Under the pieces are notes generated by a model. The model had not been told where the DNA came from. It saw only the letters and a list, made by a program, of their open reading frames with translations, and ran no database searches. A stretch of DNA of 50,277 nucleotides from Clavulina sp. PMI_390 (Eukaryota; Basidiomycota; Agaricomycetes; Cantharellales; Hydnaceae): assembly GCA_015039315.1 (NCBI GenBank), contig WIDE01000043.1:1-50277 (forward strand). Reading direction: 5' to 3'. A program made the position numbers and the translations under genes. Positions 1 to 50,277 of the stretch are shown piece by piece. Position 1 is the first letter of the stretch; each line of letters starts with the position of its first letter.

Positions 1-92
1 CCCCCCCCGAACCAAATATTCTAATACCATTACCTACGTGTAACTCAATTCCGCCCGCTCAGAACCTCTCAAGAGCCCTGCAGACCCCAACC

Positions 93-1943
93 ATGCAATG
101 TCCAATTCAACTCCAATCTGTTCAACAAATAGTGAAAGGCTACGTTGATAATGCGGCGGAGTCGCTCCCCAACTCCAGAAATCACATCCTTAGACTCCCT
201 AGCGGTCTAGTGCAGCACCGCCCGCTTGATTCCCAGCCCAAGCTACATCAAATGGTTGCAGGAGCTGAGTCCGATGCGGATGAACTCGTCAAACTCAGTG
301 AAGCGTTGCTCAATACAGCAAATAACCTCCGAAACTGGGCGCGGGACACTCGTAACGTTTCACAAGCCCCCATTCTCGGTTTCCCTGAAGAGCTCATAGC
401 AATGGTGTTTTTACATGGCCTTAATGCGAGTGAGGATGCGTTTGAAGCCATCCAGTGGACCCTGCGCGTGAGCGGCGTGTGCTCCAGCTGGCGTCGAGCT
501 GCGCTTACGCTCGGAGTCCTTTGGGCGACAGTCAGTGCCAACTCCTGTGTGGGTAGTCAAAACCTATGGCTTCAACGGGCGGGAACGTGGAAAACGAAGC
601 TTCACGTTGTCGTCACCTGTGCCAGGGCCAAAGCTCGAGCCCCCCGCTCCTCTTCTGATGATGAAGAGTCAGATTCTGATCACCTCTCTGACTCGGATTA
701 CGACTCAGAGGATGAATATGACCTCTGGGGCGACCCTCCTATACCTCCTCTATCCATTAGTGGTCAAGGAATCTTCTCAGAGCAGGTCAAATGGGAGAGC
801 CTGGAACTTCGCGTAGGCCGACGATGCTACAGGCTCGCCGAGGAATTTCTTAAGCACTTCTACCCAGCCCAAAGGCTCACTATCCTACTTGATCCTCGGG
901 GCGATGACACAGAAAACTACGATGACGACGAGTTGCAATTTCCTCTGAGCCGAAAGTCCAAAAGAACCGGTGAAGACTACACTTTTCTAAGTGATTTGAA
1001 GATAGTTGGAGTGTCCCCCGAATTCGGACAGCAGCTTCGCTGGATTGCACTCAAACTCCAAACATTTGTTTGTCATTCTGCTTGGAGTGACTGGTGTCCA
1101 ACCTGTGCGTTGATGAAGTGGCGCTCATTCTTCCAAGCCGCAAAGAATCTTCGTAGCTGTGAGGTGACATGGAGTGCGTTGAAAATATTCCACAGCCATA
1201 GCTCCCATGATGAAGCTACGGCCTCAACACCGGATTCCCTTCAAATGTCAAGGCTCAGAAAACTAGTGGCTCGATGTCAGGACTGGACCATGGCCACCAC
1301 TCTCTTGACGCAACTCCGCATGCCGAAGCTGATGCATCTCGAGCTCGACCTTGGGTGTGATAACCAGGTCCAATCCCCAGAAGCTCGAACTAAGACACGA
1401 TCCGTGTTCCAAACGCTAGTAAGTCACCATGCCGGTCACCAGAAAGGAGTTTCAACGATGACTGACCCCAATCCTCAGTTTTCTCATACATCTGCACTGC
1501 GTTGCCTCACTATCAAAGGTACTCATGAAAACATCCTTGTTGCTCTGGGCTCTCTTTGCTCCCGTGATGCACCATTCACAGCGAGTACCTCAGATGTGAC
1601 TTTGTCCCCTGCAAGCTTTCTTCCTGCTCTCCGTCGTTTGTACATCACAGTCGTCCCTAGCCCGGAGGGCCATTCGGAAGTTGGTGAGGATAGCCCGCCA
1701 CCACTCCAATCCAAAAACCCAGGTTTCGTGCAAGAACTGGCTCAAATTCTCAGGGATCGGCGTCGCTTGCTTGTGGAAGCTGAGAACGTTGATGCTAAGC
1801 TCCACTCACTTCGGGTTTTTGGTACTGATTTCGACATTCGATCGGCGAAAAAACTACGCACGTTCAGTGTTTCCACTCGCGTTGGTAATTGGAAGACGAA
1901 GCGTGTATCCAAGTCACCGTCTGGCACTGAGGGAGGAGAATAA
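93..1943 (+). CDS. F-box-like protein, single exon (616 aa)
   Basis: Uninterrupted 616-codon frame from an ATG in a good context (aaccATGc). An F-box-like segment lies at about residues 94-146, with the typical start (Phe-Pro-Glu-Glu-Leu) and a Val-Cys-Ser-Ser-Trp-Arg-Arg core. F-box proteins are substrate receptors of SCF ubiquitin ligases, binding Skp1 through this segment. A Ser/Asp/Glu-rich acidic stretch occupies roughly residues 185-212. The C-terminal 400 residues have scattered Leu-rich segments that could be a degenerate leucine-rich repeat fold, as in many agaricomycete F-box proteins; this is inference. It is unlike the other F-box genes here in being intronless. The substrate cannot be told from sequence. 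Confidence 0.8.
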   Translation: MQCPIQLQSVQQIVKGYVDNAAESLPNSRNHILRLPSGLVQHRPLDSQPKLHQMVAGAESDADELVKLSEALLNTANNLRNWARDTRNVSQAPILGFPEELIAMVFLHGLNASEDAFEAIQWTLRVSGVCSSWRRAALTLGVLWATVSANSCVGSQNLWLQRAGTWKTKLHVVVTCARAKARAPRSSSDDEESDSDHLSDSDYDSEDEYDLWGDPPIPPLSISGQGIFSEQVKWESLELRVGRRCYRLAEEFLKHFYPAQRLTILLDPRGDDTENYDDDELQFPLSRKSKRTGEDYTFLSDLKIVGVSPEFGQQLRWIALKLQTFVCHSAWSDWCPTCALMKWRSFFQAAKNLRSCEVTWSALKIFHSHSSHDEATASTPDSLQMSRLRKLVARCQDWTMATTLLTQLRMPKLMHLELDLGCDNQVQSPEARTKTRSVFQTLVSHHAGHQKGVSTMTDPNPQFSHTSALRCLTIKGTHENILVALGSLCSRDAPFTASTSDVTLSPASFLPALRRLYITVVPSPEGHSEVGEDSPPPLQSKNPGFVQELAQILRDRRRLLVEAENVDAKLHSLRVFGTDFDIRSAKKLRTFSVSTRVGNWKTKRVSKSPSGTEGGE

Positions 1944-3287
1944 TTTGGGATAGGGTTCGAGTTGCCTCAAACGCTCCCGCACAGGGGCGGCCCGCTCTGA
2001 TTTCCAGCTCTTAGCTATTCATGGTTCTCGCGAAACTGAAATATTTTGATAATTTATATTTCTTGCCCAACCATCCCAACTCAATCGGAGGTCAAGTACT
2101 CGCTCTAAGGCTATTACGCGGACATCATGGACCCTCAGACCCTCGACAGTCATGTAGCTTAAAGACGACAAAAGACTGTAAATAATCTCCATCCTGCGGC
2201 GACGCCATTATGAGACGCTTTATACTAGAGCTGATCGTGGTCGACACGACGGAAGTCTCCTGGTACTCGCGGTATGCTCTCCGTCACCGCCCGCAAGAAA
2301 CGGTTGCTTGAAATAAGTTCGGAAGCCCGGGCCAGCGTAGCGTTCCGCTAAGAAGTCGAAGCCACGAAGGCCCCCGGCGTTCTTGAAGACATGAGTACAG
2401 CGCTTCGAATAGATCGAAAGACCCACGAATTGCACGAGTTCCCTGAATAGGGTGCATATATTGGGCGCGGACTGAGGACCGTGGAACGTAACACAACACC
2501 TTTCCTTGCGGAAGGTATAAATGAAAGCCGATCCAAGCGATATCAGTGAATGGGCAGGCGGCCAACAGCTCACCAAATTTGGTACTAGGGTGTTGTGGAT
2601 GAGGCTCAAGATGGATCGCTCTGGATCATTCTATAAATTCAACCCCAGCGTGGTATGCATTAAGCTCTGCTGTCGTCAATGGTGCATAGCACCGACGCCG
2701 AACGTTTCCTCCGAACTCCTTGGCAATCCATCTGGAGCAGGGGAGAGGATGCCTGAAGGGCAAAGCTCAGTTATGATTTTTTGGACTAGAATTCGGGCAT
2801 GACTCCAATATGTCATTGTAGGATGATCGCTGGGGTAGTAGACCATCTCGACCATTTGCTAGTTGAGGGAAGTCACGCCACATCTATAAGAACGATGAAG
2901 GGTATATTGGACACGACGATTCAATTTTCTGGATATAAGGTGGATTTTCATGAGGACGATGCTAGTTCTGGCTAGCCTGTGGACGGAAGGAATGGTATGT
3001 TGAGCCAGAAATGGAAGAACCAAATTTGTGACACAAGACGTGACTAACCCGTCATCCCGCTCAGTGCCCAGAATCCAGGGACGCAACAACATCCACGTTA
3101 CCCTTCCTGACCGGAGCCATGGCTACGCTTGTCGCTGGCGATAGGCCGGTTGACTGATCTTCACTGTTACCATGTCCATGTCGGTAAATTACCAAATTAG
3201 GAAGGTGGATGAGCCGAACGGGCTGTTCACCGTTTGGGCGCCCAACCACGACGTCATCCGCCGCGCGCTTTCCCGCTCCTCTCCACC
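1944..3287. other. Intergenic, no recognised gene
   Basis: 1.3 kb between the F-box gene and the sterol acyltransferase. A 129-codon minus-strand frame at 2220-2609 uses many C-ending codons but matches no family I recognise and has no supporting splice structure. The last 200 bases are the likely acyltransferase promoter and leader, with a pyrimidine-rich run just before its ATG. Confidence 0.5.
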
Positions 3288-6035
3288 ATGGCCGAACGAA
3301 GGTGAGTGCTGAAACGTTTCTTGGTCTCGGCCTGGTGCGAACCCATACATATCGCATATTTGTTATAGCCCGCCAGCGAGGAAAGCAACGATAACGGTCG
3401 TTGACTTGCCTATTGACCCAAATGCGCTCGAGTCGCGTGCCGGAACCCCTCAACCAGGCTTAGACATTGGCTCACAGCCTGGAGATCACAAAGAACCTCC
3501 TCTGAGGAAGGATACCACCTTCGAAACTGCTGAAGGGACGTTACATGTGAAGCCATTTCGCAAGAAGGGTGCCAAAGGACTGAAAGCTGTCCTCACATTC
3601 GTGCCTCGTGCTTCTGCATTTGATCGAGAGAACCTTGCATCTGGTGCAGATCCATTCAGAGGCTTCTTCACTCTATTCTGGATCGCGGTGAGCAACTATC
3701 CCTTGGCTACCATCCGCATCCAAGATGAGCGAGTTACGCGTTCTGGCTCGGATGTGACACCGTCGCGATTTGGGATCTTCTCTTAGTCCAATCTTGTTTC
3801 ATCCTCTTCGCCGCCTCTCTGATCTGTCACTGAATATCCAACGTTGTTTTTCCCCTCTTAGGTCTTCCTTCTATCCATCCGCACCTATTGGGATTATCTA
3901 GATAAGACAGGATATCCTATCAGCTTGGACTTCGCCAATCTATTATCAAAAGATGCAATCACTCTCCTTCTCAGTGACATGGTGCTAGTGTCGAGCACGG
4001 CACTAGTGATTCCAGTAAGCTCTATCGTTACTCCAACACCACCGCCAATTATGTTGACATTTCCCCGGTTCAATAGTTCATGCTGTTAGTGCAGCGGGGT
4101 TGGATTCGATACTACTGGATTGGCGTTTTTATTCAGCACTGTTTCCAGACCGTCTTCTTGGGTGCTGCTGTTGCATGGACATTCAACCGGTATGTAGCTA
4201 TCCAGCTTTGCGAAATCCCGCTCCTCACAACCCACCTCTTCCAATAGACAATGGCCGTATGTTATTGTGAATAATAGAGCCTACTCTTCTCCCCCTGATT
4301 CGATGCTCTCGGTTCTCTAGATGGGTCCAGTCGGGGTTCTTCACCCTCCATTCACTGACGATGCTCATGAAAATCCATTCGTACTGCTCCGTGAACGGGC
4401 ATTACTCCTATCTCCAGCAACAGCACAATCGGCTCACGCGGAAACTCCAGCAAGTGATTGAATCAGATCCGTCGCTCGGAAGTTGGGACGAGGCTGTCAA
4501 GCTCGCTACAGAGACCCGAGACGCTCGCATTCGCGAAAAGGAGCGAGCCGACGCGATCCTGTACAGTTCGTCTCCTGAGAGCGCTGGGACGCCTGCAACA
4601 TCCCGAAGCCCATCACTACTCGATATCAAACCTCCTCAGGGGGGCGTTTCAAGCACTACCGCTCGCGAAGCCCTGCATTCCTCCACCACCACATCCAATG
4701 GAAATTTGTCGAATTCCGAGTCCCAACTCCGAAACCGACTATCGAACCTCTCTTCGCTCCAAACCGATCCCACAGTCACCCGACATTCTCTCAACTCCTC
4801 AGCACCACTTACGAGTACGATTGAGGACCCGCTCGATTCGCGGAGGCATATACTATGCCATCACCCATCCCTGCAGGTTTCAAGATACGCACAGGAAATG
4901 ACGGAGTTGGATATGGAGTTGACTGCTCCTGGTGGGAGCGGTAACAAAGAGGCGACGAGGTGGCCAAAGAATATCACACTTAGGAACTTTGTGGACTATA
5001 TGCTCATCCCGACACTGGTGTATGAGATGCAATATCCGCGAACCGCATCGTAAGTTGCCTTGATCTAATATGCCCTCAACGCAGTTGCTGAAATATCACT
5101 GTGCTTGTAGGCTGCGTCCACTGTATGTCCTGGAGAAAACAATCGCCACCTTTGGCACGTTTACGCTTTGTGAGCGCCCCACCATCTTCTTCCATTCCTA
5201 TGTCTCGATTCATCCGTATTCTTACTACTTCGTATAGTGTACACCTACACGGAACACTATATTATCCCCCTTACGCCTACACTGCGTCAAAATTTCTTCC
5301 GTTCCATCATTGACCTCATCCTTCCTTTCATGGTACGTCACGGCTTCGATTTGGATACTCGGAGGTCGCTGTTGCATTGCGATATCTCAACTCTGCAAAT
5401 CCCCATACAGCTCTGCTATCTCTTGCTATTCTACATTATCTTCGGTGAGCCGTCCCAGAATATGATGATCTGCTGTGTAATTCTCAATGCTTGCTATTTT
5501 TTCTCCTATAGAGTGTATCTGTAACGGCTTCGCCGAATTGTCGTTCTTTGCCGACCGCCAGTTCTATGAAGATTGGTATGGCTGTACGATCTCCACCGGT
5601 TTCCACTCGCTAATGGCATCCACAGGTGGAATTCCACGTCAATGGACGAGTTCTCCCGAAAATGGAACAAACCTGTGCACGTATTCCTATTGCGGCATGT
5701 GTACGCGTCCACCATCTCGACGTTTGGTTTCTCGCGCTCTGCTGCCGCATTCTCCACCTTCCTGCTTAGCGCACTTGCGCACGAGCTCGTCATGGCTGTA
5801 GTAACCCAAAAGATCCGGCTTTATCTGTTTTTATTACAGATGATTCAGATCCCAATGATCGCTATGGGGCGGTTGCCGGTTGTGAAACGAAATCCCACCG
5901 CAGGAAATGTCGTCTTCTGGTATGCGAGCCGTTACTATTCATCCTGAGCAATCATCATGCCCTAACAATATCCCAAACAGGTTTGGGTTGCTGACCGGAT
6001 TTCCCCTTCTCTGCGTGGCCTACTGCGCATACTAA
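3288..6035 (+). CDS. ARE2: Sterol O-acyltransferase (ACAT/ARE type, MBOAT family)
   Basis: Esterifies sterols with fatty acyl-CoA in the ER membrane for lipid-droplet storage. Twelve exons in consistent phase give about 645 aa, close to yeast Are1/Are2: 3288-3301, 3369-3687, 3862-4014, 4077-4189, 4248-4256, 4321-5049, 5111-5169, 5238-5332, 5411-5444, 5512-5575, 5626-5919, 5981-6035. Diagnostic motifs are Gln-Trp-Pro-Trp-Val-Gln-Ser-Gly-Phe-Phe, the family signature Phe-Tyr-Glu-Asp-Trp-Trp-Asn (joined across intron 10) and the proposed active-site His in Ala-His-Glu-Leu-Val-Met. Many hydrophobic segments fit a multi-pass enzyme. Start chosen at ccaccATGg, which splices in frame after 14 nt. 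Exon 5 is only 9 nt. A Ser/Thr-rich insertion lies in exon 6. ARE1 and ARE2 cannot be told apart by eye, so the symbol is provisional. Confidence 0.93.
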
Positions 6036-9000
6036 GATCCCCCCTCCCGCTGTTTCACGGGCATCGACGGGAAACAACAGTCAGCGCCAAAGCTTTGCTT
6101 CGCTTGTTTCCCTCTGCAAATCTATTATACCCTCACTTCGTCATTCGTTGATAGCGATGGCACGATTCCACTTATCTCTACATCCTGCAGATATTATGCC
6201 TCTAATTCATATATATCATTGATCAACCAGCGCTGCAGAGTTCCCTATGAAGGGAATTTCGACCAGCGCTTGATTGCATGCCACCGCGCGTACTCGTTCA
6301 TCTTCCATTTGTAGCTGAGCTGATTCAATGTGATTTTCTGACCCAGCAAACGAGCTGCGGTGCAGGGAGCTTAAGATTCAGTGTTTATCTGACAAGATGT
6401 TAACGTTCGGGATCTGTCCGATCTATGGATTTGCATACGAAGGCAACGGGATCAGATGACGAGTTATTCAAGTACTTCTCGTCCCAGGTAAAAGGTTCAC
6501 CACCCTACACCGGTGTTACCGCAATTTCGGAAATTTTTGCAGCCGCAAGCGCCGACTGTGCCACAGACCGTTCGCCCACAAAGCTGCATTTCCGTGCGGC
6601 GCTATTCATCTGTGTTCTTTTCCAGCCCCACCACCTGCACACCGATATTTTATTCCTAGATGTACTTGTATTGTGATCTGCAGTCCGAGGACTGATATAG
6701 CCTCGATCGCATGGCCGTGGAGGCGCTGATTGACAGTTCAGGTTAGCTTGAAGGAAGTCCAAGGGTCAAATATGTAGGTATTTGAAATTGACCTGAAGTT
6801 CGGGATTCCGGTTTCAGTTCTCAAGCATTCTCGGATGCTAGGGCTGCAATATATGAACGTGAGACCCGCTGTTCGGATAGACATTCTACTCGGACGGCGG
6901 TCATTATGACGGTTATAACAGAAGCACTTTCACCCAATGAATTGCGTCCAAGTTGTCAGAGCCGCTGCATAACTGATGTTGGGGCCTGTTCTCCAAGTGT
7001 CAAAATTACCTACCAGGCGTCGTCTCGTTGCTTTCGTTACTATCTGAAGAATCTGTTGCTTACCGCGGCACGGAAATATATCCTCGCGAGGAAGTTACCA
7101 CTGGGACCGTGCTTCCAGCCACTTGGTAAGAGACCCTTTTGAGCAAATCTGCTTCGAGTGTGCTTGCAAGCTGCTTAGATCCTGGGGCCTCGTCCATACC
7201 AACAGTTTGGATCGCTTTGGGGACTACCATTCAGCGGTGGGTCTCAGACTGTTGACTTGACAACTTCTACAATTATTGCTTCAATCAGTTGACGCTCGTA
7301 TTGAGGAAACTATCAAGCATATTTCCAGTTTGAGAACTCAGATCATCCAGAGATCACGCTTCGGAGAACGGGGGTGTTTCATTTATTCAGCAAGAGGGAC
7401 ATGACTGGAGTTGTGCCAGATCTCGAGAGGCGTACACTCATTGACTAATATGGTGTCAGTTGTAAACCAAGTCCGTAAACTTGGGGTTCTTTGGTTCGGT
7501 GAATATTAGCCTATCAAGTCGTTACAGGTGGTTCGACGTGTCCGAAGCCAAGAATCCGTGGTATTTTTCCAATGGTCCTCGAGTTATTGGTAGTTCAAGT
7601 GGAGCGCACGGGTCGCTGATCATAATCGACAGCAATCGGGGAGCTGCATCGATGGCCTTAAGAAGCTTCCTTCAACAATTCACCTCCTTTGCCATCCTCG
7701 GTGGATCCAATCAATCAGCTCCACTTATTCAGACTGGCACGATTTCCGTCACCATGATTGCGTTCGAACTAATCTATCCATATATTTGGCTCCTGAATCG
7801 GGTTAACGATGATCGAACAAAGGGTCTCAGGTGCTGAGCGACAACCAATCTGAATGGCTGGGCGATCTACCTGGAAGTGTAGCCATAATGCAGAATTATA
7901 TCACAGTGGGAGCACAGACCAAGGGAAAAAACCTTGGGAAGTTAGGGGAGAATAGAGCGTGCCAAAGATAGATATTCGGGAAGGTGAAGGTGCGCTTTCT
8001 GAGGCGCTCGTTAGGCGCAGAAGATGCTCGAGGACCGCCCCAAATATGTAAACAAGATATCTGACGCTCGCTTGCTGACCATCCGTCTAAACTAGGACAG
8101 GTGATCGAGGCACTTATGAGTTAGTCACTTAGGCTGATTGCTGTGCTAGATTATTCGGTTTGACGCTCAGTAAGAGCTAAGAGCCTCCTGTCTTGGCTTT
8201 CAGTCCACCCTAGGAAATTTAACATTCTCTTTCTTGAATACTTCCTATGGAGGCCACTGGATGGTCCGCAAGGTTAGCGCGCGAAGCCATTGGCTAGTGG
8301 AAACTTTTCGGAAAAGCACCTACTCGTGAAAGTTGGTCGTCACTCCCGCAAGAAGGCAGGGCACAATCTGACATATACGCAAGGCCGATGGGTAGGGCGG
8401 AGGATTTGGGGAGCCTGGAAATAGGGCAAGGGTTTCTGGAAATGCATGCTCGAACGGTAGGGCTGTTTCGAATGATTCACGTGGTAACAATGTGGCCGCC
8501 ATGCATCCATCGACGGGCAGAGAACAGTTCCGCTAGCTTCGAAACTGCCCTGGAGCTCACTGCGAGCATTAGGGCTTCCTCATGAGACGCGGGATATGAG
8601 CGTGTGTCTGATGATGTTGAATCAAGATCACGATTGACGATGGTTTACTTCAGGGAATGCAGACATCATTGGGAGGGGAAATGAGCTGTCCACAACCTTC
8701 TTTCATTCGTGGCGGGTTCTTTCTTCAGAAGCTGAGATGGGATGAAAACAACGCAAGGGGAATACCGTCCAACTGGCGCGGCAGCTGCAGGTTGACGACA
8801 AGATAGGCGAGAAAGAACACCCCACCACCCAAAGGTGCAACACTTTTCTAAGTGCAAGCTGATTGTTTCGATTCATTGTTAGGTGACGCCGAAATATCTG
8901 GAGTGGGGTTAAAGCGAGCTTTCGTTGCAAGGGTGAAGGATGGGGGTGCCACCTGCTCTGTATGCAATTTGCTTGGAGGAAATGGAATACTACGCTTGAA

Positions 9001-9776
9001 TCTCGATGTCTTAAGGGAAAAAGGCGCAGAAATTTCGCGACAACGAGCCCAACCGGCGGGGGACGGGGGTAATAGTGTAGCCCCGTGGGTTATGGTGGAT
9101 ATGTTCACAGGCACAACCAAAATAAAAGCATAAATTGAAGTGCGACGCCGCTGGGGCTGCTGACAACTAGCAAGAGGGAACCTTGAGCTCATTGGGGATG
9201 CTTTGAACGGTCAATGTATGCTGGCGGTCGTTCGGACCGCTTCTGAAGTAGGGACACGATGGATTGGTGCCATGATGTAATGTTATGTTTGGCTGTCGCT
9301 GACCGTGACAGCCATGACCCTCGACGACGACAAGTTGAGGCGTCGTTTGCGATAAAATCGAGAAAAAATGTTGAAAGAATTCGTGATCTGAGTCCCAGAA
9401 CTTTCACGTGTGCGGGCGTCTCGAAGGTATGCTGTCCCACAGCAAGACTACGAAAATGCCGACCCAGCCTCGTGGAGTTCGCACTCCCCACCAACCACCA
9501 TGGTGTGAGGACGGCGGAAACCTGATCAGCGGCTCGGCGGGCGCGGAGCGGAGACTAGAATTTGCCGTAGAACCCTTATGGTTCGAAATCGGTGCTCCCA
9601 GGACTCAATCTGTCAATCACTTTGGATTTCCTATAAAGCCGTCCTTGCTTTGCCCTTGCATTCTCTCCCTTCTTTGCGCTTTCCGAACTCCGTTTGCTGC
9701 TCTTTTGGTCATCCCCTAGCACGAACCAAATCGCCACCTCTCTCTCTCCCACTGCTGCAGTGTTGTTCCTCAATCC
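6036..9776. other. 3.7-kb gene-poor region
   Basis: No protein family, RNA gene or intact mobile element recognised. The longest frames, about 114-118 codons (plus 7481-7837, minus 8848-9192), lack credible starts or splice sites and show no familiar motif. Minus-strand frames between 8320 and 9494 are dense, so a fast-evolving multi-exon gene cannot be excluded. The last 200 bases are pyrimidine-rich and are probably the promoter and leader of the AAA ATPase gene. Confidence 0.45.
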
Positions 9777-12700
9777 ATGGACCTCGTCAAAAGCCTTACC
9801 AGCACGTTAACAACGACGGCGCTGAAGGACACCGCAAAGGTTAGAATCGAATATTCCCTATGGGCGAATCACAGTCTCATTCTATTCTCTTTTGGGTTGA
9901 TCTGTAGCTCGTAGTGATTGGGTCGACTGTGGAAGGTAATCCTCATTGCCTAGACCCCACCTCAAGAAAGTGTTGATCGTATTTAACATTCCACAGCCAC
10001 TCGCCGAGCTACAACTAGTGCCTGGAACTCCTTTGTCGATTGTAAGCCTTCACTAAAACGTTTTTGAGTTGGAGCCTGACGAAAATTATCTCTCTCAGCA
10101 TTCTTCCTAGTGCGTGCCTTGTTGCAAAGTTCTCATTGATAGGAGCAGATAATCATACCCAGCTATGGCAATATGTTTCATCATTATTATCATCATGGCC
10201 CTTAGACTGCACACTTCAGCCAGGAAGACTAGTGGGTGTTCAACTTGCTGCGTTCGGCGCATTCCCGTTAAGGCCGATTGACCCTGATTTTCATGTCATC
10301 CACCCATACAATCATTTTGCCCTTCCAACTCGCATTTCCGAAACACTCTTCGGCGAATCAACTCTCCTCAGCCCATACGATTGGATATTGTACGTGGCCG
10401 TCATCTTGGGGTTGGCCTTCACTGACTCCCCAACCAATTTCTGATCGCCAATCTGCAGGCACTGGCTAGCGAAGCAGCCCTCTTACTCGGCCTCCCGCGA
10501 ATTTGATGTCGCAAGCGCGCGTACAACTGGCTCACTCACATCGGTTACAAACGACATTGAAGATGAGGCTGACTTGGAGCACTTTCCGCCAGGCGTTAAG
10601 CGCACCGTCATTCAGTTCATGCCCTCCTATGGTCAGTCCTCCCCTCTTTCATATTGGAACTGCCACACCGCCACCTTGTCCGTTTCGCCCTGGTTTCACT
10701 TCTGACGATGGGACCGCTCATTCGTATGGTTGTGGCTTTGAGAGAGCGCTTGGCTGATGCGCCTGATTCAACCGTTTGCACTTAGATATCACCCATTCAA
10801 TCTACTACAGTAAGTTCCTTGTTATCTATGCAGACATTTGCCCCGCCCGAAGAAAAACTTCCTGATCGCTTCGCTCGGCCTGGGGATGACATGACTTCGC
10901 GCAAACATCATTTACAGGCGGACACTGGCTCAAGGTGGGACAGATAACCGAGCGGCCTCCGCTGTAAACTTTGTAACTGGTGTCTGACAGTTGTTTCTTT
11001 TTATCAACCGTCTCTATGTTCCGCGCTCTGGGATTGCCAATCGTCCCAGATTACCCGCAGCCGCCGCGGAACGCATGGTTATGCTGAAATCAAGATCAGC
11101 GTGGTCGCCCGGAACAATAACGTGTTGAAGCAACTTGTTCTGCAAGCCCGACGCGAGTACGAAGCCGATATGGAGCACCGCGGTGAGTGATGCTGCCGAA
11201 TGCTGCACTTCTGGCCGCCTCTCTTCAACTAAACTTTCATCCGCTACCCACCCTTCACCCACTTTGGCTTATGATCTGTCCGAAGCTCGCTTTACTGATG
11301 GTTGCTCTTCTCTGTTTGTGATTCGCCCTTACTTTTAGTGCATATCTACCTCGCTGAAGGCACGGGCTGGCGATGGAATGGTGCCCAGAAAAAGCGACCT
11401 CTCTCATCAGTCGTGTTGGAGCCCGGTGTGAAAGATATGCTCATTGCTGATGCGAAGGATTTCCTCGCCTCCGAGGCGTGGTATGCTGATCGAGGTATTC
11501 CGTACCGGAGAGGCTACCTGCTTTATGGGGTTCCTGGAAGTGGTAAGACTAGTCTTATTCACGGTGAGTTGACTTATCTGAGAGCCCTTGAATGCTTTGA
11601 TTCGAACTAAGCTCCTCGTCTCTATTCTTCTCTTCCTAAATCGATCCGCGGCGCAAATTCATGACATCATCATCCTAGCGATCGCTGGCGAACTCTCGCT
11701 GGATATTTACGTCGTCAGTTTGAGCGCAAAGGGGTACGCGAATCATGAGCTGATCTCCATTTTGGATGTCCTGGGCTGATGCACACGTTGTCCTTCACTA
11801 TTATTCTTTGACCTGTTCTTTTGTTTCTCTTTCCACAGAATGAGTGACAATACCCTCGCCTCGCTTCTGGGCCGTGTTCCTGCTAGATGCATTCTACTTC
11901 TGGAAGGTACATGATTGATGCTCTCATCTCTATTGCCAGTACCTGTCATCATTTTGATCCTAACTGACGTGGTGCTATCTCTGCATCCCGCATCATTCGC
12001 AACGCTTCCTTACTCCCGCTCTCTACGACTTATCCGGAAAATCTACTCCACGAATCATCGACCACCCTGAATCCTTTTTCTCTGAATGATCATCTGCATG
12101 CGGTACTATACTATGATTCATATTATCGACCCTCACGTGTCGCAGATCTTGATGCAGCATTCACGAAATCCACATCGCGTGACGCAAAATCGACTGGCGC
12201 ACCTCTCGTGACCACCACTGCGACAGGTACCACCGCAGCCACAACTCCGGCCCCGATCCCCACCGTCCCTGTACCTGAGGACCCTAACACGCTCTCGCTT
12301 TCTGGGCTGCTCAATTCCCTGGACGGCGTGGCCGCGAGCACCGGTCGACTCTTATTTGCAACAACTAATCATTATGAGCGTTTAGATCCCGCCCTGACTC
12401 GACCAGTGAGTATCTGGCATTCAGTTCTATATGGTTATGGGGTTTCCATTGGTACTCTTCTCTTGTTTGTGGGGCTGGCGTCTCTGGATTTCGTCACCCT
12501 AGCAGAACGGCAGCCGTGTCTGTCCTCATGAGCTAGGATGACATGAGGCCAGCTTCGGCCCGATCAGCTTGTCAATATGTGTGCGCCAAGTTGGCTTTCC
12601 CCCTTCCTCTTTGGTCTCTTCCCTGAACTACTCTCCTTGTATTTCCGTCGCTGACCATTCTTTCCCTTCTCACGTCCACGATACTGACACTGACGCGCGC

Positions 12701-14426
12701 ACTGCCCTACTTAATCCAACGGATCAACACTGCCAGGGTCGCCTCGATGTGCACGTCGACTTCAAGCATGCCTCCAAATGGCAAGCAGAGGGGATTTTCT
12801 TAAACTTTTTCCCCACCAAGCCTAAGTCAAAGACTGCTTCAGCTACTGACGGTTCAACGCCCGCGCCACCTCCTACGGAGGTAGGAAGTGGTGGACTAGC
12901 AGGAGAGAAGGCCCAAGGAAAGGCAAAGGTCAATGCGGCGGCGATCATTCCTTTGTTGGAGGAAGAGGAGCTCGCCGAGCTGGCGAAGAAGTTCGCTGAA
13001 CAGATTCCAGAGAACGAGATGAGCGTGAGTGGAGCCTCAGCTTTTTTTGTCGTATGAGATTAACCTAGCGTCACCCTCTCGGCGTCACTCTCGCAGGTTG
13101 CCGGATTACAAGGCTATTTGTTGAGAAATAAGACTCGCCCTCGCGAAGCAGTGGCTGAAGTTAGCGAATGGATTGAGAGTGAGTTGTAGTTTATAACTAA
13201 GATATCTTTTATTGACCCTTCCCTTTCTCAACAGAGGAGAGGGAGGCTCGAGCCAAACTCAAGCAACTCAAAGAAGAAGAGGAAAAGAAAGCTGCTGAGG
13301 TCTGTAGTTATGCATCGTTCGTTACATTCTAGTCCTTCGTGGAAACTCATGCTTTTGGGTTGCATTTTAGGCGAAGGCTAAAGCTGACGCTGACGCCGCT
13401 GAAGCTGCTGCAAAACTCCTTGAGGAGGTCAGTGATGTTTCATGCTAACGCTTTTAAAGGTTTAACTAACTCGTTCAAACCACTATTCGTTCACACCAGG
13501 CGGAGAAAAAGGTACGATCACCCCTGCCTCTGTGCCGCACATGCTGACCGACATTCTGTATTCGACAGAAGGCCTCTACCTCTACCAAACCTAAGCGCCC
13601 TGTCTCCGGAAAGAAAAAGGCCACCGTCGATTCCGAATCAGACGCTGACGGCGAGACCATCGCTGCACCTGCAGCCGCCGGTTTCGTACTCCCAGCGGCT
13701 CTACCCACTCCCATCGCCACCCCCATCGCGGCTCCAATCCCCGCCGTTGCTGGCGGTGGTGCTGCAATGGCAAGCGCCCAAGTCCAGAACTTTTGGACTC
13801 AGCTCCTAACCTCTCCTAATGCTCAGATGAACAGCGGTATCAACGCGAACGGCTTCTTCTTTGGTGGTGCTGGGGCAGGGGTTCCACAGACTAGCCCGTT
13901 TGATCCAATGGGTGCATTCTCGATCCCCGTGGTTCCTGCTGTTGGCGGTGGTCCTGGTGCTAGTGTTGTTGGTGGCATTCCTATGCCTATGTCCATGCCG
14001 ATGCCCACGTCCGAGGTCAGCCCCACTTCGAGCCTGACTGCTTCGTCCTCTGAACCCTCCTCTACTTCGCCCATTGCGACGGCCGCTGCGCCTGCCGTGT
14101 CGCCTTCGCCTTCGGCATCGTCCTCATCTATCGAACCCGCGTCCTCGTCGGATGACACCGATTTGGCGAGTAGCGCGGAGGACGAAGTCGAGGTGGAGGC
14201 CGCTATTGATGCGGATACGCCTCCAAACAAGACCAGCGGCAAGTGGGTGCGCGTTCCCGCGCCAGCGCAGGTGCAGCTCCCCACTCCAGATGACTCTGAG
14301 CTCGAGGAGGACGGGGATATCTCACTCTCAATCCAGTTGAGCGAGCCTGAGGTCGGTGGCGAATACGCTGGGGAAACGGCTACCACTGTCCCTCCAACGG
14401 TTCCCACTGTTGCTGTACCTGCGTAA
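9777..14426 (+). CDS. BCS1-like AAA ATPase with long disordered C-terminal tail
   Basis: About 19 exons, about 880 aa. Yeast Bcs1 is a mitochondrial inner-membrane AAA protein that translocates the Rieske protein; fungi have many Bcs1-like paralogs of unknown job. Visible: N-terminal BCS1 region (Trp-Asn-Ser-Phe-Val-Asp, Ser-Pro-Tyr-Asp-Trp-Ile-Leu, Gly-His-Trp-Leu-Lys), Walker A Gly-Val-Pro-Gly-Ser-Gly-Lys-Thr (about 11527-11550), Walker B Ile-Leu-Leu-Leu-Glu-Asp (split by an intron at 11906/12146), and Leu-Phe-Ala-Thr-Thr-Asn-His then Arg-Pro-Gly-Arg-Leu-Asp. Firm exons: 11339-11563, 11679-11733, 11839-11906, 12146-12405, 12737-13024, 13097-13178, 13235-13299, 13371-13427, 13500-13511, 13569-14426. 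After the AAA core come an Ala/Lys/Glu coiled-coil-like stretch and a 286-aa Ala/Pro/Ser/Gly tail that is acidic near its end. Boundaries between 10099 and 11060 are partly ambiguous. Confidence 0.88.
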
Positions 14427-15594
14427 CTTCCTGCAACCACAAAAATCTTCTGGGTTATCTTTGAACCTTTGTCCATTTCCCTGGTTGCCCAGCTTCGCTT
14501 CATACCGCCAGTGCCGCGCTGTTGATCAAACCCGGTCCTAGCGCCGTTTTTGCGCCTTTGTTTCCATCATTCCTCGACCATTTTCATTCCCCGACGAGAC
14601 GATGACGATGACGATTCATGACGACGATGACGACGTTTGACGACGATTGAGCCCTTCAACACGTGCTCTAATGACTTGGCAACCTTTTTTTCATCTGTTT
14701 TGCTATAGCTTCATTCTGGACCTTGACATTCGTATGTAGAATGCTGCCGCGTCGTGTGGAAACGTGGCTGTCGACCATCTTGATTCATCTGGATGATCGA
14801 CGTGCCAACTTACTCCCGATACTGTTTGCCCTTCTATCTTCCTGTCGCCAATCCCCCCCAAAACTTCCACACGCCGCTTTTAGAGCGGCTCATTCATGAC
14901 CTCCCTCTTCAATCAACTGCGCATCGTATCTCATTTCTTTTATAGTACCTCGACTACTTCGGCACCTTATCTCAACGCAATCGCATCATCAACACAGTAC
15001 AGTACTCACCTCTGACGGAGGTCGAACTGACTCAGGTTCCCAAAGTGTTCTTTCTGGCTCGGCTCGACTTATCTCCGTCTTTTTTCCTAGTTCACAATTC
15101 GTATAACGCATCAATTTGTTTCTTTTGCTTTCATTCTAGTTGTAGAGAGGCACAGCACGGCCTGTGTGCGCTTCGTCGATTATCCCAAAACTACGAAAAA
15201 CCATAAATCCAGTCCTCATGTTAGAGAGCTTTATTTCTCAATAGCCCAGCCCTAGTACCTATTTGCAATACATACTGGTTCTTCCCTCTTTTGGTAAAGC
15301 GCAGTCTACCCAAGATCTCTGAATAAGCCCACAACAAATCTTCCCGTATTTTACTCGACAGAGGAATATCTGAAGCTTGATACTGCCGACCACTGCCATG
15401 GCTCGTTGCTTACTCGATCCCGATTCGCTGGACTTGCTGCTGATGATGACAGCCTGATCATCATTGTTGCTGCCAAAATCGTACAAATGCCGACGTCATT
15501 CTAAACGTACGATAGCAGTCTCTGCATTTGACACCTGCCACGACGAAACCACAGAAATCCTACACAGACCCACAATCTGCTCCACCTGCTCCAG
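14427..15594. other. Intergenic with GAC/GAT microsatellite-like tract
   Basis: The 3' flank of the ATPase gene. Bases 14592-14649 are an imperfect GAC/GAT repeat. From about 15400 the sequence resembles the region upstream of the intact dehydrogenase (about 16980-17180), for example the shared run taaacgtacgata, so it is the duplicated upstream part of the pseudogene. No gene seen. Confidence 0.6.
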
Positions 15595-16707
15595 ATGTTT
15601 TGGAGACTACAACCCTCAAAAATAGCAAGCTATATCCATGGTCTGTGTTCATTGACCGACATGCATAGGGCGAGGGTGAGTTCGCTTGAGAAGCCTTTCC
15701 ATCGTGACATACATTATCTCGCTGCTCCACAGATTTGCCGAGGAATTGCTTTCTCGAGGGTGCAACGTGATATTGCATGGGCGAAACTCGTCCAAATTTG
15801 ACGCTCTCCAAGAATCACTCACCCTCGCATACCCTTCTGCTAAAACCGATATCTTTCTCTATGACGCTGCGGACTTGGTTACCGACCTAGGCGCCTCATC
15901 GTTCCACCATACTACTGTACTGGAACGACCATAGGTTCTGGGGTTGTGACCTGTGACCCAGTTCACGACCAAATGGCCGATAGTTCATTAATTCATGCCC
16001 GTCTGTGACCTGTGACCATTGTCAGGGCCCGCCTGCTGGGAGGAAGGAGAGGCGTTTGATTCATCAGTTCCTGCGCCAGGGGCTGCATAAAACACATCAT
16101 GGGGCTCTTGTATACTCTCAGAAACGTCTTTTCTGTTATCTATCGACTCAGTTTCGTTTCTGCAACAATTGACGACAGGGATCTGCGACAAGATTTGCCA
16201 AATGGGAACGGACCAGCAAATACCCACATTGAGCAGAACTGTTCACAGGACATCTGATACCTAAGTGCACCACGCTCTGGTCTTTTACGCTATTCCTAGC
16301 ATTTCACGGGGTTTTCTGGGTTTTATCGGAATTTCCTTCGAATTTTTATGAATTTTGACTATTTAATAAGCACCCTGCCCAGCTGCCCATTGTGACCAGT
16401 GACCATGCTGCTAAGTTCGGTTCATCGGGGCCTGTGACCCGTGACTGAACTTATGGTCGTTCCAGTACAGTATTGCATCCCTCCTCAAAGGCCGCCGGCT
16501 CACCATTCTGATCAATACAGTTGGCTATACGAGCTCGTATGCGGAGGTGGAGTAGCAGGACCTAGTAGAGCTCGATGCTATACTAAACATCGGCATGCGA
16601 TTAATGACGAATCTCACACGCGCGTGCCATACTTATCTACGCTGAGCGAAGAAGAGCACACCCCTGCACTTATCATCAACGTCACAGGCCTGACGGCGCC
16701 CCACTAT
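15595..16707 (+). pseudogene. Decayed short-chain dehydrogenase copy
   Basis: Tandem relic of the intact SDR at 17185-18464. It keeps the first exon (ATG-Phe-Trp-Arg-Leu), a stub of exon 2 and most of the first half of exon 3, including Glu-Glu-Leu-Leu-Ser-Arg-Gly-Cys-Asn-Val-Ile-Leu-His-Gly-Arg-Asn. Lesions visible by comparison: most of exon 2, including the Thr-Gly-x3-Gly-x-Gly nucleotide-binding motif, is missing; a 556-bp mobile element splits exon 3; a TAG replaces a Gln codon after Ala-Glu-Val-Glu; about 4 bases are missing in the Thr-Arg-Ala-Cys region, shifting the frame; and homology ends soon after Val-Thr-Gly-Leu-Thr-Ala. It cannot make a dehydrogenase. The shared upstream sequence shows that promoter and gene were duplicated together. 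Confidence 0.85.
15915..16470. mobile_element. MITE-like non-autonomous DNA transposon with TA target duplication
   Basis: Perfect 19-bp terminal inverted repeats: ctgtactggaacgaccata at 15915-15933 and its exact reverse complement at 16452-16470. Flanking TA dinucleotides (15913-15914 and 16471-16472) are the target duplication. Removing the element plus one TA restores a gap-free 21-base alignment with the intact paralog at this point. Length is 556 bp with no open frame over 80 codons, so it is non-autonomous. Subterminal tgtgacc-type direct repeats occur near both ends (about 15940-15955, 15999-16015, 16393-16405, 16431-16444). TA duplication is typical of Tc1/mariner-related elements; the superfamily assignment is inference. 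Confidence 0.88.
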
Positions 16708-16708
16708 T

Positions 16709-17184
16709 GATGGTTCATTCTGGATCATCATCCTCCTTTATCACGCCCTCCCCAGAAAAAAGAAAAAAGAAAACGACCGAACATTCCCCTGTTCATTGAG
16801 AATCTAGTTGTAGTGTCTGTTTCGACGTATTCTTTGTTAACCGCTGCAATATATACACTTATTTTACCTCGGTGACTCACGTTGATGATTGGCGTCGAGG
16901 AATTACATTCCCAGACTACCGGTACACGTCATGCAAATCCTCTTGTCTACTCTGCCCAGCAGTTCAAGTACCATGATATCGTCCACTACTGGAATAGCTC
17001 GTCGACTTCTCAATGCCACGAAGCGGGCCGAGGATAATGACGACAGCCTGATGATGGCGGCCTCGGCCATATCACATCGGCGTCGTGCTAAACGTACGAT
17101 AACAAGAGCCACTTCCTCCTATAAATACTCGGACCCACCCTGAGTGTGTCGAAAGATGTACCTCTACCTTAAAGTCAGTGCGTA
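16709..17184. other. Intergenic, upstream of intact SDR gene
   Basis: Holds the likely promoter and leader of the following dehydrogenase. The segment from about 16980 is duplicated upstream of the pseudogene. An A-rich run lies near 16757-16775. No gene seen. Confidence 0.5.
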
Positions 17185-18464
17185 ATGTTCTGGAGACTGC
17201 GCCCCTCAAGAATCACAAACTATATCCATGGTGCGTTTTTATTGTTGACCGTTTCGTCCGCCGATGTTCTTATCCAACCTATTCTCTACCACATTCCGAT
17301 CACCAAAATGTTTTTCACTTGACTATGAAGGTGAAGGCCCTTGGGCTCTCGTGACCGGCTCGTCAGATGGCATTGGACGAGGGTGAGCACGTCCATATCC
17401 TCTTTTCATCACCTCGTTCTCAGTCTCGAGCTCGTACTCAGGCTAGCAGAAGAGCTCCTCTCTCGAGGCTGCAACGTCATCTTGCATGGGCGTAACTCGT
17501 CTAAACTCCACTCCCTCAAAGAATCACTCGCCCTCACATATCCTTCTGCCAAAACCGACATCTTCGTCTATGATGCTGCAGACCTCGACACTGACGTCGG
17601 CGCCCCATCCTTCCACACCACCGTTGCGTCCCTCCTTGTAGGGCGTAGGCTCACCATTCTCATCAACAATGTCGGGTATACTAGCTCGTACGCTGAGGTG
17701 GAGCAGCAGGATCCAGCAGAAATTGACGCCGTCCTGAACGTCGGGATGCGGTTCATGACTCACCTTACACGTGCCTGCCTGCCGTACCTGTCTGCGCTAA
17801 GCGAAGAAGAACATGCACCAGCACTCATCATCAACGTCACAGGGCTTACGGCGCGCTATCCGGCCCCGTTGTTGAGCGTGCATTCCGGAACGAAGGCGTA
17901 TGTCGAGGCGTTCTCGCGTGCGCTCAGCATCGAACTGGATATGGTCGTAGAGCCAAAGAAGGACGTCAAATGTATCGCAGTGGACGTACATAATGTTGCA
18001 AGTAATTCGAATCCAGCCGCAACGAGCTTCCTTACGTGAGTATCGCCGCCTCAACCTTTGACGATGTTCTGACAGAAAGTTTCTCCTGTAATCGCTCCGA
18101 CCTCCCTTCCCTTCGTCCTCATTCTTACCGTGCTTTGTTATCCCTTCTATCTTTCATTAGTCCGACAGCCCGCACTGAGGCAGCGGCAATTCTCAACGTC
18201 ATCGGCACCAGCAAACGCAGTGTCACCGCCTACTGGCGCCATGGTGTCACTGCTGGACTACTCGCCTTACTGCCGCGCTCGACAATGGATGACATTATGG
18301 CCAAGAATCTCAAGATGATGCGAAAGAGGGATCGTGAGGACAGATATAAGGCGAACAGCCAAAGGAACCCTGATAGCAATAGCCTTGTAGTGGCAGATGG
18401 GTCTACTAGTGACGACGCTGCTACGCTGAATGGGCGTATAGGTGCGTTTCACGCTGCTCCGTGA
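17185..18464 (+). CDS. Short-chain dehydrogenase, 3-ketoacyl-CoA reductase/17beta-HSD-like, atypical active site (331 aa)
   Basis: Four exons (17185-17230, 17331-17382, 17442-18035, 18161-18464) in perfect phase give 331 aa, about the size of very-long-chain 3-oxoacyl-CoA reductases. The NAD(P) site Val-Thr-Gly-Ser-Ser-Asp-Gly-Ile-Gly-Arg-Gly (residues 23-33) and the structural Asn-Asn-Val-Gly (108-111) are present. The catalytic region (residues 164-184) aligns with the 17beta-HSD12 type, but the catalytic Ser position is Gly167 and the catalytic Tyr position is His180, while Lys184 remains. Family members normally reduce 3-ketoacyl-CoA or steroids at the ER. With Ser and Tyr both replaced it is either inactive or has changed chemistry. 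The C-terminus is Lys/Arg-rich then Ser/Asp-rich. A decayed tandem copy lies just upstream. Confidence 0.88.
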
Positions 18465-18882
18465 AGTAGCAGGCGACGGGATGAGCTTGCGCTGGCGATG
18501 AACTGACAAGTGAATAGTGCTTCATAGTCGGAGGATAGAGCTCCCTTAATATTTTCATCGATACCACCTTCAGAATACCCTATCAATCAGTCCCCGTGCG
18601 CAGATAAGCTGGTGGCCTCTTGCTAGAGGCTTTCGTCGTAGGTAGCTTACCGTAATAAATGCAATTGCTAAACTTCCCACTTCTGACATTGATGGCAAAG
18701 CTCTCCTCGTATACATTCTTGTATAGCCTCACGGCATCGCAGCTTTGCGAGCCCGTGGCTGTGATCATTGTTCAAGCTTTTCACACGGCTCGCCACCGAG
18801 ATCGCTCAGTTGTAGCCTCAACATCGAAAGACTTAACCTCCTATCCAATGTCCCTTGGCGCATATTCTCGAGAATACTTCGC
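18465..18882. other. Intergenic between SDR and F-box gene
   Basis: About 420 bases with no recognisable gene, RNA or repeat; holds the SDR 3' end and the promoter of the next gene. Confidence 0.5.
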
Positions 18883-20615
18883 ATGACAGGACTAGCGCAG
18901 AGGATTGATACTTCTAAAGCCTCTCGCAGTCCCCATTGGCTTCACCGAGTCAACCTAGACGTGGTCTTTGCTATCATCTCCAGGCTTGACCCTCTCTCAA
19001 TCTTACATCTCAGCCTCGTAGGTCCAGTTATCGTGTTGTTTGGTCGGTCGAAAGGTTTTATAGCGCTTCTGTAGACCTGTAAAATTTTCCAAGGGGCGAT
19101 CGGTAGCGATCCTTCCGTCTGGCGACATGTGCTACGTGATGTTGCGCTAGGGCACGGCCCCTCTGCCCCACATTCATACGACGAGTTTCCGATTCGTGAC
19201 CTGAAGCGCCTCTCCCTTCGGCCTGATCGCCTCCTCAAAGCGTTTCAAGACCCCGAAACTGCCCTCCGCGCGACTATCATAAACTATAAGCTCAATTACG
19301 GGGACGTGATCCAATCCAGCGGACGCTGGGGAGGCCCAGGCATTGAACATCTATCCCCAAGGATCCTTACCGGGGGGAGGTGGATTATCTCGGGTATCAT
19401 CAATGCGAAGACGCATTCGACTCAAATCTTCTGTTGGGACCGACACACTCAGTCTGATATCAGTGATTCACCACTCAGGCCAGTAGCGACGTTCTTATGG
19501 GAAGGTCTCAAAATACGGAGCTTAAAACAAGACTGGGTGCAGGCTCAACTCGAGGGATCAAACGACGTGACGCTCGCCTTCTCGTTGACAGGATGGCCAA
19601 AGCCAGAGTAAGCACTCTCATGTTGCTGCAGTCTACACGCTCTAACAACAAAAGTGTCCTCATCAAAGCCCAAGGTTTACCTACGACATTCTACAGTTGA
19701 CCTGGACCTCAAATACCACTTCACCACTCATGAAGCGCATTGCTCGATTCGAGCAAAGCCCTCATGTTTCGGATGACCCATTCTACGACCTTCAGTATGA
19801 TTATCTAGCTATTCATACTATTCAATCTGTTCTCTTGTGGAACTGGAAAGAGAATTCAGTTGCTGTAATTGATGACGAAGGACATACTTGGGTATACATC
19901 CACCTTTTTGATCAAGGTTCTTATCTAACTCGACTACCCTTGTCCTTAGGCTGGGGGCGATGGTTTTGAGGTTGCAATAACCCCACCCTATTTGCATATT
20001 TTCGCTTACGCGCTCAATGAGGTCACCGTCTTGGGAATCCCTGCACTCCGCCCTTTGGAGAGTGCTAACGCTTTTGACCCGATTCCCCCAACGTCGACTA
20101 CCTCACTATCCCTCCCGAATCGGCTCAATCCTTCCATGCGTCCAAATATTCGTCTTCTTAATAGGTGGAGCTCACGGACGTTTGGCTCTGGCAATGTAAT
20201 ATTGCAGTCAAACTCCTACTGGCAGACTCCAGCCGCCTCTTATTCCTACATCGTCTCACTTCATCAAATCACCGACACCCCAACCATGGCACATTATACT
20301 CCTCGCGTGTCTACTTCGACCTTCAATGGGGCAATGGTGGAATCAGATGCCATAACGCTAGTGGATAAGGTTGGAATAGTGGTACTAGATTGGAAACCCG
20401 AATTCGACGCTGGAAAGCAACCTCTATGGGTCTATTTTTACCCATTTACTGAGAATGGTGTAGGGTTTCCGATAACAAAAAGAGTTGATATCGTATTCCC
20501 CAATGTGGGGAGGCCGACTCCCCTCTGTTTGGTATCAGGGACGGCAATTTTGAAGAGCCAATACATGGGCACGGAGCCAAACACAGAGTTCGTAGGCGTC
20601 ATCTCATTTGATTGA
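18883..20615 (+). CDS. F-box protein, tandem paralog A (518 aa)
   Basis: Exons 18883-19017, 19075-19607, 19669-19891, 19950-20615 join in phase to 518 aa. The N-terminal F-box runs from about residue 17: Trp-Leu-His-Arg-Val-Asn-Leu-Asp-Val-Val-Phe, then Leu-Asp-Pro-Leu-Ser-Ile-Leu-His-Leu-Ser, with intron 1 at the same place as in its paralogs. The remaining 450 residues hold a propeller-like repeat region with Gly-Gly-Arg-Trp-Ile-Ile-Ser-Gly, Phe-Cys-Trp-Asp-Arg and Leu-Leu-Trp-Asn-Trp-Lys. It ends Val-Ile-Ser-Phe-Asp like copy B. A plausible role is substrate receptor of an SCF ubiquitin ligase; the target is unknown. The exon 3 acceptor (catcaaag/CCC) was chosen because it alone restores the frame of the paralog. 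Confidence 0.82.
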
Positions 20616-21030
20616 CGGAGCATAGCGAATCTGTGGCCTATTTGGTATGTGGATTCACTGACTAAGTACCACTGTTTCTCGACAGTCATTTTCGAGCATT
20701 CAGTTATCAAGATCCCTTCGTTTGAACCGTAAGAATATTCACCTCTAGATACATATTTCCTGCTAAGCCAACAAATAAACATTCCCGTGTCTCAATGGCC
20801 GCTTTCTATTCACTATGCAATCAACCATATATTTCGTTTCGTCGCGTAAATGAACAAATAGTGGACAAGAGGGGGAGTCAGAGGCGGAAAGGCTCTATCC
20901 TGAATGTTTTTCCTTGCCCAGAGCACTAGCCATGCTAGTGAAGAAGTCTGGGCCTGGGAAAAATTCGATGTTGGTTGTGCCCAGACCATGCAGCACAGCC
21001 TTCGCCGGAGTTGTTCTTCGATCTACAACC
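20616..21030. other. Intergenic between F-box paralogs A and B
   Basis: About 415 bases; no separate gene seen. An open frame continues upstream of the chosen paralog B start, so a longer N-terminus from 20914 is possible but has no counterpart in paralog A. Confidence 0.45.
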
Positions 21031-22756
21031 ATGGACAAGCTTCCACCCACCATTGAGGTTGACCATTCTGCCAATGGACCCCTTTGGCTCCAAAGAATCA
21101 ACATGGATGTACTCCTCGCGATACTATCTTGGCTTGATCCACTTTCGATATTATCCTTCAGTCAAGTAAGTCAAGGCATTAGCCTGAAGAGTCAGCTGAA
21201 TCAAGTCGCATGGAACTCCGTAGACTTGTAGGTACCTCCTGGCAATAATCGGCAATGATGCCCCCCTCTGGCGCCGCGCCCTGCACGACATTGCGCTTGA
21301 GCATAGTATCACTCCACAATCATTTCGCAACTTCGCCATCCACGACTTGAAGCGTTTCTCAACACGTCCGACTCGTCTCCTCAAGGCTTTCCGGGACCCG
21401 CAGATTCCCCTTGGAGTAACAATGACGGATTATAAGCTAGATTATGGAGCAGCAATCCAATCTACTGGCCCTGTGTCGACCCCCGATACCAACTATCTGT
21501 CTCCTCGACTTCTTCCAGGTGGTCGATGGATAATTTCTGGTGTTAGGAACGAAGATACAGCTTCGACATATGTATTCTGTTGGGATCGTCATGCCCCATC
21601 GAATTTGGGTGACTTACCACTCCGACCTGTTGCCACATTCGTCTGGCAAGACCGAAGACCACTGATTGTGAAAAGAGACTGGATGCAAGCTCAGCTGGAG
21701 GGATCCAATGAGGTGACTCTTGCCTTCTCGCTATGGCACCCAGAGTATGTTAGTCTCATCTCTTAACCTCTATGTTTCTAACGCACGTCATATTGTAGTT
21801 CCGGCCCATCACTCTTCACATACGACATTCTAAGACTACGTTGGTCGTCTGACAATAATGATGCGCCAATTTTCGATCGTGTCGCTCGGTTGGAGGATGA
21901 TCCTGGATATATGGATCATCGTATCCCAGATTACGATCTCCAGCAGGATTACTTGATCATTGATACCACGCACACCATTATTGTCTGGAACTGGAAAGAG
22001 GACTTGATCGGTGTAATTGACGGTGGAAATCATGAATGGGTAGGAGAAATACTTTTCCCTCGGTGTCTAGCATCTCAATGGTTCCCCATTTAGGCCAACG
22101 GTCATGGTTTCGAGATCGCAACGGTCCCACCGGATTTGTTTATTTTTGCTTACAGGCTACGGGACAATGCTATACTAAGGATTCCTCCACTTCATCCTGT
22201 TGGAAGTACTGAATCCTACCGCCCGGTTCTCCCAGCCTCAATCGCTTCGTCACAGTTCCCTGATAGCGCCAAAGAGCTGAGATGCTCTAGCATTTATCCT
22301 CTTTATAGATGGGAATCACGATCTCCCCATTCTGGTACTGTGATCTTTCGTTCTGAGGAGTCTCGACCTCCAAGGGACTCGTTCTCACACATCCTTACAC
22401 TTCGTCCTGGAAAGCCCGCCGCAATCAGCGCGAGTTCTGCTCCTGATATCCCCGCTTTGCCCTTCAGCGGCGACCCTTTGGAATTGAATGCAATGACGGT
22501 GTTGGATGGCATCGGGATTGTCGTGCTCGAGTCTTTCCTTCAAACTGGGAGTGATGACCAGCACCTATGGATGCGATTCTACCCGCTCGTAGAGGGTGGT
22601 TTTGGAGACCCAACTGAACGAAAGTTCACCGTTCCATATCCACACCCAGGCGACCCAACTCCACTTTGCCTGGTATCTGGTACGACCATCCTGAAGGGCC
22701 AGCACCGCGGCGCTGAAGCAAACAGTCTGTTCATCAGCGTCATATCTTTTGATTGA
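21031..22756 (+). CDS. F-box protein, tandem paralog B (519 aa)
   Basis: Exons 21031-21165, 21224-21744, 21799-22039, 22094-22756 give 519 aa. Exon 1 is 135 nt, exactly as in paralog A. The F-box spans about residues 16-45 (Leu-Trp-Leu-Gln-Arg-Ile-Asn-Met-Asp-Val-Leu-Leu-Ala-Ile-Leu). Shared blocks with A and C include Asp-Leu-Lys-Arg-Phe-Ser-Thr-Arg-Pro, Leu-Leu-Pro-Gly-Gly-Arg-Trp-Ile, Phe-Cys-Trp-Asp, and Ile-Val-Trp-Asn-Trp-Lys-Glu-Asp-Leu-Ile-Gly. The start aaccATGg is a strong context and matches the length of A. All phases agree and no stops are seen, so it looks functional. The partner of the C-terminal propeller-like region is unknown. Confidence 0.83.
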
Positions 22757-23448
22757 GGATCGTACTTGACTGCTACTTCCACGGTAAGCCTTTATCTACC
22801 TCTTTTTCCTCGATTTTGAATTCCTGCTTATTGCTTATGGACTTCCCCTATTTATATGCCCATCAATTGGCTAACCCTACTAGCGAAGGCGAGGTGAAAA
22901 TGAACCTTTGTTGCAGATGTTAAGGCTAGTTCTCTGCCACTTCAGGAAGTGCTACCCCAGGGGGAGCCCAAAATCGAGCTCTTTCGCTTTCAATTCTCAG
23001 TTGTCACATACCATCACCACTCACCGTAAACATTTGTTGTCAAGCGAGGCTAGTATGATGCTTCACGAGTCTCTGATCAAGCTATTCAATCCATTGAATT
23101 TGAGTGCTGTGATTGAGAAAAATTTACACAACCCGCCACGTTTCCACTTAAGTTCAGGAAGAGGAAACCACGCCGAGAACCAAACATACGCTGTTGGTGC
23201 TGACGATACATGATCGCCAAAAGTCCAGACTCTTGTGCCTACATCCTCTGAAGATTCTAGGCGACTTTACCTTCCATATCACAGTATTACTAGTCACATG
23301 TTTCTGAGCAGAAATGGCCTACGGTCGTCATCTAGAGAACTGGCTTATTTCAACAAGAGAGTTCCTGTAAGATAGGTACTAAGTTGACATGGTACGGAGT
23401 TTTGATCTAAACTAGCTTTGGAATCGAGACAAGCTACCTAGTCGTTAA
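22757..23448. other. Intergenic between F-box paralog B and CBM1 gene
   Basis: About 690 bases where the plus-strand F-box gene and the minus-strand CBM1 gene converge. Frames of up to about 100 codons show no motif. No repeat or RNA gene recognised. Confidence 0.45.
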
Positions 23449-23804
23449 TCACGCAGAAGTGCTGGACGAAGTGTCTGACGTTGCTGTGTCGGTGGTCGCT
23501 GCATCCGTCGTCGACGATGCTGCAGGGAGACATTGGCTGTCTGTATGGAGAGTTAGACGTAAGTTCTACATATGAGAGCGGGATGGACGCATACGGAATT
23601 CATTCAAGTAGGTGCAGACCCAGCCGTCAGTGCAGCCAAATGGTCCAGTCCACCCCAGGCCCGCGCACTGAAGGTCAACATTCACGGCCATCATCAGTAT
23701 CCTGCAGGGTGATTATTAAAGATCAACCGTACCATCCCCCATGGTGGAGCCTGAGCGAAAGTGAGCGGCAAGAGTGCAGCACCAAGAAATAATTTCAGCT
23801 GCAT
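23449..23804 (-). CDS. Small secreted CBM1 (fungal cellulose-binding domain) protein, 78 aa
   Basis: Three exons on the minus strand, 23733-23804, 23595-23667 and 23449-23540, join in phase (72+73+92 nt) to 78 aa. It starts with a signal peptide (Met-Gln-Leu-Lys then a hydrophobic core ending Thr-Phe-Ala-Gln-Ala), followed at once by a CBM1: Trp-Gly-Met-Cys, Gly-Leu-Gly-Trp-Thr-Gly, three further cysteines and the closing Ser-Gln-Cys-Leu-Pro. All four conserved cysteines and the Gly-x-Gly-Trp core are present. The two C-terminal binding aromatics are Phe-His rather than the usual Tyr-Tyr. A 30-residue Ser/Thr/Asp/Ala tail follows, then a stop, so there is no catalytic domain. CBM1 modules bind crystalline cellulose or chitin. 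It could be a stand-alone binding protein or an enzyme gene that lost its catalytic part. Confidence 0.82.
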
Positions 23805-24949
23805 GTCTTGGGTGAGATCTTGAGAGGGCTCGTGAGGAAGGCCCTTGGCACAAGGCTTAGTTATATACCCGCGCGTTGAGGTACCGAAGTTGACGCGACT
23901 AGCTGCGGCGACGACATCCATGGCAGAGGTTCCGCTAGCAAGTCGCCTCTGAAGTCCCCATCAGCAGGTCCGAAGAGATTTTCGTTCACAGAGCCAGGAA
24001 TAGCAGAGACTGGCAGAAAAGACAGCTCATCTAGGCGGAATATCGGCACGTTTCTTGGGCGCTAAATGATTTGCATCCACGATATCACCGAAAGGTGCAA
24101 GTGTTTGGTACGTGTTCCTAAAGTAAAGATGGCGGAGACATTCGGATGTAGGGGAAGAAGCGCTCATGATATCAGCCGTAGCTTTGTACGCTTGCCGCAC
24201 TCTTTTGAGGGATTATGAGCTGCGGATTACCCAATAGCTTGATTATCGCATGTTTAATATGTAGACAAGCTGGAATATCCGTGGTTTAGCCTCAGTAGCC
24301 GGGATATCACTGAGGGTGTTCTTGCAGGTGAGGGCTGGCGTCGAAGATGAGGCCCTATACAAATGGCGAGCATGAGGTACCTGCGCAATCTCACGAGAAG
24401 TTCACTGAGATGGTGGCGGGTTATTGATTCACTGAAATTGCTGATCCCTTCCTTACGTATGAGTTACATCCACGCTCGACTGGGAAGCATGAACGAGAAG
24501 AGGCCATCGGGAGCGTGCAGTAGCCATGTTTCATTTATTTTCACGAAAGATCAGATGGCAGGGGTGTTGAAAAAAGATCGAGCGGGTAATTGGCATGACA
24601 CCAAATGTTTTGTTCTGGATCGGTTTGGGTTCGGAATGGTGCTGCTCCTCCGCACCAAGATTACAGTGATGTGAGAATTGTTTACGATTCAATGGAGACC
24701 CTGATTGAGAGGGTAAAGTTTCGTGCTATGCTAGGAAAAGAGAGACAATCATTTGTCCCAACAAGGTTCCAAGGAATACAGTTTCTGACGATTGATATTT
24801 GGTTCAACAATAGTACCAAATATCCTCGATCCAAGCAAAAAAGTGGCCCACCCAGTCTCATCGACGCTTATCCTTTGAAATTTCTTCTGCTATTATCGAG
24901 AATAAACCAGGGATCTTTCTGCCAGTCAAAAAAGCTTTCTTCATTCACG
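23805..24949. other. Intergenic between CBM1 gene and RPF1
   Basis: 1.1 kb between two divergent genes, holding both promoters. Plus-strand frames at 24363-24674 and 24605-24950 have no recognised domain; the latter is the upstream extension of the RPF1 frame. Confidence 0.45.
23861..23870 (-). promoter_or_regulatory. TATA box of CBM1 gene
   Basis: The minus strand reads gggtatataa, about 57 bases upstream of the CBM1 start codon, a normal fungal position. Confidence 0.6.
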
Positions 24950-26696
24950 ATGCCTGCAGACCGTCGATTTCAAGCTTCGTCCATCAAGAACAAGATGAAG
25001 CGTGAGGATGTGCATCGGAAGATGAAGCGCCAAAAGGGGCAGGAGAAGCTGAAGCGGAGGCTAGAGCTAGTGGAGGCTGAGAGGAAGGACCCAGAGCTAC
25101 GAAAAGTGAGCCTCATAACACCAACTTCGCCTCGTTGAGCTTATATGACTGACTATGCTATCGATTTGTTGCCTTCTATGTTACTCCTTGAACCCAATTT
25201 TGTGAATCGATCTAATTCCAAATTTGGATTCACTACCAATGCTCTAGGCTCGGCTAGAGAAGAATACACCTCGCACGCTTGATAATATGCGCGAGTACGA
25301 TCCGTCGATGCTTACTCGAAAACCCGCACCTGCTCCAGCACCTTCTTCCTCGTCCAAAGCACCAAAATCCAAAGAATCTAGTGACGAAGAAGGTAGTGAT
25401 GACGAAGACGACGATGAGGACATGGGGTCCGGCTCGGATTCTGGCTCAGATAGTGAAAACGAAGCTGGGCCGTCCAGTCCGAAACCTGCAACATCCAATG
25501 AACCTGAATCGGCCAATAACGAAGAAATCGACGACGAGAATGCACACGACATCTCCACCGATCCCTTTGCATCCTACTTCTCACTGTCCTCTCCTTCCCT
25601 CTCCATTGACCCTGAGACTGGTCTTCCTCTACCTCCCAAAGTCCTCATCACGACGTCCTCTCGTGCAACCAAAGTAACTTTCGATTTTTGCGCGGAGCTC
25701 AAGGATGTCATACCTGGGGGCGAGTTTATACGGAGAAAGAAGAACAAAGGGTTCGAGATTGGGAGAGTAGCGGGGTGGGCTGCGGGGAGAGGATACGGTG
25801 CTGTGGTAGTAGTCAATGAGGATCGAAAGAAATGCAGTGAGTCTAAGCTCTCCGTTTTACCGCACCTTCGCTGTCTTGTCGTCCTTGAATCCACCACCTG
25901 AACTTACCTACCAATCTTTGTTCCGATCACTCACCACGTTCATCCGTTTTTTTTTTTCAGATGCCATCACGATGATCCACCTCCCCTCAGGTCCTACCGC
26001 CTATTTCAAACTCACGTCTGTCCAACTGTCAGCAGAGATCCATGGACATGCGCGTCCGTCACCGCACCACCCTGAGCTCATCCTGAACGGATTCGTGACG
26101 AGGCTGGGCCACATGGTTGGACGGATGTTCCAGACGCTGTACCCGCCTGTCCCAGAATTCGAGGGCAGACAGGTCGTGACGCTGCATAATCAGCGGGACT
26201 TTTTGTTCTTTCGACGACATCGGTGTGTCCCTGTCTTTCTTGTGTTCTGGTCCCGTGCGCACCCGATTCGAGTCGACTGACGCTGATCGACTCATTCTTT
26301 CGCCGATATATATCCTCCTTTTTCTCGGGCTAATGCGTATTGTAGATATATGTTCAAGTCTCCCGAGCGCGCGGCGTTGCAGGAGATTGGGCCGCGCTTT
26401 ACGCTTAAGCTCAAGTGGATCAAGAAGGGTATCCCGGCTGTGAAGCAGCTCGGAGCGACACCCAAGGGTCTTGAATTCGATGATGAAGACCGAGATGAGG
26501 AGGAAGGAGAAGGGGAACAGAAAGCCGACGGTAAAGAGAAGGAAAGGCCAGGCCAGGATGAGGAGTACGTCTGGCAATGGAAGGTACATTTCTTCCTCAA
26601 CAGAAGCGTTTTCTTCCTTTTTTGTGATATATTGCTGAATCTGATTTGATTTTGTAGTCGGAGTTGGAGACGTCACGAAAGACATTCTTCCTATGA
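24950..26696 (+). CDS. RPF1: Ribosome production factor 1 (Brix domain)
   Basis: Exons 24950-25105, 25248-25836, 25961-26222, 26346-26583, 26658-26696 give 427 aa. Rpf1 is a nucleolar assembly factor of the large ribosomal subunit. The basic N-terminus has Glu-Arg-Lys-Asp-Pro-Glu-Leu-Arg-Lys and Lys-Asn-Thr-Pro-Arg-Thr-Leu-Asp-Asn. An acidic Ser/Glu/Asp linker precedes the Brix domain (Pro-Lys-Val-Leu-Ile-Thr-Thr-Ser; Asn-Glu-Asp-Arg-Lys; Leu-Pro-Ser-Gly-Pro-Thr-Ala-Tyr-Phe-Lys; Arg-Leu-Gly-His-Met-Val-Gly-Arg-Met-Phe; Gly-Arg-Gln-Val-Val-Thr-Leu-His-Asn-Gln-Arg-Asp; Gly-Pro-Arg-Phe-Thr-Leu-Lys-Leu). The C-terminus Thr-Ser-Arg-Lys-Thr-Phe-Phe-Leu matches the family end. An extra Glu/Asp/Lys-rich insertion lies near residues 365-395. 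Confidence 0.95.
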
Positions 26697-27098
26697 GCGG
26701 GTGCATACCGTCGGGACGGATCGATTCGTGTCGAGATTAGGAGGCCGGCGTCATCGTCATTTAATTATTTACCTCGTTGTTCAAGTCTCGTACTCGTACT
26801 GCGCAACGTCGATTGTCCGGGCTGTATGTTGAAAAAAAAAAATGCCAGCCGCGTCGTGCGTTTTCGTTTATTTCGCGATTCTTTCCGACGCCGCCATTCC
26901 GGGTTCCTGTGATTGGCCCGTGACTGAATAGGAGTTGTAGATGAGTTGTTTGTGGACACCGAGGTCGTTTAGCATCGTACGACAAGAATCCGAATTGGCA
27001 CAAGCTGCTCCACACACCCACTCTTTTTCTCCATCCCCCCCTTTTAAACCCCCGCCCTGCCCCTCCCTTCCCTTCGACACTCTTTTGCGTGCTATACG
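26697..27098. other. Intergenic, promoter of squalene epoxidase
   Basis: About 400 bases between same-strand genes. Contains an A10 run near 26834 and a long pyrimidine-rich tract (about 27020-27080) just before the start codon, typical of strongly expressed fungal genes. Confidence 0.5.
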
Positions 27099-28867
27099 AT
27101 GGCAAGATTTTTTTCTCTGGAGAATGCAGGGTCAGAGCATCTGTCTGACACGTCTCTTGTTTGGATAGGAAGACGCCTCGAATCACTACGACGTTATTAT
27201 TGTTGGCGCAGGGCCAGCAGGATGTGCTCTCGCCCACTCGCTCTCTCTCATCCGCTCAGCATCCCCATCTTCCTCAAAGTCAAATCCACCACCACCCCTT
27301 CGCATTGCTCTCATCGAACGTTCGCTATCAATACCAAACCGTATCGTAGGCGAGCTCCTCCAGCCAGGGGGGCTCGCCGCTCTGGAGGAAATGGGCCTAG
27401 GCTGGACCGTCAACGACATTGATTCTCAGCCGTGCTATGGTTACTGCGTGCTCTACGACGGCAAACAGGTTCATATCCCTTATCCTGGGGCGCGTGAGGG
27501 TCGGAGTTTCCACCACGGCCCTTTTGTGATGCAGCTGAGAAAGGCGGCGCAGAAAGCCAGGGGCGTCACTGTCATGGAAGCCACGGCTCTGGATCTCATC
27601 TATCAGCCGGGAACGTCGAGGGCCATTGGTGTGCGCGTGAATCGCAAGGGCGATGCGTCTGATCCAAAGGCAGCGTCAACGACGATCTCGCAGCCATTGT
27701 ATGCAGAACTCGTCATTGCTGCCGATGGTGGAGCGTCAAAATTCCGCTCTGTACTCACCCCTTCGTCGCCTGCATCATCATCATCGTCGTCATCATCCTC
27801 TCCCCGTGCCCCCTCCGTCAAATCCCAATTCTATGCTGCGATCCTCAAGCATGCCCCTCTCCCTCTCAAACATCACGGCACTGTCTCCCTCGTCCATGGC
27901 TCTGGGCCCGTGCTCATGTACCAAATAGACTCCACTGAGACACGCATGCTTGCTGATATCAGCCTACCCCTGCCACGGGACCCTAAAGCATACTTGCTCG
28001 AGCGGGTCGTGCCTCAATTACAGGGCGAGCTGGGGCCATGTGTGGTGGAGGCATTAGCTGATGATGAGAGGCTGAAGAGCATGCCAAACTCGTTCTTGCC
28101 TGCCCAGATGCAGGGGATGCATGGGTGTCCTGAGGGCGTGATTCTCATTGGTGATGCATGGAACATGCGACATCCACTAACAGGAGGTGCGTTGACTCTT
28201 TGGACTACTAACCCATAACTTATCCTTGAAACTAATATGTTATCGTTTATCCGTTCTAGGTGGCATGACCGTCGCGTTCAACGACGTGCTCTATCTTACT
28301 AAAGCCCTAACACCCCTCCTTGAATACCCCTCTTCACATATCTCCGACACCACCTACGCCCCTATCGAACCGCTCCACCTCGACTGGGACGACGTGCGGG
28401 ACGCGATTCGCGGATGGCACTGGACACGCAAGTCACTCACCAGCACAATCAACATCCTCAGCGTAGCACTCTACGACCTCTTTGGCGCAGACGACGAGGA
28501 CCTTGCTATTTTGAGAGCAGGGTGCTTTGCGTATTTCGAGCTGGGCGGCGCGTGTGTGGATGAGCCTGCGGCGTTGCTTGCGGGTATCGCGCATTCGCCT
28601 GCGTTATTGGCGAGGCATTTCTTTACGGTGGCGTTCTATGCTATTTGGGTGTATTGGAAGAGTGCGGGCGTGGATGCGAAGGATGGTGGGAGGAAGGCGG
28701 ATAGTTTGCCTGTGATGGTGTGGCGCAGCTTCAGTGTGGTACGTTCGCTTCATCGTTTTGTGAAGTGTGTTGGGTGGATCACTGACTCTCGTTTTGCACT
28801 GATCTAGTTCTGGACGGCAGTAGTGGTGTTTGGCCCGCTCGTTTGGTCTGAGATTCGATGGTGGTAA
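27099..28867 (+). CDS. ERG1: Squalene epoxidase (squalene monooxygenase)
   Basis: FAD monooxygenase making 2,3-oxidosqualene from squalene in ergosterol synthesis, ER membrane. Predicted exons 27099-27101, 27169-28186, 28260-28738, 28808-28867 give 519 aa. Motifs: FAD site Val-Gly-Ala-Gly-Pro-Ala-Gly-Cys-Ala-Leu-Ala; family signature Gly-Glu-Leu-Leu-Gln-Pro-Gly-Gly; second FAD motif Gly-Asp-Ala-Trp-Asn-Met-Arg-His-Pro-Leu-Thr-Gly-Gly-Gly-Met-Thr-Val-Ala, split by intron 2. A Ser-rich insertion lies near 27766-27805. The 5' end is unusual: no GT donor gives the right frame to the acceptor at 27168, but ATG followed by a GC-AG intron (27102-27168, 67 nt, with a ctgac branch-like site) gives a natural N-terminus, Met-Glu-Asp-Ala-Ser-Asn-His-Tyr-Asp-Val. 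That first exon is inference; the rest is firm. Confidence 0.93.
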
Positions 28868-31225
28868 TTCATCAGAATTACCTCCTTGTTATCAGGTGAT
28901 TCTGAAGCCCTAGATGAACTCTCTGTGGCCTCCTTTCCTGGACTATATCGTCTGTTTCGCGTTTCTGATTTCGGACCATAGAACATGGGGTTTATTCGCT
29001 TTTATTCACCCATATGCACATTAGCTTTCTGTACCATAATATTCCCCTCATCCATCCCCCCCTCGACATCATTTATTCGATTTATTTGGACCGACCATTG
29101 CTTTCTTCTGTCTTATTTCGGGTAGAATCGTAATGGCATAGTTTTTGTCGCTTTTCTCCTCTTTTCTTCAGGTCTGGTTTTTGTGGAGGGGCGATGGTTT
29201 GTGTTTATGCGGACTTGTGCCGCCGTAGTGCGGGTTGTTGATTTCGTAGAAATCTGAGGGCTGACACTTTCTCTCTCCCACCACCACCATTGCCATGATC
29301 ACTTGGTACCTGGTGTGGTCCGGGGCTGTTGGACTACTGGTGCTTCCTTGTGTCTGTCTGGCGTGCTGGCCGTTTCTCGGACCTTCCTTGCTACTGGGCT
29401 CGCTATGCTGTCTCTCTTGGGCTTTCTCTCTGTTCTGGTGGTGCCTAGGGAGCTTGTCATGCTCCCTCCCAACGCATGCATGCAAGACTTGTCCAGTGTA
29501 GCGTGTCTCCTTCGCCTCCTTAGACTAGTCCTAAACGCTCTTGCCCGCGCAGCTCTCTGCACAAGGCACGAGCTTCCAGTCAACAAGGTTTTTTAAGGGA
29601 GGCGATGCATGCGACGCTTCACAACGCACTGGCCTGGTTCGAGAACATCTGCTCTGGTTGGCCTAGTGATCTACTGAGCTTTCTTGGGGGCTCGTCGGTT
29701 CGTGCACCATTGACTCGGCTGACGATGCATTTGAAAGCGACGAAGGCCAGGGTACGCGGGACATCTCGCAAAACAGGATCAGGCAGCAATACTAGCGCTG
29801 AGTAATCCGGTTGCGTTTCTGATCTCGACCTGATGTCCCTGGCCTTCACCAGCTTTTCCTCTCGCTTTCCCTGATGCAAATCCTCGCTTTGCTGTTTATT
29901 TGGATGCTACCTCCCAGCTGGGATCGAGCTATTCCTAGAGTTTATTGATTCGAGATAGGATAGCGAACTGTTTGCTGTACGCGAAACATCCCAAGTATCA
30001 GATTACGAAGAGCAAGCATGGGGTTCCCTAGCTTTATGGCCTGGTAGAGGGTTTCCAGGCCATTCGGGACTCCGTCGATATCCCTGTTTGCTCTTCTCAA
30101 AGTGCATGTCGTCCTTGCCAGTTGTGTCTCGCAATGACCGCTACGCACGCCACTTCAAACGGTCTAGAGCGTGAATTTGTTGGCCACTGTTCGCCTAATA
30201 ATGGTCTTCTTGATGAGACTCGCTGCTCTTCGCACTTATTGGTTCACCAGCTGCAGGAGCTACTGTATTCTGTAGCTCAACTATAATAGGTTTCACCTCC
30301 AAAAAGCTACTCGAGGGAAGGAATGTTTACTACTTATCCTCCTTGTTACTCTGGCCGAATCTGTCGGTACTTTCGGGTTCGTAGTAGGGCATCGCGTTGG
30401 TGAATGGAGCCTTCCACTGTCACTCCACTTGTAGAGCTCAGGGAATAGCATGTTTCCTGACAGTATCAGGCAAAGATATCGTTGTTCCAGGACCTATCCG
30501 CCAATAATCACGGGGAGGTTAGAGCGATCTGAGCAGAGGCTTAGAAACTTTCCAAATAATGCCAAAATTTTTCTTGCTAGGCCGCAGAATCATGAATCTG
30601 GTTATGGGAAACCTAGCTGCAAGGGTGAGGTCACGTCGGCCATCTCTACGTTTGCTTGAACTTCCTTTCGGGGGGTGGACCAGCTTTCGATAAGGACCTC
30701 ACCCCACATATCTGTTCTCATCCTTATCCAGTCTGTCGCTCGCCAGTGTGACTCAATTTACCACATAAGACCTAGCCGTGATTTATTTCCGAGCAAGGCA
30801 TGGGGGGGGGGGGGGTTAGTTCCACGAATAGTAGAAATGCCGACGAACTATTTGCTCAATCCGGCAGTCCCCATGATGTCCTAACTAGTTATCGACATAG
30901 AGCAAAAGATAACAGCATGTTTCTGCGTTTGGAATGTTTTATTATCACGAGAGTGTGCTTGGGAGGTCGGGTCCAATTCAGTCGTCATTTTGTGGAGTCA
31001 TTTCACACAACGTATATCAAGATGGAAATCCTGTCTCCGTTCGAGCCCGCCGCTTGTTCAATAGGAAACCATATAGGCTGGCGATATGAATGGGCGCAGA
31101 CCGAGGTCAATCGGTCTCAAGCTCTTGGCTACGCCACCGTGTAAAATATCTTGGCACTTAACATCTGAGCCAGAGACCTCCCCCCAACTAATCGCAGTAG
31201 ATTTTGACCCTTCGTACTGCTCGAG
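28868..31225. other. 2.36-kb gene-poor region with a G14 run
   Basis: No gene recognised. Overlapping frames of about 95-105 codons on both strands near 29168-29596 have no familiar motif. A run of 14 G lies at 30802-30815. The last 250 bases resemble the sequence upstream of the second beta-lactamase-like gene (the cagaccgaggtcaatcggtct block near 31098 against caggccgagggcagtcggtct near 33795), so it is a duplicated promoter. Confidence 0.5.
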
Positions 31226-33488
31226 ATGTGGGCAAGGACGCGTCAAACCGCGTTGATTGGACCACTAGTGTTACTGAATGTTTTGAGCGCTTGGGCTATT
31301 CAGCTTCCTTTACGACCTCTGCCTACTCCTGGGGCTAGCCTCCCACCAGCAAATGCCACTTCTGCTCGTATCCTTGATGAAGACTTTGAAACTTGGCTCT
31401 CGAATGTCACATCTGTCTGGGGCTTGAAGGGGCTGTCGATTGCGGTAGTCAAGCGTCACGATGACGATGACTCCTGGCAGGTGGAAGCGAAAGGCTACGG
31501 GGTGAAAAATGCGGCAGGAGACCCCGTTACAGCTGATGTGAGTTACTCATGGCTCTTTTTTCATATGATACTGACTGACTGGCGACCGCTTCCTTTCCTC
31601 AAGACCACTTTCGCGATCTGCTCCAACTCAAAGCTTTTCACGACTCTAGCCCTGGGAAAGCTCATAGATGAGGGCGCTACACTTCCAAACTCATCTATTA
31701 CTCTCAAATGGTCTACCAAGATCTCTGATATCCTTGGTGATGACTGGCAGTTGAAGGATAAGGTTGCCGAGCGTTATGCAGACTTGGTCGATATCATGAG
31801 CCACCGCACTGGCCTTCCGGCCCACGATTTGGGCTGGCTTCGAGGGCACTCAACCGCCCAAACCGTTAAAAACCTTCGATACTTTCGTCCCTCGAAAGAA
31901 TTTCGCCAAGGGTAGGCGTCTAGTTATGTTTTGCTTCGTCATGTCGTATTGACGAAGTTACTTTAGCTGGCAATATACTAATCGTGGGTTTATTATAGAT
32001 GCTCTCCCCCCTCCTATCACTCTTGACGTATGCCCTTCTCTCACTAGTGATGTACATCACGATGGCAGAGATCGTAGAGCGTGTCTCAGGACGCCCATTC
32101 ATCAAATTCATCCAAGAAGAGATGATGGACAAACTCCCCTTTTCCTCGGCTACCATGAACTCGACTCTGGCCAGAACGAGCGGTCATCTCTCTGACGGCT
32201 TCGTCCAAATTCGACGGAATGTCTCAGATGGGATGGGCCTCACAAACTCAACTTATCAACCGGTGTCATTTTTCATCGATGATGCAATGGAGGGAGTAGT
32301 CGCCGGACCCGCGGGGGCAACAATGAGCGCAAAGGACTCGGTAAATATTTGAGGCACTTTATACGTCTCATGTGCTTAGCTTGATTGATGGCTTGGACGC
32401 GATATTTGATTTCTTTCTCTAGGCAATATGGCTGCAGACCTTGTTGATGCTTGGGCGTAACCCAGATACCGGTGACTCGGTCGTTCCAGAACCGGCCGTC
32501 CTCCGTGCTGCTTCGGGCGAAACCATCAAATTTGGCGACCCTACCGACCCCGAGCTTAGTGTTCGGGTTTACGGAGGCGGTCAAGAGCAGTATGCATACC
32601 AAGGCCATAACGTATGCATCTAGTCTCGGATATCTGTTCGTTCTTGTCCTCATCTTGGCTGTTTATAGATCGTCCAGCATACAGGGGGCTGGGCAGGGTG
32701 GGTATCCGTGATCTCTCGAGCACCTCAAGATGGCGTAGGGGTCTCAGTATTCACGAACTGGGACAACAGTGAATATGTGGTGGAGATGATCAAGTACTAT
32801 CTCTATGAAAAGGCATTGGGTCTTCCCCACGTCGATTGGAATTCAAGGTGAACTCAGATAACCGTGGCGTACATTGTCTTGGCTTGAGCTCTGACCCTTC
32901 TTATTATCTAGATTCCGGGCTATTGTTGCAAAGAAACTTGAAGCTGAACGTCGGGACTCCATTTCCACCATCCCATCCAGCTCCCCAGAGCATTGGAGCA
33001 CCTTGATTGCCCTATACCTTGGCACGTATCACCACGGGGCGTATGGTACCTACGAGCTCTGTCCGCCACCTTCGTCTCATCATGCAGTGCTACCTCGCTG
33101 TGCAGGCTCAGACGATTTCTGGCACAAAGTTGTGAAATCGGAAGTTTCAACATCGTCCCAGCCTCCCGTGATCGGCATTGTCGTTGCTGCATCACTTTTC
33201 AATTATATCAACCTTATCCCAACTCAATCACCCACAAAATTCAAGCTCGAGGGGTTCGAAGTTACAACAGCTCCAACGCCAACTTCTCCAACGAATAGGT
33301 ATCGTTCTGCGGGAGATGTGGTATATCCCATGTTTGGTCTGAAAGCTGAGCTCGAGTTCTCGTTGAATGGAGGCGAAGTTGAAGGATTCGGAATCACGGG
33401 AGTTTGGGGCGCCCATGGACTCGTTGAGGAGATTTCGGGGGAGACGGTCAAAGAGAGAGCTGAGGTCTGGTTTGACAGGGTACGGTGA
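31226..33488 (+). CDS. Secreted serine beta-lactamase-like protein, copy 1 (624 aa)
   Basis: Seven exons (31226-31537, 31604-31911, 31967-31983, 32048-32340, 32423-32611, 32669-32847, 32912-33488) join to 624 aa. An N-terminal signal peptide is followed by a class C beta-lactamase/penicillin-binding fold. All three active-site motifs are intact: Ser-Asn-Ser-Lys (S111, K114), Tyr-Thr-Asn (210-212) and His-Thr-Gly (377-379). Conserved His-Arg-Thr-Gly-Leu-Pro and Gly-Gly-Gln-Glu-Gln-Tyr also fit. The C-terminal 190 residues form a separate domain as in the fungal ARB_00930-like group. Fungal members are presumed secreted esterases or amidases of unknown substrate. Exon 3 is only 17 nt and carries the Tyr-x-Asn motif. 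Confidence 0.9.
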
Positions 33489-33926
33489 ACAAGACCTTAC
33501 AACCTGTGCGTGTAGTTGTAGGTGGGGTTACCATGAGTAAATATAAATTAATTCACCCCATGGATGCCTGGTGCTACACTACACGATTTGTGGGGGGGTG
33601 TGATAGATGCCCATATCAAACAGCTTCATAACACAGACAGTCGACTTGGCAGAGTTTGGCTCCAAATGCTGCATTATAGTATAGCAGGACTATGAGAGTC
33701 ACCTCGCACTTTCCGCTTCGCCACTGAGGTTCAGGAGTAAACGGAGCCACTAGCTCCATCTCGTTATACATCTGATCCACATGGGGATGCGCACAGGCCG
33801 AGGGCAGTCGGTCTTGGCACCGTGAGTACAGTAGCTCGGTCTGTCCGCTCAGCCACTCGCACCTCTGTCGCCCATCTTACCTGGGCAATTGGCTACCACG
33901 GGCTAATTACCTTCATGGTGCTGCCG
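33489..33926. other. Intergenic between the two beta-lactamase-like genes
   Basis: About 440 bases: 3' end of copy 1 and promoter of copy 2, partly similar to the promoter of copy 1. No gene seen. Confidence 0.5.
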
Positions 33927-36179
33927 ATGACCCTAGCGAGGATGTATCAAGGCGTGTTGGTGTGGCCCCTGGTGTTGCTGAGTGTTTTGAACGCGTCAAC
34001 TCCCAGTTGGGCTTTCCAACATCCTCTCGAACCTTCACCTACGCCTGGCGTCATTAATGCACCAAAAAATGAAAACCATGCTCCTATCCTCGATGCTGAG
34101 TTTGAAAGCTGGCTCTCGAATATTTCCTCTGTCTGGGGCTTGAAAGGGTTGTCGATCGCGGTGGTCCAACGTCACGATGATGAGTCTTGGCAGATGGAAA
34201 CTAAGGGATATGGAGTCAAAAATGAGGCTGGAGACCCAGTCACCCATGAAGTGAGGAATTTCCATCTTTTTAACCCTCTGAGGCTGAGTCATGAACACCG
34301 CTCTTCCTCAAGACAACCTTCGCGATCTGCTCCAATTCCAAGCTTTTCACGACCTTGGCTCTGGGAAAGCTCATAGACGAGGGAGCCACTCTCCCGAACT
34401 CCTCTCTTCCCCTCAAGTGGTCCACCAAGGTGGTCGATATCCTTGGTGATGACTGGCAGCTGGAAGACAAGGTAGCCGAGCGTTACGCAGATTTGATTGA
34501 CGTCATGAGTCATCGGACTGGCCTACCGACCCACAATCTGGGCTGGTTACGCGGGGATTCCACCGCTCAAGCGGTTAGGAACCTCCGGTACCTTCGTCCA
34601 TCAAAAGAGTTTCGCCAAGGGTAGGTGTTCCATGTTTCAGGGTATTCGTTTGTATACTTGTGCTCACGGTAGTCTCCCTAGCTGGCAATATAGCAACTGT
34701 ACGTGCAATATATTCTCCCTCCTTTCGCTTTCGTGCATGACAAATGTCTCGACCAGTGATGTATATCACAATGGCAGAGATTGTGGAACGTGTCTCGGGA
34801 CGTCCATTCATCAAATTTATTCAAGAGGAAATCGTGGACAAACTACCCCTCTCCTCTACTACTATGAATTCGACTTGGGCAAGAAAAAGCGGTCATCTCG
34901 CTGATGGCTTCGTCCAGATTCGAAGGAACGTCTCGGACGGGATAGGCCTCATGAACTCAACTTACGAGCCTACGACCTTCTTCAACGATGAAAAGCTTAA
35001 AAATATACTCGCGGGAGCCGGAGGTGCGATAATGAACGCAAAAGATGCTGTAAGTAGCTTTGCTATTCTGTAAGCTTTACACGCTCATAACGGCTGGTTT
35101 CATCATGCAGGCAATATGGCTACAGACATTATTGATGCTTGGGCGGCACCCTAATACTGGAGAATCCGTGATCCCGGCTGCGGCAGTCCTCCAAGCTGCT
35201 TCAGGCGCAACCATTGAAAGTTCCGATCCCACCGCCCCCGAGCTTAGCGTATGGGTTTACGGAGGCGGTCAAGAACAGTACGCCTATCAGGGCCATAATG
35301 TATGTTTCTACACTATCTAACATCCGGTTGTTCCTCATAATGATCTTCTCGTGTAGATTGTGCAGCATACTGGGGGTTGGCGAGGTTGGATGTCCGTAAT
35401 TTCTCGAGCCCCTCAAGACGGACTAGGAATCTCGGTGTTCACAAATTGGGACGAAGGTGCATATGTGATGGATATTATCAAATACTATCTATATGAAAAA
35501 GCTCTAGGTCTTCCTCATGTCGATTGGAGTTCGAGGTGAGTATAACACCGTGATGATAGCGTTCGGCCTTGACATGTGTTACGCTTCTTTTTAATTCTTT
35601 AGATTCCGTGCTATCGTTGAAAACGAACTTGAGGCTGAATTCCAGGATTCCGTTTCGGTTCTTCCACCTAAATCTCCAGAACAATGGAGCTCGCTGATTA
35701 CTCCATACCTTGGCACCTATCACCATGGAGCGTACGGCACATACGAGCTCTGTCCACCACCTTCGCCTAACCATAATTCGTCCTCTCGCTGCGCCGAATC
35801 AGATGAGTATTGGCGCAAGGTTGTGAAGGCAGAAGTCTCAACCCCGTCACAACCTCCCTTGATGGGCATCGTGGTTGCTCCGCCAAGGTTGAACTACATG
35901 CACCTCATTCCCACTCGGTCAGCCACCAAGTTCATAATTGAGGGGTTCAAAGTCACTACTAGTCCGACTCCACCCTCCCTAGCGGATGGCTATCGTCCGG
36001 TACGGGATGTTGTATACCCCGTGTTCGATATGAATGCAGCGATTGAATTTTCGCTCAATGAATCCGGAGTGGAAGGGTTCGGTCCCAACGGTGTGTGGGG
36101 AGCTTACGACCTTGTTGAAGGGCCCTCGGGGGAAACGGTGAGAGAGAGGGCCGAGGTCTGGTTCGACAGGATAGGCTAG
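33927..36179 (+). CDS. Secreted serine beta-lactamase-like protein, copy 2 (about 628 aa)
   Basis: Tandem paralog of the previous gene with exons 33927-34250, 34313-34620, 34682-34698, 34757-35049, 35111-35299, 35357-35535, 35603-36179. Exons 2-7 have exactly the same lengths as in copy 1 (308, 17, 293, 189, 179, 577 nt). Active-site motifs are intact: Ser-Asn-Ser-Lys, Tyr-Ser-Asn and His-Thr-Gly. Start chosen at 33927 (Met-Thr-Leu-Ala-Arg before a hydrophobic core) because it best matches the copy 1 signal peptide; in-frame ATGs at 33915 and 33942 are alternatives. The two proteins differ at many positions, mostly conservatively, so both are probably functional. It converges on the repeat-protein gene downstream. 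Confidence 0.9.
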
Positions 36180-36554
36180 GCTAGGCCAGCTTCCCCCCTG
36201 TAGTCGTGGATGAAGTTGCACAAGAAATGATATATTGACGGTGCACCTAGAAAGACAATTGGAAATTATTGACCTCTGGACTAGGTCTTGTGTAAAAATA
36301 ATTGCGAGTGGACCCCCCATCCATCTCTGAAAGTTAGAAGAGACCTCGATTATCCATTGAATGTATACAGAGCACAATATACAAGGAATTAGGTGTGACC
36401 ACCCAGCCAAGCACCTCTACTATCGTAACGGACGGCGAAAACGTAAATCAAGCTTAATGGAAGGAATAATCAACAGTAGAGCACCAGAAAGAAGATTCAA
36501 CATTGGAAGGGGAACGAAAAGGATGCGAATGGGAGAAGCGTAGGAAGATGGTAT
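36180..36554. other. Convergent intergenic spacer; start of duplicated segment
   Basis: From about 36350 the sequence matches 40660 onward (shared ttgaatgtatac, acaatatacaaggaat and cccagccaagcacctc blocks), marking one end of the repeat-protein duplication. No gene seen. Confidence 0.55.
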
Positions 36555-38628
36555 TTAGTCAAGCTCATTGATGCTAAAAAAATAGGATTGGAAATTAGTA
36601 GCTGATTTATGTGTGGACAAAAGTTCGAGCTCACCTAAACTCTTCCGAGCGCTGGAAAAGGCTCTCAAATTCACTCAAAAGATTGCCAACCAGCCCAGAG
36701 GCAGCACCACCAGCCAAACCACCGAGAACTTGGCTAGTAACACCGTTCCCGCTCGGCTTGAACGAAGAAGCACTCAAAGGAGAGCGGCGCTCCATGCCGT
36801 GAAGCTCTTCCCGAGCCATCAAGGCCTCCTCTTCATCGCGTCGGAACAAGCTCTCAAGCTTCTCGAGTAGGCCACTAACAAGGGAGTTGGCACCGACTGA
36901 GGCAAGACCACCGAGCGCAGTACCAGCGGCACCACTAGCAGAGAGACGCTTGGATGGAGTCTGGAGACTACCGATCTTGTTCATCAGAGCGGTCTTGACT
37001 GCAGCCTTGTCGGAGGCAGAGAGGGTTTGCGCCTGTTGGATGATAGTGCTGATGGAGTTGACATCACGCTTGACGTAGGCGGCCTCATCATGCACGTCAG
37101 CAAGATCGCGGCGGAAGAGACCTTCGATCTATGACATTGTGGGTTAGGATCTGCTGCAAAAACAGAATGGTCCAAGAATAAAAATACTTACCAGGCCGAG
37201 GAGGTTACCGACTAGGCCAGAAGCGGCACCACCAGCCGCGGAGGAGATGATGGATCCACCAAGACCATTGGCAGAAAGGGGAGCGCGGGCCTCAAGCTCA
37301 AAATCATCACGGCGGAAGAGGCTCTCGATCTTCTCGAGGATCCCGCTCACAAGGCCGTTAGCACCGACTGAGGCAAGACCACCAAGCGCAGTACCAGCAG
37401 CACCGCTAGCGGAAAGGCGCTTGGAGGGTGTCTGGAGAGCCCCGATCTTGTTCATGAGCGCGGTCTTGACGGTTGCCTTGTCGGAGGCGGAGAGGGTCTG
37501 CGCCTGCTTGATGATGTTGCTGATAGAATTGACATCACGCTTCATGTACATGGCCTCATCGTGTGCGTCAGCAAAATCGCGACGGAATAGACCTTCGATC
37601 TGTGAGATGACGCGTTAGAACTCATGTGAGAATAGGAACAGAAGGCATACGCACAAGCCCGAGGAGGTTGCCAACCAGGCCCGATGCGGCACCACCAGCT
37701 GCAGAGGATATGATCGAACCCCCGAGACCATTAGCTGAGAGGGGAGCGCGGGCCTCGAGCCCAAGGTCGTCACGGCCGAAGAGGCTCTCAATCTTCTCGA
37801 GGATCCCGCTGACGAGGCCATTGGCGCCAACGGACGCGAGACCGCCGAGCGCAGTACCAGCAGCACCACTAGCAGAGAGACGCTTAGCGTGACCGGGTGC
37901 CAGACTGCCAATCTTGTTCATCAAGGCTGTCTTGACAGCAGCTTTGTCGGTGGGCGAGAGAGTCTGTGCCTGTTGGATGATAGTGCTAACAGAGCTGACG
38001 TCGCGCTTCACATAAAGGTCTTCATCATGAACATCAGTGAAGTCGCGGCGGAAGAGACCCTCAATCTGGGGTGTAGACGTGTCAGGCTGAGATGCAAGGG
38101 ATAGGATAGAGAGGTGAACGAACCAGACCCAGAAGGTTTCCGACCAGTCCAGAGGCAGCACCACCTGCCGCAGATGAGATGATCGATCCTCCTAGACCGT
38201 TTGCGGAGAGAGGAGCACGAGCCTCGAGCTCCGAATCGTCGCGCTTGGCTTGGAGGGTGCCGATCTTGTTCATCAAGGCATTCTTGACAGTGGCCTTATC
38301 GGCAGGCGAAAGAGTCTGGGCCTGCTGGACGATGTTGGTGAGAGCGCCAGCGGAGCGCTCGTCGAAGTCACGCGAGAAGAGGCCCTCGAGCTATTGAAAT
38401 TTGATTAGCTCCATTTCTATGAGAAAAAAGCATGCAATCTAGGAGACCGACCTTGCTCAAGAGATTTCCAACCAAGGCCGAGGCGGCACCACCGGCTGCA
38501 GAAGAAATGACTTGAGAGCCAAGGGTAGGTGTTTCCTCGACGACGACAGGCTTGGGAGTAGAGAGAGGAGCAGCAAAGGCAGGGGAAGCAAGGAGGGCGA
38601 TAAGAGCGACAGAGGTGGCAGCGCGCAT
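36555..38628 (-). CDS. Secreted dibasic-site (KEX2-type) repeat protein 1, 591 aa
   Basis: Six minus-strand exons (38452-38628, 38124-38390, 37655-38065, 37192-37599, 36635-37128, 36555-36573) give 591 aa without cysteine. A signal peptide (Met-Arg-Ala-Ala-Thr then a hydrophobic core ending Ala-Phe-Ala-Ala) is followed by repeats. Exons 2-5 start with Leu/Ile-Glu-Gly-Leu-Phe, and exons 2-4 end in Gly-Asn-Leu-Leu-Gly-Leu. A full module of about 137 aa has a Gln-Ala-Gln-Thr-Leu-Ser...Met-Asn-Lys-Ile-Gly helical part, a Ser-Gly-Ala-Ala-Gly-Thr-Ala-Leu-Gly-Gly part, and a Ser-Ala-Ala-Gly-Gly-Ala-Ala-Ser-Gly-Leu-Val-Gly glycine-zipper part. Thirteen Lys-Arg/Arg-Arg sites (e.g. 168-169, 209-210, 305-306, 345-346, 381-382) separate them. 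The plan resembles KEX2-processed fungal repeat proteins; no named family recognised. Released peptides and role are inference. Confidence 0.85.
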
Positions 38629-38747
38629 GTTGAATGGATTTGTAGGAAGAATGAAAAGGTTGAGTGAGTGTGTGCGAGACAAGTTTCGTTAAACGAGTTG
38701 AAGAAGTAGGTGATTAAGGAGCAACTATCAAAGTGCGAGCTGTTGAA

Positions 38748-38752
38748 TTATA
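38748..38752 (-). promoter_or_regulatory. TATA-like box of repeat-protein gene 1
   Basis: Minus-strand tataa 120 bases upstream of the ATG; gene 2 has the same element at the same distance within a conserved stretch. Confidence 0.5.
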
Positions 38753-39124
38753 AAGCTTGAAATAAACGACAAGCTAGGGAGAAGCCATTGGTGAGGATAA
38801 GAGACGACAGGCAAGACGGTCGACGACGTACTGCAACCAGTGCACTAGTGTCCGAAAGAAGAACGAAAGGAGCTGGAGAAGAGGAGTTGACTGGGTGAGT
38901 GAGGAGTCTCAGCCCAACTCTTGCATGATCTTATACTCTCTCAACCGAAGGTTTGAAGCAAGTCGCTGATGTCTGTCTTTCTGCCAAGGACCGATCACTG
39001 ATGGTACTCAAGCAGCCTCCATCAGCCGTCTCATCGCTTCCTGTGAACTGGGCCTATTGTATACTCTACTGCGTCCAACCTTTGGCCAAGTCTTTTCATC
39101 ACATTCTTGGCATAGTCTGGGCAG

Positions 39125-39209
39125 ATCGTTGCATCATCGTGCACGTGACCAGGGCGGTTAGAATTCAGTGGCATCAACACACAGCCACAAAACTCTCGTC
39201 GTATCCGAG
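39125..39209 (-). promoter_or_regulatory. Conserved upstream block with CACGTG, gene 1
   Basis: About 85 bases about 500-580 bp upstream of repeat-protein gene 1 are much better conserved with gene 2 than the surrounding sequence. They include cgtgcacgtgacc (CACGTG at 39142-39147, a bHLH-type site) and ggcatcaacacacagccac. Regulatory function is inferred from the conservation. Confidence 0.45.
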
Positions 39210-40867
39210 GGGAGATCTTCACTCCGCTGTCTTGATCTCCATGGTTTGAATTTTCAATACATGAGTTAGATGATGCATCACAAAACACGCGCAACAATAA
39301 CTTCCGATTTATCGTCATTCAACGCTCCTCTTCAATGAATAGACCTCTGGAAGGTTTGTCGCTGCGCAATAAGATGAGCCAGTTGATCGCGCTACATGCC
39401 AAGTCTCCCACACCATAATAGTGGTGACACAACAGGCGCTTATTGTTTTTCATCATCACTGGGCGCTTGTCTGGTTGTGCGGCTAGAAGAACTCGTTGGC
39501 TGGCGCTTTGGCCTTAGAATATTCTTCACCGTTTCCTGCCTGTATGACTTGCTCCGATATCCACTGTGGTTTCTCTGTCTTATATTCTGCCTCTTGTTGT
39601 CGATGGGTTGCGACTGTGGTCCTCAGGAGAGGAACTTGGGCACCCCATGCCTAAGGAATTGAGCCGAGAGATAACGAGCAACCCTAGTCTACCTTCGTAC
39701 TTTCCACCATCTAGCCACTTGGGTGCTTATGGAAGGCACCTCGCCTTACAAGGTGAAAGTGCGAATAAGCTCAGTGTCGCCCGAAACAATGTGAAATGGA
39801 GTAATAGCCAAGATTGTATGGGGTCTCTTACCCAAGTCCTGGTCTCACTATCATGTGTGCATATAGGTTCTTCAACCGCTTCCATAATCCATGGCTACTT
39901 TACCGGGGCGTCAGCGCTATGGCGTCATTCGACCCGATAGGTAGCAAACTGTGTGGCTCGGGCCATGCGGACTGGGCCAAAGTGGATACCTATACCTCGT
40001 GTAGGAATATATCTTCGAGACCTCATTACCGCGTCGTGAGTGGTAGAGCAACGGGATGTTAGTGATAGCGGCTCTCTCTCAAGCACTTTTATAGACGCTT
40101 ATGGAGTTCGTGGCTTCGGCAGTTCGTTCCGTTCTAACTTACGCTAGGTCGGCTGACAGCGAGTATGAGCAGATATTAAGATTATGAAAATTTCGAGACG
40201 ATCTAATCCAAAATTAAACGCGGGAGATGCAAAGCATCGCGGCATTCGAGCGACTCGTGTGCAGCGGCAATCGCCAACACCATTATAATGGCTTTGCTGA
40301 ATCTCGGGGCTTTGAGTTTATCACCATTGTATGGCGGTAATGGGGACCAATCTTGGCCATAGTAACCCGTAATCTCCGCTTTGGCTCCCTGGGATCAGCT
40401 TTGATCTCCTCTTTTTTTCATCACCACAGGACTTGATCCTGTGTCCGTACTTCACCTCAGCTGTGGATGGAAAGATAGCATGCGTAACAACCAAATTAGG
40501 ATAACGATGTGAATAGTTCGCTGCGGGAACGCGCAAGAAGAATATCGTCCTTGTCCAACATTGCAAAATCACTTACGGTAGACCACAAATTAGATCTGAA
40601 CCGAAACTCACTCAGAGTGGAGATTTCATTCATCCTGAAAATTTGAACAGAAACCTCGATTATTGTTTGAATGTATACGGAACACAATATACAAGGAATC
40701 CGGTGTGACTACCCAGCCAAGCACCTCCACTATCGTATCATGGACATCGAGATCGTAAATCAAGCTTCATGGGGAGAATAACTACCGAGAGAGCACCGGG
40801 GGGAAGAATCAACATCAAGCGAACAACGAAATCGAGGAGGATGGGAGAGACGGAAGAAGTGGGGTAT

Positions 40868-42801
40868 TTAATCAAGCTCGTTGATGCTGAAAAATAAGAT
40901 CAGAAATTACTAGCTGGTTTGTGTCAGGGTAATAGTTTGAGCTCACCTGAATTCCTCTGAGCGCTCGAACAGGCTCTCAAATTCACTCAAAAGGTTACCA
41001 ACAAGCCCAGAGGCAGCACCACCAGCCAAACCGCCGAGAACTTGGCTAGTAACACCGTTGCCGCTCGGCTTGAACGAAGAAGCGCTCAAAGGCGAGCGGC
41101 GCTCCATGCCGTGAAGCTCTTCGCGTGCCATCAGGGCCTCCTCTTCGTCACGTTGGAACAAGCTCTCGAGCTTCTCGAGTAACCCGCCAACAAGGGATTT
41201 GGCACCGACTGAGGCGAGACCACCGAGCGCGGTACCAGCGGCACCGCTAGCCGAGAGACGCTTGGATGGACTCTGGAGACTACCGATCTTGTTCATGAGA
41301 GCGGTCTTGACTGCGGCCTTGTCGGAAGCAGAGAGGGTCTGGGCCTGCTTGATGATAGTGCTGATGGAGTTGACATCACGCTTGACGTAGGCGACCTCAT
41401 CGTGAACATCAGCGAGATCGCGGCGGAAGAGACCTTCAATCTGCACTCCCATGGGTCAGGGTCCCATGTAGAACTGGAAGGGCTCAAGGAAGAGAATACG
41501 TACAAGGCTGAGGAGGTTACCAACCAGGCCGGATGCAGCACCACCAGCCGCGGAGGAGATGAGGGACCCGCCAAGACCATTAGCAGAGAGAGGAGCGCGG
41601 GCCTCGAGCTCCTGCTCATCACGACGGAATAGCCCTTCGATCTAGGGTATTGTGAATCAGGGGACGGTATAGGAAAGAGAGTTGAGCACGAGACGTACCA
41701 GGCCAAGGAGGTTGCCGACCAACCCAGATGCAGCGCCTCCTGCAGCTGAAGAGACGATGCTTCCTCCAAGGCTACCAGCCGAAAGTCGAGCACGGGCCTC
41801 AAGCTCAGAATAGTCGCGTTCAGGGAGTTTGTCAAAACCGTGAGGCTACATATTTGTGTCAGCCTCCGCATCAAGAGTCAATTATTCGTGGACGACGAAC
41901 CAGGAACTTAAGGTTGGGCGGCAGCTTAGGGCCTGCAGGATGAGGGCGGTGGAGACGAGCTTCTAGCTCGAACTCATCACGCCCAAAGAGACTCTCAAAC
42001 TTTTTGAGGATCTCGCCGAGCGCCGCGTTAGCCTCGAGCCCGGTGCTACGTTTGGAGTTTGTAGGAGCAAGGGTGCCGATTTTGTTCATCAAGGCTGTCT
42101 TGACAGCGGCTTTATCGGCAGGCGAGAGATTCTGTGCCTGTTTGATGATTGTGCTGACGGAGCTGACGTCGCGCTTCATATAAAGGTCTTCATGAGCATC
42201 ATTGAAGTCGCGGCGGAAGAGACCCTCAATCTAAAGCGATAGATAAGTCAGACTGAGATGTAAATGATAACATAAGAGGTGAACGAACCAGTCCGAGAAG
42301 GTTTCCGACCAGCCCAGAAGCAGCACCACCAGCGGCCGAGGAGAGAAGCGAGCCGCCAAAGCTATTCGCCGACAGAGGAGCGCGAGCATCAAGCTCTGAA
42401 TCGTCACGTTTGGCTTGGAGAGTGCCAATCTTGTTCATCAGGGCATTTTTGATGGCGGCCTTATCAGCAGGCGAAAGAGTCTGGGCTTGTTGAACGATGT
42501 TGGTGAGAGCACCGGTAGAGCGCTCGTCGAAATCACGCGAGAAGAGGCTCTCGAGCTATTTAAATTTGATTAGCTCCACTTCAAAAAGCAAAACGGCAGA
42601 AATAGGAACACGAACCTTGCTCAAGAGGTTTCCAACCACGGCAGAGGCCGCACCACCAGCTGCTGAGGAGATAACCTGAGACCCAAGGGTAGGGGTCTCC
42701 TCGACGACAGGCTTGACGACGGGCTTGGGGACAGAGAGGGGAGCAGCAAAGGCAGGGGAAGCAAGGAGGGCGATGAGAGCGACGGAGGTGGCAGCGCGCA
42801 T
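40868..42801 (-). CDS. Secreted dibasic-site (KEX2-type) repeat protein 2, 526 aa
   Basis: Paralog of repeat protein 1. Seven minus-strand exons (42616-42801, 42289-42555, 41901-42230, 41699-41845, 41504-41641, 40947-41440, 40868-40886) join in phase to 526 aa. Exon 2 (267 nt), the penultimate exon (494 nt) and the last exon (19 nt, ending Ser-Ile-Asn-Glu-Leu-Asp) have the same lengths in both genes. The middle differs: exon 3 (110 aa) keeps the helical half-module but ends in an unrelated Pro-rich stretch, and exons 4 and 5 (49 and 46 aa) hold only the glycine-zipper half. It has nine Lys-Arg/Arg-Arg sites and no cysteine. The signal peptide is nearly identical, with a longer Pro/Val pro-segment. 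No disabling lesion seen; a divergent functional copy is likely. Function unknown. Confidence 0.83.
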
Positions 42802-42920
42802 GTTGATTGGGTTCGTAGGAAAAATGAGAAGATTAAGTGAAGGTGTTTGAGAGAAGTGTCGTTAAACGAGTTGAAGAAGCGGGTGATTAGTGTGCGGCTA
42901 TCAAAGTGCAATTCGTTGAA

Positions 42921-42925
42921 TTATA
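42921..42925 (-). promoter_or_regulatory. TATA-like box of repeat-protein gene 2
   Basis: Minus-strand tataa 120 bases upstream of the ATG, at the same position as in gene 1. Confidence 0.5.
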
Positions 42926-43288
42926 AGGCTTGAAAGTAATGACAAGCTAGGTACGATCTCGGTGAGGAAGAAGAGATGGCACTCATAGACGATCAATGAC
43001 TTACTGCAACCAGTGCACTAGTGTCCGAGAGAAGAACGAAAGGGGCTGGAGAAGAGGAGTTGGCTGGGTGAGTGAAGAGTCTGAGTCCGGCTCCCTCGTG
43101 GTCTTATACGTTTTCAACTGAACGTTTTTCGAGAAAGTCCTTGGTGCCACAGACCGATCAATGATGGCACTCAAGCAGCCGCCATCAGCCGTCTCATCGC
43201 TTCCTGTAAACTGGGTTAACTATCCATGGACTGAGTTCGACCTCAAGCCAAGGTTTTTCGTCGGACTTCTTGGCATACTCTGGGTAGA

Positions 43289-43371
43289 TCGTTGCATCAT
43301 AGTGCACGTGACCAGGACAGGTACAATTCAGTGGTATCAACACACAGCCACAAAACTCTCGTCGTATCCGA
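43289..43371 (-). promoter_or_regulatory. Conserved upstream block with CACGTG, gene 2
   Basis: Counterpart of 39125-39209: agtgcacgtgacc with CACGTG at 43305-43310, then ggtatcaacacacagccac and actctcgtcgtatccg. Same order and nearly the same distance from the start codon as in gene 1. Confidence 0.45.
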
Positions 43372-44382
43372 TCACTCCATTCTTTTGGTCTCCATGGCAT
43401 GACTTTCAATCTATGAAGTGAAAGGGTGCATCGCAAAACATCCGCCTCGGGCATGCCCTCCGTGTTATGGTCGCTCATAATTCTCGTTTGATGGACCGAC
43501 TATTTCAAAAGTCTACTGCCACTTGAGACGTTATTTCCTGGATAACACTACATGCCAAGTCTCCGGTACCACGAGAACGGTAACGCGGTGGGCAATATTG
43601 CTCCCATCATCACTGGGCGCCTGTCCTATGGTACTACCAGAAGAAATCGTTGGCTAACACTTCCACCCTCAAAATATTCTTCGCCATTTGCTACCACTAT
43701 GACTTGCTCTGACGTCCAATCTGGTTCCTCTAACTTGTATTCCCTTTTTTGTCGCTGATGCATCGTCGGCGTGGTTCCTAAACAGGTAAAATCTGAGCCT
43801 TCCGTGGTTTCTACAGATGGGCCAAGGTATAATGGGGAGCAAACAGTGCAAAGAAGCTCCTTGTCGCTCGAAACTTTAGAAACTAGATTAGCGAAAAGAA
43901 TTGGAATGGGAATCTTGGGGAGATCTATTATGCCTATGACGAAGTTCCACATCACATCCATCGCCCGTGGCCGCATATCTAGATCTGAGGCGCCAACTCT
44001 GCGCTCGTGTATCGTATAATATTCCATGTGTACCTGCTCACATTGCTCGGAACGTGTCTAACCTGACCCTATTCAATGAAAATGCAGCATGGTGCGCGAA
44101 GATATCGAGAGAGTCACAGCTTGATGCGATGGCACCGATTCCCCTTTTTCTCTCTAGTGCTTTTGTGTACATTTGTTGACCTCGGACCACTTCATTCTAT
44201 TTTGGTTTGTGCCAAGTCAGTCTGCGTAGAATCTAAGGTAGCTGGAATTCGGAGGAGGCCAAAAGTGAGATCGATTCCTTCAGCACCTCAAGATCTCGTT
44301 GCTCTCAGTACCATCACCAGTACTGTTATCATGGGTTCGTCCAAGCGCAGGTTTTTGGGCTCGTCGCCTCTGTCCGGTAGTG

Positions 44383-46154
44383 ATGGAGGCCAATAACATT
44401 CGAAAAGATACTCCCAATCCTCTTTGGCTCTACAGAATCGACATCGACGTCCTTTTTTATATTACCAAATGGCTTGACCCATTGTCTATACTCCATCTCA
44501 GCTGTGTATGATGAATTTTTTGAAGATTTTGATAAAATATACTGACAAGAGGGAATGTTCCGCATTCTCATACTTCTCGTATCTCACATTCATAGACATG
44601 TAAAAAGTTGTACGTAGTCATCGGCCACGATTCATCCATTTGGCATCTGGCTATGAGAAAGGTTTCCATCCAACATTGCCTCGCCCGCATTCCTTTGCTG
44701 GGCTTTCCGTCAACGACCAGAAGCGCCTCTCCACTCGCCCAATTCGCCTTGCTGAAGCCTTCCGAGACCCAGCACGGTCCCTAGTATTCACTGCTAGGAA
44801 ATACATCATCGACTACAAGCAATTTCCCTTTCCTGGCGCACCCGACGATCCTGCATCCACCTCAAATATTAGATATATGTCTCCCTACCTCCTTCCTGGA
44901 GGCCGATGGCTGCTCTCTGCGATCATCAATCACGATTGGTCATCGACTCGTCTGTTCTGTTGGGACTGCACTCTTTCTCCTTCTGGTGGTTCTTTGGTGC
45001 GGCCAGCTGCCACATTTATCTGGGAGGGTTGGGTGCCGCGGGACACCAGTACCTGGTTGGCACTCCAGCTATACAGCCCGCATACTGTAACAATCGCCTG
45101 TTCACTACGGAACACTGCTCGGTAAGCGTCCCTTACTCCTGTGATAAACTAATGCTTATGTATAAACTACATCCTCAGCGATATCTCAGCCCATGAAATT
45201 ATTTCCCTGAGCTGGGAAGTTGATCGGGAGATACCCCTAATCAAACGCATCGCTCGGTTAGAGGAGAGTTCACACACCATAGGTGCTGGATTTTTCCGAA
45301 ATTACCAGCTCCAGGGTGACTATGTGGTATTCCATGATCATCGATCTATTGTTATCTGGAATTGGAGAGAAAATCTTATCGGAACAATCGACGATGGACA
45401 GATAAAATGGGTAGGGGGCTCATTCTGCTGTCTATTGAGGTTATATAATATTCAGCTCGTTCATTCTTTGTAGGCAAATGGCGAAGGCTTCTTAGTTACT
45501 ATGATACCACCTAACGTTTTTATCTTTCCTCACGAGATGGGAGAGATTTTGATTTTCACACTCCCTAAACTACATCCTGTTGGCTCGACCCAGTCTCACC
45601 ACCCCGTCCAAGCTACTTCCATTATCTCACATCGGCTCATTGGTTCGATTGGTTGGGTGGAGTGGTCGGAAATTCTGGTTCTTGAAACATGGAAACCCCC
45701 GTCGGTTCGTTCTGGCCTCATGGTTGTCTTTTCGCGGCAGAAAGATCTTTTCTTCACCGATGATGCTCCATGTGAATTCCACGTCATTTCGCTCCGAGGG
45801 ATCACTCCTCCTGAATGTTCGCCCCAGCCACAACTACCTTCTTTTCCGAAGGACGATTTCGGAGCGAGGAGAACGGCGGTCGTGAATGGCCCTGCCGGCG
45901 GCCTACTTATTCTCAATTACCATGGTCTCCAGAATGCTGGCAGCAAATTCTTGGAGTCTTCCTTTTTCCCTATTGCCGGGAATGGCGTTTTTGGCGAGTC
46001 AGTGAAGCGTAGATTCTCCCCAAATTGGGTCACTCGGTATGCTGGAACGCTGAGCTCTCTATGTTTCGTTTCGGGGACCGCTATTTTGGGGGAAAGATGC
46101 TGTGGGCCGGAGCCGAATACGCAGGTCGTATGGATGGTTTGTTTTGATAGTTAA
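44383..46154 (+). pseudogene. F-box paralog C with apparent frameshift
   Basis: Third member of the A/B family, 22 kb away. Exons by homology: 44383-44505, 44596-45121, 45179-45410, 45474-46154. The F-box (Leu-Trp-Leu-Tyr-Arg-Ile-Asp-Ile-Asp-Val-Leu) and the C-terminal blocks (Gly-Gly-Arg-Trp-Leu-Leu-Ser, Phe-Cys-Trp-Asp, Ile-Val-Ile-Trp-Asn-Trp-Arg) are kept. Exon 2 is 526 nt, one base off the phase of A (533) and B (521). Read from the acceptor, Ser-Ile-Trp-His is followed by unrelated residues, while Asn-Asp-Gln-Lys-Arg-Leu-Ser-Thr-Arg-Pro lies in the next frame, so an indel lies between about 44645 and 44700. Other acceptors tested (44608, 44618) do not repair it. Either a recent pseudogene or a base error. 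Confidence 0.65.
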
Positions 46155-46438
46155 TGCACCGAAGCTCAGGACACTAAATGAAATACGACCTCATGGCTTG
46201 CATGCATTGTAGTGCGATATTATCAGTACCTCCCCTAACCCTCTCCCTTCTTTCTTTTGCCTTGTAGTGGCGTCCCTAATTCCCTCTACCTCACTCTGTA
46301 CGGTATTGAACTTGATCAATGTAATCAATCGCAATGAGTCCCGCAAACCGCTTCAGGAATAAAAGAATTTATGCTTGAGACATTCAGCGCTTTCATCAGT
46401 TGTGATATGGAGGCTGAGCGGGCAGATACAACGGGTTA

Positions 46439-47745
46439 TCAAGTGCGAGTTAGGTACAATATAACCTCTCGTTCAGCTAGATCTTCAATTGGATCAATCT
46501 CCCTCTGGGATATCCAACAATCCTTGGACTCCATAGTGAATATCCAACACACAAAATCTGGCTCCCCCAGCTCCCCCAGCTCTATGATGACTCTTGGAGG
46601 TGGAGAACGACTCTCAAATATTCCCATCCTGGTTGCAAGCTTCATTGAAAATCCATGCACGGTATCACTCGTCCAGTCTGTTTGCGAGTAGTGGGTCATA
46701 CGCAAGACGCAGGTGTGTATCGACTGGTGCGCGCGAAATGGAATGTGCAGCAAGTGGATGGATGCCCTCTCATCATACAACGGTCCCCTCTCATCTGGTT
46801 TGTGCAACGCGTGTACAATGACTTTCAGATTATTGCACGGCCCGAACCGCCTGATGTCAATTAGCATCAGTGCGAATTGGAGAAAAGCGATATCTTCTGC
46901 CTGCAGAATGCTGACGGGACTTGACAGCTCTCTCAAAAGACGACCAAGGATCGAGTTCCCGCCGTGAGGTTCGGTGTTGATGAGAACCAAGGAATGTGTT
47001 GGTGAAGTGGAAGAGAGAAAGACTTGCGCCCAGCGAACGCTCGTTCGGAGGCTTCTTAGAGCTGGGAGATCCAAAGGTTGGGGATCACGCCAGATCAAAG
47101 CCTCTGATACGGGGGGCAGCACTGAAAGGGAATGAACGGAGGGAAGATCTTTGATGAGGTGAGCCAAAGCCTCAAACGAGACGTTCACAGTTCTGAATTT
47201 GTGTAGTGTTGACCTCAGTGGCCAATCCTCTAAAGCGTTTAGCACAGTTTGTGCAAGTGGCTCGCCCACTTGGAAGGCTTTCACATGCTCCTGATCAGAG
47301 ACTGTATAAAGGCTCAAGTGAGCGGACAGTTGTGGAAGATATCTTGGAAGGGATCTACGATCCACTTGGACAATAGTCAAGTCTTTGACATTGTCCAACA
47401 GTAAGAAGGCGGCTCGTATCATGGAAGGAATTGTAGATCTGGAAACTGTGGACGGATCGCCAGTGGCTGCAGATCCTGAACTGGGTTGCGCGATCCCTAG
47501 CTCTGATTCAAGTGCTGGTTCCAGGATAAGTACACGCAAGATGAAGGTATATCGTGCAATGTGTGGGTTGTTGATGAGACATGCAAGTTGTTCGACCATG
47601 TCGGATCGATAGCTTCGATAGATGTGGAGCGTAAACCGCATTCGGATGAGAGGGAGGGTAAGATAGTTCAGCTGATGATTCGTGAGAGAACAGTTCTTCA
47701 GGTCTGCGCGATCTGGTAGGAATGAAAGAATAATCGCCCATATTT
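46439..47745 (-). CDS. F-box-like protein, 5' end unresolved
   Basis: A 434-residue open frame from an acceptor at 47746-47748 (ctaac branch-like site, then ccttccag) to the stop at 46439. It opens with an F-box-like segment, Glu-Ile-Trp-Ala-Ile-Ile-Leu-Ser-Phe-Leu-Pro, then Asn-Cys-Ser-Leu-Thr-Asn-His. The remainder has Leu-rich segments as in many agaricomycete F-box proteins and may form a degenerate LRR solenoid. The obvious first exon (caccATGagc at 47791-47810, donor gttccg, 51-nt intron) leaves the wrong phase by one base, so the start is unresolved: a missed upstream exon, a base error, or decay. It is not closely related to paralogs A-C. Confidence 0.6.
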
Positions 47746-47810
47746 CTGGAAGGAATTGTTAGACAATATAAGAGCGGGAAGAACCACCGGAACCTGATTG
47801 GCTCGCTCAT

Positions 47811-49117
47811 GGTGGTCGTGCCCGCTATACTAATCCGCCTGTTACTGTCACATTCCGCACTCGGTTCTCCCCATCCTCCTCCCACCACCCTGCGTTCATG
47901 AGATACTATTTACCCGATGTTTTGATGCCAAGATAGCTTTTTATTATGCTGAAGCCATCCGTAGCCGTGTGGGCCGCATTTGCCGCCCTCGGGATACTTG
48001 AATGTGAGCCCAGGATTGCCCCGTTCAAATCATGGCTATCGTTCTCTGATATCCACACCCTATACCAGATGGCTCACGTATATGATGGGATGCCAAGCCG
48101 GCCCTGTGAGTACCGCAGCTGCCTTTGCCGTTCATCGGCGACTCACGTTTGGTGCCGCGCTGATAACACAACGATTGCTTCCACTCTGGCCCATTGTATC
48201 CCATTTCTATTCTCCGCACCTCTCAATGACGGGTCGGCCTGATCGATGAAGCCAATTAGTCCTCAATCACAGAAGGTGCTACGTTTTTCCAACAGGATGA
48301 CCTAGAGATGGTACTAAGGTTCGATTGCCATTTATAATTGGCTTGACTATTTGCTCACGATTTCTCGGCTACAATCTTTCTAGGAGGTGGTCCCTACTTG
48401 CTTCAAACGCATACGCAAACGTTTCATCAATATTCCCTCATGGAACACTCCATATGATTCTCCAGCTGGCTCCCTACGATACCTAGATACTATATACCCT
48501 CACATAGACATGCGTCATCAATCAAGATCCACTTCAATATCATCGTATGCATCATACATATCAAACATCTTGATAATTTGAACTTGATCACATCAATCCT
48601 TCTTTGGAGTTCACACATTCCGCACCTGTTCCCCGCTCTTCATCTTTGGCCCTGCCCCAGAGTCTTCCCACTTGAATATTCAATAAATCGCAAACTATAT
48701 GATATCTGAGGTGACTTACCATCGTAATCATCATGATCGCCCGCTTGGTATACTTTAGAGACGGGTTGAAGCTCAAATCTTTCAGTCAAGCTGAACACCT
48801 TGAGTCATTGTTCAATAACACACACATCATGTAGCCAAATTCATTGCAGACAGATTTAAACTATAAGCTAATTGCGCGTTACGGCTTTTTCCGTTTTACG
48901 GTAAAGCTTGCTCTTCTCGGCAATGCACTGAGTTTGTGAAGTGCATCATGCTCGCGCAACATACCATTCCATCATCGATCATGATTATCAAAGGAAAGTT
49001 CTCCGAATTATATAAATGAAGAACTTTCGCGATATAGATCTAATCACAGTGCCCAAACCTCTAATAAATTTGCTACACTGCGCCACCCTTGATGCCATAT
49101 CTTCTCAGCCCGCAGCA
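47811..49117. other. Intergenic, no recognised gene
   Basis: About 1.3 kb. Two exon-like pieces near 47946-48105 (a hydrophobic start with gtgagc and gtgagt donors) run into stops when joined and match nothing I know. The rest is AT-rich. Confidence 0.4.
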
Positions 49118-49793
49118 TGTAAGAGGTCGTGTAAATATTCTCCTAGAGTAGAAACGCCTCGGGCGGGAAATGGAATGTATTCGATTAGTATATCAGCGCG
49201 CGCGGCGGAACGCGTGGTAGCCTCGTGTTGCCGCGCGAGAGTGATAGGAGATCGAATAATCGATCGAGCGCGTTGGATGAGATACGAAACGTACCTAAGA
49301 CGACCGATGAGATCGTGCGGGGTCCCTGAGCCGCGTTGACAGGTACGGCGGATCGACGGAGTGGTCGATCAAGTGGTCAATCGAGTGATCAACCGAGAGC
49401 GTGCTTCTAGCACACCGAGATAACCGATCGAGGAGGATCGGTTGGAGCGAGCGAGAAAGGAGAGACGAGATTGAGAGGACGAGAGAACGAGAAAGGAGAA
49501 ATCAGACGGAAAACGAGAGATCAGACGGGGGTTCAACTGGTAATGAGTGTTCGATTCCTGTCCATACTACTAAGTATCCTACTATATATACTGGGGTGAG
49601 GCGGCGGTTAACTAGAGCCCTGAAGGCGTATGGGGCATATAGCCTAGGTGGGAAGGGCTCTGTTGGCCGCTCGGCCGAATGAGAACGACGCGCTCGTTCG
49701 AATGAATAGGAAAAGAAGAATTATCTACTGAATAAAAGCGGGAAAAGGTTGCCTCGACGAGGGCCTTGCATAGTTCTAACTACATTCCTTACA
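49118..49793. mobile_element. Solo LTR of an LTR retrotransposon (676 bp)
   Basis: Starts TGTAAG and ends CTTACA, giving the canonical TG...CA with a 6-bp perfect terminal inverted repeat. It is flanked by a 5-bp target duplication cagca (49113-49117 and 49794-49798), the size made by most retroviral-type integrases. No gag, pol or second LTR is nearby, so it is a solo LTR left by recombination. A TATA-like actatatatac lies near 49581. A purine-rich tract (about 49448-49530) gives misleading open frames. Confidence 0.85.
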
Positions 49794-49798
49794 CAGCA

Positions 49799-50277
49799 TG
49801 ATCTTGAACGTCCTTACTTTTTCTTTTCATATTCACCCCATCGCATGAGCCTTTCCCATCAGATCATTGCAGCTCAAGCATAACAAAAATATTACGTGGA
49901 GTGGATTGATCATCAAAACGGAAAAGTTCCCTAGCACGCATCGCATCCGCCACAGTCTCAAATGAGAGATGATTTGGATTATCGAGCACACAGTTTACTT
50001 TGATGATGTAACAAGAATGCTATATGATGCTAGAGCGTTCCAGCAAATAAAATTGTACTTCACAGCCGCAAGGAATGTGTTATGACTATATGCAGTTGCA
50101 ACGCGGCGTCGTGGGTTCATCATCAGTGTCGTCTGTATGTTCACTCTTCACATTGTCCACAAGCTCTTGATTGCACTTTATGATCAAGTCAAAACCCCTC
50201 TAAGCACCCGAATAATAGTTAATTAAGTCTTTGGTATTTGTGAATCATATAATATCGCAAGCACCGTACATTCTAGT
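49799..50277. other. AT-rich flank after the solo LTR
   Basis: No gene, RNA or repeat recognised up to the window end. Confidence 0.5.

Follow-up and report, generated by a model that had tools for sequence, protein, structure and literature searches.

The window analysed here, a stretch of 50,277 nucleotides from Clavulina sp. PMI_390 (Cantharellales), contains two tandem genes on the minus strand with secreted-looking products of 591 and 526 amino acids. Gene 1 (36555..38628, minus strand) has six exons (38628-38452, 38390-38124, 38065-37655, 37599-37192, 37128-36635 and 36573-36555), and gene 2 (40868..42801, minus strand) has seven (42801-42616, 42555-42289, 42230-41901, 41845-41699, 41641-41504, 41440-40947 and 40886-40868). 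All introns in these exon chains are 55-63 bases long and bounded by GT..AG, those of gene 1 also carry branch-like motifs, and both spliced frames are open. Rebuilding the chains showed that the outer bounds given in the initial annotation, 36555 and 42801, are exact, and its description of the proteins as cysteine-free is correct, with zero Cys in either. The splicing is in exact agreement with both NCBI models of the locus: P0001 (DL93DRAFT_1324781, 395 aa) is identical to the C-terminal 395 aa of protein 1, and P0002 (DL93DRAFT_2082300, 464 aa, partial) to the C-terminal 464 aa of protein 2, encoded by exons 2-7. Both precursors begin with a putative signal peptide, judged by eye as a hydrophobic start of 19 residues ending in AFA (MRAATSVALIALLASPAFA at 38572..38628 in gene 1, and 42745..42801 in gene 2, both minus strand). 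Similar start exons number 11, two in the window and nine across 7 of the 12 loci that we fetched. An Rfam scan of 36000-44000 gave no match.

The precursors are built from repeat units, where one unit corresponds to one exon. The exon at 37192..37599 (minus strand, 136 aa) encodes, in order, the tail of the preceding beta-C peptide, an acidic spacer, an alpha peptide, a beta-B peptide, another acidic spacer and most of the next beta-C. Beta-B and beta-C are two related Gly-rich peptides, neutral to anionic in charge, and the acidic spacers are 7-12 residues long. The unit at 37655-38065 is 85% identical to this one, and the last large exon of gene 1 (36635..37128, minus strand) carries a unit up to beta-B, a C-terminal beta of the SPLS type and the first part of an acidic tail, SEEFSINELD, that is completed in the final exon. 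Its counterpart in gene 2 lies at 40947..41440 (minus strand), and the two exons share 157 of 164 residues, with a dS of 0.38, a dN of 0.02 and a dN/dS of 0.05. Across gene 1 and gene 2 dN/dS is 0.10, and among the units within gene 1 it is 0.06, 0.12 and 0.20. Since these ratios span 0.05-0.20, the repeats are maintained, and the repeat plan is under purifying selection. That we are looking at chance repeats, an assembly artefact or pseudogenes is vanishingly improbable given these ratios, the 11 start exons, the 167 peptide copies (48 alpha and 119 beta) over the 12 loci and the window, and the agreement of the independent NCBI models.

The precursors had been described as punctuated by Lys-Arg or Arg-Arg, with 13 sites in protein 1 and 9 in protein 2, and these counts are right. 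Shuffling each protein 5000 times gave means of 2.5 and 2.7 sites, respectively, and the observed number was equalled in 0 of 5000 shuffles of protein 1 and 3 of 5000 of protein 2. The intervals of 36-41 residues reported for protein 1 measure 41, 40, 36, 40 and 36. As a list of sites, though, the dibasic pairs are an undercount, with [LIVM]-x-x-R adding further ones. Across nine proteins (proteins 1 and 2 of the window plus P0003-P0009), 166 of the 174 Arg in the mature region, after residue 19, are either dibasic or part of [LIVM]-x-x-R, leaving 8 outside the rule. Lone Arg residues have [LIVM] at P4 in 7 of 8 cases in protein 1 (p 4e-4) and in 10 of 13 in protein 2 (p 1e-4). A further set of 17 database relatives, which has P0009 in common with the nine proteins, follows the rule at 156 of 182 Arg, with 26 outside it, and has an aliphatic P4 at 44 of 70 lone Arg versus 23% expected. 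The copies are related, so that the p-values from binomial tests and from shuffling presume more independence than there is. Among the Clavulina beta copies that have their tail in the same exon, all 81 carry Arg, never Lys, at P1, and P2 varies (RR 64, KR 12, QR 2, GR 2, ER 1); in the 17 relatives, Arg holds P1 in 28 of 32 tails, the exceptions being GF (3) and GH (1). An expanded Kex2 motif, LxxR, has been published (PMC8528282, excerpt), and some products of mushroom KEPs (Kex2-processed repeat proteins) are apparently cut after a single Arg, according to an excerpt of PMC9769878.

We consider it quite probable that the precursors are cleaved. Against this, no Kex2 gene was found in the assembly with PF01483, five DNA motif patterns or a yeast Kex2 query, in a search that ran without a positive control on a seemingly incomplete assembly in which introns break genes. 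Eight PF00082 matches, considered as Kex2 candidates, looked sedolisin-like or proteinase-K-like by eye. The failure to find the gene in this assembly also favours a different reading, in which the proteins are secreted whole, or cut at few sites, as repetitive helical wall proteins whose Arg clusters serve as charge spacers. We regard this as improbable, since charge spacers leave unexplained both the invariant P1 Arg of the 81 beta tails beside a variable P2 and the aliphatic P4 rule.

The alpha peptide is exemplified by a 40-residue copy at 37417..37536 (minus strand; DVNSISNIIKQAQ...TPSKR, terminal KR included), with further copies at 36946-37065, 37880-38002 and 41258-41377 (minus strand), and it is well conserved across the relatives. 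An AF2 model of alpha (pLDDT 84) places helices at residues 2-13 and 17-35, so that the peptide is predicted to be a cationic helical hairpin of 38-39 aa; an AF2 model of the whole unit (pLDDT 45) was uninformative and was set aside. Foldseek returned 0 matches to the alpha model at E up to 10. The main match of the alpha profile was to haemoglobin alpha chains, over 12 residues with which they begin (LSxADKxxVKxA). Its E is ∼0.6 when the chains are ordinary single ones and falls to 0.0002 only with fused double chains, and we took it as a common helix-start motif; the profile's other PDB matches were few, short and weaker. The claim that the Gln/Lys-rich segment is amphipathic holds for the first helix (p 0.017) but not for the second (p 0.87), in windows chosen after seeing the sequence. 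The best 18-residue amphipathicity window was not significant in alpha (p 0.54), beta-B (0.10) or beta-C (0.20).

When one beta-B and one beta-C are aligned with the AP of the latter removed, they match without gaps at 15 of 34 residues, and the alignment score of 66 (shuffle mean -12) was reached in 0 of 5000 shuffles. Their description as glycine-zipper-like is borne out in part: averaged over related copies, the GxxxG excess of the APLS type, reached in 0 of 500 shuffles, is clear, and that of the LSAS type (29 of 500) is weak. The C-terminal 14 residues of the beta peptides are amphipathic (p 0.017 and 0.032), again in windows chosen after seeing the sequence. The hydrophobicity of the beta peptides is moderate, with a mean best 19-residue Kyte-Doolittle score of 1.1-1.2; the usual transmembrane threshold on this scale is ∼1.6.

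Database searches returned 28 relatives, of which all 11 assigned to an organism belong to Clavulina sp. PMI_390, and the family is present on at least 11 contigs of its assembly. Pfam and NCBIfam gave no useful family, with weak composition-type matches only, and a PDB sequence search with protein 1 found no match; within the databases searched, the suggestion of a new family therefore stands. The hydrophobin family was without match here and likewise in the control genomes. A YidB identity for P0008 (25.9 bits against a cut-off of 24.3) lay on a Gly-rich stretch and was rejected as homology. "Clavulina" is absent from the main texts of PMC7329392 and PMC9769878, and we found no literature on glycine zippers with Kex2, on Kex2 in Cantharellales or on glycine-rich amphipathic Kex2 peptides of basidiomycetes. 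Judged by its sequences, this looks like a gene family of a known kind that is undescribed.

That kind is the KEP class, which the family fits on sequence grounds, in accordance with the earlier suggestion of a plan common to fungal KEX2-processed repeat proteins (the signal peptide being judged by eye). The definition of Umemura 2020 takes at least three repeats of at least 8 aa, none above 100 aa, between KR, KK, RK or RR. By our own piece count, rather than the authors' script, protein 1 has alpha pieces of 41, 40 and 40, beta-C pieces of 46, 82, 46 and 55 and HDE spacers of 14, 14 and 14, and protein 2 barely qualifies, with beta-C pieces of 46, 46 and 55 and another piece, of 105, beyond the limit. 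Le Marquer 2019 places the threshold at repeats making up at least 15% of the protein (PMC6339444); repeated pieces make up 0.94 and 0.96 of the two proteins by our own count rather than that pipeline. Like the KEPs of Le Marquer 2019, Umemura 2020 and Vogt 2022, the precursors combine a putative secretion signal, judged by eye, and at least three repeats between KR/RR with a sequence made mostly of repeated pieces. They differ in that a single precursor carries several repeated piece types, where Le Marquer 2019 counted 77 KEPs with two motif types and 2 with three among 1193 (PMC6339444), and in that the digest would be completed by mono-Arg LxxR sites.

Among individual systems, Ustilago maydis Rep1 is comparable in plan, by description and not by sequence: according to an excerpt of PMC4617103, Kex2 sites separate 12 repeats, each 34-55 aa long, and the products released are amphipathic peptides of 35-53 aa and one of 228 aa. 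Rep1 differs in that the excerpt describes one kind of amphipathic repeat. The plan of Candida albicans Ece1 has been likened to that of Rep1 (PMC2515848, excerpt), and Ece1 is similar by description in being a precursor from which Kex2 cuts a linear peptide (PMC9769878, excerpt). Dikaritin RiPP precursors of the ustiloxin type also have a signal peptide and Kex2-spaced repeats, according to the same excerpt, but are marked by a UstYa gene close to the precursor gene; no UstYa (DUF3328) match lies on the 11 contigs where we found the Clavulina family, and the assembly's matches, at least 18, are all on contigs C2, C237, C60 and C198 among those listed.

Taken as a whole, a reasonably probable account is that these are tandem-duplicate genes in a multi-copy family of secreted KEP-kind precursors, processed by a Kex2-type protease into a mixed set of peptides. 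The protease would act in the late secretory pathway, cutting after KR and RR and also after an Arg whose P4 residue is Leu or otherwise aliphatic (LEAR, LFGR, LFSR, LMAR), and a carboxypeptidase would trim the basic tail. More tentatively, a dipeptidyl peptidase may take the AP or SP head off beta-C, shortening it from 36 to 34 residues, so that it would match beta-B in length and start (LSA..). A DPPIV_N gene lies on contig C262; XP heads occur at 23 of 124 predicted N-termini, and are rare in the 17 relatives (5 of 104). The products would be the alpha hairpin, beta-B and beta-C with a short amphipathic helix at the C-terminal end, and the acidic spacers, which could hold the precursor soluble. 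Of possible functions, the one that we favour, with some reserve, is a repellent-like coat on the hyphal surface, in which the beta peptides would self-assemble with alpha as a soluble partner. The only moderate hydrophobicity of beta and the non-significant 18-residue amphipathicity count against a coat.

The same processing could instead release a linear cytolytic or antimicrobial set, in which beta, alone or with alpha, inserts into the membranes of competitors or grazers. The GxxxG excess and amphipathic 14-residue C-terminus of beta-C, the predicted cationic hairpin of alpha and the cytolytic action of candidalysin, a linear KEP product (PMC9769878, excerpt), are consistent with this. Against it, beta is neutral to anionic, the second alpha helix lacks amphipathicity and, according to an excerpt of PMC9769878, synthetic KEP peptides of C. 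cinerea were inactive when tested against bacteria, and we consider it unlikely. Less likely still, alpha and beta would be obligate partners, co-released in a fixed ratio of about one alpha to at least two beta, that assemble once secreted into a heteromeric coat or pore, with the spacers as disposable inhibitors; on this reading, if Kex2 is truly absent, another Arg-specific protease would have taken over its role. Clavulina is ectomycorrhizal, and PMI strains originate from Populus roots, so the peptides might target the plant partner in a root association, as does the Laccaria KEP MiSSP8. Knock-down of MiSSP8 strongly impairs Populus mycorrhization (PMC7329392 and PMC9769878, excerpts). 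We give this reading a low probability: selection on the family is strongly purifying rather than fast change. At least 22 predicted KEPs also occur in C. cinerea, a saprotroph.

What emerges is an expanded KEP family, apparently undescribed, in which the repeats bring together a fixed set of different pieces instead of copying one peptide. Counting dibasic sites only appears to miss part of the digest, as LxxR is nearly as regular here as KR/RR, and this site pattern bears on how products are defined in KEP surveys. The conserved, probably folded alpha partner suggested by the model would give a specific hypothesis for assembly.

Two secreted-looking repeat precursors are encoded in tandem in the genome of Clavulina sp. 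PMI_390, on the minus strand of the window, gene 1 at 36555-38628 and gene 2 at 40868-42801, with spliced models that give proteins of 591 and 526 residues, respectively. All 11 of their introns are GT..AG introns of 55–63 bases with branch-like motifs. The NCBI model DL93DRAFT_1324781 agrees exactly with protein 1 over its C-terminal 395 residues, and the partial NCBI model DL93DRAFT_2082300 does so with protein 2 over its C-terminal 464. The proteins share 436 of their 487 aligned residues (dS 0.61, dN 0.06), and the 600 bases upstream of the genes share 469 of 577 aligned positions, so that the genes look like tandem duplicates. The neighbors on the plus strand are ordinary genes for a short-chain dehydrogenase (PF00106, 17335-18039), a squalene epoxidase (PF08491, 27169-28218) and a beta-lactamase-like serine hydrolase (PF00144, 31208-31915).

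The initial annotation had counted 13 KR/RR sites in protein 1 and 9 in protein 2, and recounting returned the same numbers, well above the 2.5 and 2.7 found in shuffled sequences. By simple Nei-Gojobori counts, in which the higher dS values are near saturation, dN/dS is 0.05–0.10 between the two genes; within gene 1, comparisons of units with dS 0.85–1.5 give 0.06, 0.12 and 0.20. Purifying selection thus acts on both genes and on single repeats, so that the repeats are long-standing and conserved, not the product of a recent expansion.

Predicted cutting sites extend beyond dibasic pairs. Among the 174 arginines that follow residue 19 in nine proteins (protein 1, protein 2 and the database relatives P0003-P0009), 123 are dibasic, 43 are lone arginines whose P4 residue is L, I, V or M, and the remaining 8 are neither. 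A lone Arg with Leu at P4 is the expanded Kex2 motif LxxR described in part of the review PMC8528282, which permits widening to other aliphatic residues. A second set of 17 relatives, sharing P0009 with the first, gave 112 dibasic, 44 lone aliphatic-P4 and 26 unassigned arginines out of 182, with part of the misfits sitting, by eye, in apparent intron read-through ends of gene models. The dibasic rule alone predicts an irregular digest with pieces of 82 and 105 residues; adding the aliphatic-P4 rule predicts a mostly regular one.

The Gly-rich peptides occur in two related forms. Beta-C is 36 residues long, starts with AP or SP and was counted in 18 copies; beta-B has 34 residues and was counted in 14. 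The search patterns preset length and head, so that equal length is not a result of this count. Their charge runs from -3 to 0, and a pair ending in R directly follows all 32 copies. Without its XP dipeptide, one beta-C of gene 1 aligns gaplessly and in register with one beta-B (15/34 identical). Across this genome P1 is Arg in 81/81 beta tails readable within one exon, with R, K, Q, G or E at P2 (these are the scored tails among 119 copies; at most of the remaining 38, judged by eye, an exon ends), and in 28/32 beta tails of the 17 relatives. In the nine proteins, 124 N-termini are predicted, of which 23 start with XP and a further 6 with XA, but in the 17 relatives XP starts just 5 of 104, so dipeptidyl trimming, as predicted from sequence, is no family-wide rule; a DPPIV_N gene is present in the genome. 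The spacers between the peptides are acidic, with charges of -2 to -4 among the counted forms.

The third peptide, alpha, is cationic, its 34-residue core carrying a charge of +1 to +3, and 17 matched copies have a mean pairwise identity of 0.73. An AF2 model from 11 input sequences (pLDDT 84) places helices at 2–13 and 17–35, and a pattern search found the core LSxxDKxTVKxALxxKI or close forms in 10 of the 17 relatives. Copies such as that at 37417-37536 (minus strand) resemble, in LSxADKxxVKxA, the start of hemoglobin alpha chains, which looks like a shared helix-start motif.

The analysis establishes the anatomy and the selection; the reading we favor beyond these is a Kex2-processed repeat protein (KEP) precursor that would release several kinds of peptide together. 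The Gly-rich peptides would then form a surface layer, with alpha as their folded, soluble partner. Cyclized dikaritin-type products are unlikely because UstYa genes, while present in the genome, were found on none of the contigs (at least 11) where the family was found. Separately, UstYa (DUF3328) matches cluster on contig C2 (52753-90023), where they lie on either strand and several have internal stops that introns may explain; this suggests a dikaritin-type RiPP region elsewhere in Clavulina sp. PMI_390. The weakest link of the favored KEP reading is the protease: no Kex2 homolog was found in the genome assembly with PF01483, PF00082, five motif patterns or a yeast Kex2 query, in a search run without a positive control. 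Since PMC9769878 gives the number of kex2 genes as three in C. cinerea and in other agaricomycetes, we read this as a search or assembly limit more than a real loss.

A six-frame search of the assembly with one unit gave at least 104 matches on at least 11 contigs, and a profile search of 12 loci plus the window gave 11 start exons together with 48 copies of alpha and 119 of beta. Two observations suggest that the assembly itself is incomplete: these exons do not include the start of P0007, which sits on a 3,341-base contig, and the database contig carrying P0004, a protein with its start exon on C144, differs in size from its counterpart (433357 versus 426376). More divergent members lie on C248 (115915-123294), and P0008, apparently from that contig, has Thr/Pro-rich inserts between units; these are possibly another branch of the family. 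In the model P0013 (DL93DRAFT_2100858, apparently C292), ATP synthase subunit K (PF11022, E 7e-13) is fused with alpha/beta repeats; the model may have merged two adjacent genes. Database searches returned 28 relatives (E up to 1), and all 11 assigned to an organism belong to Clavulina sp. PMI_390; each search scored the ∼7,990 candidates with most shared words, which falls short of proving that other named fungi lack the family.

In accordance with the KEP-like plan proposed initially, both proteins fit, at the sequence level, the KEP definitions given in sections of PMC7329392 and PMC6339444; the descriptions of Rep1 and Ece1 used here come from parts of PMC4617103 and of PMC9769878 and PMC2515848, respectively. 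A mixed precursor is unusual, though with precedent, since, among the 1193 KEPs that Le Marquer tallied (PMC6339444), 77 combine two motif types and 2 combine three. The proposal of a new, putatively KEX2-processed family is supported among the candidates scored per search, and we conclude that the alpha/beta precursors would constitute a new family of a known kind, the KEPs.
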